DNA of 64,000 bases, from NCBI RefSeq assembly GCF_031624395.1, contig NZ_JAMQON010000003.1:434028-498027 (forward strand), given 5' to 3'. Position 1 is the stretch's first letter. The number at the start of each line of letters is the position of its first letter. Positions 1 to 64,000 of this stretch are shown piece by piece. The DNA comes from Halomicroarcula saliterrae (lineage in GTDB: Archaea; Halobacteriota; Halobacteria; Halobacteriales; Haloarculaceae). The position numbers and the translations under genes were made by a program. The notes below the pieces were generated by a model, which did no database searches, was not told the DNA's origin, and saw only the letters and a list, made by a program, of their open reading frames with translations.

Positions 1-247
1 CCCCCCCCCCCCCCCCCCCCCGACCGGGTTCGCCCTTCCAGTCCGCCAGGGACTGCACCGCGAACCTGCCCTTCCCCGGGTCACTCCGGACCGGCACTGC
101 CGGCCCACTCGCTCCCGGCCGCTGTGCGGTCAGGACGCGTGTCGCTCGCGTCCGCGAGCGACCGGGGAGGGGTGGTGGTCACATCCGCGAGCGCGCTCTG
201 TCGCGCTCGCCGCTGCTGTCCCTGGCGGACTGAAAGGGCGAGGCGGG

Positions 248-306
248 TCGCGGGCGCTGTGGCGGCACTACCGAGCGAAGCGAGGTATCCGTCACAGCGC
301 CCGCGA
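248..306. repeat. Long inverted repeat (hairpin)
   Basis: Bases 248-261 are the exact reverse complement of 293-306, a 14-bp stem; pairing continues through 262-265 with 289-292 (one G-T pair). The loop region is itself nearly palindromic around GAGCGAAGCGAG. No T-run follows. It may be a terminator-like element or a dispersed intergenic palindrome; the sequence does not decide. Confidence 0.7.
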
Positions 307-424
307 GCAGCCGAGGGCTTTCGGGCTGTGGAAAGACAGAGCGGTTTCATCTACTGCTAGCGAGCAGCCGAGGGCTTTCGGGCTGTGGAAAGACAGGGCA
401 GTCTCATCTACTGCTAGCGAGCAG
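303..424. repeat. 57-bp tandem duplication
   Basis: Two adjacent 57-bp units, 303-359 and 360-416, match at 54 of 57 positions, and the first 8 bases of a third unit follow (417-424). The first unit starts inside the right arm of the hairpin at 248-306. Because 57 is a multiple of 3, open frames run through it, but the 19-residue repeat peptide looks non-biological. There are no spacers, so it is not a CRISPR array. Confidence 0.85.
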
Positions 425-513
425 GTATCGTTCGAGACGGAGCGGTCCACAGACGGGCAGTCCGCTCCGCCCAGTCCTAGACACTCAAGCGCGTCCCACC
501 ACACGGTTCGAGC

Positions 514-1125
514 ATGGAGGTCCACAACGTCACGGCCGACGCAGAGACGTTCACGTGTAACGCCTACCTCGCGACCGGCGAGCGGCCCACGCTGGTCGAC
601 GCGGGCGGGTGGGAGGGCGTCGTCGACGCCGTCCGCGAACACACCGACACCGTCGACGCCGTCGTCCTGACCCACCAGCACGGCGACCACGTCCAGCAAC
701 TCGATGCAGTGCTCGACGCGTTCGACGCCGAGCTGTACGCGTACGCCGAGCATCCGCGCCGCGACCACGCGCTCGCGGACGGCGACGAGGTGCTCGTGGG
801 CGACGAGACCTGCGAGGTCGTCTACACGCCGGGCCACGCCGACGACCACGTCTCGCTGGTCTCCGAGCGGTCGCTCTTCTCGGGCGACGTGGTCGTCCAC
901 GACGACGGGGCCTTCGAGGGCGGCTCCTTCGGCCGCACCGACCGGCCGGGCCAGTCCCGCGAGCGCGAAATCCAGAGCATCCGCGAGTTGCTCGACCGGC
1001 TGCCCGAGGGCGTCGAGGGGATGTACTCGGGCCACGGCGGCGTCTTCCACGGCGACGTTCGCAGTATCGTCGAGCGGGCGCTGGAGCGGGCCGAGCGCCG
1101 CGAGCCGAAGTATCCGAACGAATAG
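514..1125 (+). CDS. MBL-fold metallo-hydrolase
   Basis: A 203-aa metallo-beta-lactamase-fold hydrolase of near-minimal family size. The HxHxDH metal motif is T-H-Q-H-G-D-H at residues 53-59. His108, Asp125 and His174 lie where the family supplies the remaining ligands of a two-metal site. The overall pattern is closest to the glyoxalase II-like branch, but the substrate cannot be read from sequence. It is probably cytoplasmic, as there is no signal peptide. It converges with rpl40e downstream and looks monocistronic. Other members of the superfamily include RNases and lactonases, so the functional call stays general. Confidence 0.85.
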   Translation: MEVHNVTADAETFTCNAYLATGERPTLVDAGGWEGVVDAVREHTDTVDAVVLTHQHGDHVQQLDAVLDAFDAELYAYAEHPRRDHALADGDEVLVGDETCEVVYTPGHADDHVSLVSERSLFSGDVVVHDDGAFEGGSFGRTDRPGQSREREIQSIRELLDRLPEGVEGMYSGHGGVFHGDVRSIVERALERAERREPKYPNE

Positions 1126-1210
1126 TCCCGGTATCGCCGGTCCCGACCGGGCGGCCGGCGAGCGTCGTCACTGTGGGACCGGGAGCCGAAAACGCGACGG
1201 GGTCGCAGAA

Positions 1211-1426
<216 letters not shown>

Positions 1427-1490
1427 TCACGGTCGCCCGGCACACCGGCGCTTGGCCGCGCTTTTTTAGGCTGGCGCCCCTCTGTCGGGT

Positions 1491-2552
1491 ATGTACGACC
1501 GCGTCGCCGACCTGCCACTGACCGTCGAAGACACCGCTTTCGAAATGCGCGAGCGGGCGACGTCGTCCGGGTTCGACCGGGCGACGACCACGATTTCCCT
1601 CTCGGGCGGCGGCGAAACCGGCCGCGGCGAGGACGTGACCTACACGAACGCGGCCCACCACGCCGTCGTCGACCACGCGGTCGACCTCGCGGGCGAGTAC
1701 ACGTTCGATTCCTTCTCGGCCGCCCTCGACGACGCAGACCTCTGGCCCGAGCCGCCCGACGAGGAGCGCTTTCGCCACTACCGGCGCTGGGGCTTCGAGA
1801 GCGCGGCGCTGGACCTCGCGCTGAAGCAGGCCGACACCAGTCTGGGCGCGGCGCTCGACCGCGCGTACGACCCCGTCGACTTCGTCGTCTCGACGCGGCT
1901 ATCGAGCCCCGACAGCGACCAGCCCCCGACGACCGACCGGCTCGACTCCCTGCTGGCGGTGCACGACGACCTCGCGTTCAAGCTCGACCCGACGCCGGAC
2001 TGGGGCGAGGACCTGCTGTCGTCGCTGTCCGACTACGACGTGCGCGTCCTCGACCTCAAGGGCCTCTACGAGGACGAGAGTCTCAGCCACGACCCCGACG
2101 CCGACTTCTACCGTCGGGTCGCCGACGCACTGCCCGAGGCGCTGCTGGAGGACCCGAAGCTGACCGAAGCGACACGGCCCGTCTTCGACGGGCGGGAGGA
2201 CCGGGTCACGTGGGACGTGCCTATCACCGGCGTCGAGAGTATCGAGGCGCTGCCGTTCGAGCCGGCCGTCCTCAACATGAAACCGTCCCGGTGTAGCACC
2301 GTCGAGTCGGTGCTCTCGACTATCGACTACTGCGAGCGCGAGGGTATCGAGCTCTACGGCGGCGGCCAGTTCGAGCTCGGCGTCGGCCGCGACCACGTTC
2401 AGGCGCTGGCCTCGCTGTGGTATGCCGATGCGCCCAACGACGTGGCGCCGGGCGGGTACAACGACCCCGAGGCCGCCACGGGGCTGCCGAGCAGCCCGCT
2501 CGCGGCCCCCGCCGACCCGCGCGGTATCGGTGTCGGCTTCGGCCCGACCTGA
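1491..2552 (+). CDS. Enolase-superfamily-like protein
   Basis: A 353-aa protein that resembles the C-terminal barrel of the enolase/mandelate racemase superfamily. The end of the chain has the family-like block VLNMKPSRC, then STVESVLSTIDYCEREGIEL, then YGGGQFELGVGRDHV. Lysines in AFKLDP and VLDLKGLYED fall where barrel strands carry metal or catalytic residues in that superfamily. The usual capping domain is not obvious to me, so the reaction is unknown. A TATA-like CTTTTTTAGG lies about 27 bp upstream. It stands alone between rpl40e and a small zinc protein. The family call rests on motif pattern only. Confidence 0.6.
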   Translation: MYDRVADLPLTVEDTAFEMRERATSSGFDRATTTISLSGGGETGRGEDVTYTNAAHHAVVDHAVDLAGEYTFDSFSAALDDADLWPEPPDEERFRHYRRWGFESAALDLALKQADTSLGAALDRAYDPVDFVVSTRLSSPDSDQPPTTDRLDSLLAVHDDLAFKLDPTPDWGEDLLSSLSDYDVRVLDLKGLYEDESLSHDPDADFYRRVADALPEALLEDPKLTEATRPVFDGREDRVTWDVPITGVESIEALPFEPAVLNMKPSRCSTVESVLSTIDYCEREGIELYGGGQFELGVGRDHVQALASLWYADAPNDVAPGGYNDPEAATGLPSSPLAAPADPRGIGVGFGPT

Positions 2553-2598
2553 GAGATGAAGGCGAATTTACAATACCGCCGTCGTGCTACTGTCTCGC

Positions 2599-2706
2599 AT
2601 GTACTGTCCAGCCTGTGGCACGAGGATAGAAGACGAACTCGAAGCCCACGCCCGGCACGCGTGTCCGTACTGTGACGCGGGGCTGCTCGAACCGACGGCG
2701 CGATAG
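2599..2706 (+). CDS. Small zinc-ribbon protein (35 aa)
   Basis: A 35-aa reading frame starting M-Y-C-P-A-C-G. It contains two CxxC knuckles, C-P-A-C at residues 3-6 and C-P-Y-C at 22-25, spaced as in a minimal zinc ribbon. Codon use matches the neighbours. It converges with tsr3, whose stop codon begins 3 bp past this gene's stop. Such tiny zinc proteins are common in haloarchaea, but I cannot assign a role. Confidence 0.7.
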   Translation: MYCPACGTRIEDELEAHARHACPYCDAGLLEPTAR

Positions 2707-2708
2707 CG

Positions 2709-3224
2709 TCACTCCTCGACGAGATAGTCGTCCTGTACGTCGACCACGGCCGTCGAGTCCTCGCAGTCCGCGTACCGTTCGAGGGGTTCCTCGTTGAGTT
2801 CGAGGAACGTGTGGCCCCACGAGAACTTCGAGAGGATCTCTTCGGCGTGTGCGCGCTCGCCGAGGATACAGAGCGCGCCGGCGAAGGCCTCGACGGTGTT
2901 CAGCTGGAAGGGGGTACCGTAGTTGACCGGGTTGCCCGCGACGAGGAAGGGGAGCGACCGGTGGACGCCCTCGAGGTCGAACGCCTCCCGTTTTGCGGTC
3001 TCCCACGAGCAGTCGAGCGCGACCAGCCGGTCGTGTCGGGCGCCGTCGCCCGCCGTCGGGGCGTCGGCCGGTGAGAGCGCCTGCTCGGCGAAGGGGTTGA
3101 GGACGATGCCCGGCGGGGTCGAGCGGGTCGCTCGGTGGAGCTCGGTCAGGTCGAACCGGGCGAGCTTCCGGGCGCTACACTTCTTCGGGTCGTCGTCGCC
3201 CTCGTAGCGAACGTGCAGTTCCAC
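2709..3224 (-). CDS. tsr3: Tsr3-type 16S rRNA aminocarboxypropyltransferase
   Basis: A 171-aa protein of the Tsr3/DUF367 family. In this family the enzyme moves the aminocarboxypropyl group of SAM onto a hypermodified uridine of small-subunit rRNA. Visible family blocks are [14 protein letters not shown] near the N-terminus, [21 protein letters not shown] and [13 protein letters not shown] chose the GTG at 3222-3224 because the conserved N-terminus begins there (V-E-L-H-V-R-Y) and a TATA-like CCTTTTGCC lies about 29 bp upstream; a longer frame to 3323 would add a basic, non-conserved extension. It is divergent from the peroxiredoxin gene. Confidence 0.9.
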
Positions 3225-3323
3225 AGCGGCCCTACCGCGGCGGCGGGCAAAAGGCGCTCGGTACACCGTCACGGACCGCCCAGCGGCGGTGAAACCGCCC
3301 TCTCGACTCGATTTCGCACCCAC

Positions 3324-3333
3324 TCTTAAGTAC
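3324..3333 (+). promoter_or_regulatory. TATA-like box of peroxiredoxin gene
   Basis: CTTAAGTACT is centred about 26 bp before the GTG start at 3354, the archaeal position for a TATA box driving a leaderless transcript. It shares the spacer with the divergent tsr3 promoter. Confidence 0.5.
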
Positions 3334-3353
3334 TGACAGTTCGATTACCGGCT

Positions 3354-5048
3354 GTGCTTTCAGAGGGGGCGACCGCACCGGGGTTCGAGCTGCCGGCGCT
3401 AGTCGACGGTGAGAAGCGCCGCGTCGCGCTGGCGGAGTATCTGGGCGACGACGTGGTCATCCTCGCGTTCTACCCCGCGGATTTCAACCCGGCCTGTGAC
3501 GAGGAGTCGTGTGACCTGGACGAACTGGACCTCTTTACGATGCAGAAGGACGTGACCATCCTCGGCATCAGCCCGGACTCGGTGTACAGCCACCGCGCCT
3601 TCGCCGAGCGCTACGACCTCAAAGTGCCGTTGCTGGCCGATACGGACGGTGAGGTCGCCGAGCGGTACGATATCGACTTCGTCGACGACATCGGCCAGCA
3701 GCTGCTGGAGCGCGCCGTCGCCGTCGTCGACCACGACGGCACCGTCCAGTACAGCTGGAGCACCGACGACATGACCGAGCTGCCACGCGTCGAGGAGCTC
3801 AAGGACGCGCTGGCGGAGACCGGCGGCGACGACACCGCCTTCGCCCGCTATCGGGTCGGCCACGCCCACTACACCGAGGGCCGCCGGGCGTTCACGTCGG
3901 CGATGGACCGCTTCCGGGAGACGGAGTGGATGATGGCCCAGCACGACTTCCAGCAGGCCCGCGAGGAGTTCGAGGAGGCCGCAGACCAGTTCGACACCGC
4001 GGTCCGGTTCGTCGACGACGAGTCGCTGGCTCCCGTCTACGAGGACTCGAACGAGAAGGCCACGGCGCTGTGGCAGGCCGCCGACTGGCTCGTCCGGTCG
4101 GCCAGCGCCTACTCCAGTGGCAGCGGGACCGAGGGCCAGCAGCTCCGGGACGACGCCGAGATGCCGCTGGCGACGGTACGGGAGTATATCGAGCCCCCGG
4201 ACCCGGACGACGAGTGGCCCCCGGACGTGACGGATCTGGAGAAAGACGACGCCGACGACCACAGCGTTCTCCCGACCGAGACCGAGGTCGAGGACGCCGC
4301 GCTGGCGGTCGATATCGACGAGGAGATGGCTGACACCGACGAGGCGGTGGACAGCGAGACGGCAGACGGGGACCTGTCCGGAGGCGAGGTCGAGCTGGAC
4401 GGTCTCGACGGTGAGGCGGTCGACGACGATATCGACGACGATGCGGCCGTTGACGACGATATCGACGACGAGGAACTGGCCGAGATTCAGGCCGAACTGG
4501 CCGCCAACCACCCCGAATCCGAACCGACGGTCGAGGAGGTGACCGAGGAGCCGACCGCGATTGTCGACGCGCCGCCGATGGGCGAGGACCCCGACGGGAC
4601 CGCGGACGAACCGGCCGATGCGACACCACAGGTGCGTGGAGACCAGTCCGACGGCGAGCCGGACGAGGAGTCCGGCCGCGATGACGACACGGGGCTGGAC
4701 ATGCCGGGTGACCCGGCGGAGACGGACGCGGAGGACGGGGTAATGGAGACGGATGTGGAGGACGGGGCGACGGAGACGGACGCAGAGGACGGGGCGACGG
4801 TGACAGATTCGGAGGAAGGGGAGGAATCGACTGCGCCGAGCGCGTTCGAGCTGGCGGAGCCCGACCCCGACCCGCTCGGTCCCGAGGTCACTGCCGGCGG
4901 CGACGGGGCTGGACCGCGTGACGACGGCCGCCCCGGAGACGACGACGAGCCTGCCGCTGGGGCAGCCGAAGGCTCGACCGCGGAGGGTGAGGACGACGGG
5001 ACGCTCGAACTGCACGACTCTCGGGGGGAATCGACGGCGGATGAGTGA
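3354..5048 (+). CDS. Peroxiredoxin with helical and long acidic C-terminal regions
   Basis: A 564-aa protein. Residues 1-150 form an AhpC/TSA peroxiredoxin domain (FELPAL start, FYPADFNPAC segment with the likely peroxidatic Cys48, and a second Cys53 five residues on). The usual Thr of the active-site PxxxTxxC is Asn here. Residues about 155-275 are a helical region rich in Glu and Trp. Residues about 276-564 are low complexity and strongly acidic, including four 9-residue units of the form E-T-D-A-E-D-G-A-T encoded by 27-bp repeats at 4719-4826. A normal peroxiredoxin is about 150-170 aa, so two thirds of this protein is extra. The GTG start is supported by a TATA box. The next gene's ATG overlaps its stop. 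Confidence 0.85.
   Translation: MLSEGATAPGFELPALVDGEKRRVALAEYLGDDVVILAFYPADFNPACDEESCDLDELDLFTMQKDVTILGISPDSVYSHRAFAERYDLKVPLLADTDGEVAERYDIDFVDDIGQQLLERAVAVVDHDGTVQYSWSTDDMTELPRVEELKDALAETGGDDTAFARYRVGHAHYTEGRRAFTSAMDRFRETEWMMAQHDFQQAREEFEEAADQFDTAVRFVDDESLAPVYEDSNEKATALWQAADWLVRSASAYSSGSGTEGQQLRDDAEMPLATVREYIEPPDPDDEWPPDVTDLEKDDADDHSVLPTETEVEDAALAVDIDEEMADTDEAVDSETADGDLSGGEVELDGLDGEAVDDDIDDDAAVDDDIDDEELAEIQAELAANHPESEPTVEEVTEEPTAIVDAPPMGEDPDGTADEPADATPQVRGDQSDGEPDEESGRDDDTGLDMPGDPAETDAEDGVMETDVEDGATETDAEDGATVTDSEEGEESTAPSAFELAEPDPDPLGPEVTAGGDGAGPRDDGRPGDDDEPAAGAAEGSTAEGEDDGTLELHDSRGESTADE
4719..4826 (+). repeat. 27-bp tandem repeats in peroxiredoxin tail
   Basis: Four in-frame units of 27 bp (4719, 4746, 4773, 4800) encode 9-residue acidic blocks. 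The first three are close copies and the fourth is diverged. The repeat keeps the reading frame, so copy number could vary without breaking the gene. Confidence 0.8.
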
Positions 5049-5382
5049 GCCGCCGACGGCGCCGGCCGACCGGGCCAGGGCCTACTACCGGGCGCTGGAC
5101 GAGGGCGACTACGAACTGCTCTCGACGCTGCTCGCCGGGGGCTTTCGCCACGACCGACCCGACCGCACAATCGAGGGGCGCGAGCGGTTCGTCCGGTTCA
5201 TGCGCGAGGAGCGACCCCAGACCGACACGACACATCCCGTCGACGCGGTGTACCGGGACGACGACGGGGTCGCAGTGCGCGGTCGCCTGCTGGACGCCGA
5301 CGGCGAGCGCATCGTCGGCTTCGTCGACGTCTTCGAGTTCGCCGCTGAGCGCATCGAACGCGTCGAGACGTACACCCGGTGA
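5041..5382 (+). CDS. SnoaL/NTF2-like protein
   Basis: A 113-aa single-domain protein with the pattern of the SnoaL/NTF2-like cone fold: an N-terminal helix pair (ADRARAYYRALDEGDYELL), then GGFRHDRPDRTIEGRERFV, and a C-terminal strand pair with IVGFVDVFEF. Members include isomerases, hydrolases and non-enzymatic binding proteins, so no reaction can be named. Its ATG overlaps the stop of the peroxiredoxin gene by 8 bp, so the two are translationally coupled and probably act in one operon. A longer upstream start at 4918 would lie inside the peroxiredoxin tail in another frame and is rejected. Confidence 0.75.
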   Translation: MSEPPTAPADRARAYYRALDEGDYELLSTLLAGGFRHDRPDRTIEGRERFVRFMREERPQTDTTHPVDAVYRDDDGVAVRGRLLDADGERIVGFVDVFEFAAERIERVETYTR

Positions 5383-5524
5383 GCGGGGACAAAACATATA
5401 TCGGCCCGTCCGCGACAGTAGGCACTGGCTATCACGTGTATCGACACCATACCACGACCGGCCGGCGGATTCGACCAGCGGTTAGGTGCCGTGTAGTTAT
5501 GTCCAACAGACCGGAGACGTGTCC

Positions 5525-5992
5525 ATGGTGAACGGGTCCGCGTCGCGACAGGAAGCCACGAGCGAGGCACTGACCGGTCGGTTCGAGCCGCGAACGGGAG
5601 CGAAGGCACTCGTGACCGGTGACCGCGCGGTACTGCTGGTCAGGGAGCGCCACGGCGACGGCTCGCCGTTCTGGACGCTCCCGGGGGGCGGTGTCCGCGC
5701 CCACGAGACCCCGACCGAGGGACTGCGTCGGGAACTGGTCGAGGAGCTCGACTGTCGGGCACAGATAGAAGGTCGGGTGTCGACGTTCTGGTACGCTCAC
5801 GACAGCTTCGACGAGACGGTGTCGGTGTACACGGTGTTCGACTGCTCGCTGCTCTCGGCACCGGCTCCGAACCCCGAAGAGGGGGTCTTCGAGTCGCACT
5901 GGGCCGACCCCGAGGAACTCCCGCCGGCGACGCTTCCGCAGGTCAGGTATCTCTGTGAACGCGCCGTCGGGGGCGCGATGGCCGACGACTGA
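5525..5992 (+). CDS. Nudix hydrolase
   Basis: A 155-aa Nudix-fold pyrophosphohydrolase. The Nudix box spans residues 55-77: Gly55, Glu61, then R69-E70-L71-V72-E73-E74, with the last conserved Gly replaced by Asp. The domain cleaves nucleoside diphosphates linked to another group; the substrate is not readable here. I chose the ATG at 5525; an in-frame start at 5486 would add 13 residues that do not look conserved. Its stop directly abuts the stop codon of the convergent serS gene with no bases between. Confidence 0.85.
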   Translation: MVNGSASRQEATSEALTGRFEPRTGAKALVTGDRAVLLVRERHGDGSPFWTLPGGGVRAHETPTEGLRRELVEELDCRAQIEGRVSTFWYAHDSFDETVSVYTVFDCSLLSAPAPNPEEGVFESHWADPEELPPATLPQVRYLCERAVGGAMADD

Positions 5993-7375
5993 TCACTCGC
6001 GCTTGCCCGACCCGACAGCGCTCTCGCCGATTGGGGCCGACCCCTCGATGCGTTCCTGTCCGCCCATATACGGCCGTAGCGCCTCCGGAACGGTCACGGT
6101 CCCGTCGTCGTTCTGGTAGTACTCCAGGATAGCGACTATGACTCTGGGCACCGCCAGTCCGGAGCCGTTGAGCGTGTGGAGGTAGTCGGCGGACTCGTGG
6201 CGTTCCGGCCGGTAGCGCAGCCCGGCCCGTCGGGCCTGAAAGTCCTCGAAGTTCGACACCGAGGAGACTTCCAGCCAGCGGCCGCCCACGTCGGGGCCGT
6301 CGTCCATGTCGTCACCGGGCGCCCACACCTCGATGTCGTACTTCTTGGCCTGGGTGAAGCCCATGTCGCCGGTACACATATCGAGGACGCGGTAGGGCAG
6401 TTCCAGTTCGTCCAGCACGGCGGCCGCTTCGTCGAGCAGCGAGTCGAGTCGGTCGTAGCTGTCCTCGGGCCGGACGAAGTTGACGAGTTCGACCTTGTGG
6501 AACTGGTGGACCCGGACGTATCCGCGGGTCTCGGTGCCGTGTTCGCCGGCCTCTCGGCGGAAGTTCGGCGAGAACGCCTGGTGTTTCACCGGGAGGTCGT
6601 CGTCCAGCAGAATCTCGTCGCGGTACATGTTGGTGACCGGCACCTCCGCCGTCGGCAGCAGCCAGAGGTCGTCCTCGTCGATGTCGTCGTCCTGGCGCCG
6701 GCCCACCCGGTAGGCGTCCTCGTCGAACTTGGGGAGTTGCCCCGTCCCCTCCATCGACGCCGAGTTGACGGGGATGGGTGGCAGCACGTCCGAGTACCCC
6801 TGTTCGCGGTGGAGGTCGAGCATGAACTGGACCAGCGCGTGTTCCAGTCGCGCGCCCTCGCCCTTGACGAACTGGAAGCCGCCGCCGGACACTTTCGCGC
6901 CCCGCTCGAAGTCCAGAATGTCGAGCTCCTCGCCGAGGTCGTAGTGGGGAACGACCTCGTCGGGCAGCTCCCGCAGGTCGGAAAAGCCCGAGCGCGACCG
7001 CTCGACGTTGTCGCTCTCGTCCTCGCCCGTCGGCACCGAGTCGTGGGGGACGTTCGGCAGTTCCAGCAGCGCGTCTTCGAGCCGGGCCTCCAGTTCGTCC
7101 GCGCGGTCCTCTATCTCCTGGAGTTCGTCCTTGAGCTCGCTGGAGCGGTCGATAGCCTCCTGTGCGGCCTCCTCCTCGCCCTCCTGTTTGAGCTTGCCGA
7201 TCTTCGAGGACACCTCGTTGCGCTCCTGTCTGAGCCCGTCGCCTTTCGCCTTCAGCTCGCGCCACTCCTCGTCGATAGCCAGGACCTCGTCGAGGTCGAC
7301 GCCGGTGACGCCCTTGCGCTCGATGGCGTCACGGACCGTCTCGGGGTTCTCCCGGACGAACTGTCTCGATAACAT
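5993..7375 (-). CDS. serS: Seryl-tRNA synthetase
   Basis: A 460-aa class II aminoacyl-tRNA synthetase that charges tRNA-Ser. Residues about 30-105 are the long antiparallel coiled coil that grips the tRNA variable arm ([18 protein letters not shown] and following). Motif 2 is visible as [20 protein letters not shown] and motif 3 as [17 protein letters not shown]. The length is normal for the bacterial-like SerS that haloarchaea use. The ATG at 7375 starts the conserved [13 protein letters not shown] longer open frame continues upstream but is not protein-like. It converges with the Nudix gene. Confidence 0.97.
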
Positions 7376-7720
7376 GGTCGACGGTTCTCGACGGGCGAAA
7401 TTAGGCGTGTCGGTCCTCGCAGCAAACGGCGACTGGAGCGGTCGTGTGTCGGGGCCGGGGACGACGGCCAGAACGCCCCGAGCGGGACGAGGGCGGCCGC
7501 CGAGTTCGGGGACTCGGCCTCGAAAGCGGAGCTCCGTCCGGGTCAGGACGGAGAGCACGCACGCAGCGCTCCCACAGACCGCACTCCACGTCCGTCTCAC
7601 CGCCAGTCTACGCTCGCCCACGACCGTTGCTACGGGTTCCAGTCACAGAGATATAAACGCCCCTACGCTCGTCGACACCCCGAGCACAACGGTTTTCCAC
7701 GCAGGCAATCACCTTTCGGT
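7376..7720. other. Intergenic, serS to MBL gene
   Basis: No gene is visible in these 345 bp. There is an 8-bp stem at 7532-7539 / 7546-7553 (CTCCGTCC and its complement, 6-base loop). A good TATA-like GATATAAAC at 7650-7658 points to the right and would give a 5' leader of roughly 40 nt before the MBL gene at 7721. Confidence 0.6.
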
Positions 7721-8623
7721 ATGGCAATTGGCGACGTGTACGACGCCGAGGACTGTGCGGATGTCCACTACGTCGACACGGGGATGTACGACGTCGCGGA
7801 GTACGGCTCGGTGTACATCGTCGACGCCGAACGACCGGCGCTCGTCGACACCGGCATCGGCGCCCGCTACGAGACCATCCTCGATGCGATGGCCGAGGTC
7901 GGCGTCGCACCCGGGGACCTGGAAGTCATCGCCCTCACGCACGTCCACCTCGACCACGCGGGGGGCGCGGGCTATCTCGTCGAGGAGTGTCCGTCGGCGA
8001 CCGTCTACGTCCACGAAATCGGCGCGCCCCACCTGGCGGACCCGACGCGGCTCTGGGAGGGGACGAAAGAGGCCGTCGGCGACCAGGTGCAGTACTACGC
8101 CGAGCCCGAGCCGGTGCCCGAGGAGCGAATCGTCGAACTCACAGACGGTGACGTGATCGACCTCGGCGACCACAGCCTCGAAGCCCGCCACGCGCCGGGT
8201 CACGCGCCCCACCAGGTCGTCTTCCACGACCCCGCTATCGACGGCGTGTTCACGGCCGACGCCGCGGGCCTGTTTACCCCCTCGGCCGACGAGGTCAGCG
8301 TGACGAGCCCGCCGGTGAACTTCGACCTCGACCAGGCGCTCGCGGACGTCGAGACGATTCGGGAGATAGACCCGGAGACGCTGCTGTACGCGCATTTCGG
8401 GACGGAGCCGACCGGCGACCGGCTCGACGAGTACGCCGAGAAGCTGGACGCGTGGGTCACCGCCGTCCGCGAGAAGCGCGCCGAACTCGGAGACGACGCG
8501 GCCGTCGTCTCCCACTTCGTCGAGACTGTCGAGACGCCCGACGTCTGGGGCGAGCACAAGGCCCGCGAGGAGGTCGCGCTGAACGTCCGGGGCGTGCTCG
8601 TGATGCTGGACCGCGCGGCGTGA
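7721..8623 (+). CDS. MBL-fold metallo-hydrolase
   Basis: A 300-aa MBL-fold hydrolase. The metal motif T-H-V-H-L-D-H is at residues 73-79; a later H-A-P-G-H-A-P-H segment and the FTADAAG and YAHFG segments supply the other ligand positions. After the core there is a helical C-terminal extension (about residues 240-300) as in several archaeal members. The domain order resembles lactonase and glyoxalase II-like proteins, but no substrate can be assigned. It stands between the serS leader region and a separately promoted antiporter gene, so it is probably a single-gene transcript. Confidence 0.85.
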   Translation: MAIGDVYDAEDCADVHYVDTGMYDVAEYGSVYIVDAERPALVDTGIGARYETILDAMAEVGVAPGDLEVIALTHVHLDHAGGAGYLVEECPSATVYVHEIGAPHLADPTRLWEGTKEAVGDQVQYYAEPEPVPEERIVELTDGDVIDLGDHSLEARHAPGHAPHQVVFHDPAIDGVFTADAAGLFTPSADEVSVTSPPVNFDLDQALADVETIREIDPETLLYAHFGTEPTGDRLDEYAEKLDAWVTAVREKRAELGDDAAVVSHFVETVETPDVWGEHKAREEVALNVRGVLVMLDRAA

Positions 8624-8690
8624 GCACACTCGCGCGCTGACCGACGTATGACGGGTTTTATACACGGGAGCACCGTTGGCAGCAGTGTAG

Positions 8691-10568
8691 ATGGCCGCTA
8701 CCCAGCTACTGTTGCTCGTCGCGGGTATCATCGCTATTGGCGTCGTCGCGCAGTTGCTCTCGAGTCGACTCCAAGTCCCCAGTATCATCTTCTACATCGC
8801 TGCCGGGCTCGCGCTGGGTGAGCCCGGGCTGGAGCTTCTGACCGCCGAGACGTTCGGGAGCGGCCTCCAGACGATCGTCGGTATCGCCGTCGCCATCATC
8901 GTCTTCGAGGGAGCGTTCCACCTCAAGATAGAACGAATCAAGGAGGCGCCACAGGCCGCGGTTCGCCTGGTGACTATCGGCGCACTCATCGCGCTGGCGG
9001 GGACCGCCGCCGCCGTCAAGTACGCCTTCGGCGTCCCGTGGAACCTCGCACTGACCATCGGTGCGTTGCTGGTCGCGACCGGCCCGACCGTCGTCACGCC
9101 GATTCTGGACGTCGTGCCGGTCAGGGACCGGGTCGCGGCCGCACTGGAGACCGAGGGGATCGTCAACGACGTCACCGCGGCGATTCTCGCGATCGTCTTC
9201 TTCAAGACGGTCAACCCCGAAGCCGTCGCGGAAGGGTTCCTGAACGCGTTTTTCAGACGGCTCGGGACCGGACTGCTCGTGGGGGTAATCGTCGCCGCCA
9301 CTCTCTACTATCTCATCCGCTACATCGACCTCTCGCCCGACAGCGCGCCCCGAAACGCCAGATTGCTGGTGCTGGCCGGCGCCCTGGTGGCCTACGCCGT
9401 CGCGAACTGGCAGGCCACCGAAGCCGGCGTCGCCGCCGTCGCGGTTGCCGGGTTCCTCCTTGGGAACGCGGATATCCCCTACGAGGCCGACATCGAGGAC
9501 TTCAAGGGCGATATCACGTTACTCGTGCTGTCGTTCGTCTTCATCGCGCTGGCAGCGTTGCTAGAGATAGACGTGCTCCTCGGTCTGGGGCTCCCGGGAC
9601 TGGCCGTCGTGGTCGCCGTCGCGCTGGTCCTCCGACCGATTCTGGTGTTCGTCTCGACGATGGGCAACCGGTTCACCCGGGAGGAGCGCGTGTTCATGAG
9701 CTTCGTCGGTCCGCGGGGTATCATCCCGGCCTCGGTCGCGACGCTGTTCGCGGTCGAACTCCGAATCGCCGCCGAGGAGCTGAACAACCCCGTGCTGGCG
9801 GAGCAGGCGAGCATCCTGCTCGGCGTGGTCTTTCTCACTATCTTGCTGACGGCGGTCTTCGAGGGCGGTCTCGCCCGACACATCGCGGAAAAACTGGACG
9901 TGATACCAATGCGAGTCATCATCGTCGGCGGCGGACAGGTGGGCCGAGCGCTCGCCACGCGCCTCGAAGACCGGGGCGAGAACGTCGTCATCATCGAGCA
10001 GGACGAACAGATCGTCGAACAGACCCGAAACGCCGGGTTCAGTGTAAAGAACGGCAACGGAACGGACACGGACGTGCTCCGGTCGGCCGGGGCCGAGAAC
10101 GCAAAGACCGTCGTGGCCGCGACCGGCGACGACGACGCGAACCTGCTGGTCGCCCAGCTGGCGAGCTCGAAGTTCGACATCGAGCGAATCATCGCTCGCG
10201 CGAACAACCCCGACAACGTCGAGGCGTTCGAGGACCTGGGCGTCCGGACCATCTCCTCGGCGATGGCGACGGCGTGGGCCATCGACAACCAGATAGAACG
10301 CCCCGCCATCGCCCACTGGATGACCGACGTGGGCCGGACCGGCGACGTTCAGGAGGTCAAGGTCACGAATCCCGACATCCTCGGCAAGCCCGTCAGCGAG
10401 GTCGGCCCGATGCTCCCAGAGGCCTGTCTCATCGCGCTGGTCAGCGGCGGCAGCCACAAGGACGCCGAGGTCCCCACCGCCGACTACGTCCTTCAGGAGG
10501 GCGATATGATCACGCTGCTGGGCCGCAAAGAGTCGGTGCGCGACGGAATGGCGCTCGTCAACACGTAG
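8691..10568 (+). CDS. Cation:proton antiporter (CPA) with TrkA-type regulatory domains
   Basis: A 625-aa membrane transporter. Residues 1-400 are about 12 membrane helices of the CPA antiporter fold, with the characteristic GPTVVTPIL and ALETEGIVNDVTAAI segments; the Asp in the latter is the ion-binding position in this family. From residue 407 (MRVIIVGGGQVGRAL) comes a Rossmann-type RCK/TrkA-N domain that binds a nucleotide, followed by a TrkA-C domain. It should exchange Na+ or K+ for protons, important for a salt-in organism. A TATA box TTTTATA (8657-8663) lies about 30 bp before the ATG. Ion selectivity is not readable. Confidence 0.92.
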   Translation: MAATQLLLLVAGIIAIGVVAQLLSSRLQVPSIIFYIAAGLALGEPGLELLTAETFGSGLQTIVGIAVAIIVFEGAFHLKIERIKEAPQAAVRLVTIGALIALAGTAAAVKYAFGVPWNLALTIGALLVATGPTVVTPILDVVPVRDRVAAALETEGIVNDVTAAILAIVFFKTVNPEAVAEGFLNAFFRRLGTGLLVGVIVAATLYYLIRYIDLSPDSAPRNARLLVLAGALVAYAVANWQATEAGVAAVAVAGFLLGNADIPYEADIEDFKGDITLLVLSFVFIALAALLEIDVLLGLGLPGLAVVVAVALVLRPILVFVSTMGNRFTREERVFMSFVGPRGIIPASVATLFAVELRIAAEELNNPVLAEQASILLGVVFLTILLTAVFEGGLARHIAEKLDVIPMRVIIVGGGQVGRALATRLEDRGENVVIIEQDEQIVEQTRNAGFSVKNGNGTDTDVLRSAGAENAKTVVAATGDDDANLLVAQLASSKFDIERIIARANNPDNVEAFEDLGVRTISSAMATAWAIDNQIERPAIAHWMTDVGRTGDVQEVKVTNPDILGKPVSEVGPMLPEACLIALVSGGSHKDAEVPTADYVLQEGDMITLLGRKESVRDGMALVNT

Positions 10569-10664
10569 CGGACCTTCGGTTTCCGATATCGTCGCTGCCA
10601 CTGACGGAGTCACCGGGAGACGACGTGCCACAGGATTATCAGGTTGGGAATCCTACATTTGGTG

Positions 10665-11264
10665 ATGCCAGACGACAAACGAGGACGGGAGAAACAGGCT
10701 CGGGACGCCGACCGACGGCAGCGGGCGCGTGCTATCGCGGCGGAGCTAGAGCGGATGGAGGAGACGGAGCCGCCGGTGGCGACGGACGCGCTCGACGACC
10801 TCGAAACGGAACTCGACGAGGTGACCTTTCCGGCGACCGGCGCCGAGGTGGTCGAGGCGGTCGGAGAGCGAACGATACCGTCCGACGAGGGGCTCGTCCG
10901 TATCGGTGAGCTCGTCCCGGAGACGGCGACAGAGACCTTCGCCGTCCCCGCCGACGTGACCGCGCGGGTACAGCGGCCGACGATTGCCGCGATGATGAAG
11001 CGGATCGTCGAGGCGAACGCGGCAGTCTCGAACGACAGACTCGGCGACTCGCGGCGCAAAGCCTACGAGAAGACGCTCAGGGCGCTCAAGTCTATCGACG
11101 CCGACGACGAAGACGAGGGTGTCGAGGTCATCACCGACTGGATAGTCGAGCAGACCCACGAGGACGAGCAGCCCCCGGGTTCGCGGTCGGTCCGTCGGCG
11201 AGCGGCCGAGTTCTGCCGGGAGAACGGCTACGAGATACGGAACGACGAGTGGCTGGGCATCTGA
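10665..11264 (+). CDS. Conserved haloarchaeal protein, unknown function
   Basis: A 199-aa soluble acidic protein. It has a charged helical N-terminus (DDKRGREKQARDADRRQ), then a middle region with FPATGAEVVEAVGE and VQRPTIAAMMKRIVEAN, and a compact C-terminus ending EFCRENGYEIRNDEWLGI. I recognise the style as conserved in haloarchaea but know no function. The ATG at 10665 is preferred over a TTG at 10644, which adds only seven residues. It is followed by the convergent thiolase gene and the duplicated thiolase tail. Confidence 0.7.
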   Translation: MPDDKRGREKQARDADRRQRARAIAAELERMEETEPPVATDALDDLETELDEVTFPATGAEVVEAVGERTIPSDEGLVRIGELVPETATETFAVPADVTARVQRPTIAAMMKRIVEANAAVSNDRLGDSRRKAYEKTLRALKSIDADDEDEGVEVITDWIVEQTHEDEQPPGSRSVRRRAAEFCRENGYEIRNDEWLGI

Positions 11265-11282
11265 ACTGCGGGGCTCGCCTCG

Positions 11283-11312
11283 TCATCCGCGGTGGAACTC
11301 GATGGCCGCGCC
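11283..11312 (-). repeat. Orphan copy of the thiolase 3' end
   Basis: These 30 bp match the last codons and stop of the thiolase gene (11481-11510) at 29 of 30 positions. On the minus strand the copy encodes the same G-A-A-I-E-F-H-R-G tail plus stop and is preceded by a short acidic-basic stretch (EAEKGGS). The 170 bp between the copies is intergenic with small palindromes. It looks like the end of a second thiolase-like gene whose body is gone. Confidence 0.75.
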
Positions 11313-11480
11313 GCTGCCACCTTTTTCGGCCTCGGGTGCGCTCTCCCCGTTCGCGCACCACTCGTTGAAAAACGTGGGCGAAAAAGGCCGAGCGCTCGCT
11401 GACTCACGGGCGCGATGCGCCCGTTCGTCTCCGCGGTCGCAAGCGACCGCGCACCGCTCGCGCTCGGACGCAACCACCAC

Positions 11481-12614
11481 TCACCCGCGGTGGAACTCGA
11501 TGGCCGCGCCCTGTCCGAAGCCGACACACTCCGTCGCGAGTCCCAGCTCGGCGTCGCGTTTTTGCATCTCGTGGAGGAGCGTCACCGGGAGGCGAGCGCC
11601 CGAGGCACCCAGCGGGTGACCGATAGCGATGGCGCCGCCGTTGACGTTGAACTGGTCGGGGTCAAAGCCCAGTTCCTCACGACAGTACAGCGTCTGCGCG
11701 GCGAAGGCCTCGTTGAGCTCCACGAGGTCGTAGTCGCCGGGCGTCCGGCCGGTCCGGTCGGTCAGTTGGCGAACCGCCGGGACGGGACCGATGCCCATCA
11801 CCGTCGGGTCGACGCCGACCACTTCGTGGGCGCCGATTTCGGCGAGCACGTCGAGCCCGTTCTCGTCGGCGAACTCGCGGCTGGTGACCAGCAGTCCGGC
11901 CGCGCCGTCCGAGACCTGCGAGGCGTTGCCCGGCGTCACCGTCCCGTCCGATTTGAACACCGTGGGGAGTTCCGCGAGCGTCTCTAGCGAGGTGTCCCGG
12001 CGGATCCCCTCGTCCTCGGAAACGGTCCCTTCCGCCGTCTCGATGGGCACGAGCTCGTCGTCGAAGCGGCCCGAGTCCGTCGCGTCGGCGGCCCGTTCGT
12101 GGCTCCACAGTGCGTACTCGTCCTGGGCCTCGCGGCCGACGTCGTGTTCCTCGGCGACTTTCTCTGCGGTCATCCCCATCTGCAACTCGCCGATGTTGTA
12201 CTGTTCGGCGAGGCGCGGGTGGACGTTGTGGGTGTTCTCGCCCATCGGAACGCGGGACATCGATTCGACGCCGCCCGCGACGAGCACGTCGCGCTGGCCG
12301 GCGGCGATCGCGTCGGCGGCCCGCATCAGCGCCTCGGCGGAGGACGCACACCAGCGGTTGATAGTCGAGGCCGGGACGCTCTCGCCCAGCTCCGACAGGA
12401 GCGCGATGACGCGGGCCACGTTGTTCCCCTGCTCGCCGCGCTGCTGGGCACACCCCCACAGCAGGTCGTCGACGGCGTCGGGGTCGATACCCGTGCGGCC
12501 GAGCAGTTCGTTCACCAGCGGAATCGAGAGGTCCTCGCTGCGGACGCCCGAGAGCGCGCCGTCCTCCTTGCCCTGTGGCGTCCGGACGGCGGCGACGATA
12601 ACCGGTGTTTTCAT
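11481..12614 (-). CDS. Acetyl-CoA acetyltransferase (thiolase)
   Basis: A 377-aa thiolase, which joins or cleaves acyl-CoA units in beta-oxidation, ketone or polyhydroxyalkanoate chemistry. The nucleophilic Cys89 lies in NRWCASSAEAL. The other active-site residues are His333 in GHPLGASGAR and Cys363 in ECVGFGQG; Asn in ELNEAFAAQ is also present. Length and motifs are complete. Promoter GGTTTAACAC is about 27 bp upstream of the ATG. No beta-oxidation partner gene is adjacent, so direction of the reaction is not indicated. Confidence 0.95.
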   Translation of the reverse strand: MKTPVIVAAVRTPQGKEDGALSGVRSEDLSIPLVNELLGRTGIDPDAVDDLLWGCAQQRGEQGNNVARVIALLSELGESVPASTINRWCASSAEALMRAADAIAAGQRDVLVAGGVESMSRVPMGENTHNVHPRLAEQYNIGELQMGMTAEKVAEEHDVGREAQDEYALWSHERAADATDSGRFDDELVPIETAEGTVSEDEGIRRDTSLETLAELPTVFKSDGTVTPGNASQVSDGAAGLLVTSREFADENGLDVLAEIGAHEVVGVDPTVMGIGPVPAVRQLTDRTGRTPGDYDLVELNEAFAAQTLYCREELGFDPDQFNVNGGAIAIGHPLGASGARLPVTLLHEMQKRDAELGLATECVGFGQGAAIEFHRG

Positions 12615-12689
12615 GGCCGCGTCAACGGTCGCTTTCGTGTTAAACCCTCACAAACTCCGGGCCACGGACGAGCGGTTGTCGGGCACGCC

Positions 12690-13151
12690 TCAGGCGGACT
12701 CGAAGCCCGGCGGGAGGCCGGTGTGTTTGTAGCCGGTCCACTCGTCGGCCTCGAAGCGATAGACGGTCACCTCCTCCGTCTCCATCGCGGCCTCGATGAC
12801 GTCCGGCCGCCACGCGGCTTCGAGCACCGGCGCGACGTCGCCCCACTCCTCGCCCGGGATGGCCTCGACGGTGCCGGTCACCAGTACACTCTCCCAGTTG
12901 AACGGGCTCTGAGCGGAAAAGCTCAGAAAGCGGGCCCGCTCGGTCCGCTCGATGAGGCCGCGCTTGCGGCTGTCGGGGCCGCCGACGAACGTGAAATACA
13001 GCGTCGACTCGTCGTCGAACCCGTAGGACATCGGAAGCAGATACGGCACGTCGCCGGTCGGGAGGCCCAACACCCCCATCTTCTGGTTCGACAGGAACGC
13101 CCGGATGGACTCGTCGTCCATCTCGGTCAGTGGGAGCTCTTCAACTGTCAT
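12690..13151 (-). CDS. Pyridoxamine 5'-phosphate oxidase-fold protein
   Basis: A 153-aa single-domain protein with the split-barrel flavin-binding pattern: an N-terminal helix (DESIRAFLSNQKMGVLGL), then VPYLLPMSYGFDDESTLYF, and a later NWESVLVTGTVEAIP strand. Haloarchaea carry many such proteins, which bind FMN, F420 or haem. The exact cofactor and substrate are not readable. A TATA-like ACTTATTCG lies about 28 bp upstream of the ATG. The neighbours do not suggest a pathway. Confidence 0.8.
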   Translation of the reverse strand: MTVEELPLTEMDDESIRAFLSNQKMGVLGLPTGDVPYLLPMSYGFDDESTLYFTFVGGPDSRKRGLIERTERARFLSFSAQSPFNWESVLVTGTVEAIPGEEWGDVAPVLEAAWRPDVIEAAMETEEVTVYRFEADEWTGYKHTGLPPGFESA

Positions 13152-13229
13152 ACGAACGTAACTTCGACCGAGCGGCGAATAAGTCGTTCGGCGATTCCCA
13201 CGTCACGGGACGCCGGTCCCCTGACGGCG

Positions 13230-14792
13230 CTACTCGGACTGCTCGGCGCCGGGCCCGTGGCGCTTGACCCGTTCGATGCTCTCGACGGCGGCGCTTCGCT
13301 TCGGGAACCCCTGGCCGCCGTCGGCGATAATCCGCCCGTTGCGGTGGCGGAGCCGCCAGCGCCACTTTCCGGCCGTGTCCTCGTACACCTCGAAGGCGGC
13401 GCTCCCGATAGCCAGCAGGTCCGCTTCGGCGGTGTAGTTCTGGACCCGTTCGACCGCGCGCACGGCCTTGTTGCGCTCCGTGTACCCCTCGCCGCTGTCG
13501 GCGACGATACCCTCGTCGTTTCGCAGCCGCCAGCGGAACTCCCCGCCCGCGTCTTCGTACACCTCGAAGCCGTCGCCGACGGTCGCGTCGGGGGCGACCG
13601 AGCGGACCTCGTCGGCGGCACGGCGGGCCGCTGCCCGCGTGTCGTACCCCTCGCCGCTGTCGCCCAGAATCTCGCCGTTCTTGTGCAGCAGGCGCCAGCG
13701 GTACCGGCCGGCCTTGTCGGCGTACACCTCGAAGGCGACCGGGTCGACCCGCAGGTAGGCCGCGCCGGGGACGTGGGCGCGCACGCTTTCGAGCGCCCGC
13801 CGGACGTTGGACTTCGAGGCGTACCCCTCGCCGCTGTCGGCCAGCACGTTCCCGTTGTCGTGGCGCAGCCGCCAGCGGAACTCCCCGGCCTTGTCCTCGA
13901 ACAGCTCGAAGGTGCCCTGGCTATCGGGGGCCGGCACCTCGGGGACGTCCTCGACCGTGTCGTCCTCGGTGGCGTCTTCCAGCAGGACGACGGCCCCGCC
14001 GGCGGCGTTGCTCTGGACGCTCCGGAGCCCCTGCATCGCCTTCTGTCGGGACGAGTACCCCTGTGCGCTGTCGGCGACGACGTTGCCGTTACGGTGGCGG
14101 AGCCGCCAGCGCCACTTCCCGCCCTTGTCGGCGTACAGCTCGAAGGTGGCCTTGCTCTCCATCGCGACGGCGATGGTCGCCTGTGCGGCGGCGAGTTCGC
14201 CTTCGGTGGCGTCGAGCAGCGCCGAGAGGTCTTCGCGGGCGGACTCGCTGGTCACCAGCTCCTCGGCCAGCTCCGACCGCTCGGCGCCGGCCTGCTCGGC
14301 CGTCGAGTCGGCCCGCTCGGCCCTCGTGGTCGCCTCGTCGGCCGTCTTCCGTGCCTGCTCGTATGCCTCCTGTCGCCCGGTCAGCAGCGGCGCGACGACG
14401 GCGCCCACCGCGGCCAGCGTCAGTCCGACCACGTACACCGTGACGGCGGGGTTCCCCTCGGGACCGTTCCAGCCCGAGGGATAGATAAGCGTGAACCACA
14501 GCGTCCCGGCCAGACAGACCAGAGCACCGCCGTAGGAGACCAGCAGCGCCGTGCGTCCCAGTGGGAGCCGCATCGTCGGCCCGACAAAGAGCGCGACGAC
14601 CGCGACGGCGCCGAAGACGTAGCCGAACTCCCGCAGTGTCGACCGCGGTGCGGCGGCGTAGAACAGCACGAGACCCACTGCGCCGAGAACGATGCCGGCG
14701 ACGAACAGCCAGTAGCCGTACACCTCGTCGTCGGTCGTCGGCGTCCCGATACGACCGCGATACACCTTAGATAACGCTCCATCTGATGTCAT
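13230..14792 (-). CDS. Membrane protein with five DUF1508 (YegP-like) repeats
   Basis: A 520-aa protein. Residues about 25-140 hold four predicted membrane helices. Residues 140-212 form an Ala/Glu-rich coiled coil. Then come five DUF1508 modules at about 216-264, 294-340, 352-398, 408-454 and 466-512, each with the signature FE-x-Y-x-D/E-x-A/G-G-K/E-x-R-W-R-L-x-x-x-N-G followed by a D-S-G-E-G-Y-like block and a helix. Bacterial YegP has two such modules and small haloarchaeal members one or two, so five on a membrane stalk is unusual. Function of the family is unknown. I start at 14792, where an SD-like AAGGAAC precedes ATG. Confidence 0.85.
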   Translation of the reverse strand: MTSDGALSKVYRGRIGTPTTDDEVYGYWLFVAGIVLGAVGLVLFYAAAPRSTLREFGYVFGAVAVVALFVGPTMRLPLGRTALLVSYGGALVCLAGTLWFTLIYPSGWNGPEGNPAVTVYVVGLTLAAVGAVVAPLLTGRQEAYEQARKTADEATTRAERADSTAEQAGAERSELAEELVTSESAREDLSALLDATEGELAAAQATIAVAMESKATFELYADKGGKWRWRLRHRNGNVVADSAQGYSSRQKAMQGLRSVQSNAAGGAVVLLEDATEDDTVEDVPEVPAPDSQGTFELFEDKAGEFRWRLRHDNGNVLADSGEGYASKSNVRRALESVRAHVPGAAYLRVDPVAFEVYADKAGRYRWRLLHKNGEILGDSGEGYDTRAAARRAADEVRSVAPDATVGDGFEVYEDAGGEFRWRLRNDEGIVADSGEGYTERNKAVRAVERVQNYTAEADLLAIGSAAFEVYEDTAGKWRWRLRHRNGRIIADGGQGFPKRSAAVESIERVKRHGPGAEQSE

Positions 14793-14925
14793 AGTTCCTT
14801 TTTCACACACCAAGGATATATACTTTAGTAGCTGTCATGTCTGCACGTAGCACGGCAGCTATCGGCGCGTCGGAGTCGAACAGCTTCGAGTCACTTATGC
14901 CCGTCCCGAGGTAACCTGCGTGGGA

Positions 14926-16293
14926 ATGAGTAATCCGGAACTGGACGTCGTCGAGTTCTTGCTGACGACAACTCTCTACAGCGAGCGACGAGATCTCGAC
15001 CCCGACGACCTGCCACCCGCCTATCGAACGGTGTTCTGGAGCGACGGGGACATCGAGCGCCCGCTGTCGGCGACCACGACGACGGCGCGCGAGGCGACCG
15101 GCGTCGAGCGACCGTGGAACGCCGTCTCCGGGCTGATGTTCACCGACCGCGACGACTTCTCGGGGGCCATCTCCTTTACCGACCAGGAGCTCGCCGAGGA
15201 GTGGTTCCTCGAACGGGCCGACGCCCGAACCATCGAGGCGAACCCGGTGCTGGCGGCCGAATACGGCGACGACTACGACGTGGACTACGACGCCGCCCGC
15301 GAGGGGAACCGGCCGGCGCGGGCCGACCGCGCGTTCATCGACGCGATGCTGGAGGAGGCCTTCGACAGCGAGGACGAGGACGACGAGGAGATGCTGGACC
15401 TCGTGGACGTCCGCGCCCCGGCCGAGGTCGAGACGACGCTGAACGACCTCGTGCTCACCGCCGACCAGGAGGGCGAGATCCAGAAAATCGTCAAGGCCAT
15501 CGAACACCGCGACTACCTGGCCCGCATCGGCCTGCGCGAGATCGGCAAACTCCTCTTTGTCGGCCCGCCGGGCACCGGGAAGACGAGTGTCGCGCGGGCG
15601 CTGGCCCACGACCTCGACCTCCCCTTCGTCGAGGTGAAGCTGTCGATGATCACGAGCCAGTATCTCGGCGAGACGGCGAAAAACGTCGAGAAGGTGTTCG
15701 AGGTCGCGAAACGGCTCTCGCCCTGTATCCTCTTTATGGACGAGTTCGACTTCGTCGCCAAGACCCGCTCGTCGGACGAACACGCCGCTATCAAGCGCGC
15801 CGTCAACACGTTGTTGAAGAGCATCGACGAGATATCCCTGATTCAGGACGAGGTCCTGCTCATCGGCGCGACGAACCACCCCGACCAGCTCGACGCCGCG
15901 GCCTGGCGCCGCTTCGACGAGATCGTCAACTTCCCCAAGCCGGACCGCGGCATGCGCGCGGACATCCTCCGCATCGTCACCCGGCAGATGGATATCTCCG
16001 ACTTCGACCCGGACACGCTGGCGGAGCTCACCGAGGGGCTGACCGGGAGCGACCTCCGGATGGTGCTGCGCGAGGCGGTGCTCGAAGCGCTGACCGAGGA
16101 GCGCACCACGCTCACCCAGGACGACCTCGAAGACGCCATCAAGGACTTCGAGGAGCGGGACAACCTGAAGAACATGGACATGATCGACGGCGACCACGAC
16201 GCGCTGGTGGCCGGTGGGGACTTCACCGACGACGACAGTGCCGAGGCGGCCTCCGACGGCGGGCACGACCACGCCCACGACCACGACGACTGA
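14926..16293 (+). CDS. AAA+ ATPase
   Basis: A 455-aa AAA+ ATPase. Residues 1-170 are a haloarchaea-style N-terminal region without a domain I recognise. Walker A is GPPGTGKT at 213-220, Walker B ILFMDE at 268-273, a sensor-1 Asn occurs in LLIGATNHP, and an arginine pair in AAWRRFD marks the finger region. The small AAA lid follows, and the tail ends in a metal-binding-like run HDHAHDHDD. It resembles FtsH/proteasomal-type AAA modules but lacks a protease domain. It is divergent from the DUF1508 membrane protein. TATA-like CACTTATGC is about 30 bp upstream of the chosen ATG; a GTG two codons earlier is possible. Confidence 0.88.
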   Translation: MSNPELDVVEFLLTTTLYSERRDLDPDDLPPAYRTVFWSDGDIERPLSATTTTAREATGVERPWNAVSGLMFTDRDDFSGAISFTDQELAEEWFLERADARTIEANPVLAAEYGDDYDVDYDAAREGNRPARADRAFIDAMLEEAFDSEDEDDEEMLDLVDVRAPAEVETTLNDLVLTADQEGEIQKIVKAIEHRDYLARIGLREIGKLLFVGPPGTGKTSVARALAHDLDLPFVEVKLSMITSQYLGETAKNVEKVFEVAKRLSPCILFMDEFDFVAKTRSSDEHAAIKRAVNTLLKSIDEISLIQDEVLLIGATNHPDQLDAAAWRRFDEIVNFPKPDRGMRADILRIVTRQMDISDFDPDTLAELTEGLTGSDLRMVLREAVLEALTEERTTLTQDDLEDAIKDFEERDNLKNMDMIDGDHDALVAGGDFTDDDSAEAASDGGHDHAHDHDD

Positions 16294-16368
16294 CACGGAC
16301 TGGTGTCGGTTCTCTCCGCGGGGGCGACAGCCCGGCACTCACGACACCAACCCGTCTGAGAGCCGGCC

Positions 16369-16803
16369 CTACGTGCTTCTGACGAGCACTACGTCGTACG
16401 AGCCGTCGGTCGCGATGCGGCTGCCGACGCTCGACGCGGTCGTGACGAGGCGGCCGGCGTCGTCCGAGCCGACAAAGACCATGTCGGCGTCGTTGCGCTT
16501 GGCGAACTTCCGGACGGGCTTGGCGATGCGGTTGCCGGTGACGCTGCGGCTGCACAGCTCGTACTCGAAGGCGGCCTCGGGGGCGATATCGTGGACCTGC
16601 TCGCGGAGCGTCGAGACGATGGTCTTCATATCGAACGGCTCGCCGGCGGGCAGCCAGCCCCGTTCCCGGGCGTAGGCGGCGTTGTTCGACGGGACGACGC
16701 TCACGACGAGCACGTCCTCTGCCAGTGCCTCGGCGAACTCGCGGGCGCGTTCGAGGGCCGCGACGGTGCGGTCGGCCCCGTCGAACGGAACGACGAAGGT
16801 CAT
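16369..16803 (-). CDS. Universal stress protein (UspA family)
   Basis: A 144-aa UspA-fold protein. It starts with the family strand FVVPFDGAD and ends with VFVGSDDAGRLVTTASSVGS followed by VVLVRST, a variant of the ATP-binding G-x2-G-x9-G-S/T motif in which the first Gly pair is altered, so nucleotide binding is uncertain. Haloarchaea have many such proteins and their individual roles are unknown. I use the ATG at 16803, which is preceded by GCTATATTTC at about 28 bp; the frame is open four codons further. It converges with the AAA+ gene. Confidence 0.88.
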   Translation of the reverse strand: MTFVVPFDGADRTVAALERAREFAEALAEDVLVVSVVPSNNAAYARERGWLPAGEPFDMKTIVSTLREQVHDIAPEAAFEYELCSRSVTGNRIAKPVRKFAKRNDADMVFVGSDDAGRLVTTASSVGSRIATDGSYDVVLVRST

Positions 16804-16908
16804 ATCGGTCACCACAGCGAGGACCGAAATATAGCTCCCGGAAGGGCGCGTGTCGGGTGTGCGCTCGGCTCAGTCTGTGGTTATATCCTCGGCCGTCGTC
16901 GTTGTGGT

Positions 16909-17181
16909 ATGACAGACGACGTGTTCACGGATACCGACGAGTCGAGCGACGAGTGGGTCGACGTGCGGATGACCGACCCCGAGGCCGGCGAGTGGGATAT
17001 CGACGTGGTCGTGGCCGGCGGCCAGGTGGAGTTCGTCGACCTCCGTATCAAACCCGGGCTGCTCGCGGGCTTCATCGACTGTCTCGTCGACGACGTGGGC
17101 GAGACGCGGGCCCGAGAGGTTCTCGCGGCCGCGGCTCGCAAGCAGGGCGTGGACCCCGAGGCGCTCGTCACGGAGGAGTAG
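16909..17181 (+). CDS. Small acidic protein, unknown function
   Basis: A 90-aa acidic soluble protein, with a strand-rich middle (WDIDVVVAGGQVEFVDLRI) and a helical C-terminal half (FIDCLVDDVGETRAREVLAAAAR). Codon use and a TATA-like TTATAT 23-28 bp upstream support it as real. I do not recognise the family. It is followed 78 bp later by the PhnP-like gene, with its own possible promoter. Confidence 0.65.
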   Translation: MTDDVFTDTDESSDEWVDVRMTDPEAGEWDIDVVVAGGQVEFVDLRIKPGLLAGFIDCLVDDVGETRAREVLAAAARKQGVDPEALVTEE

Positions 17182-17259
17182 CGGGCACGGCCGACGGGGA
17201 ACCCCGCTGCCGCCGGGAAAACGCGGGACTTAGGGGCCTCCCCGTGGGAGTGTCCGCCG

Positions 17260-18132
17260 ATGGAGGTCACGCTGCTGGGGACCGGCGACACGACCGGGAC
17301 GCCGACAGTCGACTGCGACTGTGACACCTGTGAGCGCGCTCGCAGTCCGGACGAACGGCTGCGCGAGCGGCTGGCCGAGCGCGGCGTGGACGCCACCGAC
17401 GGCGTCTCGCGCTCGCGCTTCTCGGTGTACGTCGAGAGCGCCGCCGGCGAGTCGCTGCTCGTCGACGTCAGTCCGGATTTCCGCCACCAGTTTCTGCGAG
17501 AGGGCGTCGCCCTGCCCGACGCCGCCATCGTCACGCACGTCCACTTCGACCACCTCGACGGGCTGGGCAACGCCTATCGCCTGTTCGACGACCTGCCGGT
17601 GTACGCCGCCGACGAGACGGACCCCGTCACCGGCGAGAGCGTCGCCGAGGGGGTCCGGAGCCGCTACGATTACCTCGACACCGTCTCGGTCCACCACCGC
17701 ACGCCGTACGAACCCTTCTCGGTGGCGGGCCTGGAGGTGACGCTGGTCCCCGTCTCGCACCCACCGTTACTCTGTTACGGGCTCCGTATCGAGGAGCCCG
17801 AGAGCGGCGCCGTCCTGTCGATTTCGGGCGACACCTGCTACGAGATTCCCGACCGCTCGCGCGAGCTGCTGTCCGGCGCCGACCTGGCACTCGTGGAGGG
17901 TATCGTCCACGAGGAGGCCTGCGAGTTCCACCCGAAGGGCGGGGCTCACCACGACGAGTCGGGCGTCCCCCGGACCTTCGGGACCAAGCACATGACCCTC
18001 CCCGGCGCGCGGGACTTCGCCGCCGACATCGAAGCCGACGACTACCGCATCGTCCACACCGCGCATTTCGTCCCGGCCGACCGGGCCTTCGACGACGACA
18101 TCGCCGTCGACAGTGAGCGGTTCTCACTGTAG
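17260..18132 (+). CDS. PhnP-like MBL-fold phosphodiesterase
   Basis: A 290-aa MBL-fold protein of the PhnP/RNase Z-like branch. It begins with the branch hallmark LLGTGDTTGTP, followed by a cysteine cluster Cys19, Cys21, Cys24 like the structural zinc site of PhnP. The catalytic motif T-H-V-H-F-D-H is at 92-98, and later SISGDTCYE and HTAHFVP segments complete the metal site. In PhnP the reaction is hydrolysis of cyclic phosphodiesters; no phosphonate genes are nearby, so the substrate is open. Confidence 0.85.
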   Translation: MEVTLLGTGDTTGTPTVDCDCDTCERARSPDERLRERLAERGVDATDGVSRSRFSVYVESAAGESLLVDVSPDFRHQFLREGVALPDAAIVTHVHFDHLDGLGNAYRLFDDLPVYAADETDPVTGESVAEGVRSRYDYLDTVSVHHRTPYEPFSVAGLEVTLVPVSHPPLLCYGLRIEEPESGAVLSISGDTCYEIPDRSRELLSGADLALVEGIVHEEACEFHPKGGAHHDESGVPRTFGTKHMTLPGARDFAADIEADDYRIVHTAHFVPADRAFDDDIAVDSERFSL

Positions 18133-18171
18133 GGAGAAAGCACTTATCGGGACCACCTGCACGTTTCTCCG

Positions 18172-18795
18172 ATGGTCGACCTCAGCCGCGGTCAGCTGTC
18201 CGGACTCGCGATGATTCTCGTCGGGACCGCGCTCATCGCCGCCAGTTTCGTCGTCGTCCCATATCCCGGTGTGGCAGAATGCGAACACGAAGTCTCGCAG
18301 GTCGACGAGACGGTAATCGACGACGCTACCCCGGTGACACCGTTCACGGCGCTCTCCCCCGAGGCCCAGGCCGCGTTCCACGCGGCCGTGGACACCGACG
18401 GCCGCCACACGGCGTACGGCCAGTCGAACCGGCCGCCGGAGTGGAGCTACAGCGACAATGTCCGCTACTATGTTGTGCGCTACCAGGGCGGCGTGTATCA
18501 GGTTCTCACCTGGGCTGATTCCTTCCAGTTCTTCGACTACGGCTTCGTGGCCCTCGGGCTCGTTCCCGGAGTGGCACTGGTGGGCACAGGCGCGCTGCGG
18601 ATTCGGGGCCGCCGACTTCCCGTCCCTCGACGGCCGGCCGTCGCCGGCGGCGCGATGGCGCTACTGGCCGGTGGCGGTATCTTCCTCGCGTTCGGTCTCG
18701 GCATCGACTCGCTCGTCGTGACTGGTGGTGCGCTGTTGCTGTGTCTCGGGGCGCTGGTGGTCCATCTCGGTCGGTCGCTCCTCGACGGGTCGTGA
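18172..18795 (+). CDS. Membrane protein with extracytoplasmic loop, unknown function
   Basis: A 207-aa protein with one membrane helix at about 10-30, a roughly 90-residue loop that is acidic and aromatic-rich (YSDNVRYYVVRYQGGVYQVL), then three helices at about 125-200. The layout suggests a membrane-anchored domain facing outward. I recognise no family with confidence. A TATA-like CACTTATCG lies about 27 bp upstream of the ATG, so it is probably transcribed alone. Confidence 0.7.
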   Translation: MVDLSRGQLSGLAMILVGTALIAASFVVVPYPGVAECEHEVSQVDETVIDDATPVTPFTALSPEAQAAFHAAVDTDGRHTAYGQSNRPPEWSYSDNVRYYVVRYQGGVYQVLTWADSFQFFDYGFVALGLVPGVALVGTGALRIRGRRLPVPRRPAVAGGAMALLAGGGIFLAFGLGIDSLVVTGGALLLCLGALVVHLGRSLLDGS

Positions 18796-18863
18796 GATGA
18801 AACCGCGTTCGCGGCGGTGAAACGGGCCGGAGCTATATGTACGATGCTCACAGTACACCACGT

Positions 18864-19154
18864 ATGGAACCGCGCGGAATCGCCGAGGCCGGCGGTGCGG
18901 CGCTCGTCAGCGGCGTGCTGGCCATCGCGGGACTGTGGCTGGCCGTCGGCTACATCGACTGGGTACTCGTTATCGGGCTCGCCGCCGGCGTCGCCATCGC
19001 CGCCGCGGCCAACTACCGCGCCCGCACCGGCCACGCCGACGCCGTCGCCACGGAGGCGCCCGAGGTGACCGCCGACAACTTCGAGGAGTACACGCCGATA
19101 AAGGCCGGGGACGGCGGCACCGAGGGGCTCGACGACGAGAGCGAGACGGAGTAG
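18864..19154 (+). CDS. Small membrane protein (96 aa)
   Basis: A 96-aa protein with two hydrophobic helices at about 10-50, then an acidic tail ending in DDESETE. A TATA-like GCTATATG sits about 28 bp upstream of the chosen ATG, which is why I do not use an earlier in-frame start. No family is recognised. It converges with the DUF5787-like gene. Confidence 0.7.
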   Translation: MEPRGIAEAGGAALVSGVLAIAGLWLAVGYIDWVLVIGLAAGVAIAAAANYRARTGHADAVATEAPEVTADNFEEYTPIKAGDGGTEGLDDESETE

Positions 19155-19158
19155 CCGC

Positions 19159-20103
19159 TCACCGAAACCGGTCCAGCCCCGACTGCCGGCGGCGGTAACC
19201 GTCCGGGTCGGGCTGCCACGGGGACCGCTCGGCCCGCAGCCCCTCGATATCCACCGACGGCGCCTCGGCGGCCTCGTAGCCGCCACAGTCGCTCCCGCAC
19301 TCCTCGCTCGCCCGGACCGGACGCCCCTTCCACGCGCAGTGTGGAATCCCGTCGTCGTCGGGCGAACAGCGCCCACAGGCCGGATAGTCGAACGTCCGCC
19401 ACCCCTTGGCGTAGGCCCGCTCGGCCAGCCGCGTCCGGGCGCTGGCGACCTCCGCGGCCGTCACGGGCCGGACGTCGGTCCGGGCGGGCGTTCGCTCGAC
19501 GAGTTCGACACCCGGCCCGTCGGCGGGCAGCTGCGTCGGTTCTCTGACTACCTCGCGCTCGCCGCTGTCGGGGTCGAACCGCCAGACGCCGACTTCCTCG
19601 GGGATGCGGTTGAGGTGGGCGCGGGTGACGTAATCCGCCGTCGCCAGCACCACGCGGTCGACCAGCGCCAGCGACACGTCGGTCCGTAACTGGGTTTCGA
19701 GGTCGCCCGGTCTGTCCAGGTCGGGCTTGTTCTCGACGGCGGTGATGCGGTCGACCCAGTCAGGGTAGCGGGCGGTCTGGCGGACGTAGCTCCGGCCGCC
19801 GCGTCGCTCACGCTCGAAGAAGCCCCGCTCGACCGCGAGTTCGACGGCTCGCTCCGCCCGGTCGGGGTGACAGTCGAAGGCGTCCTTCCAGTACCGGGCC
19901 CGGCCCGGCCCCACGTCGGCCTCGATGGCCGCCGTCGGGATGCGGGCGGGCGTGATGGCGGCCCGGTCCCCGACGGCTCCCTCGACCACGACGGTGTCGA
20001 GGATGCGCCGCCCGTGGACGTGGCCCCCGAGCTGTCGGCTCACCAGCCGGTCCTCGCCTTCGAGGGCCGCACACAACGCCAGCTCGAACCCGAACTCACG
20101 CAC
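19159..20103 (-). CDS. DUF5787-like haloarchaeal protein
   Basis: A 314-aa protein. It begins V-R-E-F-G-F-E-L (GTG start at 20101-20103), matching the start I know for the DUF5787 family. It contains a nuclease-like sequence TAVENKPDLDRPGDLETQL, reminiscent of restriction-endonuclease-type folds (E-x-K), and a C-terminal cysteine cluster (C-G-R-C, H-C and C-G-S-D-C) that could bind zinc or an Fe-S cluster. The frame stays open 105 codons further upstream but that part is not conserved-looking. Role unknown; the E-x-K reading is my inference. Confidence 0.72.
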   Translation of the reverse strand: MREFGFELALCAALEGEDRLVSRQLGGHVHGRRILDTVVVEGAVGDRAAITPARIPTAAIEADVGPGRARYWKDAFDCHPDRAERAVELAVERGFFERERRGGRSYVRQTARYPDWVDRITAVENKPDLDRPGDLETQLRTDVSLALVDRVVLATADYVTRAHLNRIPEEVGVWRFDPDSGEREVVREPTQLPADGPGVELVERTPARTDVRPVTAAEVASARTRLAERAYAKGWRTFDYPACGRCSPDDDGIPHCAWKGRPVRASEECGSDCGGYEAAEAPSVDIEGLRAERSPWQPDPDGYRRRQSGLDRFR

Positions 20104-20386
20104 GGTGGGAGAGAGGAGCGCAACGGACAAAAGCCGTGTGCTCGCCGACCCGGCAGGCCGCCGCGAGCCGGGCGCTGCCGCGTTTTCGCGGCGTCGCTGG
20201 ACCACGTCGAGAGCGGCCGGGAGCGACACGCGCCGATAAAGGGGCCAGCGGTGAGCAGCATCGGCAACTGGCGGCGCTGGTCCGTATGCAGCTACGGAAC
20301 TGCGCCACCGAAAGGTCCGGCCGGCGGGGCGAAACAGTAGGTTTATCAGTCGCACGTGGCGAATCTCCACCAAGATTACTCTCGAG

Positions 20387-21619
20387 ATGACATCGAACAA
20401 CCAACCGGAGGTGAACATCGGACTCGTCGGTCACGTCGACCACGGCAAGACCACCCTGGTACAGGCGCTGTCCGGCGAATGGACCGACCAGCACTCCGAG
20501 GAGATGAAGCGCGGAATCTCTATTCGGCTCGGCTACGCCGACGCCACCTTCCGTCGCTGTCCCGAGGAGGAAGAGCCCGAGGCGTTCACTGTCGACGAGC
20601 ACTGTGAGGACCACGACGTCGACACCGACCACCTCCGGACGGTGTCGTTCGTCGACGCGCCCGGTCACGAGACACTGATGGCGACGATGCTGTCGGGCGC
20701 GGCCATCATGGACGGCGCGGTGCTCGTGGTTTCGGCGACCGAGCCGGTCCCACAGGCCCAGACCGAAGAACACCTCAGCGCGCTGGACATCATCGGTATC
20801 GACAACATCGTCATCGCCCAGAACAAGGTCGACCTCGTCGACGAGGAGCGGGCGATGGCGAACTACGAACAGATACAGGAGTTTGTCGAGGGGACCGTCG
20901 CCGAAGACGCGCCGGTCGTCCCCATCAGCGCGGGCCAGGAGGCCAACATCGACCTGCTCATCGACGCCATCGAGCGGGAGATTCCCACTCCCGAGCGCGA
21001 CCCCGACGCGGACGCCCGCATGATGGTCGCTCGCTCGTTCGACATCAACCGCCCCGGGACGACGTACGAGGACCTGCTGGGCGGCGTTCTGGGCGGCTCG
21101 CTCGTCGCGGGCAAGCTGGAGGTCGACGACGAGATCGAACTGCGCCCCGGCCGCGAGGTCGAAGAGGGCGGCAAGACGGAGTGGCGACCGGTCACCACCG
21201 ACGTGCGCTCGCTCCAGTCGGGCGGCGACTTCGTGGACGAAGTGACGCCGGGCGGGCTGCTCGGCGTCGGGACGGGGCTGGACCCCGCTATCACCACAGG
21301 CGACGCGCTGGCCGGGCAGGTCGCCGGCCCGCCCGGCAGTCTGCCGCCGACCCACGAGCAGTTCACGATGGACGTCGACCTGCTGGAGCGCATCGTCGGC
21401 GACGACGGCGGCGAGGTCGAGGACATCTCGACCGGCGAGCCGCTGATGCTCACCATCGGTACCGCGACGACCGTCGGCTCCGTGACCAGCGCCCGGTCGG
21501 GCGAGTGTGAGGTCGCACTCAAACGGCCGGTCTGTGCCCAAGAGGGCGCGAAAATCGCGATAAACCGACGTGTGGGGGCCCGCTGGCGGCTCATCGGTGT
21601 CGGCACACTGCGTGGATGA
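20387..21619 (+). CDS. eif2g: Translation initiation factor aIF2, gamma subunit
   Basis: A 410-aa GTPase that, with aIF2-alpha and beta, carries initiator tRNA to the small ribosomal subunit. G1 is GHVDHGKT at 15-22, G3 is VDAPGHE, G4 is QNKVDL and G5 is ISAGQEA. Two beta-barrel domains follow, ending [17 protein letters not shown]. The zinc-knuckle region between switch I and G3 keeps only R-C-P-E-E and E-H-C-E-D-H, so at least one of the usual cysteines is missing. It heads an operon: its stop overlaps the next ATG (ATGA). A TATA-like GTTTATC lies at 20341. Confidence 0.97.
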
Positions 21620-21993
21620 TAGTGCTCGACACGAACGCACTCATGATGCCGGTCGAATGCGAGGTCCGCCTCTTCGAGGAACTCGATAGGCTCCTCCCCG
21701 ACGCGGCCGGCTATCTCGCCCCCGAAGCGGTCCGTGCGGAGCTGGACAAACTGGCGGACGGAGCCGGCACAGAGGCCACTGCGGCCGCGGTCGGTCGGGA
21801 CCTGCTCGACCGGTGCTCGCTCGCCGAGACCGAGGCCGACTACGCGGACGACGCCGTCCTCGAACTGGCCGCGCGCGAAGACGTGACACACGCCGTGACG
21901 AACGATAAACCCCTCAAACACCGCCTGCTCGACGCAGGGATTCCAGTAATTAGTTTAAGGGGCCGGAACAAACTGGGTATCACTCAACCATAA
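21616..21993 (+). CDS. PIN-domain protein, Fcf1-like
   Basis: A 125-aa PIN-fold ribonuclease. The acidic catalytic residues are Asp5 (IVLDTNALM), Glu42, Asp78/79 and Asp97 (AVTNDKPL). The C-terminus [10 protein letters not shown] is typical of the archaeal Fcf1/Utp24-like branch found in this cluster and proposed to act in rRNA processing; toxin-type VapC proteins share the fold, but no antitoxin gene is next to it. Its ATG overlaps the aIF2-gamma stop and it ends 1 bp before rpoE1. Confidence 0.88.
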
Positions 21994-21994
21994 C

Positions 21995-22573
21995 ATGTAC
22001 AAACGGGTACGCCTACGCGATACAGTCGAAGTGCCGCCGCGCCATCTGGCCGACGTGAGTCCGTCGATGGTCAAGACGCTCCTGCAGGAGAAACTGGAGG
22101 GCCGGATGGACGAGGACGTCGGCAGCGTCGTCTCCGTCATCGAGGTCCACGACATCGGTGACGGCGCCGTCCTCCCGAACAAGCCCGGCGTCTACTACGA
22201 GGCCGAGTTCGACGCCCTGACGTTCGACCCCCAGATGCAGGAGGTCGTCGACGGCGAGGTCGTCGAAGTCGTCAACTTCGGGGCCTTCATCGGCATCGGG
22301 CCGGTCGACGGGCTGCTCCACGTCTCCCAGATATCGGACGAGTATCTGGCATACGACGAGGAGAACCAGCAGCTCGCGTCCAGAGAATCGAACCGCACGC
22401 TCGGGGTCGGCGACGCCGTCCGAGCCCGCATCGTCACCAAGAGCATCGACGAGCGCAACCCCCGCGACTCGAAGATCGGCCTCACGGCGAAGCAGGTCGG
22501 CCTGGGCAAGCACGGCTGGCTCAAGGAGGAGCGTAAGAAACGCGAGGGGACGGCGGAAGTCGGTGATAGCTGA
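21995..22573 (+). CDS. rpoE1: RNA polymerase subunit E' (Rpo7)
   Basis: A 192-aa subunit of the archaeal RNA polymerase stalk, counterpart of eukaryotic RPB7. The N-terminal domain starts YKRVRLRDTVEVPP; the C-terminal S1 domain shows GEVVEVVNFGAFIGIGPVDG and LLHVSQIS. The stalk binds emerging RNA and helps promoter opening. It follows the PIN gene by one base and its final A is the first base of the spt4 ATG, so the operon is tightly coupled. Confidence 0.97.
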   Translation: MYKRVRLRDTVEVPPRHLADVSPSMVKTLLQEKLEGRMDEDVGSVVSVIEVHDIGDGAVLPNKPGVYYEAEFDALTFDPQMQEVVDGEVVEVVNFGAFIGIGPVDGLLHVSQISDEYLAYDEENQQLASRESNRTLGVGDAVRARIVTKSIDERNPRDSKIGLTAKQVGLGKHGWLKEERKKREGTAEVGDS

Positions 22574-22770
22574 TGGCTGACCGACTCGTCTGTCGCGACT
22601 GTCACCGCGTGCAGGGCGCCGAAATCGAGAGCCAGTGTGAGGCCTGTGGCGGGACCTCGCTGACCGAGGACTGGGCGGGCTACGTCGTCATCGCCCACCC
22701 CGAGGAGTCGAACATCGCCGCCGAGATGGAAGTGACCGAACCGGGCCAGTACGCGCTGAAAGTCCGCTAA
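22573..22770 (+). CDS. spt4: Transcription elongation factor Spt4 (RpoE'')
   Basis: A 65-aa zinc-binding protein, the partner of Spt5 that keeps RNA polymerase processive. Two knuckles are visible, C-R-D-C at residues 7-10 and C-E-A-C at 22-25, followed by the conserved ...EDWAGYVVIAHPEESNIA. Length is normal. It overlaps rpoE1 by one base and ends 2 bp before the next gene's TTG start. Confidence 0.96.
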   Translation: MADRLVCRDCHRVQGAEIESQCEACGGTSLTEDWAGYVVIAHPEESNIAAEMEVTEPGQYALKVR

Positions 22771-22772
22771 CG

Positions 22773-23306
22773 TTGCTCGAACTTCCTGCCCCGTTACGGG
22801 GCGAACTCAAGGAGCCGATGGGGCCTATCTACACCGACCCAGCGGCGCTGCTTTCCGACGCCGGCGACCCGCTGGTCGCCGTCGGCGATATGGTGACCTA
22901 CCACCTGCTCGAAGCGGGACGGGTGCCCCACCTCGCGCTGGTCGACGAGAAGACCAAGCGGTCGGCGGTCGACAGCGACGTGGCCGAGGCCATCACCGGC
23001 TTCGACCGGACCGTCGAGGTCGCCAATCCGGCAGGGACGCTCACCCGCGAACTGCTCGATACGATGCGTGCGGGCCTCGACAGCGACGACACGACGCTCG
23101 TCGACGTCGAGGGCGAGGAGGACCTGGCGGCGCTGCCGGCGGTTCTCATGGTCCCGGAGACGGGATACGTCGTCTACGGCCAGCCCGACGAGGGGATGGT
23201 GCTCGTCACGCCCGAGGCGGCCGTTCGGGAGCGTGTTCGGTCGATACTGACGCGGATGGACGGGGATTCGGACGCGGTTTTCGACCTGCTTGACGGCTCT
23301 CACTGA
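22773..23306 (+). CDS. GTP-dependent dephospho-CoA kinase
   Basis: A 177-aa DUF359-family protein, the archaeal enzyme that phosphorylates dephospho-CoA with GTP in the last step of coenzyme A synthesis. It begins LPAPLRGELKEPMGPIYTD and carries the conserved VAVGDMVTYHLLEAG and VDVEGEEDLAALPAVL blocks. The start codon is TTG at 22773, two bases after the spt4 stop; the conserved N-terminus begins there and no ATG is available. It is the last gene of the aIF2-gamma cluster here. Confidence 0.92.
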   Translation: MLELPAPLRGELKEPMGPIYTDPAALLSDAGDPLVAVGDMVTYHLLEAGRVPHLALVDEKTKRSAVDSDVAEAITGFDRTVEVANPAGTLTRELLDTMRAGLDSDDTTLVDVEGEEDLAALPAVLMVPETGYVVYGQPDEGMVLVTPEAAVRERVRSILTRMDGDSDAVFDLLDGSH

Positions 23307-23412
23307 CGTGACGACGTACTAGCTAGACAGTCCCGTCAGGATAGCTCGTGTCCGCGGAGAGATAGAGCGGAGGTCCTTCGTCGGTCGGCCCAGGCCCGGT
23401 AAGCGACGTGAA

Positions 23413-23568
23413 CTACTGCGGTCGGGGAACGGAGAGGTTCTGCATCTCGACGCCGCACCTGTCACAGCTCACTGTCGAGCGGTCGCTACAGAGCCGTTTT
23501 CCACACTCCGGGCACTCGAAGAGCCGTTCGTCGTCGTCACATGGCGCGGGGTCTGACCACCGTGGCAT
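23413..23568 (-). CDS. Zinc-ribbon (rubrerythrin-like domain) small protein
   Basis: A 51-aa protein starting M-P-R-W-S-D. It has a C-P-E-C knuckle at about residues 19-22 and a C-D-R-C knuckle at about 35-38, the layout of the small rubrerythrin-like zinc ribbons that haloarchaea encode in many copies. A minus-strand TATA-like GTTTAAGC (23594-23601) lies about 28 bp upstream. Role unknown; such ribbons often bind zinc or iron. Confidence 0.75.
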   Translation of the reverse strand: MPRWSDPAPCDDDERLFECPECGKRLCSDRSTVSCDRCGVEMQNLSVPRPQ

Positions 23569-23622
23569 ACTGTCACAGTATGTCTATCCGGGAAGCTTAA
23601 ACGTTGTTACCACTCCCCAACA

Positions 23623-23654
23623 GTGGACGTTCGTCCACTACAACTGGACGAACG
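23623..23654. promoter_or_regulatory. Inverted-repeat element
   Basis: CGTTCGTCC at 23628-23636 pairs with GGACGAACG at 23646-23654 (9 bp, 9-base loop), and GTGGACG/CGTCCAC at 23623-23638 forms a competing hairpin. It sits just past the trmG10 stop and before the zinc-ribbon promoter on the same strand, so it could be a terminator or an operator. No clear T-run follows. Confidence 0.5.
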
Positions 23655-23655
23655 G

Positions 23656-24693
23656 TCACTTCAGCACGTGAACGTGCCTGACAAGGGACCGGTGGACGCG
23701 GCGCTCGAACAGCTGGGCGACGGTCCAGCCGGCCTCGCGGGCGAGGTGGCGCCAGTCGCGGTCGGCTACCAGCACGCACCGGGGCGCGATGCGGCGGGAC
23801 TCGGCGAGCGCACCGGAAACGAGGGGGTCGAGCTCGCCCTCGATGCGCGACTGACGGCCGTAGGGGGCGTCGAACACGACGGCGTCGGCGACCCCGTCGG
23901 CGAGCGGGAGACGCGCCGCGTCCGCGCGGAAGAGGTCCCAGTCGCCCGGTTCGGGATACACGGCGGGGTCGGGGTGGCCGTCGCCGTCGAGCACGTGGCC
24001 GAGGTTCCGGCGCGTGCCACGGACCATCTTTTCCTGTGCGTCGCCGCCGACGGCGCGGGCGCCGACGAGCCCGGCCTCCAGCAGGAGGCCGCCGGTGCCA
24101 CACATCGGGTCGACGACGGTCGCGTCGGGTCGCGCGCCGGCGATGTTGACCAGCGCGCGGGCCTCCAGCGGGGCCATGCTGCCGGGCTGGAAGAAGGGGC
24201 GCTCGGTCGGCTGGCGGCCGCCGAAATCGCGCCGGCTCTCGACGGCGGCCCAGCCCAGCGCACAGCAGGGCTCGCCCGCGTCGTCGCCGGTCTCGTCGTC
24301 GCCAGCGGGGTCCGAGAAGTACGCGTAGAGCGTGTGGTCGGGGTCGTCGAGGTCGACGGCGAACCCGCGGTCAGTGAGGACGCCGCCGAGTTCGCGTTCG
24401 GCCCGCTGGCTGTCGACGCGGGTGCTCGCGCGCACGTCGACGGCCCGGACCGCGACGGTTCCCTCGCGCGCGAGCGTCGCGGCGTCGAGGACCGCGGCCG
24501 CGCTCGCGATATCCGGCTCGCCGGTCCCGACGAGCTCGCAGGCTCTGTGGGTGTATGCGAGGTGGCGGACGCGGTCGGTGACGCCGCGAGCGGTCGCGAG
24601 CCCGGGCGCGAGCGGCGAGACGCCGCTGGCCGCGCTCGCGGCTTCCCGCCGCGCGAAGGGGTCGTCCTGTCCGCCGAGTTCGAGGACGTACAC
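23656..24693 (-). CDS. trmG10: tRNA (guanine(10)-N2)-dimethyltransferase
   Basis: A 345-aa SAM-dependent tRNA methylase of the archaeal Trm-G10 family. The N-terminal half carries the THUMP-type RNA-binding region; the C-terminal half is a Rossmann methylase with DPMCGTGGLLLEAG binding SAM and FDAPYGRQS as the catalytic D-P-P-Y-like motif. I start at the GTG at 24691-24693, where the conserved VYVLELGGQDD begins. A longer GTG start at 24795 is possible: a TATA-like TTTAAATA at 24814-24821 would start the transcript close to it, which would leave a roughly 100-nt leader if the shorter form is right. Confidence 0.9.
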   Translation of the reverse strand: MYVLELGGQDDPFARREAASAASGVSPLAPGLATARGVTDRVRHLAYTHRACELVGTGEPDIASAAAVLDAATLAREGTVAVRAVDVRASTRVDSQRAERELGGVLTDRGFAVDLDDPDHTLYAYFSDPAGDDETGDDAGEPCCALGWAAVESRRDFGGRQPTERPFFQPGSMAPLEARALVNIAGARPDATVVDPMCGTGGLLLEAGLVGARAVGGDAQEKMVRGTRRNLGHVLDGDGHPDPAVYPEPGDWDLFRADAARLPLADGVADAVVFDAPYGRQSRIEGELDPLVSGALAESRRIAPRCVLVADRDWRHLAREAGWTVAQLFERRVHRSLVRHVHVLK

Positions 24694-24879
24694 GCTCAAG
24701 GACTGTTCCCGCGGCGGTATCAGCGTGCCGGTCGGCCCTAATAGCCGGACGACTCGGGGACTCGACGGGCGGTCGGCCGAGCGAACGCGGACCACAGCGG
24801 GAGCGACGGGCCGTATTTAAAATGATTTATAGTCGGGTTTCAGAGGTGTTCGGACGGTTGACTGTCAGTCCATGCCATG

Positions 24880-24900
24880 AACCTTTATAAAGGTTAAATA
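24880..24900 (+). promoter_or_regulatory. Palindromic TATA region of tbp
   Basis: Bases 24880-24895 form a perfect 16-bp palindrome, AACCTTTATAAAGGTT, running into AAATA. It contains a TATA box about 31 bp before the tbp start. Because TBP binds such boxes symmetrically, this is a natural candidate for autoregulation of tbp. Confidence 0.6.
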
Positions 24901-24918
24901 CGTGTTTTAAGTCGAGAT

Positions 24919-25479
24919 ATGGTTGACCCCAAGGAGACCATCAACATCGAAAACGTCGTCGCCTCGACCGGTATCGGCCAGGAGCTCGACCTCCAGAGCG
25001 TGGCGATGGACCTCGAGGGTGCCGACTACGATCCAGAGCAGTTCCCGGGACTGGTCTACCGCACGCAGGACCCAAAGTCCGCGGCGCTGATCTTCCGTTC
25101 GGGTAAAATCGTCTGTACCGGCGCGAAATCGACCGACGATGTCCACCAGAGCCTGCGCATCGTCTTCGATAAGCTCCGCGATCTGAACATTCAGGTGGAC
25201 GACGACCCCGAAATCGTCGTCCAGAACATCGTCACGTCGGCGGACCTGGGTCGGAACCTCAACCTCAACGCCATCGCGATCGGCCTGGGGCTGGAGAACA
25301 TCGAGTACGAGCCCGAGCAGTTCCCCGGGCTGGTCTATCGACTCGACGAGCCCGACGTCGTCGCGCTCCTCTTCGGTTCCGGGAAGCTCGTCATCACCGG
25401 CGGGAAAAAGCCCGACGACGCCAAGGAGGCCGTCGACAAGATCGTCTCCCGGCTCGAAGAGCTCGGGCTGCTGGACTGA
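24919..25479 (+). CDS. tbp: TATA-box binding protein
   Basis: A 186-aa general transcription factor. It consists of two direct repeats of the TBP fold: INIENVVASTGIGQELDL with EQFPGLVYR in the first half and IVVQNIVTSADLGRNLNL with EQFPGLVYR again in the second. GAKSTDD and GGKKPDD close each half. It binds the promoter TATA box and recruits TFB and RNA polymerase. Like other haloarchaeal TBPs it is acidic. The upstream region carries a perfect palindrome over the TATA box. It is followed by a membrane protein gene with a 58-bp gap. Confidence 0.98.
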   Translation: MVDPKETINIENVVASTGIGQELDLQSVAMDLEGADYDPEQFPGLVYRTQDPKSAALIFRSGKIVCTGAKSTDDVHQSLRIVFDKLRDLNIQVDDDPEIVVQNIVTSADLGRNLNLNAIAIGLGLENIEYEPEQFPGLVYRLDEPDVVALLFGSGKLVITGGKKPDDAKEAVDKIVSRLEELGLLD

Positions 25480-25537
25480 GACGCGGGCGATCAGGCGTAG
25501 CAAAACGCACAAACGCCGGGGCGACCAAGAGACGGGT

Positions 25538-25927
25538 ATGCTTCAGGCCGGCACGCCGAGTCTGACGGGCGGCGGCGTCCTCGCGGTCGTCGTCACGCTC
25601 TTGCTCACGTGGCTGTTCTACGCGGTCACGCTCCATCTAGCGGCGACCTTCTTCATCGGGGAGACGCCGACGCAGCTGGCGGCGAAGGCCGCCCTCGTCC
25701 CCGCGATCGTCTCGATGTTGCTCCAGCAGTGGGGCGTGTCTTCGGGACTCGTCTCGCCCAGCATCGGCGTGCTCGTCGTCGTCGTGGCCACGCTCATCGC
25801 CGACGGTATCGGCATCAGCCTCTCCTATCGCCTCTCGACGGGGTCGACCGCGCCGCTCGTCGCGCTGCATCTGGCTTTCGCCGCCGTGCTTGGCTTCGCG
25901 CTGAACAACATTTTCGGCCTCATCTAG
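25538..25927 (+). CDS. Membrane protein, unknown function (129 aa)
   Basis: A 129-aa protein made almost entirely of four membrane helices (about 12-38, 48-66, 75-95 and 105-127). It has the polar marks FFIGETPTQLAAKAA and MLLQQWG between helices. The layout resembles a haloarchaeal family of small uncharacterised membrane proteins, but I cannot name a function. Its TAG stop is immediately followed by the ATG of the MFS transporter, so the two are co-transcribed. Confidence 0.75.
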   Translation: MLQAGTPSLTGGGVLAVVVTLLLTWLFYAVTLHLAATFFIGETPTQLAAKAALVPAIVSMLLQQWGVSSGLVSPSIGVLVVVVATLIADGIGISLSYRLSTGSTAPLVALHLAFAAVLGFALNNIFGLI

Positions 25928-27187
25928 ATGGACGGAAACGACCGCGCTATCGTCACCTTCACCGGGCTGGCCCACGCGCTCGTCCACACCTACGAGCTCT
26001 CTATTCCCATTCTCGTCGTCGTCTGGCTCACCGAGTTCCCCGTCTCGACGGCGCTGCTGGGGACTGTCGTCGCCGTCGGCTACGCCCTCTTCGGTGCGGG
26101 CGCGCTACCGGGCGGCGTGCTGACGGACCGCTACGGCTCGAACCGGCTCGTCACCGCCTGTCTGGTCGGCATGGGCGCCTCCTTTCTCCTGTTGAGCGTC
26201 GCCCCGAACGTCCCGGCTATCGCCGTCGCGCTGGGCCTGTGGGGGCTCTCGGCTAGCGTCTACCACCCCGCGGGGCTCGCGCTCATCTCGACTGGTGTCG
26301 AGGAACGCGGCAGCGGGTTCGCCTACCACGGGATGGCCGGCAACGCCGGCATCGCGCTGGGCCCGCTCGTCACCGCCCTGCTCTTGCTGGTGGCCGACTG
26401 GCGCGTCGTGGTCGCCCTACTCGTCTCTCCCGCCGTCGCCGCCGTGGCCTACGCCCGCACCGCCGAGTTCGACGAGACGGCGGCGGTGAGTCCGGAAGAC
26501 GGTGCGCCCAGTGCCGACGGCGGGGACGCGGCCGACGGCCCGCCGAACTCCCTCGGCGCCTTTCTGGCCGACAGCCGCGCGCTCTTTACCACCGGCTTCA
26601 CGCTCGCGATGCTCGTCGTGATGGCCAACGGCCTCTTCTATCGCGGGACGCTCACCTTCCTCCCGGACGTACTCGGGGGCTTTCTCCCGCCGGTCGGCGA
26701 CGTGTTCGGCCTGTTCGCCGGGAGCGCGCTCGCCGCCGAGTTCGACCTCGCGTTCTACCTCTATGCGGGCCTCCTGACGGTCGGTATCGGCGGTCAGTAC
26801 GTCGGCGGGAAGCTCACCGACCGCATCGAGACGCCGACCGGGCTGGCGGCGGTCTTTACCGGCCTCGCGGTGGTCGCCGTCCTCTTCGTCCCCGCCGCAC
26901 AGGCCGGTGTGGCGCCGCTGCTGGCGGTCAGCGCGCTGCTTGGCTTTCTCCTCTTTACGCTCCAGCCGCTCTACCAGGCCACCATCGCCGAGTACAGCCC
27001 GCCCGGCGACCGCGGGCTCTCGTATGGCTACACGTACCTCTGCTCGTTCGGTATCGGCGCGGCCGGCGCGGCTATCTCGGGGTATCTGCTGTCGGCCGTC
27101 GGCGTTCGGGGGACCTTCGTCGGTCTGGCCGCGTTCCCGCTGGTCGGGCTCGCGTTCGCGCTGGCGTTGTGGCGGCTGGACGGGTGA
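25928..27187 (+). CDS. MFS transporter
   Basis: A 419-aa major facilitator with about 12 membrane helices and an acidic central loop (about residues 175-205) between the two halves. The first half has the MFS-type loop GGVLTDRYGSNRLV (D-R-Y-G-x-N/R-R motif A), and a second copy KLTDRIETPTG opens the second half. The substrate cannot be predicted. It is coupled to the small membrane protein before it, with stop and start codons abutting, and converges with the epimerase gene with a single base between their stops. Confidence 0.88.
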   Translation: MDGNDRAIVTFTGLAHALVHTYELSIPILVVVWLTEFPVSTALLGTVVAVGYALFGAGALPGGVLTDRYGSNRLVTACLVGMGASFLLLSVAPNVPAIAVALGLWGLSASVYHPAGLALISTGVEERGSGFAYHGMAGNAGIALGPLVTALLLLVADWRVVVALLVSPAVAAVAYARTAEFDETAAVSPEDGAPSADGGDAADGPPNSLGAFLADSRALFTTGFTLAMLVVMANGLFYRGTLTFLPDVLGGFLPPVGDVFGLFAGSALAAEFDLAFYLYAGLLTVGIGGQYVGGKLTDRIETPTGLAAVFTGLAVVAVLFVPAAQAGVAPLLAVSALLGFLLFTLQPLYQATIAEYSPPGDRGLSYGYTYLCSFGIGAAGAAISGYLLSAVGVRGTFVGLAAFPLVGLAFALALWRLDG

Positions 27188-27188
27188 G

Positions 27189-28181
27189 TCACGCCTCCGT
27201 CGCCAGCTGCTCCCGTTCCCACTCGAAGTACTCCCGCAAGCCGTCTTCGAGCGGCCGGTGGTCGATGCCGAGCTCCCGTTTCGCCTTCGAGTTGTCGACC
27301 GCGACGTCCTTGCCGCTCAGGAACGCGAGCGTCTCCGCCCGGAGTCCCTCGGGCGGCGTCGCGACGCGCTCGACGACCCCCATCGCGCCGGCCATGAGGC
27401 CGAACACCGAGGACGGGGCCGTCCGGGGTGCCGGGACGCCGGTGATGTCCTCGGCCAGGGCGAACATGTCCGCCATCGTCCGCGTCTCGCCCGCGACGAT
27501 GTACTCCTCGCCCGGCTCGCCTCGCTCCATCGCCCGGACGTGTGATCTGGCGGTGTCGGCGGCGTGCTCGAACGGGAACGCCCAGTCGCGGGGGACCATC
27601 GGTAGGTCTTCCTGCAGGTAGTCCCGCAGGACGCCGCGGTTCGTCCCGTAGGGCTTGTCCCACCGCCCGAAGGCGTTGCCGGGCAGGACGACGACGAGCG
27701 GGAGCCCGTCGTCCATCATCGGCCGCGCGACCTCGTAGTGGGCCTCCCACTTCGTGCGGAGGTAGACGGGCGAGGACGGTTTCGTCGGGTCGTCGGACTC
27801 GTCGACCGGCTCATCGCCCGTGTCGTCGTAGAAACCCGCCGTACTGGTGTAGACGCCTTTCGGGACGGCCAGTTCGTCCATCAGTTCCAGCACGTTCCGC
27901 GTCCCCTCGACGTTGACGCGCTGTGCCGTGGCCTCGTTTTCCGGCCCCGGGCCGACGTAGGCCCACGCCGCGATGTGGAAGACGCCGTCGACGCCTGTCA
28001 TCGGTTCACGCAGGCTCTCTTTGTCCGTGATATCGCCCTCGACGACCGTGACCTCGCTCGGCAGATGGCTCGCGTTCGACGCCGAGCGCGTCACCCCGAC
28101 GACGTCGTGGCCGGCGTCGACGAGCTGGTGGACGACGTGTGAGCCGACTAGTCCCGTCGCGCCGGTGACGAGATACTCCAT
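27189..28181 (-). CDS. NAD-dependent epimerase/dehydratase (extended SDR)
   Basis: A 330-aa extended short-chain dehydrogenase. The nucleotide-binding motif is GATGLVGSH at residues 7-15. The catalytic pair is Tyr140 and Lys144 (Y-L-R-T-K), with Ser/Thr in YTSTAG before it. Sequence style is close to dihydroflavonol-reductase-like and hopanoid-associated sugar epimerase-type members, so the substrate may be an isoprenoid or sugar; this is not decided. GATATTTACC about 28 bp upstream of the ATG is a likely TATA box. Confidence 0.88.
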   Translation of the reverse strand: MEYLVTGATGLVGSHVVHQLVDAGHDVVGVTRSASNASHLPSEVTVVEGDITDKESLREPMTGVDGVFHIAAWAYVGPGPENEATAQRVNVEGTRNVLELMDELAVPKGVYTSTAGFYDDTGDEPVDESDDPTKPSSPVYLRTKWEAHYEVARPMMDDGLPLVVVLPGNAFGRWDKPYGTNRGVLRDYLQEDLPMVPRDWAFPFEHAADTARSHVRAMERGEPGEEYIVAGETRTMADMFALAEDITGVPAPRTAPSSVFGLMAGAMGVVERVATPPEGLRAETLAFLSGKDVAVDNSKAKRELGIDHRPLEDGLREYFEWEREQLATEA

Positions 28182-28247
28182 GCGAGATGGCTTGCCTACT
28201 CAGGGTAAATATCTTGCGCGGCTGTGCGAGAGAACCGGGGAGGCGGG

Positions 28248-28631
28248 CTAGTTACGCGACCGGAGATACGAGGAGACGCCCACAGCCGTCGTCAGGATGA
28301 CGACTGCGAGCGAGAGGAACCCCAGGAACACGTCGAGCGCCATCACCGCGATACTCGCCACCACGAGGCTCAGGACGAACCAGCCGCCGGTCAGCAGGAG
28401 GAATATATCGATACGCCGGAGGATTTCGCCGTCGACCACACCTGTCGGTGCGATGCCAGCTATATAGTTCCATCCACTTCCCTTGGCGGAGGCGTCCTCG
28501 AATCGGTCGTCGTCACGCGTCTGGAGTTCTTCGACGGCAGCCTTTGCGTCGTCGGCTTCTGACGCGGAGCGAAGGCCTGCGACGCCCTCCGGCTGTGGTC
28601 CTCGTGTCATGCGACGGAGCGTCCCCTCCAT
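28248..28631 (-). CDS. Two-helix membrane protein, probably N-terminally extended ribbon-helix-helix type
   Basis: From the first ATG (28631) this is a 127-aa protein with a linker and two membrane helices at about 72-122. The frame, however, stays coding-like for 27 codons upstream of this ATG to 28712: it reads I-D-G-I-V-K-T-I-R-V-S-E-E, then PHERLAAHERGDET, which is the signature of small haloarchaeal ribbon-helix-helix/antitoxin-like proteins and runs directly into METLRR-like sequence at the ATG. No ATG, GTG or TTG exists in that stretch, which is closed by a TAA at 28728-28730. So either initiation uses ATA/ATT, or the start has been lost. Function unknown. Confidence 0.65.
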   Translation of the reverse strand: MEGTLRRMTRGPQPEGVAGLRSASEADDAKAAVEELQTRDDDRFEDASAKGSGWNYIAGIAPTGVVDGEILRRIDIFLLLTGGWFVLSLVVASIAVMALDVFLGFLSLAVVILTTAVGVSSYLRSRN

Positions 28632-28771
28632 CGTCTCGTCTCCTCGCTCGTGCGCGGCGAGTCGCTCGTGGGGCTCCTCCGAGACACGAATCGTCTTGAC
28701 TATGCCGTCTATCTGGGTGCGAGAGCGTTACGCCGGTGCCTGACCCGTTCCGAGCGAACCGCTCCGGTAGC

Positions 28772-29620
28772 TCACTCGACGAGGCGCTCGATTTCGGTCA
28801 CGAGCACGTCGCTCGCCCCGACCTGCTTGAGGTCGTTGATGGTCTCGAAGACGTGGCTGTCGTCGACGACGGCGTGGACGGCGACGTCGTCGCTCCCGGC
28901 GATGTCCATCACTGTCGGGCCGCCCATCCCCGGAAGCACGTCCTTCACGTCGGCAACTGCGTTCTCGGGGACGTTCATCATCAGATACCGCTTGCCCTCC
29001 GCCGACAGCACCGAGTGCAGCGCCATCTCGACCTGCTGGACTTTCTCGTCGTCGGCCACGTCCTCGCGGGCGAACAGCCGAACCGAGGAGGCGAGCACCT
29101 CGTCGATGATACCCAGCCGGTTCATCCGTAGCGTCGTCCCCGTCGAGGTGATGTCGATGATGCCGTCGGCGATGTCGACGTGGGGCGTCAGCTCCGTCGC
29201 GCCCGAGACCTCGGCGATGTCCACGGTGACGTCGAGGTCGGCGAAGTACGCCTTCGCTATGTTGGGGAACTCCGTGGCGACAGTGCCGCCGTCGAGGTCG
29301 TAGACGGTCTCGATGTCGCCCTCTTCCGGCGCGGCGAGCACAAGCCGGCAGCTCCCGAACTCGAGGTCCAGCAGCTCCGCCAGGTTCGTGACCTCGGACT
29401 CGCGGACCTGGTCCAGCCCGGTGATGCCGATGTCGGCCGCGCCGTCCGAGACGTACTCCGGGATGTCGGCCGCGCGGGCGTACAGCACCGTCACCTCTGG
29501 GTCGACGGTGTCGGCGTACAGCTGGCGGTCGGCTCCGTCGACGATGTGGAGGCCGGCCCGTTCGAGCAAGTCCTCGGCCGGTTCGTGCAAACGACCCTTG
29601 TTGGGGACGGCGATTCGCAT
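28772..29620 (-). CDS. hisG: ATP phosphoribosyltransferase
   Basis: A 282-aa enzyme for the first step of histidine synthesis, joining ATP and PRPP. It is the long form: the periplasmic-binding-like catalytic domain ([53 protein letters not shown]) is followed from about residue 210 by the C-terminal ACT-like regulatory domain ([22 protein letters not shown]). The long form does not need HisZ and is usually feedback-inhibited by histidine. No other his gene is adjacent, consistent with the scattered his genes of haloarchaea. Confidence 0.96.
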
Positions 29621-29773
29621 ATCCGGACCCTCGCGGCGGCGGGCCTACTGTCTTTCCCTCTAGTAACCGTTGCTGGCTCTGTCGGCGACGACGAGACGAC
29701 CCTGCTAGGAGTGACTGTCCCCGATTCTGACGGGACACCGTTCTGGGCGTCCGACGAAACACGGGCTACGGTC

Positions 29774-30973
29774 CTACTCCCGCCGTGGCAACGACAGAAA
29801 CAGCCCACCCGCGAGCAGCGTCAGCGCGGCCATCACGTAGAAGGAGAGGTCGAACAGGCCGCGGTCGGCGAACGCCCCGACGACTGTCGACCCCATCGCG
29901 CCGACGGAGAAGAAGCCGGTCCGCAAGAGGCCCCAGCCGGTCCCCTCGACGGGGTCGGGGAGCAGGTCGACGATGTAGGCGTTCGTCAGCGGGCCGGAGC
30001 TCATCCGGACGCCGATGGCGGTCGCGCCGAGGCCGAGGAGGAGCCGTCCTTCGAGCACTGGCACGAGCGCGAGCGGAACGGCGCTGACGACCGTGACCCC
30101 GACCAGCACCTTCGGCGAGCCGTAACGGTCGGCCAATCGGCCGGTCACGGCCTGTGAGAGCGCGCCGCCGACGAAGAGTCCCGAGAGGAGGGCTCCGGCG
30201 GTCCCCTGGGAGAAGTCCCGCGTCGCGACGAGATACGTCGTCAGGAACGCCGTCACGGCCTGGAAGACGACCAGCATGACCATCGCGCCGACGACGGCGA
30301 CGGCGAGCCGTCGGTCGCTCAGCCCATCGACGACCGCCCGGAGGTCGGCCCGCAGCGAGCGGTCCGCCGTGGCCGTCTCCCGGTCGGAGATGCTCAACCA
30401 GAGCGCGACGGCGACGAGCGCGAAGCAGGGGACCGCCGCCGCGAGGCCGACGCGCCAGCCGTAGCGGGTGGTCACCAGCGCGGCGACGAGGGGCAGCACT
30501 GCCGAGCCGACGGAGCCGGCGGCCATCACCGCGCCGAAGGCGACCCCCTCGCTGTCGTCGAAGGTCCGCGAGAGCAGGGTGCCACGCGGCGGTCCGTAGA
30601 GTCCGGTTCCGAGGCCGAACCCGGCGGTGGCCAGCACGAACAGGGTGTAGGTCGGCGAGGCGAGGTAACCGAGCAGACCCACGCCGGAGAGCAGCGCCGA
30701 CCCGACGAGCAGCGCCCGCTCGCCGACGCGGTCGATGTAGACGCCGGCGGGGAACTGCATCGCGGCGTAGGTGAGCCAGAGGACGGTGACCGCGATGCCG
30801 GCCCGAGTGTTGGAGATGCCGAACTCCGCGCGGATGGTGGGGAGGACGGCGGGCACGACGAAACGCATCCCCAGCACGAGGAACCAGCCGGCCGCGACGG
30901 CCGCGAGCAGGCGGTAGGGGTTGCCAGCCCGCGAGTCGCTGACGACGCCCCGGACCCGGTCGCTGACACCCAT
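29774..30973 (-). CDS. MFS transporter
   Basis: A 399-aa major facilitator with about 12 membrane helices. Motif-A loops are GVYIDRVGERALLVG in the first half and GRLADRYGSPKVLVG in the second. No substrate is indicated. I start at the ATG at 30971-30973 (M-G-V-S-D-R-V); the frame is open another 26 codons but those do not look conserved. It lies divergent from the M48-like membrane protein gene. Confidence 0.87.
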   Translation of the reverse strand: MGVSDRVRGVVSDSRAGNPYRLLAAVAAGWFLVLGMRFVVPAVLPTIRAEFGISNTRAGIAVTVLWLTYAAMQFPAGVYIDRVGERALLVGSALLSGVGLLGYLASPTYTLFVLATAGFGLGTGLYGPPRGTLLSRTFDDSEGVAFGAVMAAGSVGSAVLPLVAALVTTRYGWRVGLAAAVPCFALVAVALWLSISDRETATADRSLRADLRAVVDGLSDRRLAVAVVGAMVMLVVFQAVTAFLTTYLVATRDFSQGTAGALLSGLFVGGALSQAVTGRLADRYGSPKVLVGVTVVSAVPLALVPVLEGRLLLGLGATAIGVRMSSGPLTNAYIVDLLPDPVEGTGWGLLRTGFFSVGAMGSTVVGAFADRGLFDLSFYVMAALTLLAGGLFLSLPRRE

Positions 30974-31125
30974 TAGATACCGGACGGAGGCGCTCGACCG
31001 GAAAGACGCTGACGGATGGGGTACGCCGTTGCGGGCCAGCCGTCCGTGCACTGGGCGTTCGACTACACACCGCGGACCGGCCCGGAAGCACAGCGTTTTG
31101 TTTCGCGGCCTACTAGCTGAAACTG

Positions 31126-32265
31126 TTGGTGAGTCCAGTCTCTTTCACACTGGCGACTTTCGTTCTGGTGAGTCTGGTAGTCGCATCGACGCTCTACGCG
31201 CGGCGAGTCCGGCGCTACGACAGCGAGCGTGCAGCGGCGATGCTGGACAGTGCTGGGGGGACGGTGTTGGGGGCCTTCGCTACGGTCGCCGCCCTCGTTC
31301 TCGTCGGCAGCAACGCCGGCCTCCTCAACGAAGGCCTCGCAGTCGCCCTTCCGGCCGGCGGCTGGCGTTTTGTCGGGACCGTCAGCGTCGCCGCCCTTTT
31401 CGCCGGGCTGCTCGCTGGGGGGACACTCCTCTGTTACGCACCGCTCGCGTTCGCCATCGTCACAGCCACCGAGACGGACCGCACCGCCCCCGAACTGCTC
31501 GGCAGGCTCGCTCGCTCGCTCCTCGTCTACGCCCTCGTGTTGACGCCGCTGCTGACAGTCCGCTGGTGGCCGCAGTTCGGACTCGCCGGGCTCCTCGCGA
31601 CACTGGCGACGCTGCGGGCACTGTGGCACCTGCTTTCCCCACAGATCGTCCGGTTCACCCACTGGACGCGACCGCTGCGGGAAGAGGAGCGCGAGCGCCT
31701 CGAAGCGGCGTCCGCTGCCGTCGAGTTCGAACCCCACGCGGTCTCCGTTCTGGACAGTGAGCGGTCCCCCTTGCTCGGGATGAGTTACTTCGGAATCCCG
31801 GGTCGTCGCACGGTGCTCGTCGCCGAGCAGTTCCTCTCGAACGCGGACGATTCACAGCTTCGCGTCGCGCTCTCCCATCTGGACGCCATCTGTCGGACGG
31901 GGTTTACCGAGCGCCGGACCGCTATCCTCTCCGGCGGTCTGCTTGGCTGTGCGTTCTTGCTCTCGCCGCTCTCGCCGCTCTCCGCTCTCCGGACGCTCCT
32001 CGCTCTGGCGGCCCTGGCCGCGGGTGTCGTCGCCGGGCTCTGGCGACTCAGCGCGAAACTCTATCGCGCCGATCGCGTTACGGCGGACCGGGTCGGCGCG
32101 CGGGAGCTGCTCGCGCTGTTCGAGTGGTGGCTCGACGAGTGTGGCCAGCCGGAGTCCACGCACGGGCGACTCGCCACAGTCCTGCACTCCCAGCCTCCAC
32201 AGAACCGGCGTCTCGATCGGCTCCGCGAGCGGGCCGACGGCGACGACCCGAACCCGGCAGATTGA
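31126..32265 (+). CDS. Degenerate M48-like membrane protein
   Basis: A 379-aa membrane protein. Helices occur at about 5-25, 45-65, 80-105, 130-165 and 265-305. Residues 200-260 (VSVLDSERSPLLGMSYFGIP, then VLVAEQFLSN) have the look of the M48/HtpX peptidase domain, where the next helix should carry H-E-x-x-H. Here that segment reads ALSHLDAIC, so the zinc motif is broken and peptidase activity is unlikely. Haloarchaeal paralogues of this type exist; the role is unknown. The start is TTG at 31126 or GTG at 31129, with a TATA-like GTTTTG about 28 bp upstream. It ends 26 bp before the deaminase gene. Confidence 0.68.
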   Translation: MVSPVSFTLATFVLVSLVVASTLYARRVRRYDSERAAAMLDSAGGTVLGAFATVAALVLVGSNAGLLNEGLAVALPAGGWRFVGTVSVAALFAGLLAGGTLLCYAPLAFAIVTATETDRTAPELLGRLARSLLVYALVLTPLLTVRWWPQFGLAGLLATLATLRALWHLLSPQIVRFTHWTRPLREEERERLEAASAAVEFEPHAVSVLDSERSPLLGMSYFGIPGRRTVLVAEQFLSNADDSQLRVALSHLDAICRTGFTERRTAILSGGLLGCAFLLSPLSPLSALRTLLALAALAAGVVAGLWRLSAKLYRADRVTADRVGARELLALFEWWLDECGQPESTHGRLATVLHSQPPQNRRLDRLRERADGDDPNPAD

Positions 32266-32291
32266 GGCACCGGGAGCCAGAATCCCGTCCC

Positions 32292-33590
32292 ATGACCGAA
32301 CTCCTCGTTGCCGGCGGTCAGGTACTGCGGCCCGATACGACAGTCGAACGCGCCGACGTGCTCGTCGACCAGGACAGCGGCGACATCCTCGCTGTCGACG
32401 ACCCCGGCGAACTGACCGGCGACGACACGCTCGATGCCAGCGACGGGCTCGTCATCCCCGGACTCGTCAACGCACACACGCACGTCGCGATGACGCTCCT
32501 CAGAGGGTACGCCGACGACAAGCCCCTCGACGCGTGGCTCCAGGAGGACATCTGGCCGGTCGAGGCCGAACTGACGCCCGAGGACGTCCGCGTCGGCGCC
32601 GAGCTCGGACTGGTGGAGATGATTCGGTCGGGGACGACGGCGCTCTCGGATATGTACTTCCACGTCGACGAGATAGCGGCGGCCGTCGAGGAGAGCGGCC
32701 TGCGGGCCGTGCTGGGCCACACCGCCGTCACCGTCGCGAAGGACGAGGCTGGTGCGCGGGCGGACATGCAGGCAAGCCTCGACACGGCCCTCGACCTCGA
32801 CGGCGCGGCCGACGGGCGCATCAAGACAACCTTCCAGCCCCACAGCCTGACGACCGTCGGTGAGGAGTACCTGCGGGAATTCGTCCCCGAGGCCGTCGAG
32901 GCGGGTCTGCCCATCCATCTGCACGCCAACGAGACGACCGACGAGGTCGAACCACTCGTCGACGAGCACGGCGCTCGGCCGCTCGAATACGCCGACGACG
33001 TGGGGTTGCTCGGCGAGGACACCTTCCTCGCACACTGTGTCCACGTCGACGAGACCGAAATCGACCTGCTGGCCGAGACCGGCACCGGCGCGGTCCACTG
33101 CCCGGCCTCGAACATGAAACTCGCCAGCGGCATGGCGCCGGTCCAGCGACTGCTCGACGCCGGTGTCACCGTGGCGCTGGGCACCGACGGCGCGGCCTCG
33201 AACAACGACCTCGACATGTTCGACGAGATGCGTGACGCCGCGATGGTCGGGAAACTCGCCGCTGACGACGCCAGCGCCGTCCCCGCGGGGGCGGTCGTCG
33301 AGATGGCCACGGCGAACGGGGCCGACCTGCTTGGCTTCGAGTCGGGACGCATCGAGGCGGGTGCGAACGCCGACCTCGCCGTGCTGGACCTCGACGCGGC
33401 ACACCTCACGCCCGCCCACGACCTCGTCTCGCATCTGGCCTACGCGGCCCGGGGCAGCGACGTGTGCCACACGGTCTGTGACGGCGACGTGCTCATGCGG
33501 GACCGCGATCTGACGGTGTTCGACGAGCGGGCGGTCCGCGACCGGGCGAGCGACCGCGCCCGGGCGCTTATCGACCGCGCGGCCGAATGA
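32292..33590 (+). CDS. 5-methylthioadenosine/S-adenosylhomocysteine deaminase
   Basis: A 432-aa amidohydrolase of the MtaD/DadD group, which deaminates 5-methylthioadenosine, SAH, 5'-deoxyadenosine or adenosine. Metal ligands are His62 and His64 (NAHTHVAM), a later His in IHLHANET, LAHCVHVDE, and Asp in GTDGAASNNDLD. The substrate-binding C-P-A-S-N-M-K-L block is intact. It lies one gene from ahcY, which fits a role in clearing by-products of SAM-dependent methylation. It may share a transcript with the M48-like gene 26 bp upstream. Confidence 0.92.
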   Translation: MTELLVAGGQVLRPDTTVERADVLVDQDSGDILAVDDPGELTGDDTLDASDGLVIPGLVNAHTHVAMTLLRGYADDKPLDAWLQEDIWPVEAELTPEDVRVGAELGLVEMIRSGTTALSDMYFHVDEIAAAVEESGLRAVLGHTAVTVAKDEAGARADMQASLDTALDLDGAADGRIKTTFQPHSLTTVGEEYLREFVPEAVEAGLPIHLHANETTDEVEPLVDEHGARPLEYADDVGLLGEDTFLAHCVHVDETEIDLLAETGTGAVHCPASNMKLASGMAPVQRLLDAGVTVALGTDGAASNNDLDMFDEMRDAAMVGKLAADDASAVPAGAVVEMATANGADLLGFESGRIEAGANADLAVLDLDAAHLTPAHDLVSHLAYAARGSDVCHTVCDGDVLMRDRDLTVFDERAVRDRASDRARALIDRAAE

Positions 33591-33722
33591 GTATTAAACT
33601 CTCATACACCGTTATAAACGCTCTAACTTTCCCTGCGGTCGTCGTGTCGGAATCCACGACCACCTGAACGAACTGAACGGGAGGGGGGGTTTAATCAGGT
33701 CTCTTTCCAGGGTGGATATGTG

Positions 33723-34637
33723 ATGCACACCAAACTGTTCGCAGTTATGGCCACTGTGGGTCTGGTCCTGTTCGCGTTCGGACCGGGGGCCGCCACCGCC
33801 GCTGCCTCGGCGGCCAACACCGCAGGCAACGATTCGCTCGACGTGTCGGTCAGCCAGGCCGGCAACTCGGGACCGACGGTGACGGTGACCGGCAACGGCA
33901 CTGCCGTCGAGAACGCCTCAGTGTCCGTCGAAGCGCTCGAAAACGGCTCCTACGAGGGCACGGACGAGACCTACTCGACCGACGCGAACGGCACGGTCTC
34001 GCTCCCCGCACCCGAGGAGACAGTCACGGTGAAAGTGACCGCGACCGCCGGCGACGCGACCGGGTCGACCACGGTGGAGCTGACCGCCGGGAACGAGACC
34101 GCCAGCTTCGGTGACCGCGTCTCGGCGTTCGTCGAGTCGCTGCTCTCCGGTGACGCCGACAACGTCGGACAGCAGGTCGCCGAGTTCGTCACCGAGAACA
34201 ACCCCGGGAACGCGCCCGACCACGCCGGCCCGCCCGCTGACGACGACAAGCGTGGTCCGCCTGAGGACGCCGGTCCGCCCGAGGACCGCGGTAACGACGC
34301 GGACGACGACGAGTCCGACGAGGACAAGCGGCGCGGTCCGCCCGAGAACGCCGGCCCGCCCGAAGACTGTGGTAACGACGACGACGAGACCGAGGCCGAA
34401 GACGAGAGTGAAGCGGACGAGGAGGACGACTCTGAAAGCGACGCCGAAGCAGACGAGGAAGACGAATCCGAAGACGATTCCGAAGCTGACGAGGACGACG
34501 AATCCGAAGACGATTCCGAAGCAGACGACGAGGACGAATCCGAAGACGATTCCGAAGCTGACGAGGACGACGACTCTGAAGACGACAGCGACGACACCCG
34601 CGGCCCACCCGCGAACGCCAACGCCGGCGGTAACTGA
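33723..34637 (+). CDS. Secreted acidic repeat protein
   Basis: A 304-aa protein with a Sec-type signal peptide (about residues 1-28, ending GAATAAASA). Next comes a beta-rich Thr/Val domain of about 100 residues (VTVTGNGTAVENASVSVEAL) resembling surface Ig-like or carboxypeptidase-regulatory folds. It continues with two GPPEDAGPPED-type blocks containing a single Cys, then a very acidic D/E/S tail built from 12-residue repeats, and ends TRGPPANANAGGN. There is no clear membrane anchor. It is probably a cell-surface or exported protein; role unknown. TATA-like GTTTAATC lies about 31 bp before the ATG. Confidence 0.75.
   Translation: MHTKLFAVMATVGLVLFAFGPGAATAAASAANTAGNDSLDVSVSQAGNSGPTVTVTGNGTAVENASVSVEALENGSYEGTDETYSTDANGTVSLPAPEETVTVKVTATAGDATGSTTVELTAGNETASFGDRVSAFVESLLSGDADNVGQQVAEFVTENNPGNAPDHAGPPADDDKRGPPEDAGPPEDRGNDADDDESDEDKRRGPPENAGPPEDCGNDDDETEAEDESEADEEDDSESDAEADEEDESEDDSEADEDDESEDDSEADDEDESEDDSEADEDDDSEDDSDDTRGPPANANAGGN
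34428..34607 (+). repeat. 36-bp tandem repeats in acidic protein
   Basis: Five in-frame units begin at 34428, 34464, 34500, 34536 and 34572. The three central ones are near-identical and encode E-S-E-D-D-S-E-A-D-E/D-D-D/E; the outer two are diverged. Copy-number change would keep the reading frame. Confidence 0.85.
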
Positions 34638-34681
34638 GCGGCTTCGGTAGCGTTTTACGAACTCTGTCCCTCTTCTCGGGC

Positions 34682-35959
34682 ATGACAGCGCCCATCTCTG
34701 AGCGACTCGAAGACGTAGCACAGGCCCGTGAGTCGGGCCGGCGGAAGATGGACTGGGCAGCCCAGCACATGCCCATCTGTGACTCGCTCCGCGAGGAGTT
34801 CGAGGCCGACCAGCCCTTCGAGGGCGAGCGAATCGGCATGGCGATGCACGTCGAGGCCAAGACCGCGATTCTCGCCGAAATCCTGGCCGCCGGCGGCGCG
34901 GAGGTCGCCATCACCGGCTGTAACCCGCTCTCGACGCACGACGACGTGAGCGCAGCCCTCGACGCCGTGGAGGGGGTCACCTCCTACGCCGAGCGCGGCG
35001 TCGACGACGAGGCGTACTACGCCGCCATCGAGGCCGTCATCGGCCACGAGCCCACTATCACGGTCGACGACGGCATGGACCTCGTGGCCGCAATCCACGA
35101 GGAGTACCCCGAGCTCATCGACAGTATCGTCGGCGGCGCGGAGGAGACCACGACGGGCGTCCACCGCCTGCGCGCGATGGACGAGGACGGCCAGCTCGAC
35201 TACCCCGTCTTCGCCGTCAACGACACGCCGATGAAGCGCCTCTTCGACAACGTCCACGGCACCGGCGAGTCCTCGCTGGCCTCCATCGCGATGACGACGA
35301 ACCTCTCGTGGGCCGGCAAGACGGTCGTCGTCGCCGGCTACGGCCACTGCGGGAAGGGCGTCGCGAAGAAAGCCAGCGGCCAGAACGCCGACGTGGTCGT
35401 CACGGAGGTCGAACCCCGCCGCGCGCTGGAGGCCCACATGGAGGGGTACGACGTGCTCCCGATGGCCGACGCAGCGAAAGAGGGCGACGTGTTCATCACG
35501 ACGACCGGCAACCGCGACGTCATCGTCGAGGAGCACTTCGAGGCGATGCAGGATGGCGTCCTGCTCGCCAACGCCGGCCACTTCGACGTGGAAGTCGACC
35601 TCGACGCGCTCTCGGACCTCGCGGTCGACCGCTACGAGGCCCGCGACGGCGTGGAGGCCTACGAGATGGCAGACGGTCGTCGGCTGAACGTGCTGGCAGA
35701 GGGTCGACTGGTGAATCTGGCGACCCCCATCGCACTGGGCCACCCGGTCGAGGTGATGGACCAGAGCTTCGGCGTCCAGGCCGTCTGTGTTCGCGAGATG
35801 GTCGAGAACGGCGAGGCGTACGGTCCCGGTGTCCACGACGTGCCCGACAGGCTGGACAAGGAAGTCGCGGAGATCAAACTGGAGGCCGAAGGTGTCGAGT
35901 TCGACGCCCTGACCGAGACGCAGGCCGAGTATATGGATTCCTGGCAGCACGGGACCTAG
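34682..35959 (+). CDS. ahcY: Adenosylhomocysteinase
   Basis: A 425-aa NAD-dependent S-adenosylhomocysteine hydrolase, which splits SAH into adenosine and homocysteine and so relieves inhibition of methylases. Visible blocks are MHVEAKTAIL, TGCNPLSTHDD, the catalytic Lys/Asp region AVNDTPMKRLFDN, the Rossmann motif VVVAGYGHCGKGVAKKA, and the end AEYMDSWQHGT. Length is normal. A TATA-like GTTTTACG lies about 27 bp upstream of the ATG. The 3' end including the stop codon is duplicated 67 bp downstream. Confidence 0.97.
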   Translation: MTAPISERLEDVAQARESGRRKMDWAAQHMPICDSLREEFEADQPFEGERIGMAMHVEAKTAILAEILAAGGAEVAITGCNPLSTHDDVSAALDAVEGVTSYAERGVDDEAYYAAIEAVIGHEPTITVDDGMDLVAAIHEEYPELIDSIVGGAEETTTGVHRLRAMDEDGQLDYPVFAVNDTPMKRLFDNVHGTGESSLASIAMTTNLSWAGKTVVVAGYGHCGKGVAKKASGQNADVVVTEVEPRRALEAHMEGYDVLPMADAAKEGDVFITTTGNRDVIVEEHFEAMQDGVLLANAGHFDVEVDLDALSDLAVDRYEARDGVEAYEMADGRRLNVLAEGRLVNLATPIALGHPVEVMDQSFGVQAVCVREMVENGEAYGPGVHDVPDRLDKEVAEIKLEAEGVEFDALTETQAEYMDSWQHGT

Positions 35960-36047
35960 CGAGGCCGCGAGCGTGCGAGCGGCCTCGTAGCGGAACGGGG
36001 AGCGAAGCGAGCCGTGGAGGACCTAGCGAGGCCGCGAGCGTGCGAGC
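35953..36047 (+). repeat. Direct repeat of the ahcY 3' end
   Basis: A 28-bp sequence, GACCTAGCGAGGCCGCGAGC plus 8 more bases, occurs at 35953-35980, across the ahcY stop codon, and identically at 36020-36047. The first copy also forms a hairpin (CGAGGCCGC with GCGGCCTCG). It suggests a local 67-bp duplication. Confidence 0.85.
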
Positions 36048-36258
36048 CGGTCGTGGATCCCTCCCAGCAACGCTGTGAAACTGTTTTCCGAACCCTACGA
36101 AGCCGGAAAGCCCGTCCTGTGGCCCGGTAATCAGACGTTAGCCCGTCCGATAACCCGGCAGTCGCGAACCTATCTGTGGGTAAGACAGTCTTGCCGAGAG
36201 TAAGATTAGCCAACTTCGGGACGGCAATTTTATTCGGCCCCGCGCGCAACGGCGTCCC
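35960..36258. other. Intergenic, ahcY to priL
   Basis: No gene is visible in these 299 bp. The left part is the duplicated GC-rich palindrome; the right part holds the priL promoter, a TATA-like AATTTTATT at 36226-36234, about 28 bp before the priL ATG. Confidence 0.65.
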
Positions 36259-37344
36259 ATGCAGCCGCTCCACGCGCGATACCCGTTCCTTGCCGCCGCT
36301 CGCGAGGCCGTCGAGACCGCGGCGGTCGACCTGGGCGAGGTGGTCGCGACCGACGACGCAGTGACTGACCGGGCCGTGGAGCGGGTCGAACACGCTATCA
36401 CGGACGGCACCGTCGGCGAGCCACACCGTCGAACGCGGGTGGAACTGCTCTCGTACCCGGTCGCCAGAGTGCTCGTCTCGCTGGTCGACCAGCACGTCTG
36501 TACCCGCAAGTACGCACAGGCCGAAGCAGAGACGGCCCAGGAGCGGTTCCGACAGGAGTTCGCGGCGACGACGGAGTTCAAGTCGACGAGCACGGAACGG
36601 GTGAGTCTCGACCAGCTACTCGCCGAGTTCGACCTCGCGAGCGCCGTCAGCGACGCCGACGACGGCTACTGGGTCGAGGTCGGCACCTATCTGGACCTGG
36701 CGGCGGACCAGCGGGGCGACCACTGGCGGCTGGTCAACCGGCCGCTGGCCGACGGGCGGGTCCGTATCGCCTCGGAGGAGCTCTACGTCCTGCTGAAACA
36801 GGCCATCCGCCACCGCGTCACGGATGGGCTGCCGTTTCAGGTGCCCGAGACCATCGCGACGGAACTCGACGGGGAGGTCGAGCAACTTCGGGAGGTGCTC
36901 TCGGAGCTGGACCTCACCAGAGAGATAGACACGGTCGTTCCCGAGCTGTTCCCGCCCTGTATGCAGGCGCTGTTGGACCAGGTCCAGAAGGGCGAACACC
37001 TCGAACACCACTCCCGGTTCGCCATCGCGGCGTTCCTGACGAGTATCGGCATGACGACCGACGAAATCGTCGATCTGTTCAACGTCAACCCCGGTTTCGG
37101 CGAGGAGGCGACCCGGTATCAGGTCGACCACATCCGCGGCGACACCAGCCCCACCGAATACTCCACGCCGGCCTGTTCGACGATGCAGTCCTACGGCGAC
37201 TGCGTCAACAAGGACGACCTCTGTGAACGCATCTCACATCCGATGGCGTACTACGAGAAGAAGATAGACGACGCCGAGGACGACGAACTCGAGGACTGGC
37301 GCGACGAGAACGCCGAGAGCGACGACGAAGCGGCCGAGGCCTAG
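36259..37344 (+). CDS. priL: DNA primase large subunit
   Basis: A 361-aa Fe-S protein that pairs with PriS to make replication primers. Four cysteines that would hold the 4Fe-4S cluster are visible: Cys234 (LFPPCMQALL), Cys306 (YSTPACSTM), Cys315 (YGDCVNK) and Cys322 (DLCERISHP). The helical N-terminal domain and the conserved HHSRFAIAAFLTSIGM block are in place. An acidic tail follows the cluster domain. Its stop codon overlaps by 3 bases, within a CTAG, the stop of the convergent small membrane protein gene. PriS is not in the window. Confidence 0.95.
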   Translation: MQPLHARYPFLAAAREAVETAAVDLGEVVATDDAVTDRAVERVEHAITDGTVGEPHRRTRVELLSYPVARVLVSLVDQHVCTRKYAQAEAETAQERFRQEFAATTEFKSTSTERVSLDQLLAEFDLASAVSDADDGYWVEVGTYLDLAADQRGDHWRLVNRPLADGRVRIASEELYVLLKQAIRHRVTDGLPFQVPETIATELDGEVEQLREVLSELDLTREIDTVVPELFPPCMQALLDQVQKGEHLEHHSRFAIAAFLTSIGMTTDEIVDLFNVNPGFGEEATRYQVDHIRGDTSPTEYSTPACSTMQSYGDCVNKDDLCERISHPMAYYEKKIDDAEDDELEDWRDENAESDDEAAEA

Positions 37345-37550
37345 AACTGCTGGCGTTCGAGCCAGAGCCCGGCGCCGAGCATCACGATGACGAAGAGCCC
37401 GATAGCGCCGACCAGCGCGGTTCCGCCCTGCGGGGTGAGACCCCCGTCGGCCGAGTAGCTCGTGGCGACGTAGACGGTAGCGGCGACGAACGTAACGAGG
37501 CTGATGGCCGAGATGACGACCTGGACGATGGCCTCCCGCTCGATTTCCAT
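37341..37550 (-). CDS. Small two-helix membrane protein (69 aa)
   Basis: A 69-aa protein with two hydrophobic helices at about 8-28 and 42-62 separated by a short Gly/Thr loop. I start at the ATG at 37548-37550 (M-E-I-E-R-E); nine further codons are open upstream. No family is recognised. It overlaps the 3' end of priL on the other strand. Confidence 0.68.
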   Translation of the reverse strand: MEIEREAIVQVVISAISLVTFVAATVYVATSYSADGGLTPQGGTALVGAIGLFVIVMLGAGLWLERQQF

Positions 37551-37878
37551 GTGCCGCGATTTCCGCGGGGCGGGCAAAAGGGTGTCGAAGCGCTCTACGT
37601 GTGGTTTCTGTTTCAGTGACGAGTAGTTTTGCGAGCCGGAACGCCCCGGTCGCCGGCTGACGCGACGCGTCAGATTGCCCGGGAGAGCTGTGCGCTAACC
37701 CGGTCTCGGTCCCGCGGCTCGCTTCGCGCCTCGTCACTCACGGCGTTCCCGAAGCCGGCCGGTCCCGTCCCGGTCGATACCGCGCCACCGACCCGCCCCG
37801 ACCGCCGAGAGATTTAGGGTCGCTCGGTCCCTATGTTTCGACTGGACACACCGAAGAAAACAGCCGTGTCCGACCACT
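37551..37878. other. Intergenic with divergent promoters
   Basis: No gene is visible in these 328 bp, which lie between the small membrane protein and the SWIM gene. A TATA-like GATTTAGGG at 37811-37819 points to the right. A 22-codon frame (37833-37901) overlaps the SWIM start in another frame; it is discussed under rejected items. Confidence 0.55.
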
Positions 37879-38511
37879 ATGACACTGATATACCCATCTG
37901 ACGACAGCGAGCCGACTGCACTCGCACCCGACCCCAGCAGACTCGAACCGCGCGCCGCGCGTGCCTGGACCGAGCGGATGGTGGTCGACCGGCGCGAGGA
38001 CCACAGCTACGCCGTCACTACCGAGAGCGGCCACACATACCGCGTCGACCTTCGCGACCACAGCTGTAGCTGTCCGGACCACCGGATACGCGGCGAGCAG
38101 TGCAAACACCTCCGACGGGTCGCAATCGAGATAACCGCCCGCAGAGTCGCGCCGCCGGGCCGCGAGCGGGCGCGCTGTGACGTCTGTGGGAGCGTCACGT
38201 TCGTCCGCGCGGACGACGCCCCGCCCCACCGCTGTCGGCACTGTGGGCTCGTCGCCGGCGACGTGGTCGTCGACCGCGAGACGGGCAAGCGCCTCGTCGT
38301 CGCCCGCGTTCTCGACGAGCGGGCCGACGAGCACGTCATCCAGGCCACCGGGGAGACCGTCGCCGAGTACGAGCGAAACGACGGCTACCCGGTCGACGAC
38401 GCGGTCGTCGAAGCGACGTATCTGAGCGCTGTCCGCCGGTCGAGGCCGCCGCGGCGCTACGCCTTCCCGCGGTCGCGACTGGACCGGACCGACGAGCAGC
38501 TGGTCGAGTGA
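37879..38511 (+). CDS. SWIM zinc-finger protein
   Basis: A 210-aa protein. Residues about 33-85 are a SWIM zinc finger with the C-x-C...C-x-H ligands Cys63, Cys65, Cys75 and His77 (HSCSCPDHRIRGEQCKHLRR). A second zinc site follows: C-D-V-C at 100-103 and C-R-H-C at 119-122. The C-terminal part is basic and Arg-rich. SWIM domains bind DNA or proteins; in archaea some sit beside Rad55-like partners, but none is adjacent here. Function remains open. Confidence 0.82.
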   Translation: MTLIYPSDDSEPTALAPDPSRLEPRAARAWTERMVVDRREDHSYAVTTESGHTYRVDLRDHSCSCPDHRIRGEQCKHLRRVAIEITARRVAPPGRERARCDVCGSVTFVRADDAPPHRCRHCGLVAGDVVVDRETGKRLVVARVLDERADEHVIQATGETVAEYERNDGYPVDDAVVEATYLSAVRRSRPPRRYAFPRSRLDRTDEQLVE

Positions 38512-38652
38512 GCCGCCGTCGGTGCGTCGAAGCCCCCATGATAGCCTCGACACACGACGTGTCGGTCTGACACACCTCCGCGACGGCGGCGTGCTATCTG
38601 CCGCCGGTATCGTTCATAAACTCCCGCACCTGTTGTTTCGCTGCGGACACCA

Positions 38653-39171
38653 CTACAGCATCTCGGCCGCCTCCTCCTTCGATAGATCGCCCCGCTCGAA
38701 CGCCGAGAGGATGTCAAGCACCGCCTGGTCCGGACCGCTGCTCTCGGCAACTTCGTCCAGCGTGACCTTCTTCGTGTTCCCGACGAACTCGTCGAAGTCG
38801 GTTCCCTCGGCCAGCGCCGTCTCCTTCTTGACGCGGTAGTTGCCGCCGTCGGTCGTGTAGAGGTCGCCCGGGTGGAAGAAGTACCACTCCTCGCGGTCGA
38901 ACCGGACGCCGACGCGCGGTTTCGCGCCGAAGTTCCGCGCGAAAAAGAGCAGCGCCTCTATCTCCTCGCCGTCCAGATATATCGGGTTGCCGGCGCTGGA
39001 TTTGGCCTCGATGGCGTAGAACGTCTCGCCGTCGCCGGTCAGCACGTCGGGGAGTTCGCGTTCGGTCGCGCTGCCGCTTGCGGGCGCTCGCATCACGGCG
39101 AAGCCGGCGTCGTCGAGGGCGTTGACCAGCTCCCGCTCGCGGCGGTCCCCCTTCGCGTTCGAGTTTGGCAT
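38653..39171 (-). CDS. hjc: Holliday junction resolvase Hjc
   Basis: A 172-aa archaeal resolvase that cuts four-way DNA junctions. The nuclease residues are Glu12/Glu14 (RERELVNAL), Asp42 (ELPDVL), and Glu55-x-Lys57 (YAIEAKSS). The core (about residues 1-125) is followed by an acidic tail of about 45 residues. A TATA-like GTTTTACC lies about 27 bp upstream of the ATG, sharing the region with the divergent lipoprotein gene. Confidence 0.93.
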
Positions 39172-39290
39172 TGTGGAGTGGTCGTCCCACGCCGGTAAAA
39201 CCGTTCATGTACGGTGTTTATTCAGTTTATCCGGCTCGGTGACGCTGAACGGCCACGAGGCATATACGGTCACAGTCGTACGAACGCGGT

Positions 39291-40061
39291 ATGGATAGAC
39301 GGACTTTCCTCAGTATGACCACGGTCACCGGGACGGCGCTCGTCGCCGGCTGTGGCGGCTCGACTGACGACGGCGGCCCGACCGCCGAAGACGGAACAGC
39401 CGGTGGGAACACCGACACCACAGACAGTTCGTCCACGGGCCGCTTCCGCCTCCTCGTCAGCGACCGACCGGCGGATATCGACGACTTCGACGCGCTGGAC
39501 GTGACGTTCGACAGGGCCCGCGTCCACAGGGAGCAGTCGGAGACCGAAGAGACGGAGGTCGAGGAAACGGGGGATGTCACGGAGGCCGAGGAAACCGGGA
39601 CTGTCGAAGACACGGAGCGCGAAAGCGAGGGCCGTGAGACCGAGAGTGGCTTCACCGTCTTCGACCTGGACGAACCGACCGTCGACCTGACGCAGGTCGT
39701 CGGCGAGAAAGCGATCGGCGTCCTCGACGGGACACTGGAGACCGGGCAGTACAGCAAGATCGAGCTGTACGTCTCGGACGTCGAAGGTATCGTCGACGGC
39801 GCGTCGGTGCCAGTGACGGTCCCGAGCGGGAAGCTCCAGATCACGCACTCGTTCGAGATTACGGCCGATGGGACCGTCGAATTCGTCTTCGATATCAACG
39901 TCGTCAAGAGGGGACTGGGCGGCTACAACCTCCTGCCAGTCATCAGCGAGAGCGGTGTCGCCGGCGAGGACGTGGCCGTCGAGGAAGTCGAGGCTGACGA
40001 CGAACCGCCGGCGGAGCCGACGCCCGAGAGCGGAACTGCCACGGCCGGGACAGACGCGTAA
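39291..40061 (+). CDS. DUF4382 lipoprotein, Tat-type signal
   Basis: A 256-aa exported lipoprotein. The N-terminus has a twin-arginine signal R-R-T-F-L-S-M with lipobox Cys21 (LVAGC). The domain FRLLVSDRPADIDDFDALDV, later VDLTQVVGEKAIGVLDG and SKIELYVSDVEGIVDGA, is the DUF4382 fold. An acidic Glu/Thr-rich insert of about 40 residues (about 80-120) interrupts it, and the tail ends in a Pro/Glu/Thr stretch. It should sit on the outer face of the membrane. Role unknown. GCATATACGG about 28 bp upstream is a likely TATA box. Confidence 0.85.
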   Translation: MDRRTFLSMTTVTGTALVAGCGGSTDDGGPTAEDGTAGGNTDTTDSSSTGRFRLLVSDRPADIDDFDALDVTFDRARVHREQSETEETEVEETGDVTEAEETGTVEDTERESEGRETESGFTVFDLDEPTVDLTQVVGEKAIGVLDGTLETGQYSKIELYVSDVEGIVDGASVPVTVPSGKLQITHSFEITADGTVEFVFDINVVKRGLGGYNLLPVISESGVAGEDVAVEEVEADDEPPAEPTPESGTATAGTDA

Positions 40062-40096
40062 GCGCGTGGTTCGGGACCGACGACGGGGACTCGGGG

Positions 40097-40708
40097 TTAC
40101 TCTTCGGCCCGGGATTCCAGCTCTCGGATTATCTGCTCGGTCTCGCCGCCGTCGCTGCGAATCGCCCTCGTGTAGCGCTCGTACTCCTCGCGGGAGACCG
40201 TTACCGTTCGGTTCTCCCCCTGACGGGTCAGCTCCAGTCGAACCGTCCCCTGCGGGTTGTTCCGGGTGCGGAAACTCGCCATCGCCGTGAAGACGAACCA
40301 GAACGCGAGCGTGGTCCCGAGGAAGTACGCCATCGACGTCTCGAAGGCGAGCGTCTCCGCGCCGGTCGTCCACCGGTCGGGGTAGGCCACCTGAAAGAGG
40401 GCGACGCCGACCAGACAGAACGCCGCGCCGACGGCGACGCCGACGTTCTCGCGCCGCGACGAGGGGAGGACGACGACGACGCCCAGAAACATCGCCGGGA
40501 TTCCCAGCCCACCCAGCGTACCGGCGAGTTTCTCGGCGGCCCGGAGGTCAGTCGCACCGAGCACGTCAGCGAGCGGAGTCGTCACGACTAGCAGGCCGAC
40601 GACGACTGCGAGCGCGCCCAGGATACCGAGCGCGGCCCCGGCGTAGACGCGGCGCGGGTCCCGCCCCTCCCAGCGGCGCCCGCCGTACGCGTCTCCGAGC
40701 TGCTCCAT
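40097..40708 (-). CDS. Haloarchaeal membrane protein, unknown function
   Basis: A 203-aa protein with four membrane helices (about 20-45, 65-85, 90-110 and 128-150) and a soluble C-terminal domain of about 50 residues, TVRLELTRQGENRTVTVSR then a helix REEYERYTRAI. The pattern matches a conserved haloarchaeal family without known function. I start at the ATG at 40706-40708; a TATA-like CGTTTTG is about 28 bp upstream. Confidence 0.75.
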   Translation of the reverse strand: MEQLGDAYGGRRWEGRDPRRVYAGAALGILGALAVVVGLLVVTTPLADVLGATDLRAAEKLAGTLGGLGIPAMFLGVVVVLPSSRRENVGVAVGAAFCLVGVALFQVAYPDRWTTGAETLAFETSMAYFLGTTLAFWFVFTAMASFRTRNNPQGTVRLELTRQGENRTVTVSREEYERYTRAIRSDGGETEQIIRELESRAEE

Positions 40709-40744
40709 ACCCGACCGTACAGTCCCATCCCACAAAACGGTACG

Positions 40745-41605
40745 TCAGACGAGCGTCGGACCCCGGAGCGCCCGCGGCGCGGCCACACAGAGCGTCCCGA
40801 GGTGGTCGCTGTCGACCCGTTCGAGCGTCGCCTCGGGGAGCCGCCGAACCAGCGCTTCGCCGGTCGCCGGTGTGACGTTGGTGTCGCGCTGGCCCTGAAA
40901 GACGGTGACCGGCACAGAGACGGAATCGAGGTCGAACGGCCACGGCTCGGCGAGCAGCCCCAGTTCCCTGACGACGCCGTCCGGGCCGCCGGCCGTCGCC
41001 GCGAGGATGTCGGTCTCGACCAGCCGCGCGATTTCGTCGGTCGAGAGCGCGTCGGTCTCCGGGGGCTCGTCGGCGAGGAGGTCCAGCGCGGCCGACGGGT
41101 CCCGGCGACGGAGCACCCACCGCTGGAGTCGCACGAACGGTGAGAGCAGCCACGGGGCGTATCGGGCCAGCGTCCCCATCGCTCGCTGTGCCCGTCCCGC
41201 CCCGCCGACACCCGGCGGTCCCGTTCCGCTGACGAGCGTCACTGACTCGACGGCGTCCAGCCGGTGACAGGAAAGCGCGAACGGCGCGCCCCCGGAGAAG
41301 CCGAGGACGCCCGCCGACTCGACGTCGAGGTGTTCCAGCAACGCGGCCACGTCGGCCGGCCAGTCGTCGATACCGACCGGGGCGTCGTCGGAGGCCCCGA
41401 TGCCCGGCCGGTCCGGAGAGACGAGTCGGACGCCGCGTCTCGCGGCCGGGGCGTCGAGCAGGCGGCCGAGCAGCCGCGACCCCGGCGTCCCGTGACAGAA
41501 GACGACGGGCCGACCCGTCGGGTCGCTGTAGGTGGCGTAGGCGAGGCGGCGCCCGGCGCGGTCGAGATACTGCGGGTCGGCGTCGATGGTCGAAACGGAG
41601 ACCAT
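40745..41605 (-). CDS. Alpha/beta hydrolase
   Basis: A 286-aa alpha/beta-hydrolase-fold protein. The oxyanion-hole motif is HGTPGS at 38-43, the nucleophile elbow GFSGGA places Ser104, the likely acid is the Asp in GQRDTNV, and the catalytic His is His268 (SDHLG). The lid region (about 125-190) is helical. Substrates of this fold range widely (esters, haloalkanes, acyl chains), so none is assigned. A TATA-like GTTTTTTCC lies about 27 bp upstream of the ATG. Confidence 0.88.
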   Translation of the reverse strand: MVSVSTIDADPQYLDRAGRRLAYATYSDPTGRPVVFCHGTPGSRLLGRLLDAPAARRGVRLVSPDRPGIGASDDAPVGIDDWPADVAALLEHLDVESAGVLGFSGGAPFALSCHRLDAVESVTLVSGTGPPGVGGAGRAQRAMGTLARYAPWLLSPFVRLQRWVLRRRDPSAALDLLADEPPETDALSTDEIARLVETDILAATAGGPDGVVRELGLLAEPWPFDLDSVSVPVTVFQGQRDTNVTPATGEALVRRLPEATLERVDSDHLGTLCVAAPRALRGPTLV

Positions 41606-41645
41606 ACGTCGGTGTATCGGCCGCCCGGAAAAAACGCTGTCGCGT

Positions 41646-42389
41646 CTATTCGCTCTGGATGCGCGGCGCGAGCATGTAGGTGACTCGGCCCTGCCCCTCG
41701 GCGAAGTCGAAGTGCATCTTGACGGGGAACTCCTCGCCGAGTTCCATCTCGACCTCGGCGTCTTTCGGGATGGCCTTGTTCATGTTCTTCAGGTAGTCGA
41801 GCGAGAACAGGGAGTGGGCGTCGCCGGCCGTGAGGTCGATGAGGTCGTCGCGGGTGAGTTCCAGGTGGACGTCGTCCGTGTCGCCCTCGGCGTCGACGTA
41901 GAACAGCTCGTCGCTGGCCCTGACACCCAGCGCGATGTGGTCGCTGACCATGTCAGCGGCCGTCACGGCGCGGTTGATATCTTTCCCCTCGATGACGACG
42001 TGCGAGGAGAGGTCGAGGTCCGGCAGGTCGGGTTCCTGGCGGATGGAGTCGGGGTCGATGAGGGCGAGGGTGTACTCCAGCCCGTCGATGGCGATGTGGA
42101 GCTTGCGCGTCTCCTCGTCGAGCTCGAGATGGACGAGCTGGCCCGAATCGGCCATCCCGGCGATGTCCTCTAGCCGCGAGAGGTTGACGCCGATGAGGCC
42201 GCCGTCGGTCTCGTAGGACTCGAAGGCCGCCGCGTCGAGTCGCAGGTCGACCATGCCGACGTTGGCCGGGTCGACCGCCCGAATCTCCAGCCCGTCGTCT
42301 TCGAGGTGGATCTTGCACTCGTCCACCAGCACGCTCACTGAATCGAGAGCCGATTTGAGCGTGTCCGCACTCACGATGGCGTTGAACAT
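41646..42389 (-). CDS. pcn: DNA sliding clamp (PCNA)
   Basis: A 247-aa replication clamp that forms a trimer around DNA and tethers polymerase and other factors. The chain starts [37 protein letters not shown] marks the first domain, and the interdomain and C-terminal blocks ([38 protein letters not shown]) are complete. It ends in APRIQSE. A TATA-like TTTTTAATGC about 28 bp upstream supports the ATG at 42389. Confidence 0.97.
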
Positions 42390-42735
42390 CTTGAACCGGG
42401 CTACGCCCCCATGCATTAAAAAGTCCCTCATTGACCCGCGTGCGCGCGGGTGACCGGCATCGTAGTGGTGTGTGTCTGACACTGATTCGGCCGCTTGTCA
42501 CCCGAACCGGGCGATAGGCTCGGACTCCGACCGGGTGTACGCGACGACCCGCGCCGACCGGCTCGGCGTCGGCTCGAACGCGAAGGCCTCGCCGTCGGGG
42601 ACGCTCCGCCGCGACGTAGGCGCGGATGCCCGAACGGGCGCCCACGTCCCGGACGGTGTTGTCGGGGTGGCGATGACGACTCCCGGCCGTGGGAGCCACT
42701 ATCCCTTTCCGCTCGACGGCCGAACAACCAATAGG
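42390..42735. other. Intergenic with possible gene relic
   Basis: These 346 bp separate pcn and the next secreted-protein gene. No complete gene is clear. On the minus strand 42498-42698 is an open frame of about 66 codons with coding-like third positions (ending ARVVAYTRSESEPIARFG) but no start codon. The plus strand is also open in frame with the next gene. I treat it as undecided, perhaps a decayed gene. Confidence 0.4.
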
Positions 42736-43359
42736 ATGTCCAGAAAAACTGACAATTGTGGGCGGGCAGAACGGTGCCGGACGCGCCGCGCAGTGTTACG
42801 GTCGGCCGCCGCGGGCGCAGGGGCGGTCGGAACCGTCGGTGTCGTGGCGGGCCAAGAGGGCACCGACGGTGGCGGCCCGCAGGGCGGGCAGCGACGCGCC
42901 GTCATCCCGGAACAGCAACAGTACGACCAGACGGTGACCGGCTTTTTCATCCACATCGGCCCCGGCGTCGACCCGACCGAGGCCAGCGTCGCCGACAACT
43001 GTGAGTTCGTCGACTGGACCAACGACGAGACGCTGGCCTACGACGCCCGGCTCATCGACCGCAAGGCCGACCCGGAGGAGACGCGGATTACGCTGTATCT
43101 CAACGACCGGGTCGCGGTCGAACCGGGGATGCTGTTCATCATCAACGACCGAGAGCAGTGCCAGAGCGGCTATCTGGGCATCTACCTCGAACCGGTGGGC
43201 ATCGACCTGGCCCAGCTCCGGAGCCGGGATTTCACCCCGAGTCCGGCCGGCGGTGGCGGCGGAGGCGGGGTCGGTGCCGCCGGGCCGGGGCTGGGCATCG
43301 CGAGCGGGCTGGCCGGGCTGCTGGGCGCTGGGTGGCTCTTCGGTCGGCGCCGGGAGTGA
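42736..43359 (+). CDS. Exported protein with Tat-like signal and C-terminal anchor
   Basis: A 207-aa protein. The N-terminus has paired arginines (R-T-R-R-A-V-L) before a short hydrophobic Ala/Gly segment ending VVAGQ, a plausible Tat signal without a lipobox. The middle (FIHIGPGVDPTEASVADNC, TLYLNDRVAVEPGMLFIIND) is a beta-rich domain with two cysteines that may bond. The end has a Gly-rich stretch, a hydrophobic helix and a final R-R-R-E, an archaeal C-terminal surface-anchor layout. I start at ATG 42736; the frame is open further upstream. Confidence 0.7.
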   Translation: MSRKTDNCGRAERCRTRRAVLRSAAAGAGAVGTVGVVAGQEGTDGGGPQGGQRRAVIPEQQQYDQTVTGFFIHIGPGVDPTEASVADNCEFVDWTNDETLAYDARLIDRKADPEETRITLYLNDRVAVEPGMLFIINDREQCQSGYLGIYLEPVGIDLAQLRSRDFTPSPAGGGGGGGVGAAGPGLGIASGLAGLLGAGWLFGRRRE

Positions 43360-43455
43360 CCGGCCGACTGGCCCGGCGCGCGGCCGCCACGGCACGATGC
43401 GGTCGGGCGGTACCCCGATACATACGGTTAAATACAGTTACAGCCTTTTTACTGC

Positions 43456-44094
43456 ATGACTAGTAAACGTATACCGTCCGAAAACGCAGCGACACTCACC
43501 CGGCGAAAGCTCCTCTGGGCGACCGGTGTCGCCGGCGCGGCCGGACTGGCTGGCTGTGGGGGCGCGACGGACCGGACCATCACCGCGAGCGACGCGCAGA
43601 TGGGCGAGACGATGGCCGGCCTCGGCTTCGAACAGTCCGACAGCAAGACGTTCACGGACACGGCCAGCCGCGAAGTCGCCGGCGTCGAAGGGTCGGTGAC
43701 CGCCGAGAGCAAGCTCACGGTGTTCGCCAACGAGGAGTCGACGCCCGACCCCACGGAGGAGGAGCGCTGGACCGAGAGCGACTCGACGCTGGCTCGGTGG
43801 TCGGACAACGCGCCGGTGCGGGCGGTTCGGGGTTCGGACGTCATCGACGGCGAGGGCATCACGCCCGCCGAGGGCGACCAGTTCGACCTGCTGCCGGCGG
43901 AATCGATGACGCTCCTGGTCCCCGATACTGACGGCGACCCGGACCGCGTCATCTCGACGACCCCGATGGCCGACATCGACTTCGGCGACAGGGAGACTGA
44001 CGGCGAGGTCACGTTCGATCCGCCGGTCCCGTACGCCGAGGGCGACTCGTTCGCGCCGACTGGGCTCGCGTTCGTCTCGGAGGGAGACCAATGA
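43456..44094 (+). CDS. Tat-type lipoprotein, unknown function
   Basis: A 212-aa exported lipoprotein. The twin-arginine signal is L-T-R-R-K-L-L-W with lipobox Cys34 (GLAGC). The rest is an acidic, strand-rich domain that reminds me of the haloarchaeal DUF6517 lipoproteins, without certainty. GGTTAAATACAG about 27 bp upstream is a likely TATA box. Its stop overlaps the ATG of the next gene (ATGA), so the two products are made together and probably work as a pair. Confidence 0.72.
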   Translation: MTSKRIPSENAATLTRRKLLWATGVAGAAGLAGCGGATDRTITASDAQMGETMAGLGFEQSDSKTFTDTASREVAGVEGSVTAESKLTVFANEESTPDPTEEERWTESDSTLARWSDNAPVRAVRGSDVIDGEGITPAEGDQFDLLPAESMTLLVPDTDGDPDRVISTTPMADIDFGDRETDGEVTFDPPVPYAEGDSFAPTGLAFVSEGDQ

Positions 44095-44894
44095 GCCACG
44101 GTGTTGGCCCGCTGTTCCTGACTACTCCTGACAATAGCCCCGTCTTCGAGCCACTCGACATGGTATCCACCGAGAGCACCAGCAGCGAGGAACTCGGTCT
44201 GGGCGAGGGCAACACCGGAGACGACGGCGACGTCTCTATCGGTTCGACGAGAATCGAGACCGAGCAGATTCAGAGCACGCCCGACCTCAGTCGAATATAC
44301 TGGAACTACCTCGACACCGACTGGGCCGAGAACACCCAGACGACGGTCGCGGTGTTCACCACGCCGTCGGCGTCGGTGGGCGGCCGGTCGCTGAACCCCC
44401 TCTCGGAGGTCGACGAAGAGGAGTTCGTCACCGCCGACGGCGCCGAGTATCTCGAAGAGTCGGGCATCCGCGAGGCCGCCGGGCTCGGCCCGAACCTCTC
44501 GTGGGCGGTGGCGCCGGCCGAAGTCGCCTCGCGGTCGGTGACGTTCCTCGGGAACCAGACGACGATGCAGAGCTACGTCGGCTACGTGACGACCAGCGAC
44601 GCCGAGATTCCACGGACCCTGCTCATCAACCTCGCGACGACCGAGACCGGTGACGATATCGCCTTCGGCGTCACCGTCCAGCACCGCGCCATGTACAGCG
44701 TGAGCGAGAGCGACGCCACTTCACCGAGCACGGGGTTACTGTCGGAGATGTCAGTGCCGGACCTCGTCGGGACCCAGGCGAGCAACGGTCTCGACGTCAG
44801 CGCGGGTGAGGAGATGACTCTCGTTCTGGAAGCCGGTGTCGCTGCCAGTGCCGACCTCGCAGCGCGGGCACTCGGCGACCTCTCGCTGACCTGA
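44091..44894 (+). CDS. Partner of the lipoprotein, unknown function
   Basis: A 267-aa acidic protein. It has no signal peptide. It begins with a polar stretch, then a domain with TTVAVFTTPSASVGGRSLNP, SRSVTFLGNQTTMQSYVGYV and DDIAFGVTVQHRAMY, again recalling DUF6517-type sequences, here apparently cytoplasmic or exported with its partner. It overlaps the lipoprotein gene by 4 bp. The pairing of a Tat lipoprotein and a signal-less relative in one transcript is the main clue; no reaction is suggested. Confidence 0.7.
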   Translation: MSHGVGPLFLTTPDNSPVFEPLDMVSTESTSSEELGLGEGNTGDDGDVSIGSTRIETEQIQSTPDLSRIYWNYLDTDWAENTQTTVAVFTTPSASVGGRSLNPLSEVDEEEFVTADGAEYLEESGIREAAGLGPNLSWAVAPAEVASRSVTFLGNQTTMQSYVGYVTTSDAEIPRTLLINLATTETGDDIAFGVTVQHRAMYSVSESDATSPSTGLLSEMSVPDLVGTQASNGLDVSAGEEMTLVLEAGVAASADLAARALGDLSLT

Positions 44895-45001
44895 ACCGAC
44901 GGCGAGACGGTCTTTTTCGGGCGATATCGATGTGACGTGGGGACGCGAGTCCGTCCAGAGTCACGACTCGCTCACCGCCACAGGCCGCGAGTCGGCATCC
45001 A

Positions 45002-45007
45002 TTTTAG
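45002..45007 (+). promoter_or_regulatory. TATA-like box before rlmE leader frame
   Basis: TTTTAG lies about 26 bp before an ATG at 45030 and 66 bp before the rlmE ATG. If it is the real box, transcription starts at or next to the short leader frame. Confidence 0.45.
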
Positions 45008-45029
45008 CGTCCGCGGCGTTCGACAGTGT

Positions 45030-45068
45030 ATGAGCGATTCTACGCGCGACCCACGAGAGGTGCGCTGA
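45030..45068 (+). CDS. 12-codon leader frame before rlmE
   Basis: ATG at 45030 opens a 12-residue frame (M-S-D-S-T-R-D-P-R-E-V-R) that stops at 45066-45068, one base before the rlmE ATG at 45070. Its ATG sits at the position expected for the start of a leaderless transcript from the TATA box at 45002. It may be a leader peptide allowing termination-reinitiation, or chance. Confidence 0.35.
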   Translation: MSDSTRDPREVR

Positions 45069-45069
45069 G

Positions 45070-45867
45070 ATGTCCGGTAAAGACGAGTACTACAACAAGG
45101 CCAAACAGCAGGGCTACCGCGCCCGCTCGGCGTACAAGCTCCAGCAACTGGACGAGACGGCTGGCCTCCTTGGCGAGGGTCGAACTGTCGTCGACCTCGG
45201 CGCGGCCCCCGGCGGTTGGCTGCAGGTCGCCGCCGAGCGCGTGGGCGAGCGCGGGACCGTCGTCGGCGTCGACCGCCAGCGCATCGAGCATCTGGAGGAC
45301 CCGGAGCCGACCGTCGAGTACGTCCGCGGGGACATGACCGAGGAGCGTACCAAGGAGAAAGTCCGCGACGCTGTCGGCGGCACCACCGATGCGCGGGGCG
45401 GCCCGGTCGACGTGGTCGTCTCGGACATGGCGCCGAACATGAGCGGCGACTACGACCTCGACCACGCCCGCTCGGTCCACCTGGTCCGGCAGGCTTTCGA
45501 GGTCGCGACCGACCTGCTCGACTCGGGCGGGGACTTCGCCGCGAAGGTGTTCGACGGGCAGGACCTGCAGGACCTGAAAGCCGACATCGAACCCGAGTTC
45601 GAGTACGTCCGCGAGGTCCGCCCGGACGCCTCGCGGGACTCCTCTTCGGAGCTGTATCTCGTCGCGAAACACCGACTCACCGCACCGGTCCGGGAAGGCG
45701 ACGTGGTCGAGGTGACCATCGACGATATGGGCGAGGAGGGCGACGGTATCGCGAAGGTCGAGGGCTTCACCGTCTTCGTCAGCGGCGTTGAGGAGGGCGA
45801 AACGCTCGACGTGCGCGTCGACGACGTGAAACCCCGCTTCGCGTTCGCGCAGCCGGCGAGGGACTGA
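45070..45867 (+). CDS. rlmE: 23S rRNA 2'-O-methyltransferase RlmE with TRAM domain
   Basis: A 265-aa FtsJ/RrmJ-type methylase that modifies a ribose of 23S rRNA using SAM. The SAM motif is VDLGAAPGGW at 41-50. The catalytic K-D-K-E set is Lys23 (RSAYKL), Asp119 (SDMAPN), Lys159 (AKVFDG) and Glu194 (SSSELYLVA). Residues about 207-262 are a TRAM RNA-binding domain (VEVTIDDMGEEGDGIAKVEG), an arrangement found in archaeal members. Downstream is a stretch of intergenic palindromes. Confidence 0.95.
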   Translation: MSGKDEYYNKAKQQGYRARSAYKLQQLDETAGLLGEGRTVVDLGAAPGGWLQVAAERVGERGTVVGVDRQRIEHLEDPEPTVEYVRGDMTEERTKEKVRDAVGGTTDARGGPVDVVVSDMAPNMSGDYDLDHARSVHLVRQAFEVATDLLDSGGDFAAKVFDGQDLQDLKADIEPEFEYVREVRPDASRDSSSELYLVAKHRLTAPVREGDVVEVTIDDMGEEGDGIAKVEGFTVFVSGVEEGETLDVRVDDVKPRFAFAQPARD

Positions 45868-46048
45868 GCGAAAGCGAAGCCCTCGTAGCGAACCGGCGAG
45901 CGAAGCGAGCCGGAGAGCAGCGGTCGAGAGCCGTGCTGAGAAGCCCCTACTCTGTGGTTCCCTGCAGGCTCGCGGTCCACCGCTCGCCATCGAGGCGCGT
46001 AGCGCCGCGCTTTCGCCGTTCCGCTTCGAGGCGTCTCCCCAACCTCGC

Positions 46049-46735
46049 TTACCAGGGCGTCGGCTTGGCGGCCTGTTCCCGGCCACGAGCGAACGCGACG
46101 ACGGCGTAGACGAAGGGGGTGTCCACCAGCGCGATAGCGAGTTTCAGCAGGTACTGACCGACGGCGAGCGACAGCGCCGCCGGGAGCGAGAGCCCCTGCA
46201 GGAGCACGAACCCCACGCCGATGAAGATGGCCGTATCGACCAGCTGGCTGGTCGCCGTCGAGCCGACGTTGCGCAGCCAGAGGTGGTCGCCGCCCGTCGC
46301 CTCGCCCAGCGCGTGGAAGAGGAACACGTCGAGGTTCTGGCTGACGAGGTAGGCGGCGAGGCTGGCGACCACGATGGCGGTGCTCGCGCCCAGCACCGAG
46401 CGGAAGGCGGCCGGGTCGATCTCCTGTCCCGGCAGCCCCGGCGCGAGGATAGTGCTCCACACGAGCGCCAGCAGGACGAAGTTCATCGCGAAACCGACGT
46501 TGACGACCGCCGTCGCGGCCCGTCGCCCGTACAGTTCCGCGTAGCAGTCCGACGCGAAGAACGTGAGCGCGTACGCCAACGCCGCGCCGGGCAGAATCAG
46601 CGTCTCGCCGGCCACCGGGAGCGAGACTGGCAGCGAAAACGCGAGCAGCTTCGAGGCGGTGACCTGTGCGACCACCAGCGCCGTGATAAAGAGCGCGACG
46701 AGCCCCACCCGCAGCGGGTCCTCACTGCTCGTCAT
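46049..46735 (-). CDS. YhhQ-type queuosine precursor transporter
   Basis: A 228-aa membrane protein with about six helices, of the YhhQ/VUT-1 family. These proteins import 7-deazaguanine precursors; in archaea such bases feed archaeosine in tRNA. The family marks TASKLLAFSLP near the start, FFASDCYAELYGRRAA, and QLVDTAIFIGVGF are visible. Its ATG lies inside the end of the ribbon-helix-helix gene upstream (14-bp overlap), so the two are in one operon. Confidence 0.88.
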   Translation of the reverse strand: MTSSEDPLRVGLVALFITALVVAQVTASKLLAFSLPVSLPVAGETLILPGAALAYALTFFASDCYAELYGRRAATAVVNVGFAMNFVLLALVWSTILAPGLPGQEIDPAAFRSVLGASTAIVVASLAAYLVSQNLDVFLFHALGEATGGDHLWLRNVGSTATSQLVDTAIFIGVGFVLLQGLSLPAALSLAVGQYLLKLAIALVDTPFVYAVVAFARGREQAAKPTPW

Positions 46736-46898
46736 CGAGCCGTCCCTGCCGCTCGTCGATGTCGTCGAGCACGTCGAGCGTCTTGCGGATGGAGGCCCGG
46801 ATGGCCTCGCTGCGGTTGACGAACTTCCCGTCCTCGCCGACGTGGTCGTCGAGGTCGTCGAGGAGTTCGGCGGGCACTTCGACGCTTATCTTGGGCAT
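46722..46898 (-). CDS. Ribbon-helix-helix (CopG-type) regulator
   Basis: A 58-aa DNA-binding protein. The RHH pattern is clear: strand P-K-I-S-V-E-V-P, helix AELLDDLDDHVGE, loop GKFVNRSEAIRASIRKTLD, then an acidic tail. It overlaps the start of the yhhQ gene by 14 bp, which suggests that it controls its own operon, possibly in response to the imported base. Promoter ATTTAAGC lies about 27 bp upstream of the ATG. Confidence 0.85.
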   Translation of the reverse strand: MPKISVEVPAELLDDLDDHVGEDGKFVNRSEAIRASIRKTLDVLDDIDERQGRLDDEQ

Positions 46899-46942
46899 AT
46901 CCGGAGCATATCGTCTGCGGGCTTAAATCGGTCGTCTCGGTC

Positions 46943-49147
46943 CTAATCCGCCGGCTCGCCCCGGCTCTTGGGTGTCCGGCGCCCGCCCAGCGTGTACACC
47001 CACAGAATGGCGAGCCCGAACAGGTACGCCAGCGAGACGGGGATGCCGACGAGGAACATCGTGAAGATGCCCTTCGGGGAGAGAATCGCCGATAGGGCGA
47101 CGATGGCGATGACGACCTCGCGCCAGCGCTCGAACATCACCGAGAAGGGGACGATGCCGCCGCGGTGGAACAGGAACATCGTGATCGGTATCTCCGCGAG
47201 CAGTCCGATACCGACGGTGAGGAAGAACACGAGCCAGCCGAAGCTACTGATGCGGTAGGAGATGACCATGTTGGCCTGCAACTGGTCGCGGGCGATGGCC
47301 GAGATGGTCACCGGCGCGACGTAGAGGAAGCCGACGAGGCTGCCGACGATGAGCGCGCCAAAGAGCGACCCGCCCCAGACCAGCAGTATCTTCCGGTCCC
47401 CGCCGACGAGCCCGCGGTCTTTCATCGCCGGCCACGCGAAGTAGGCCACGAGCGGCACCACCGAGACGGCCCCGATGATGGTCGAGAACTTCACGATGAA
47501 GACGAGGTGTTCGACCGGATGCAGGGTCACGATGTTCACGCCGGCCCGCATCCCCTCGGGGAGGCGGCCGACGAACACCTCCCGGATCGCCCCGATACCG
47601 CCCTGGTAGAGAAAGAGGAAGACGCCGGCGAGAACGGCACCGAAGATGCCCATTATCCAGAACGCCTTCGACAGGAGGGAGTCGAGGATGAAGCGGATGT
47701 CGTAGTAGTAGCCGCCGATGTCGTCCTCGGTGGTCTCCTCCTCGGTGAAGGCGTCTGCCATCCCGGCGGTAGTCGAGGCGAGGATGCCGCCGTCGTCCGC
47801 CTCGGTCGCGGCCGTCTCACCGCCGTCGTCGGTCGCGGTCTCGGGGCCGCCGTCCTCGTGGACCGCGTCCCAGCGGTCGAGGATGGCCTGGGCCTTCTCC
47901 TGGTCGTCGTTCGAGAGCGCGCGGTCGGCGTGGCCCAGCGCCTCCTCCTCGGTCATCACCTCGAAGGCTTCCTCGGGCGCGACGCCGATCGCCGAGGCGC
48001 TCAGCTCGTCGATGTCGATGGCCGTCGGGTCGCCGTGCTGTCGGCCGGCCGGCACCGCGCTCTCTTCGAGCGCCTGCAACACGTAGTAGTACAGCGCGAG
48101 CAGCGCCGCGAGCGAGCCGACGGCGACGCCGAACAGCGCTGCGGTTTCGCCCGTCGAGAGCCCGAAGAGCGCGGGGCGGGCGAGGTTCCCCTTGATACTC
48201 CCGGAGTAGGGGGCGACGTAGGCCTCGGCCGCCTGGATGTAGCGAAACGCGGCGGAGGTCAGCAGGAAGTACGCCGCGCCGCCGGCCGCGACGGCGGCGC
48301 CGAGGACGACGTTCCACCGCTCGCGGGCGACCCGGCGGGTGCTGACGAGCTCGCCCGAGCGCTTGATAGTCACCGCGAGCTTCGAGAGCGCGAGGCTGAT
48401 GGCGTAGAGCCCACACAGCGGCAGGGCCCACATGATCTGGGTGAACGGGTCCGGCGGCGAGAACAGCGCGCCGAAGACGAAGATGGCGACGACGGCCCAG
48501 CGCCACTTCTCCCGGAAGGTCTCGTAGGGGACGATACCGGTGTAGGAGAGTATCGTCATCATCAGGGGTAGCTGTGCCGCGAGGCCGAAGGAGACCGTCA
48601 GCAGGAAGACGAACTGGAACCACTTGACGATGGAGTACTGCGGCGAGAACCCCGCGGCGCTGGCGTTGCCGGCGAGGAAGTTGAACATGATGGGGAAAAA
48701 CAGCTCGTAGGCGTAGCCGGCGCCGACGGCGAACAGCCCCAGACTGATTACGACGAACAGCGCGCCCTTCCAGGCGGGGATGTGCTGGGCGGGCCACCAG
48801 CCCCGCCGGCGCAGCCCGTCCCGGCCGAAGTAGACGAGCAGGGGCAGCGACAGCAGAATCCCGATGACGGCCCCGATTTTCACCTGCAGGAGGATGACGT
48901 CGAAGGGCGTGATGGCGACGATGCTCGTCGCCTGCTGGGTCGTCAGGTCCATCTGCGAGTACAGCAGGTCCGTGCGCAGCCGGTCCCAGACCCCGTACTG
49001 CAGCGCCAGAATGGTCCCTATCATCCCGGCGACGAAGACGATGAACACCTTCTGGAGATTCGACTGTGCGGCGCCCAGCATCGCACCGAGCGTCTCACGG
49101 CCGCTCTGGACCGTCCGAACGGTGTCCTCGTCGATGGCACTCGACAT
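46943..49147 (-). CDS. tatC2: Sec-independent translocase TatC, fused double form (TatCt)
   Basis: A 734-aa membrane protein with two complete TatC units in one chain, the haloarchaeal TatCt type. The first unit is residues about 25-290 (TPFDVILLQVKIGAVIGILL, FSPPDPFTQIMWALPL). Two extra helices follow, then an acidic cytoplasmic stretch (about 385-480), then the second unit to the C-terminus (HPVEHLVFIVKFSTIIG, SPKGIFTMFLVGIP). TatC binds twin-arginine signals and forms the export site. It is divergent from tatC1. I start at ATG 49145-49147; an upstream open frame is Arg-rich and not protein-like. Confidence 0.95.
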   Translation of the reverse strand: MSSAIDEDTVRTVQSGRETLGAMLGAAQSNLQKVFIVFVAGMIGTILALQYGVWDRLRTDLLYSQMDLTTQQATSIVAITPFDVILLQVKIGAVIGILLSLPLLVYFGRDGLRRRGWWPAQHIPAWKGALFVVISLGLFAVGAGYAYELFFPIMFNFLAGNASAAGFSPQYSIVKWFQFVFLLTVSFGLAAQLPLMMTILSYTGIVPYETFREKWRWAVVAIFVFGALFSPPDPFTQIMWALPLCGLYAISLALSKLAVTIKRSGELVSTRRVARERWNVVLGAAVAAGGAAYFLLTSAAFRYIQAAEAYVAPYSGSIKGNLARPALFGLSTGETAALFGVAVGSLAALLALYYYVLQALEESAVPAGRQHGDPTAIDIDELSASAIGVAPEEAFEVMTEEEALGHADRALSNDDQEKAQAILDRWDAVHEDGGPETATDDGGETAATEADDGGILASTTAGMADAFTEEETTEDDIGGYYYDIRFILDSLLSKAFWIMGIFGAVLAGVFLFLYQGGIGAIREVFVGRLPEGMRAGVNIVTLHPVEHLVFIVKFSTIIGAVSVVPLVAYFAWPAMKDRGLVGGDRKILLVWGGSLFGALIVGSLVGFLYVAPVTISAIARDQLQANMVISYRISSFGWLVFFLTVGIGLLAEIPITMFLFHRGGIVPFSVMFERWREVVIAIVALSAILSPKGIFTMFLVGIPVSLAYLFGLAILWVYTLGGRRTPKSRGEPAD

Positions 49148-49257
49148 CTCCCCTGAGGGTAGCCGACTTATCGTTATCAATTTGTTCATCACCCGCGCCC
49201 GCGACCCCCTCGCTCGAAAAGAAAGTTTACAACGACCTCCCGCTAAACCCGTCCCAG

Positions 49258-50661
49258 ATGGTGGACGGTACCGACGGCGACGACCGCTCCGGCGACTGGG
49301 ACGTACCACGGCGCCAGAGCGACGTCTACCCGAGTCTGGAGCCGCCCGGCACGCCGACGCCGGCGAGCAGTGCCGGGTCGGCCGCCACCACCCACCAACC
49401 GACACCCGACGACGCGGTCACCGGCGCGCCCGACGACGAGGAGATGCCCCTGGCCGACCACGTCGAGGAGATGGCCACGCGGCTGTTCATCGTCCTGGCC
49501 ATGATGGCCGGGGTCGCCGTCCTCGCGCTCCCGGTCTCGGACAGTCTCATCAACTTCCTCTGGTACTCGTTCCTCGACGGCCCCGCGGAGGCGTGTGGCC
49601 AGATCGCCATCGGCGCCGGCGAGAGCGGTCAGGCCGTCGGGCCGTCGGGCGCCGACTGCCCCCACGTCTACAGCCCGCTGGCGCTCGTCATCGCCCGGCT
49701 GAAAGTCGCGTCGCTGGTGGGCCTCGTCGTCGGGCTGCCCGTCTTCGTCTACGAGACGTACCTGTTCATGCGGCCGGGGCTGTACCCCCGCGAGCGTCGC
49801 TACTATCTCGCCGCCGTGCCCACGAGTCTGGTGCTCGCGGCCGTCGGCGTCGCCTTCGCGTACTTCATCGTGCTGCGGGCGATGTTCGACTACTTCATCA
49901 CCTACTCCGACCGCGCCGCGGAGCTCGCGTTCGGGCTCGGCGACACGTTCAACCTCATCATCCTGATGCTGGGCTTTTTCGCCCTCATCTTCCAGATTCC
50001 GCTGTTCGTGATGCTCGCCATCATGATGGGTATCACGACCCGCCGGTGGCTGGTCGAACGGCGGCTCTACTTCTGGGGCGCCTTCGCGGCCATCGCCTTC
50101 GTCTTTAGCCCCGACCCGACCGGGATGGCGCCGCTGATGGTCGCGGTGACGATGATCGGCCTGTTCGAGGGGACCCTGCTCCTGCTGAAGTGGACGGGGA
50201 CCAGTTCGCCCGTCCCGGCGAGCGAGGACCTCGCGAACCGGCGGCCCTACGCCTACCTCCTCTTCGGGCTGGTCGGCTACGTCCTCAGCCCCCTCCCGGT
50301 GCCGACGGGCTACTACGGCGAGTTGCCGGCGGCGCTCACCGGCCCCCTCGCCGAAATCGGGTTCGCGCCGTCGATACTCGTCGGCGGGGGTATCATCGCG
50401 CTGTTCGAGCTGACGGCCTACGGTAACAAGAACTACTACGGCAGCCGGAAGCTATGGAACGCCCTCCGCCGGGCGCGCCTGCCCGTCTGGACGGTCGCCA
50501 TCGTCGTCGGCTACCTCTCGACGCCGGACCCGACGCTGTTCCGACTGGTCGACCAGTTCGGCCTGCCGGCGACCGCCGCCGCCGGGGTCGCCGTGGCGCT
50601 GCTCATCGTCTTCGAGGCGGGGCTGTTCGTCGCCCGGCGACGCGGGGCCAGCGGAGAATGA
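49258..50661 (+). CDS. tatC1: Sec-independent translocase TatC (TatCo)
   Basis: A 467-aa membrane protein, the single-TatC form of haloarchaea. It has an unusual acidic N-terminal extension of about 70 residues before the TatC core (MPLADHVEEMATRLFIVLA), the core to about residue 300 with FVYETYLFMRPGLYPRERRY and FSPDPTGMAPLMVA, and about four extra C-terminal helices. It is divergent from TatCt, an arrangement known in haloarchaea. A TATA-like GTTTACAA is about 30 bp upstream. Its stop overlaps the next ATG (ATGA). No TatA gene is in the window. Confidence 0.94.
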   Translation: MVDGTDGDDRSGDWDVPRRQSDVYPSLEPPGTPTPASSAGSAATTHQPTPDDAVTGAPDDEEMPLADHVEEMATRLFIVLAMMAGVAVLALPVSDSLINFLWYSFLDGPAEACGQIAIGAGESGQAVGPSGADCPHVYSPLALVIARLKVASLVGLVVGLPVFVYETYLFMRPGLYPRERRYYLAAVPTSLVLAAVGVAFAYFIVLRAMFDYFITYSDRAAELAFGLGDTFNLIILMLGFFALIFQIPLFVMLAIMMGITTRRWLVERRLYFWGAFAAIAFVFSPDPTGMAPLMVAVTMIGLFEGTLLLLKWTGTSSPVPASEDLANRRPYAYLLFGLVGYVLSPLPVPTGYYGELPAALTGPLAEIGFAPSILVGGGIIALFELTAYGNKNYYGSRKLWNALRRARLPVWTVAIVVGYLSTPDPTLFRLVDQFGLPATAAAGVAVALLIVFEAGLFVARRRGASGE

Positions 50662-51287
50662 CGACGCTGCTGCTGGCCCGTCACGGCGAGACCCACTGGA
50701 ACCGCGAGGGACGGGTCCAGGGGTGGGCGCCGACGGAACTGACCGACCGCGGTCACGAACAGGCCCGTGCGCTGGGCGCGTGGCTCACCGACGAGTACGA
50801 CGTGGACCGCGTCCTCGCCTCGGACCTCCGGCGGACCCGCGAGACGACCGCCCGCATCCGCGAGGCCGGCGACGGACTCCCCGAGCCGGCGTTCGACCGA
50901 GCGTGGCGCGAACGCGGCTTCGGCGTCTACCAGGGGTTTCTGGCCACGGAGTTGTTCGAGCGCCACCCCGACCACGACCCGAGCGCCAGCGTCTCCGCGC
51001 TGGACGCCGCGCCCGAAGACGCGGAGGGTCCCGACGCGTTCTGCGCCCGTGTCGAGGCGGCGTGGGCCGATTTGCGGGCGGCGGCCGACCCCGACGAGAC
51101 CGTGTTGCTCGTGACCCACGGCGGCGTCGTCAAGTGGGCGCTGTCGGCCGTCACCGAGCGCTCCCGGGCGGCGGCGATGACGGCGCACTCGCCGCCGAAC
51201 TGCTCGGTGACCGAGATACGGCTGGACGGGGACGGCGGGGAACTGGTGGCCGAAGGCGTCACGGCGTGGCGCCGTCGCACCGACTGA
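50658..51287 (+). CDS. Histidine phosphatase family protein
   Basis: A 209-aa phosphatase/mutase-fold protein. The catalytic R-H-G motif is LLLARHGETHWNREGRVQG at about residues 4-22, and the second catalytic His is in LLVTHGGVVKWAL. The conserved Arg in SDLRRTRETTARI and the Glu in WRERGFGVYQG are present. The substrate could be a sugar phosphate or cofactor phosphate. It is translationally coupled to tatC1 by an ATGA overlap, though a functional link to export is not evident. Confidence 0.88.
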   Translation: MTTLLLARHGETHWNREGRVQGWAPTELTDRGHEQARALGAWLTDEYDVDRVLASDLRRTRETTARIREAGDGLPEPAFDRAWRERGFGVYQGFLATELFERHPDHDPSASVSALDAAPEDAEGPDAFCARVEAAWADLRAAADPDETVLLVTHGGVVKWALSAVTERSRAAAMTAHSPPNCSVTEIRLDGDGGELVAEGVTAWRRRTD

Positions 51288-51325
51288 AACGGTTCACACA
51301 CCGACTGCGTCGCCGTCGCTATCGG

Positions 51326-51976
51326 TCACAGCACCGCTTCGACGAGCCGAGCCTCCGCTTTCTGTAGGTGTTCGGCCGCCGTACTGTGTGCACACGACAG
51401 CTCCGCGGCCACGTCGGCGACCGTCGCCTCGCGGGGGACGGCGTAATAGCCCAGCCGCTTCGCGGCGTCGACGGCCTCCCGCTGGCGCTCGGTCAGCGCC
51501 GCGGCGGCGCTCTGCCGGTCCGTGTCGTACTCGCCGACGCGTTCGATATCGACGTCGATTCCCGTCGGGATGCCGGCGAGCGCCGTGCGGAGTTCGTCGG
51601 GCTCGCCGACGACGTCGAAGGTGACGCCGCCCGCGTCGTCGTAGGTCAGCGGCGGGAGGACGACCAGTCCGTCCCGCGTGAACGTCGTGTAGAGGGCGCG
51701 CTCGACGTCGGTCGTCTCGCCCTGACTGTAGCAGTAGAACCGCTCGTCGTCTATCGGCGTGACGCCGAACGACTCGACGGCGTCGGTGGCGGCCAGCGCC
51801 TCCGCGAACCGGTCGGCGTCCCCCTCGACGAGGAAGAACAGCGCCGGCAGGTCGAGGTCCGCGAGGTTCCAGTGCAGCGTCTGCACCCGCTCGACGAACT
51901 CCCGTTCGGTCATCAGCGTGTGCACGGGGTGGATGTCGCGCTCGGTCGGCCTGACGGTCACCCGCAGGTACTTCAT
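51326..51976 (-). CDS. Bat-type HTH regulator
   Basis: A 216-aa regulator with the haloarchaeal bacterio-opsin-activator layout: an N-terminal mixed domain of about 150 residues that probably senses a signal, and a C-terminal HTH_10 at about 160-212 (ALTERQREAVDAAKRLGYYA, VAAELSCAHSTAAEHL). Signal and targets are unknown. It is divergent from nuoH; the two promoters overlap in a symmetrical TATA region (51999-52007), so it may regulate nuoH. Confidence 0.82.
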   Translation of the reverse strand: MKYLRVTVRPTERDIHPVHTLMTEREFVERVQTLHWNLADLDLPALFFLVEGDADRFAEALAATDAVESFGVTPIDDERFYCYSQGETTDVERALYTTFTRDGLVVLPPLTYDDAGGVTFDVVGEPDELRTALAGIPTGIDVDIERVGEYDTDRQSAAAALTERQREAVDAAKRLGYYAVPREATVADVAAELSCAHSTAAEHLQKAEARLVEAVL

Positions 51977-51998
51977 GCGGCGGCGTTCGGGAGCACCT

Positions 51999-52007
51999 GA
52001 TATAAAT
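51999..52007. promoter_or_regulatory. Shared TATA region, HTH regulator and nuoH
   Basis: GATATAAAT is readable as a TATA box on both strands. It is about 27 bp before the regulator's ATG on the minus strand and about 58 bp before the nuoH GTG on the plus strand. Confidence 0.5.
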
Positions 52008-52060
52008 GGCCGAATATCTCCCGCAGAAGCCGCCTAATCCCGCCGGCCGTACTCCCGCTC

Positions 52061-53134
52061 GTGTTCCCGCTGACCACCCTGTTGCCGGAGGCGGTCGCGC
52101 GAGCGCTGTTCGGCGGCCCGCCCACGCGCGCCGAGTTCGCCGTCGCAGCGCTCCTCGCGGCCGCGCTCGTCTCGTTCGTCCCGCTCACGTCGGCGGCCGT
52201 CGTCATCTGGGCCAAGCGGAAGGTGACGGCGGCCTTCACCGACCGTATCGCGCCGAACCGGACGGGGCCGTACGGCACCCTCATCATCGTCGCCGACATC
52301 TTTCGGCTGCTCAGCAAGGAACTCGTCGTCCCCGAGGGGGTCGACCGCCCGGCGTACGACCTCGGCCCGCTGCTCGTGGCGTTCTCCGCGATTCTCGGCT
52401 TCGCCGTCATCCCGATGGGGTCGCTGTTCGGCGTCACCCTGCAACTCGCCGACCCCGAGGTCGGGCTGGCGTACGTCTTCGCCGTCGCCTCGATAGCCAC
52501 GCTCGGCCTCCTGCTGTGTGGCTACGCCTCGAACAACAAGTACTCGTTTCTCGGCGGGCTCCGCGCGGTCGCCCAGAACATCGCCTACGAGATTCCGCTC
52601 GTGCTCACCGGGGCGTCGGTGGTCCTCTTTACCGGCTCGCTCCGGATGAGCGATATTGTCGCCACACAGCAACAGCCCCTGGTCGCCGTCGCCGGCGTGA
52701 CGGTTCCGTCGTGGTACGCTCTCGTCAACCCGTTCGCGTTCGTCCTGTTCATGGTCGCGAACCTCGCCGAAGTGGGCCGCAACCCCTTCGACATCCCCGA
52801 AGCGCCGACCGAAATCGTCGCGGGCTACCAGACCGAGTACTCCTCGGTGTACTTCGTGCTCATCTACATGGGCGAGTTCATCCACATCTTTCTGGGCGGC
52901 GCCATCGTCGCGACCCTCTTCCTGGGCGGCGCCGCCGGGCCGGGCCCGGAGAGTCTGGGGCTCCTCTGGTTTCTCGCCAAAATCTGGGGCGTCTTCCTGT
53001 TCACGCAGTGGGCGCGGTCGGCGGTGCCGCGGGTCAGAATCGACCAGCTCATCGAGATCGGCTGGAAGGGGATGCTCGTGCTGTCGCTGGTCAATCTGGT
53101 CCTCACCGCCGTCGTCGTCGGCGTCGTCAGCTAA
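52061..53134 (+). CDS. nuoH: NADH dehydrogenase-like complex I subunit H
   Basis: A 357-aa membrane subunit with about eight helices. Family marks are complete: RKVTAAFTDRIAPNRTGPYG, then DIFRLLSKELVVPEGVDRPA, ASNNKYSFLGGLRAVAQNIA, NPFDIPEAPTEIVAGYQTEYS and ARSAVPRVRIDQLIEIGWK. In haloarchaea NuoH belongs to the Fpo/Nuo-like complex that passes electrons to menaquinone and pumps protons. Here it stands alone, with no other nuo gene beside it. The start is GTG at 52061, since no ATG precedes the conserved part. Confidence 0.92.
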   Translation: MFPLTTLLPEAVARALFGGPPTRAEFAVAALLAAALVSFVPLTSAAVVIWAKRKVTAAFTDRIAPNRTGPYGTLIIVADIFRLLSKELVVPEGVDRPAYDLGPLLVAFSAILGFAVIPMGSLFGVTLQLADPEVGLAYVFAVASIATLGLLLCGYASNNKYSFLGGLRAVAQNIAYEIPLVLTGASVVLFTGSLRMSDIVATQQQPLVAVAGVTVPSWYALVNPFAFVLFMVANLAEVGRNPFDIPEAPTEIVAGYQTEYSSVYFVLIYMGEFIHIFLGGAIVATLFLGGAAGPGPESLGLLWFLAKIWGVFLFTQWARSAVPRVRIDQLIEIGWKGMLVLSLVNLVLTAVVVGVVS

Positions 53135-53152
53135 GCTCGACGACGGCCGCCG

Positions 53153-54022
53153 TCACTCCGCGCTCGGGTAGTCCTGGCCGAACACGTCGGCCACCACGTC
53201 CTCGCCCGACTCCTCGTCCTCGGGGCTCACACTGCCGGTCCGATAGCCGTGCAGGTCGAGCGTCACGTGGTCGAAGCCGCAGTCGCCGACGTGGTCCCGG
53301 GCGGCCCGGACGAAGTCGGGGTCGAGCGCGGCGTCGAGTTCCGCCTCGCCCACTTCGATGCGCGCCAGCCCGTCGTGGTCCCGGACCCGGAACTGCTCGA
53401 ACCCCCACGTGCGGAGGAGGCGCTCGGCCTTCTCCACGCGGGAGAGGCGTTCCTCGGTCACGTCCAGCCCGGTCGGGATGCGCGAGGAGAGGCAGGCCAT
53501 CGAGGGCTTGTCGGCCACGGAGAGGTCGTACTCGCGGGCGATCTCCCGGACCTGCGCCTTCTCGATGCCGTGTTCCAGCAGCGGGGAGTAGGCGTTCAGT
53601 TCCTCGACGGCGCGCAGGCCGGGCCGGTGGCCCTCGCCCGCGTCGGAGGCGTTGGTGCCGTCACAGACCACGTCGATACCGAGCTCCCGGGCCCGGTCGT
53701 ACATCGCGCCCAGCCGCATCGAGCGGCAGTGATAGCACCGCTGCTCGTCGTTGGCCACGAACTCGTCGCTGTCGAGTTCGGAGAACTCCACCAGTTCGTG
53801 GCGGATGCCGATCTCCTCGGCGACGCGGACGGCGTCGTCGAGTTCTTCGGCCGGTAGCGTCTCCGACTTGGCGGTACAGGCGACGGCGTCGTCGCCGAGC
53901 GCGTCGTGGGCCAGCGCCGCCACCACACTGGAGTCGACGCCCCCGGAGAAGGCGACGAGGACGCCGTCTCTCTCGGCCAGGTCGTCCCGAACGGCGGCGA
54001 CGGTCTCGGCGACAGCGGACAT
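53153..54022 (-). CDS. larE: ATP-dependent sacrificial sulfur transferase LarE
   Basis: A 289-aa PP-loop ATPase of the LarE family, which donates sulfur from its own cysteine to build the nickel-pincer cofactor of lactate racemase and relatives. The PP-loop is SGGVDSS at 26-32. The sacrificial cysteine is Cys177 in DKPSMACLSSRIPTG, and an added C-Y-H-C pair lies at 96-99, which in some members holds an Fe-S cluster. I start at ATG 54020-54022. LarB, LarC or the racemase are not adjacent; its sulfur acceptor here is therefore not shown. Confidence 0.9.
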   Translation of the reverse strand: MSAVAETVAAVRDDLAERDGVLVAFSGGVDSSVVAALAHDALGDDAVACTAKSETLPAEELDDAVRVAEEIGIRHELVEFSELDSDEFVANDEQRCYHCRSMRLGAMYDRARELGIDVVCDGTNASDAGEGHRPGLRAVEELNAYSPLLEHGIEKAQVREIAREYDLSVADKPSMACLSSRIPTGLDVTEERLSRVEKAERLLRTWGFEQFRVRDHDGLARIEVGEAELDAALDPDFVRAARDHVGDCGFDHVTLDLHGYRTGSVSPEDEESGEDVVADVFGQDYPSAE

Positions 54023-54143
54023 GGGCGGGCATACTGGGCGGACGGGCAAAACGCCTTCGCGTCGGAGCTGACGCTCCGCTGACCCGTGTCTTGCCTCTGT
54101 CATACTCGGGATTTAAGCACACGTAGCGTGAAATAAAGCGCAG

Positions 54144-54875
54144 ATGCGGGGTCACTGTTTCGCGGTCGCGAGCGGGAAAGGCGGCGTCGGGAAGACGACG
54201 ACGGTCGTGAACACGGCGTGTGAGCTAACGGCGCGTGGGTACGACGTGGTCGTGGTCGACGTCGACCTCGCGATGACGAACCTCGGGCGGATGGTCGGGG
54301 TCGACCACGAACCGACGCTGCACGACGTGCTGGCCGGGCGGGCGACGCTGGAAGCGGCCATCAACACCGACGGGAAGGTCGCCGTCCTGCCCGGGTCGGA
54401 CGCCATCGACAGCTTGCGGGACGCCGACCCGGCGGGGTTGGGACAGGTCATCAAACGGCTCCGGACGGCGTTCGAAATCGTCATCGTCGACACGGGGGCC
54501 GGCGTGGACCACGAGGCGATGGTCGCGTGTGGGCTGGCCGACGACACCGTGCTCGTGACGACGCCCGACGAGACGGCGGTGACGGACACGGGCAAGAGCC
54601 GGTCGATGGTCGAGACGGTCGACGGGCACGTCCTCGGCGTGGTCGTCACGCGCGGCGACGCGGCCGCGGTGAGTGCGGCCACCCGTACACTGGGAGTGGA
54701 CCGGCTCGGCGCAGTGCCCGACGCCCCCGAGGTCGTCGGCGACGAGCCGGTCGTCACCACCGCGCCGAAGTCGGCCGTCGCCGCGGCCTACAGCGACATC
54801 GCCGAGACGCTCGCGAGCGCGGTCGAGGCGTCGGTCGACGCGGCCGGCGAGAAGCGGGCCGTCGGCGACGACTGA
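54144..54875 (+). CDS. MinD/ParA-like ATPase
   Basis: A 243-aa deviant-Walker ATPase. The motif is ASGKGGVGKTTTV with signature Lys12 and Lys17; VVVVDVDLAMTNL is switch I and IVIVDTGAGVD the Walker B/switch II region. In haloarchaea several MinD paralogues position surface structures such as archaella and pili; none has a clear role in division. No partner gene is adjacent. A TATA-like GATTTAAGC lies about 30 bp upstream. Confidence 0.88.
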   Translation: MRGHCFAVASGKGGVGKTTTVVNTACELTARGYDVVVVDVDLAMTNLGRMVGVDHEPTLHDVLAGRATLEAAINTDGKVAVLPGSDAIDSLRDADPAGLGQVIKRLRTAFEIVIVDTGAGVDHEAMVACGLADDTVLVTTPDETAVTDTGKSRSMVETVDGHVLGVVVTRGDAAAVSAATRTLGVDRLGAVPDAPEVVGDEPVVTTAPKSAVAAAYSDIAETLASAVEASVDAAGEKRAVGDD

Positions 54876-54958
54876 GACCGCCGGCTGCAACAGACTGACG
54901 GAATTCGCCACCCCGGGGCGGCGAATATCTTTACGAGCTTACAGCCGGCAGTACGGGA

Positions 54959-56212
54959 CTACTCCTCCGAGATGGCGTACACGGTGTCGTCGTAGTTCCC
55001 GACGTAGACGGTGCCGTCGACCACTGCCGGCGGCGACCGTATCAGGTTCCCCGTGTCGACGACCCACTGCTCGCTGCCGTCGGCGGTGTCCAGCGCGCGG
55101 ACCGTCCCGTCGCCACAGCCGGCGTAAACAGTGCCGTCGACGACGGTGAGCTCGGCTTCGAGCCAGTCGCCCGGCCGGTACCGCCACTGCTCGACGGCGG
55201 TGGCGGCGTCGAGGGCGAAGATGTCGTTGTGCGTGGTTCCGAGGTACGCGGTGCCGTCCGCGACTGCGACTGTCGGCCCCCGGTTCGTCTTGGCCAGGAA
55301 GCGCCACTGCTCGGTGCCGTCGGTCGTCGACAGCGCGAGCAGCGTCCCCTCGGTCCCGTTCGTCGTGCTGACGTAGACGATGCCGTCCGCCACCGTCGCC
55401 GAACTGTACACGAAACGGCCGGTCTCGAAGCGCCACTGCTCGGCGCCGTCGGCAGTGTCGAGCGCGTAGACGCTCTCGTCGTAGCTCCCGACGTAGACCG
55501 TGTCGTCGACGACAGCCGGCGAGGCCTGTACGCGCCCGCCGGTCTCGAAGCGCCACTGCTGGCTCCCGTCGGCGGCATCGAGTGCGTAGACGTACCCGTC
55601 GTCGCTGCCGACGTAGACGGTCCCGTCGAGGACCGTCGGCGAGGAGACGACCGAATCGTCGGTCTCGAAGCGCCACTGCTGGCTCCCGTCGGCTGTGTCT
55701 ACGGCGTAGACGTGCTGGTCACTGCTTCCCGCGTAGACGGTCCCGTCGACGACAGCGGGTGAGGAGCGGACGACGCCACCGGCGTCGAAGCGCCACTGCT
55801 GGTCCCCGTCGGCGGCGTCTATCGCGTAGACGTTCTCGTCGTAGCTCCCGACGTAAACCGTGTTGTCGACGACCGCCGGCGACGTCCGGATGACGTTGTC
55901 GGCCCGGAACTGCCACCGCGTGGTGACGTTCTCGGTCGGCCCCGTCTCCTCGGGCGCCGTTCGGGTGTGGGCGGGGTTGGCGCCGAACATCGGCCAGCCG
56001 CTTATCGACTGCTCCGTGGGCGGGTCCGGCTCCGGCTCGGAGTCGGGCGTCCCGGTCGGTTCTTCCGTCGCCGTCTCGCTCCGCGACGGCGTCGCGCCGG
56101 TCGCCGTCCCGGGCTCTGTCTCCGTCTCCGTCGTATTACAGCCCGCCAGCCCCGCGACACCGGTGACTCCCAGTGACAGCAGGTACTCGCGTCTCGTCGG
56201 TCGTCCTGGCAT
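54959..56212 (-). CDS. PQQ-type beta-propeller lipoprotein, Tat-type signal
   Basis: A 417-aa exported lipoprotein. The signal has R-R-E-Y-L-L-S and lipobox Cys25 (GLAGC), then a Thr/Pro/Glu linker (about 26-70). The rest is a beta propeller of about eight 40-residue blades, each with SPAVVDGTVYVGS-like and VYALDTADGSQQWRFET-like segments. Four adjacent blades are encoded by near-identical 120-bp DNA units (about 55381-55860). Such proteins act as BamB-like scaffolds or, with bound PQQ, dehydrogenases; the catalytic residues for PQQ chemistry are not evident. GGTTTAAGTTC is about 28 bp upstream. Confidence 0.87.
   Translation of the reverse strand: MPGRPTRREYLLSLGVTGVAGLAGCNTTETETEPGTATGATPSRSETATEEPTGTPDSEPEPDPPTEQSISGWPMFGANPAHTRTAPEETGPTENVTTRWQFRADNVIRTSPAVVDNTVYVGSYDENVYAIDAADGDQQWRFDAGGVVRSSPAVVDGTVYAGSSDQHVYAVDTADGSQQWRFETDDSVVSSPTVLDGTVYVGSDDGYVYALDAADGSQQWRFETGGRVQASPAVVDDTVYVGSYDESVYALDTADGAEQWRFETGRFVYSSATVADGIVYVSTTNGTEGTLLALSTTDGTEQWRFLAKTNRGPTVAVADGTAYLGTTHNDIFALDAATAVEQWRYRPGDWLEAELTVVDGTVYAGCGDGTVRALDTADGSEQWVVDTGNLIRSPPAVVDGTVYVGNYDDTVYAISEE
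55381..55860 (-). repeat. 120-bp tandem blade repeats
   Basis: Units of exactly 120 bp begin at about 55381, 55501, 55621 and 55741 and share long stretches (for example GTCTCGAAGCGCCACTGCT in most). They encode whole propeller blades, so recombination could add or remove blades in frame. Confidence 0.8.
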
Positions 56213-56336
56213 GCGCTCTGTCGGGCGGCTGTGAACTTAAACCATCTGTGCGGGCCGCTGTACTATCGCCGCTGGTCCCGGTCCACGGCGCCGTCAGTGC
56301 CCGAGCCGACGCGAGGTTTTTTCTCGTCGGCCGCGA

Positions 56337-58325
56337 ATGGGCCGTCAGATGGAGCTCGAATCGGTACCGGGCGTCGGGGCGAAGACGGCCGAGGCGCTGC
56401 GCGAACTCGACGACCCGGAGCGGGCACTCAGCGAGGGCGACGTGGCCGCGCTCGCCCGGGCTCCCGGCGTCAGCGAGGGCCGGGCCGCCCACATCGCCCG
56501 CGGCGCGATTCGGGCGGAACACGACGACCCCGGCGGGTTCGCCGCCACGCCGCGGGCCCGGGAGCTGTTCGAGGCGGGGCTCTCCTTGCTGCAGGAGCGG
56601 ACCGTCACCGACTACGGGGCGAAGCGACTGGAGACACTCTACCCCAGCGGCGTCCGGAGCCGTATCGACGAGGTGCGCGCGTTCACCGAGCGGGCGCTGG
56701 AGCGCGAGCCCGCGCCGGAGGTGCGGTCGGTGCTGTCCGGCGTCGCCCCGCTCTCCGCGGCCGGCGACGTGCGGGTCCGGGACCGCTGTCTGGCGACCGG
56801 CGACGCCGAGCGCTACGCCGCGGCCCAGTCGGCAATCCCGGAGGTGAGCGTCGAACTCGTCGACGACGCCCGCCAGCTGGCCGAGCTGGCTCGCTCGTAC
56901 GCGACCGTCGTGGCGCTGGACGAGGGGTTCGCCGGCGTCGACGTCGAGGGGGACGTGCGCGTCGAACCCGACGCCCTCGACGAGCCGGCGTCTGTCGTCC
57001 CCGAACGCGTCCTGACCTTCTTCGCCCGGAACCGCGACTCGGTCCGGGCCGCTATCGCGGTCCACCGCGAGGCCGGCCTCGACGCGCCCTGTGACCTCGA
57101 CGAGCTCGCCGGAGCGCTCGACCAGCTCGACGCCGACGGGAGCGTCACCGGCGACGACGAGCTCGACCGGCTCTCGACCGCCGTCGACGACCTCGACGCG
57201 GCGGTCTCGACGGCCGAGTCCGTCGCCAACGACCACCTCCGGGAGGCCATCGAGGAGCGGGACGTGACCATCGAGGGGACTGACCTGCTGTCGCTGGTCG
57301 AGCGCGGCGCGGGGGTCGACTCGCTGCTGGACCGCGAACTGGCCGACGAGTACGCCGCCGCCGCCGACCGGGCCCGGGACCACCTCGTCGACGCGCTCGA
57401 CCTGCGCGACACGGAGTCGATGGCCCGCCGGGCGTTCCCCGACGAGCCCACGTATCCGGTCGAACACGAGGAACGCGTCGTCGCCCGCCTGCGCGAGGAG
57501 CTGACGGCCACGCGGGACCGCCGGGCGACCCAGCGGAAACGCGACATCGCCGACACGCTGGCGACGATGCGGGGCGACGCCGAGGCGCTGGTCGACGCGG
57601 CGCTGGAACTGGACGTGGAACTCGCCGTGGCGCGTTTCGCCGCCGACTTCGACTGCGCGATGCCCGAGATAACCGAGCGCGGCGGCTTCGATATCGAGGG
57701 GGGCCGGTCGCCGCTGCTCGACGTGCCCTTCGCCGAGGTCGAGCCCATCGACTACAGCGTCGAGGGCGTCACCGTCCTCTCCGGGGTCAACAGCGGTGGC
57801 AAGACCTCGACGCTCGACCTGGTCGCGCTCGTGACGACGCTGGCCCACATGGGGCTGCCCGTCCCCGCCGACGCCGCTCGCGTCGGCCGCGTCTCCGAGT
57901 TGCACTACCACGCCAAGACACAGGGGACGCTGGACGCCGGGGCGTTCGAGACGACGCTTCGGGAGTTCGGCGAACTGGTGACGAACGTCACCGCCGACCG
58001 GCCGGTGCTCGTCCTCGTCGACGAACTCGAATCCATCACGGAGCCCGGCGCAGCGGCCACGATAATCGCCGGCATCCTCGAATCGCTCACCGAGCGGGAG
58101 GCCACCGGGGTCTTCGTCTCCCACCTCGCCGAGGACATCCTCGAAGCCGCCGAGGCCGACCTCACTATCGACGGCATCCAGGCCGAGGGGCTCGTCGACG
58201 GGGAGCTGCGGGTGAACCGCTCGCCGGTGAAGGGCCAGCTCGCCCGCTCCACGCCGGAGCTCATCGTCGAGAAACTCGCCGAGCACGGCGACGGGTTCTA
58301 CGCGGACCTGCTGGAGAAGTTCTGA
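56337..58325 (+). CDS. MutS-family ATPase with N-terminal HhH region
   Basis: A 662-aa protein. Residues 1-60 read like helix-hairpin-helix DNA-binding units (ESVPGVGAKTAEALREL, LARAPGVSEGRAAHIARG). The long middle is helical, as in MutS core/clamp domains. The C-terminal ATPase has Walker A GVNSGGKTS at 483-491 and Walker B LVLVDELES with Asp562-Glu563. There is no N-terminal mismatch-recognition domain with Phe-x-Glu and no Smr domain, so it is a MutS2/MSH5-like haloarchaeal branch; a role in recombination rather than mismatch repair is plausible. A T-rich TATA-like element lies about 25 bp upstream. Confidence 0.85.
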   Translation: MGRQMELESVPGVGAKTAEALRELDDPERALSEGDVAALARAPGVSEGRAAHIARGAIRAEHDDPGGFAATPRARELFEAGLSLLQERTVTDYGAKRLETLYPSGVRSRIDEVRAFTERALEREPAPEVRSVLSGVAPLSAAGDVRVRDRCLATGDAERYAAAQSAIPEVSVELVDDARQLAELARSYATVVALDEGFAGVDVEGDVRVEPDALDEPASVVPERVLTFFARNRDSVRAAIAVHREAGLDAPCDLDELAGALDQLDADGSVTGDDELDRLSTAVDDLDAAVSTAESVANDHLREAIEERDVTIEGTDLLSLVERGAGVDSLLDRELADEYAAAADRARDHLVDALDLRDTESMARRAFPDEPTYPVEHEERVVARLREELTATRDRRATQRKRDIADTLATMRGDAEALVDAALELDVELAVARFAADFDCAMPEITERGGFDIEGGRSPLLDVPFAEVEPIDYSVEGVTVLSGVNSGGKTSTLDLVALVTTLAHMGLPVPADAARVGRVSELHYHAKTQGTLDAGAFETTLREFGELVTNVTADRPVLVLVDELESITEPGAAATIIAGILESLTEREATGVFVSHLAEDILEAAEADLTIDGIQAEGLVDGELRVNRSPVKGQLARSTPELIVEKLAEHGDGFYADLLEKF

Positions 58326-58340
58326 CCGGCGCGGACCGCG

Positions 58341-59252
58341 CTACTGGACCTCGGCCCGCGAGGCGCGGTCGAGCAGTCGGACGGCCACGCCCCCGAGGAC
58401 GAGGTTCACACCGGCGAGGACCGCGACCGCGGGGACGACGGTGTTCCAGAGCCCGCCGAAAGCCGTCACCTCGACCACGGTCGTGACGTCTCGGCCGAGC
58501 ATGAGCGCCCGGATGGCGTCGACGGCGTAGGTAACGGGGTTGACGGCGGCGACCGTCCGAATCCAGTCCGGGAGGACGGTCAGCGGGAGGAACGCGCTGG
58601 AGACGAACAGCAGCGGAAAGGTGAGCAGGTTCGCCAGCATGATGGTCGCCTCGCGGTCGCGGGTGAGCAGGGCGACGATGTTCGAGTACGCCACGAACAC
58701 GCCGCCAAAGAGGACCGCGACGAGCACCACGCCGACGACGCCCGGCAGTCCGGTCCGCAGGTACACCCCGGTTGTCGCGCCGGATTTGAGCGTCAGGAAG
58801 CCATACCCCAGCAGGAGGATGAGCAGCGTCTGGCCGACGATGCGCACGAGTTCGGAGCACAGTTTGCCGACGAACATCGCGCCGCGGTGCATCGGCGAGA
58901 TGCGGGTCTTGTCGAACATCCCCGTCTCGATGTCGTCGACGAGTCCGATGCCGGAGACGGCCGCCGCCGCCAGCGCCGACTGGACGACGATGGCGGGTGT
59001 GAGATACGTCACGTAGGACACCGACGCGTCGAACGACTGCGCTATCGCAGCGCCGGCGATAGCGCCCAGCACCTCGGCCATCAGGACGAAGAAGACGACG
59101 GGCTGGACCAGCGAGGTGAACGTCACGAACGGGTTCCGGGTGGTCTTGACGAGCCACCGCTTGAAGCTGACCCACGTGTCGGTCGCGGCGCGGTTGCCGG
59201 CCGCCCGCCGCGTGCGGTCGGGCTCGGCCGCGTCCGCGCCGTCAGCGCTCAT
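58341..59252 (-). CDS. ABC-2 type transporter permease
   Basis: A 303-aa membrane protein with about six helices, typical of ABC-2 permeases that export drugs, lipids or polysaccharide. Family blocks are RNPFVTFTSLVQPVVFFVL, SGIGLVDDIETGMFDKTRIS, LFVSSAFLPL and NPVTYAVDAIRALMLG. Its ATG overlaps the TGA of the ATPase gene upstream (4-bp overlap), so the two form one operon and one transporter. Confidence 0.9.
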   Translation of the reverse strand: MSADGADAAEPDRTRRAAGNRAATDTWVSFKRWLVKTTRNPFVTFTSLVQPVVFFVLMAEVLGAIAGAAIAQSFDASVSYVTYLTPAIVVQSALAAAAVSGIGLVDDIETGMFDKTRISPMHRGAMFVGKLCSELVRIVGQTLLILLLGYGFLTLKSGATTGVYLRTGLPGVVGVVLVAVLFGGVFVAYSNIVALLTRDREATIMLANLLTFPLLFVSSAFLPLTVLPDWIRTVAAVNPVTYAVDAIRALMLGRDVTTVVEVTAFGGLWNTVVPAVAVLAGVNLVLGGVAVRLLDRASRAEVQ

Positions 59253-60298
59253 CGGCCCGCCTCCATCGGGGCGACGGCGTCGTCGGACCGCCCGTCGCCG
59301 CCCGGTTCGCGCCCGTCGGTCAGCGCGAAAAACACGTCGTCGAGCGTCGGCTCGCCGACGTCGAGACCGGTGACGCCGACCGAGGCGTCACAGAGGGCCG
59401 CGAACACCTCCTGTACGACGTCGTCGACATCGCTGGTCTCGACGGCGAGCCCCTCGGCGGTCCGCTCGACGGTCGCCGCCTCGAACGCGCTGCTTGCGCG
59501 CAACGCGTCGGCGAGCCGCCGGCGCTCCCGGTCCGTGGCGTCGGCCAGTTCGACTGCGAGCCGCGCCGTGCCGGCGGTCGCCTTGAGCGCGTCGGGGGTA
59601 CCGCGGGCGGTGACCTGCCCGTCTTCCAGCAGGGCCAGCCGGTCACACAGCCGGTCGGCCTCCTCCAGATACTGCGTGGTGAGAAAGACCGTCGTCCCGC
59701 GGTCGTTGATGCGCTCGATGTAGTCCCAGACCCGGCGGCGGGCCTCCGGGTCGAGCCCGGTCGTCGGCTCGTCGAGGAAGACGACGGGCGGCCGGTGGAC
59801 CAGCACCGTGGCAGTGTCGAGGCGCTTTCGCATCCCGCCGGAGAACGTCTCCGCGCGCCGCGCCTCCACGTCCCGGAGGTCGACGAGGTCGAGCAGCCGG
59901 TCGATTCGCTCGCTCCGCTGGGCCGCCGGGACGCCGTACATCTCACAGGCGACCCGGAGGTTCTCCCGCGGGGTGAGTTCGAGGTCGATGCTGGTCTCCT
60001 GTGCCATGTAGCCGATGGACTCGCGGACGGCCTGTGGCTCGGTCCGCGTGTCGTAGCCGTTGATACGGACCGACCCACGGGTCGGGTGCAACAGCGTGAC
60101 CAGCGTCCTGACGGTGGTCGTCTTCCCCGCGCCGTTGGGGCCCAGAAAGCCGAAAAACTCCCCCTCGGCGACGCTGAGGTCCACCCCGCGGACGGCTTCG
60201 GTGCCGTCGTCGTACGTGACGTGGACGTTCTCCGCCGCGACGGCGAGGTCGTCGGGTACTGTGTGCTCGTGTCGGCTGCCGGTCTGTGCGTGTGCCAT
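59249..60298 (-). CDS. ABC transporter ATP-binding protein
   Basis: A 349-aa ATPase of an ABC-2 exporter. Walker A is GPNGAGKTT at 53-61, the signature FSGGMRKRL at 151-159, Walker B VVFLDE at 171-176 followed by the D-loop region TTGLDP. A C-terminal extension of about 100 residues follows, as in drug-resistance-type ATPases. The promoter is the TATA box at 60356-60363, which touches the end of the HTH gene. I start at ATG 60296-60298. Confidence 0.92.
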   Translation of the reverse strand: MAHAQTGSRHEHTVPDDLAVAAENVHVTYDDGTEAVRGVDLSVAEGEFFGFLGPNGAGKTTTVRTLVTLLHPTRGSVRINGYDTRTEPQAVRESIGYMAQETSIDLELTPRENLRVACEMYGVPAAQRSERIDRLLDLVDLRDVEARRAETFSGGMRKRLDTATVLVHRPPVVFLDEPTTGLDPEARRRVWDYIERINDRGTTVFLTTQYLEEADRLCDRLALLEDGQVTARGTPDALKATAGTARLAVELADATDRERRRLADALRASSAFEAATVERTAEGLAVETSDVDDVVQEVFAALCDASVGVTGLDVGEPTLDDVFFALTDGREPGGDGRSDDAVAPMEAGR

Positions 60299-60355
60299 GA
60301 CGGAGTACCGTCTCGTGGCGTGGGCCCGGTAGTCGCTTCTCGAATTCGTGCGGCC

Positions 60356-60363
60356 GTTTATAT
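60356..60363 (-). promoter_or_regulatory. TATA box of the ABC exporter operon
   Basis: ATATAAAC (minus strand) lies 2 bp past the stop of the HTH gene and about 60 bp before the ATPase ATG, so the operon would have a leader of roughly 35 nt. Confidence 0.55.
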
Positions 60364-60365
60364 TC

Positions 60366-61055
60366 TCACTCGGGCAGCGGCGGCCACGTCGTCGCCGCCG
60401 TCTCCTCGATGAGCTGGGTCTGGGCACGGCGCAACCGCTCCGAGACCGAGGACGCGGCGATATCCAGCTCGGCCGCGACCTCCGCGAGCGACGCGCCCCG
60501 CGGGATGTCGAAATACCCCATCTCGTAGGCCGTCCGGAGCGCCTCGCGCTGGCGGTCGGTCAGTCCGTCGCCCGGCGGCTCCGACTCGCCGGCCCGCGTG
60601 AGCCGGTGGAGCCGGAAGCCGGTGTTGCGCTGCCAGAACGCCCGGAACTGCTCGAAAGCGTCGCGGTCGGCGAACCAGCCCGTCTGGCGCCAGCCGGTCG
60701 GCAACACGTCGATGCGCTCGATGAGGGCCTCGGCGGTGGCCAGCCCCTCCAGCGCGGAGAGGTCGTCGACCGCCCCGCCGAGCTGTTCCTCCAGGCTCAG
60801 CGCGGGCGTCGCCTGATACCGCAGCGTCTCGCCCGCCTCGCCCAGCATCGTGTACGCCCCGACGTCGACCGCCGCGTCGAGGGCCCTGTCGACCGCGTCC
60901 CGCGGCGCGCCGGTGACCGAGAGGACGAACAGCGGCCGCTCCCCGTGGTTGAACTGCAGGCGGAGCCGCAGCGTCGCTCCGGCGGGCACGGCCGACGCGA
61001 CGCCGACGAGCGGGAGCTGTTCGCAGGTGATATCGAACTCAGCGACGAGACTCAT
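60366..61055 (-). CDS. Bat-type HTH regulator
   Basis: A 229-aa regulator with an N-terminal domain of about 155 residues (FDITCEQLPLVGVASAVPAG) and a C-terminal HTH_10 at about 165-217 (GLTDRQREALRTAYEMGYFD, LAEVAAELDIAASSVSERL). It lies directly upstream of the ABC exporter operon on the same strand and is a good candidate for its regulator. Its own TATA box is enclosed by an inverted repeat (61075-61093), which suggests self-control. Confidence 0.84.
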   Translation of the reverse strand: MSLVAEFDITCEQLPLVGVASAVPAGATLRLRLQFNHGERPLFVLSVTGAPRDAVDRALDAAVDVGAYTMLGEAGETLRYQATPALSLEEQLGGAVDDLSALEGLATAEALIERIDVLPTGWRQTGWFADRDAFEQFRAFWQRNTGFRLHRLTRAGESEPPGDGLTDRQREALRTAYEMGYFDIPRGASLAEVAAELDIAASSVSERLRRAQTQLIEETAATTWPPLPE

Positions 61056-61074
61056 ACATTCCTCTCAGTCGTCG

Positions 61075-61093
61075 GACGGAAATATGGTCCGTC
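61075..61093 (-). promoter_or_regulatory. Inverted repeat around HTH gene promoter
   Basis: GACGGA at 61075-61080 pairs with TCCGTC at 61088-61093 around AATATGG, which on the minus strand is the TATA-like CCATATTTCC about 28 bp before the HTH ATG. It is a candidate operator. Confidence 0.5.
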
Positions 61094-61111
61094 TCGTTCG
61101 CCCGCCAGTTC

Positions 61112-61166
61112 CACTTTCACTATCGGTGGCAAATGGTTAAGTGGTCTGCGAAGCTCGGTGAAAGTG
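61112..61166. promoter_or_regulatory. Inverted repeat at the orc1/cdc6 start
   Basis: CACTTTCAC at 61112-61120 is the exact reverse complement of GTGAAAGTG at 61158-61166, whose last base precedes the ATG at 61167. Between them lies a TATA-like GGTTAAG. It could be an operator or an initiator-binding pair. I see no longer origin-recognition-box array. Confidence 0.5.
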
Positions 61167-62294
61167 ATGAGCGACGACCCGGAAGAGGGAATGCTGGGGT
61201 GGGACGAGTCCGTCTTCAGGGACGAGCACGTCTTCGAGATAGACTGGGTCCCGGAGACGTTCAAACACCGCGAGACCCAGATGGAGACGCTGAAGTACGC
61301 GCTCCGTCCTGCCGTCCGGGGGTCCCGTCCGCTCAACGTCATCGCGCGCGGGCCGCCCGGGACGGGCAAGACCACCTCGACCCAGATCCTCTTCGACGAA
61401 CTGACCGCCCAGACGGACGTCCAGGCGGTCCGGGTCAACTGCCAGGTAGACTCGACGCGCTACGCCGTCTTCTCCCGGCTCTTCGCGGCTATCTTCGACT
61501 ACGAACCCCCGTCCTCGGGCATCTCCTTCAAGAAGCTCTTCTCCCAGATTACGGACAAGCTCGTCGAGGAGGACGAGGTGCTGGTGGTGGCGCTTGACGA
61601 CGTGAACTACCTCTTCTACGAGTCGGAGGCCAGCGACACGCTGTACTCGCTGTTGCGCGCCCACGAGGCCCACTCCGGCGCCCGGGTCGGCGTCATCTGT
61701 GTCTCCTCGGACCTCGAACTCGACGTCATCGAGGAACTAGACACCCGCGTCCAGTCGGTGTTCCGGCCCGAGGAAGTGTATTTCAACAAGTACGGGCAGG
61801 CCGAAATCGTCGACATCCTCGACGAGCGGGTCGAGCGCGGCTTTCACGAGGGCGTCGTCGGCCCCGCGGTGCTCGACCGGGTGGCCGAACTCACCGAACA
61901 GCAGGGCGGCGATTTGCGGGTGGGAATCGACCTGCTCCGGCGCGCGGGGATGAACGCCGAGATGCGGGCCTCCCGGAGCGTCGAACTCGAAGACGTGGAG
62001 TCGGCCTACGACAAGTCCAAATACGTCCACCTCTCGCGCCGATTACAGGAGCTCTCCGACTCCGAGCGGGCGCTGGTGGAGGTCATCGCGGCCCACGACG
62101 GGAAGCGCGCCGGCGATATCTACGAGGCGTTCAACGAGGAGAGCGGGCTGGGCTACACCCGCTACTCGGAGATAATCAACAAGCTCGACCAGCTCGGCAT
62201 CATCGACGCCGACTACACGGAGGTCGAGGGCCGGGGCCGCTCGCGCCAGCTGACGCTCAATTACGACGCCGACGCGGTGCTGGAACGGTTGTAG
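61167..62294 (+). CDS. Orc1/Cdc6 family replication initiator
   Basis: A 375-aa AAA+ protein of the archaeal Orc1/Cdc6 family, which binds origin DNA and loads the replicative helicase. Walker A is GPPGTGKTT at 62-70, Walker B VVALDDV with Asp144-Asp145, where many members have D-E. Sensor and lid segments follow, and the C-terminal winged helix is about residues 295-375 (GDIYEAFNEESGLGYTRYSE). Haloarchaea encode many paralogues, only some tied to active origins. The promoter region carries a 9-bp inverted repeat but no obvious origin array. Confidence 0.92.
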   Translation: MSDDPEEGMLGWDESVFRDEHVFEIDWVPETFKHRETQMETLKYALRPAVRGSRPLNVIARGPPGTGKTTSTQILFDELTAQTDVQAVRVNCQVDSTRYAVFSRLFAAIFDYEPPSSGISFKKLFSQITDKLVEEDEVLVVALDDVNYLFYESEASDTLYSLLRAHEAHSGARVGVICVSSDLELDVIEELDTRVQSVFRPEEVYFNKYGQAEIVDILDERVERGFHEGVVGPAVLDRVAELTEQQGGDLRVGIDLLRRAGMNAEMRASRSVELEDVESAYDKSKYVHLSRRLQELSDSERALVEVIAAHDGKRAGDIYEAFNEESGLGYTRYSEIINKLDQLGIIDADYTEVEGRGRSRQLTLNYDADAVLERL

Positions 62295-62330
62295 GGCCGC
62301 GGGACCGGCTTTCCCGTCCGGCCGCCGGGG

Positions 62331-63116
62331 TCACTCCAGTTGCTCGAACGTCTTCTCGGCCCATCGGACGGCGTAGTCGGCGTCGTGGTCCGCGTAGGCC
62401 GCCGTGTCCAGCGCCGCGAACGGCGCGGGCAGCTCCAGCCCGTGCTTGACGGCGCTGCAGGCCAGCTCCGCGGCGGCGGCGAAGTCGGTCTGACCGCGCG
62501 CGAGCTCGCCAGAGAGCTCCGAGAGCCGCGGCTCCAGCCGCTCGCCGGCGTCGGCCCACGCCGCGTAGACGGCCGGGAACGTCTCGGCCCACCCCTCGAA
62601 CGCCTCGCGGGTCTGTAACCCGAGGTAGGCGTCGTACAGCGCCACGGCGAGCTGGTAGGTGCCCGTCGCCCCGATGGCGGGGTCGGTGACGGCCGCGAGG
62701 TCCCGATAGCTGTCACCGAAGAACTCGACGAACTGCTCGGGCTCGTTCAGACTCGCCTCCACCAGCGCCTCGGCGACGAGGAAGTCGACGAAGGCGTCCG
62801 GCGAGGTTTCGAGGCGCGGTTTGACGATGACACAGGCCGGCTCGGTCTGGGTGGTCCAGGCGACGCCGCCGTCGCCGGGGAGTCCGACGGTGAACTCGCC
62901 CCCGACGTAGCGACGGAGCTGGTCCGGGGCGCTGTCGGGCACCCACGACGGGTCCAGCGCGAGCGGGTCGACCGACCGCGTGACGAGCAGCAGGTCCTCC
63001 GCGGCGGCGGGGTCCAGCGTCTCGAAGTCGGTCGCGCTGTTCAGGACGACGGCGTCGGGCGCGTAGGCGTCACGGACCGCGGCCGGGTCACCGTCGAGGG
63101 GTCGCTCCGTGAACAT
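62331..63116 (-). CDS. Haloarchaeal protein, unknown function
   Basis: A 261-aa acidic soluble protein. It starts MFTERPLDGDPAAVRDAYAP and is mostly helical, with a strand-rich part near 85-110 (GGVAWTTQTEPACVIVKPRL). It resembles a conserved haloarchaeal family without known role. The 31-aa membrane-peptide gene stops immediately before its ATG (TAG then ATG), so the two are made from one transcript. Confidence 0.75.
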   Translation of the reverse strand: MFTERPLDGDPAAVRDAYAPDAVVLNSATDFETLDPAAAEDLLLVTRSVDPLALDPSWVPDSAPDQLRRYVGGEFTVGLPGDGGVAWTTQTEPACVIVKPRLETSPDAFVDFLVAEALVEASLNEPEQFVEFFGDSYRDLAAVTDPAIGATGTYQLAVALYDAYLGLQTREAFEGWAETFPAVYAAWADAGERLEPRLSELSGELARGQTDFAAAAELACSAVKHGLELPAPFAALDTAAYADHDADYAVRWAEKTFEQLE

Positions 63117-63212
63117 CTACGCAGAGAACACGATGAGGTTCGCGATGATAGCGACCGAGAGCAGTGCGGATGCAGCGATTGTCCCGAGGACGATCTTCGT
63201 TGCCGTACTCAT
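63117..63212 (-). CDS. 31-aa single-helix membrane peptide
   Basis: A 31-residue frame, M-S-T-A-T-K-I-V-L-G at the start, almost wholly one hydrophobic helix, ending F-S-A. A strong TATA-like GGTTTAATGC lies about 27 bp upstream of its ATG, and its TAG is directly followed by the ATG of the next gene. Promoter and coupling make it likely to be a real small protein. Confidence 0.7.
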   Translation of the reverse strand: MSTATKIVLGTIAASALLSVAIIANLIVFSA

Positions 63213-63278
63213 GTGGGAGGCTATCGCAGGCCGGGCATTAAACCTTGAGAAAGGCGAGTGGCTGGCCAGTTCTGCCGC

Positions 63279-64000
63279 TCACTCCCTGCGGTCCTCGAAC
63301 GTCCCCTGCGGGACGGCGTCGTCGTCGCTGCCCGGCGCGGTGTCCTCGTCGTCGTCCGGGGTCGCGTACTCGCGGACGTACGCGAGCAGCTCCTCGGGCG
63401 TCGTCTCGACGCCCTGCCGGGCGAAGAAGTTCGCGACGTTGCGACAGTCCCGTTCGAGGAACTCCTCGGCGTTGGGGTGGTGGACCGTGACCGCCTGCCC
63501 GAGGTCGATGATGTACAGCTGCCCCTCGTGGAAGACGATGTTGTACTCCGAGAGGTCGCCGTGGACGAGCCCGGCGTCGTACAGCCGCCGGAGGTACTCC
63601 GTGACGACCTCGTAGGCCGTGTCGGGGTTCTCGATGTGGACCTCGCTCAGGCGCTTGGCGCGCCCCTCCTCCGTGCCCAGATACTCCATCACCAGGACGT
63701 TTCGCTCGACGGCGATGGGTTCGGGCGTGCGAACGCCGGCTCGCCGGGCGCGCTTGAGGTTCGAGGACTCCTTGCGGACCCACGCGGTGACGACTTTCTT
63801 CTTGTCGGAGCCGATGCCCTCGAAGCGGGGGTCGCCGTCGAGGTAGCCCCGCATATCCTTGAAATCGGAGGCGTTGATGCGGTAGATCTTCACCGCGACC
63901 TGACGGTCCCGCGGCTCCCCGCCGTCGTCGCCCGCCTGTTCCGACGTGCTCCACGCCTCGCTTCCCCCGGCGAGTGCGGTGTAGACGTTGGCCTCCTTCC
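63279..64000 (-). CDS. rio1: RIO-type serine/threonine kinase Rio1 (5' end outside window)
   Basis: The C-terminal 240 residues of a RIO1-family kinase, which acts in maturation of the small ribosomal subunit; the gene runs off the right edge. From the edge the frame reads K-E-A-N-V-Y, the flexible nucleotide-binding loop, then VAVKIYRINASDFKDMRGYL with the ATP-contacting Lys, the catalytic loop LVHGDLSEYNIV and the metal-binding IIDLGQAV. The part between the loop and V-A-V-K has an acidic haloarchaeal insert. A methionine at 63893 is internal, not the start. The tail is acidic. Confidence 0.93.
   Translation of the reverse strand, partial: KEANVYTALAGGSEAWSTSEQAGDDGGEPRDRQVAVKIYRINASDFKDMRGYLDGDPRFEGIGSDKKKVVTAWVRKESSNLKRARRAGVRTPEPIAVERNVLVMEYLGTEEGRAKRLSEVHIENPDTAYEVVTEYLRRLYDAGLVHGDLSEYNIVFHEGQLYIIDLGQAVTVHHPNAEEFLERDCRNVANFFARQGVETTPEELLAYVREYATPDDDEDTAPGSDDDAVPQGTFEDRRE

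Follow-up and report, generated by a model that had tools for sequence, protein, structure and literature searches.

In the window (the whole 64,000-nucleotide stretch of DNA that was analysed), the minus strand adjoining hisG carries a reading frame that is open back to a TAA at 28730-28728 and runs on through a membrane-protein ORF to the stop at 28248. Upstream of the first ATG of this frame, at 28631, there is no ATG, GTG or TTG; as the preliminary description had reported, only ATA codons are available, at 28712-28710 and 28703-28701. Translation from the second of these gives I-VKTIRVSEEPHERLAAHERGDET, in frame with the membrane-protein ORF, and the codon directly after it, codon 2, is GTC (28700-28698). 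The whole apparent "fusion" ORF from ATA 28703 comprises 151 residues, and the ORF from ATG 28631 comprises 127 aa. The features assigned to the locus are as follows.

28772-29620, minus strand: hisG, the upstream neighbour and synteny anchor (an intact vapBC pair follows hisG in genome G024)
28704-28740, minus strand: degraded vapB promoter/operator, from alignment to the upstream DNA of intact homologues
28491-28703, minus strand: vapB-type (ribbon-helix-helix, RHH) antitoxin pseudogene, residues 1-71 (tblastn, 60-72% identity to intact antitoxins)
28440-28490, minus strand: junction of 17 codons, SAKGSGWNYIAGIAPTG, between the vapB remnant and the membrane gene, with no recognisable vapC
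28461-28466, minus strand: TATATA, proposed TATA box, -27 to -22 from GTG 28439 (sequence match)
28248-28439, minus strand: proposed real gene for a 63-aa two-helix membrane protein, GTG start at 28439-28437 (homologues in six other genomes)

The N-terminal part of the frame is related to VapB-type antitoxins. A whole-genome search with the 151-residue query found strong matches in many haloarchaea, confined to residues 1-72 and with 60-72% identity. For the RHH-like part the best matches, to homologues in other haloarchaeal genomes, had E-values of 5.9e-26 (72% identity), 1.1e-24 and 1.4e-24; as judged from these comparisons the resemblance is far above chance level, in agreement with the earlier suggestion that an antitoxin-like N-terminus is joined in frame to the downstream part. 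The homologues of residues 1-71 are separate genes of 77-84 codons (~80 aa) with the pattern MVKTIRVSEEYHEWL...ETMEETLRRMTRGP..., and the intact antitoxin genes overlap the next gene by 4 nt (ATGA). This next gene, of ~131 codons (MIIDSSYLFDLM...), encodes a PIN domain (E = 6.4e-12) and is assigned as vapC; by sequence, then, the antitoxin gene and the overlapping PIN-domain gene form a vapB-vapC arrangement. When genome contigs were scanned, vapC was present in the overlapping position at 33 of 40 loci.

The window copy aligns without gaps over residues 1-71 to the VapB of haloarchaeal type II VapBC systems, which lie near the Pfam families DUF7557 (PF24434) and VAPB_antitox (PF02697). The window protein scores 13.9 bits against DUF7557, below the gathering cut-off of 25 bits, and an intact homologue itself reaches only 20.7 bits, so the subfamily sits just outside the DUF7557 model. 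A PDB sequence search gave nothing better than the SeqA N-terminus at E = 0.16, together with chance matches, and PADLOC gave no match for this locus. The window's own genome has two further vapBC pairs, both more distantly related and with their frames open.

The antitoxin homology runs past ATG 28631 to residue ~71 (28491), well into the so-called small membrane protein gene, and the true boundary between the two parts therefore lies near 28490 and not, as had been proposed, at 28631. The 127-aa ORF is what a mechanical gene finder would call, ATG 28631 being the first ATG of the longest ATG-initiated ORF. This ATG, however, falls inside the antitoxin homology, at residue 25, midway through the fold; none of the homologues of either part that were read uses the equivalent position as its start, and the 64 residues from ATG 28631 to GTG 28439 are made up of antitoxin remnant and junction. 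We regard a gene beginning at ATG 28631 as unlikely.

Residues 89-151 are related to a distinct family of small, ~70-aa haloarchaeal two-helix membrane proteins, with 40-56% identity over 61-72 C-terminal residues in six other genomes (G113, G136, G122, G038, G322 and G383). Four members (G038, G113, G122 and G136) were read in detail, and all have their ATG start opposite window residue 89, the GTG at 28439-28437, so that the stand-alone start falls at the same residue. The members read differ from the window ORF in having no antitoxin-like N-terminus. A TATATA sequence, one of two occurrences within the 64-kb window, is positioned at 28466-28461 where the TATA box of a leaderless transcript starting from GTG 28439 would be expected. 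Leaderless mRNAs make up 72% of the protein-coding transcripts of Haloferax volcanii, and GUG is the start codon in 118 (6%) of them (PMC4983044). The starts of the homologues and the spacing of TATATA together indicate that the likely gene is 28439-28248, encoding 63 aa. The putative TATA box at 28466-28461 most likely directs transcription of this gene as a leaderless mRNA, with GTG 28439 as the start codon. The junction between it and the antitoxin remnant (28440-28490) is kept open by chance; a search for relics of vapC, at the junction and downstream, gave only chance-level matches (best E = 0.11).

Compared with haloarchaeal VapB, the window copy has lost its start codon, its operator palindrome, its own C-terminus and stop codon and its vapC partner, and has four invariant residues altered. 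The N-terminal block is present in the homologues, and all of the close intact ones have ATG where the window has ATA 28703-28701. Over the 40 loci scanned, ATG occupies this position in 38; the remaining two are a more distant member with GTG and a locus in Halomarina halobia (L123) where the start has been lost. In the window there is no ATG, GTG or TTG in frame before residue 25 of the antitoxin homology. At the other end, the C-terminal ~10 codons of the antitoxin, the stop codon and the entire vapC are absent, and no adjacent or overlapping PIN-domain gene is found in or near the locus.

The upstream DNA is also damaged. Intact vapB genes are preceded by a conserved block, GTAACnCTCTTnGAC, and then by a palindrome, CATATATCCnnATATAtG, a putative autoregulation site that ends a few bases before the ATG. 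The window retains the BRE-like GTAAC, but the TATA-like CTCTTTGAC (CTCTTnGAC) of the intact genes reads CTCTCGCAC, and the palindrome is missing 8 bp, with the loss of one half-site and a shortened spacing from TATA to start; a palindromic operator is thus no longer present. A scan for bacterial promoters and terminators, of a type unsuited to archaea, found nothing.

Within the coding part, 4 of the 32 invariant sites (positions identical in 20 homologues) are changed in the window (Y11P, W14R, E27G and L45R), compared with 0-2 in every other sequence. Under a two-ratio codon model omega (dN/dS) was 0.27 for the window branch and 0.061 for the rest of the tree (2dlnL 6.74, nominal p about 0.01), and for the window branch a value of 1 was not rejected (2dlnL 2.79), although this test is a modest one, with 69 codons and 21 branches tested, and the very short branches L088 and L008 also gave large values. 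The omega result is the weakest of the lines pointing to a dead copy. The remnant has no internal stops or frameshifts across its 71 codons and retains 72% identity to its best relative, indicating that the decay is recent or partial. Since the start, the promoter/operator, the C-terminus and the toxin gene have all been lost, the remnant is probably not translated and probably yields no functional protein. The start codon is a single base away from that of the homologues, as would be seen if the antitoxin gene were otherwise intact and its ATG had been misread as ATA in sequencing or assembly. One error, however, leaves unexplained the loss of vapC, the loss of the C-terminus and stop, the 8-bp deletion in the operator and the four invariant changes, and we give this explanation almost no weight.

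The same locus in relatives points to what stood there before. G024, a genome of the same genus, has an intact vapBC pair directly 3' of hisG, and the antitoxin of this pair is the sister of the window copy in the antitoxin tree. DNA homology between the window and G024 (orthologous locus L080) covers window positions 28747-28491. The placement of the G024 pair at the same site, the sister relationship and the DNA homology together suggest that such a pair once stood at the window locus; vapBC was most likely present here and has since decayed in the lineage leading to the window. In another genome, G009, the hisG interval contains neither vapBC nor the membrane gene, and an epimerase/SDR gene begins ~260 bp after hisG.

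The locus is best explained, with a probability that we put at about 0.86, as a vapB pseudogene, left from a former VapBC pair, beside an independent 63-aa membrane gene with a GTG start, the frame between them being open by chance. From homology and synteny, the ancestral state would have been a type II VapBC pair directly downstream of hisG. The toxin gene and the antitoxin C-terminus would then have been deleted, the promoter/operator would have lost 8 bp and the ATG would have become ATA, and the remnant frame would by chance have stayed open into the neighbouring two-helix membrane gene. The lesions are read directly from the DNA; the sequence of events we infer. The start-less stretch is what remains of an antitoxin gene of a type common in haloarchaea, an ordinary feature rather than a new fused protein, and neither the 127-aa ATG ORF nor the 151-aa "fusion" is likely to be more than an artefact of annotation. 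The annotation should accordingly be changed to a vapB pseudogene and a 63-aa GTG-start membrane gene, in place of the 127-aa ORF or its 151-aa extension. The locus also provides a clean case of chromosomal toxin-antitoxin decay in haloarchaea, in which the toxin has been lost and the antitoxin is dissolving while a relative keeps the pair intact at the same site.

The preliminary description had offered three readings: loss of the start codon from a former gene, fusion of an RHH domain to two membrane helices, and a start at a rare codon. The first is supported by the ATG found in the homologues at the position of ATA 28703. A functional fusion would be a membrane-tethered RHH DNA-binding protein, composed of the antitoxin N-terminus and the two helices and started at ATA 28703 or at the next codon, GTC. 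The frame is indeed open from end to end, and PMC4574771 cites a report of a leaderless mRNA in Halobacterium salinarum that uses GUC as its start codon. Yet searches of Halobacteria genomes, in which the query was either the complete protein or its membrane part, and of the GTDB r220 contigs returned no full-length homologue of the fused ORF, and no other genome searched has both parts together. Elsewhere the VapB part ends at ~80 aa, overlapping vapC, and the membrane part is separate and starts at the equivalent of GTG 28439, which speaks against a rare-codon start. The conserved promoter/operator is damaged, with a spacing 8 bp shorter, the invariant residues are altered and constraint is relaxed; in a haloarchaeal reporter test even a UUG start gave no detectable product (PMC4574771). 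A functional fusion is therefore very improbable. Equally improbable is co-option of the dying antitoxin, whereby the RHH part would be made at a low level from the ATA or GTC start and serve as a membrane-tethered DNA-binding protein. The preferred reading remains a vapB remnant beside an independent membrane gene.

The vapB copies at L123, L125 and L127 are likewise orphaned or broken and lack vapC, and their occurrence in other genomes makes the window case one of ordinary toxin-antitoxin turnover. The orphan vapB of Halomarina halobia (L123/L083) resembles the window copy in that the antitoxin body is kept while the start and vapC are destroyed; it differs in that the antitoxin's stop codon and ~10 codons of vapC survive and no membrane gene follows in frame. 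At L125, in Halopenitus persicus, the vapB frame leaves the antitoxin sequence after residue ~65 for unrelated sequence, apparently through an insertion or rearrangement, and vapC is absent. At L078 (G036) vapB is intact and the adjoining vapC is apparently frameshifted near codon 40.

The interval between hisG and the MFS transporter gene (window 25928-28181 compared with L033, L035 and L039) is variable across the genus. Some species have a convergent MFS gene directly after hisG, G009 has an SDR gene in between, and the window has an SDR gene, the membrane gene and the vapB remnant. The MFS transporter gene is whole in the window (25928-27187). In G024 (L066/L003, contig G024:C10) what is left of this gene next to vapC is approximately its first 36 codons, and there is no SDR gene; the arrangement looks like that expected from a deletion fusing vapC to the MFS gene. 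Finally, L032 and L037 share a non-coding block ~85-110 bp past hisG, with CGCAAAAATCTACGCTAAAAA and a GAAACCGCTCGCC...GGCGAGCGGTATGCTC-like hairpin. When up to one mismatch is allowed, a 21-mer from this block has 2-7 copies per genome in three members of the genus and no copies in the reversed control, and the block resembles a dispersed repeat or an RNA element.
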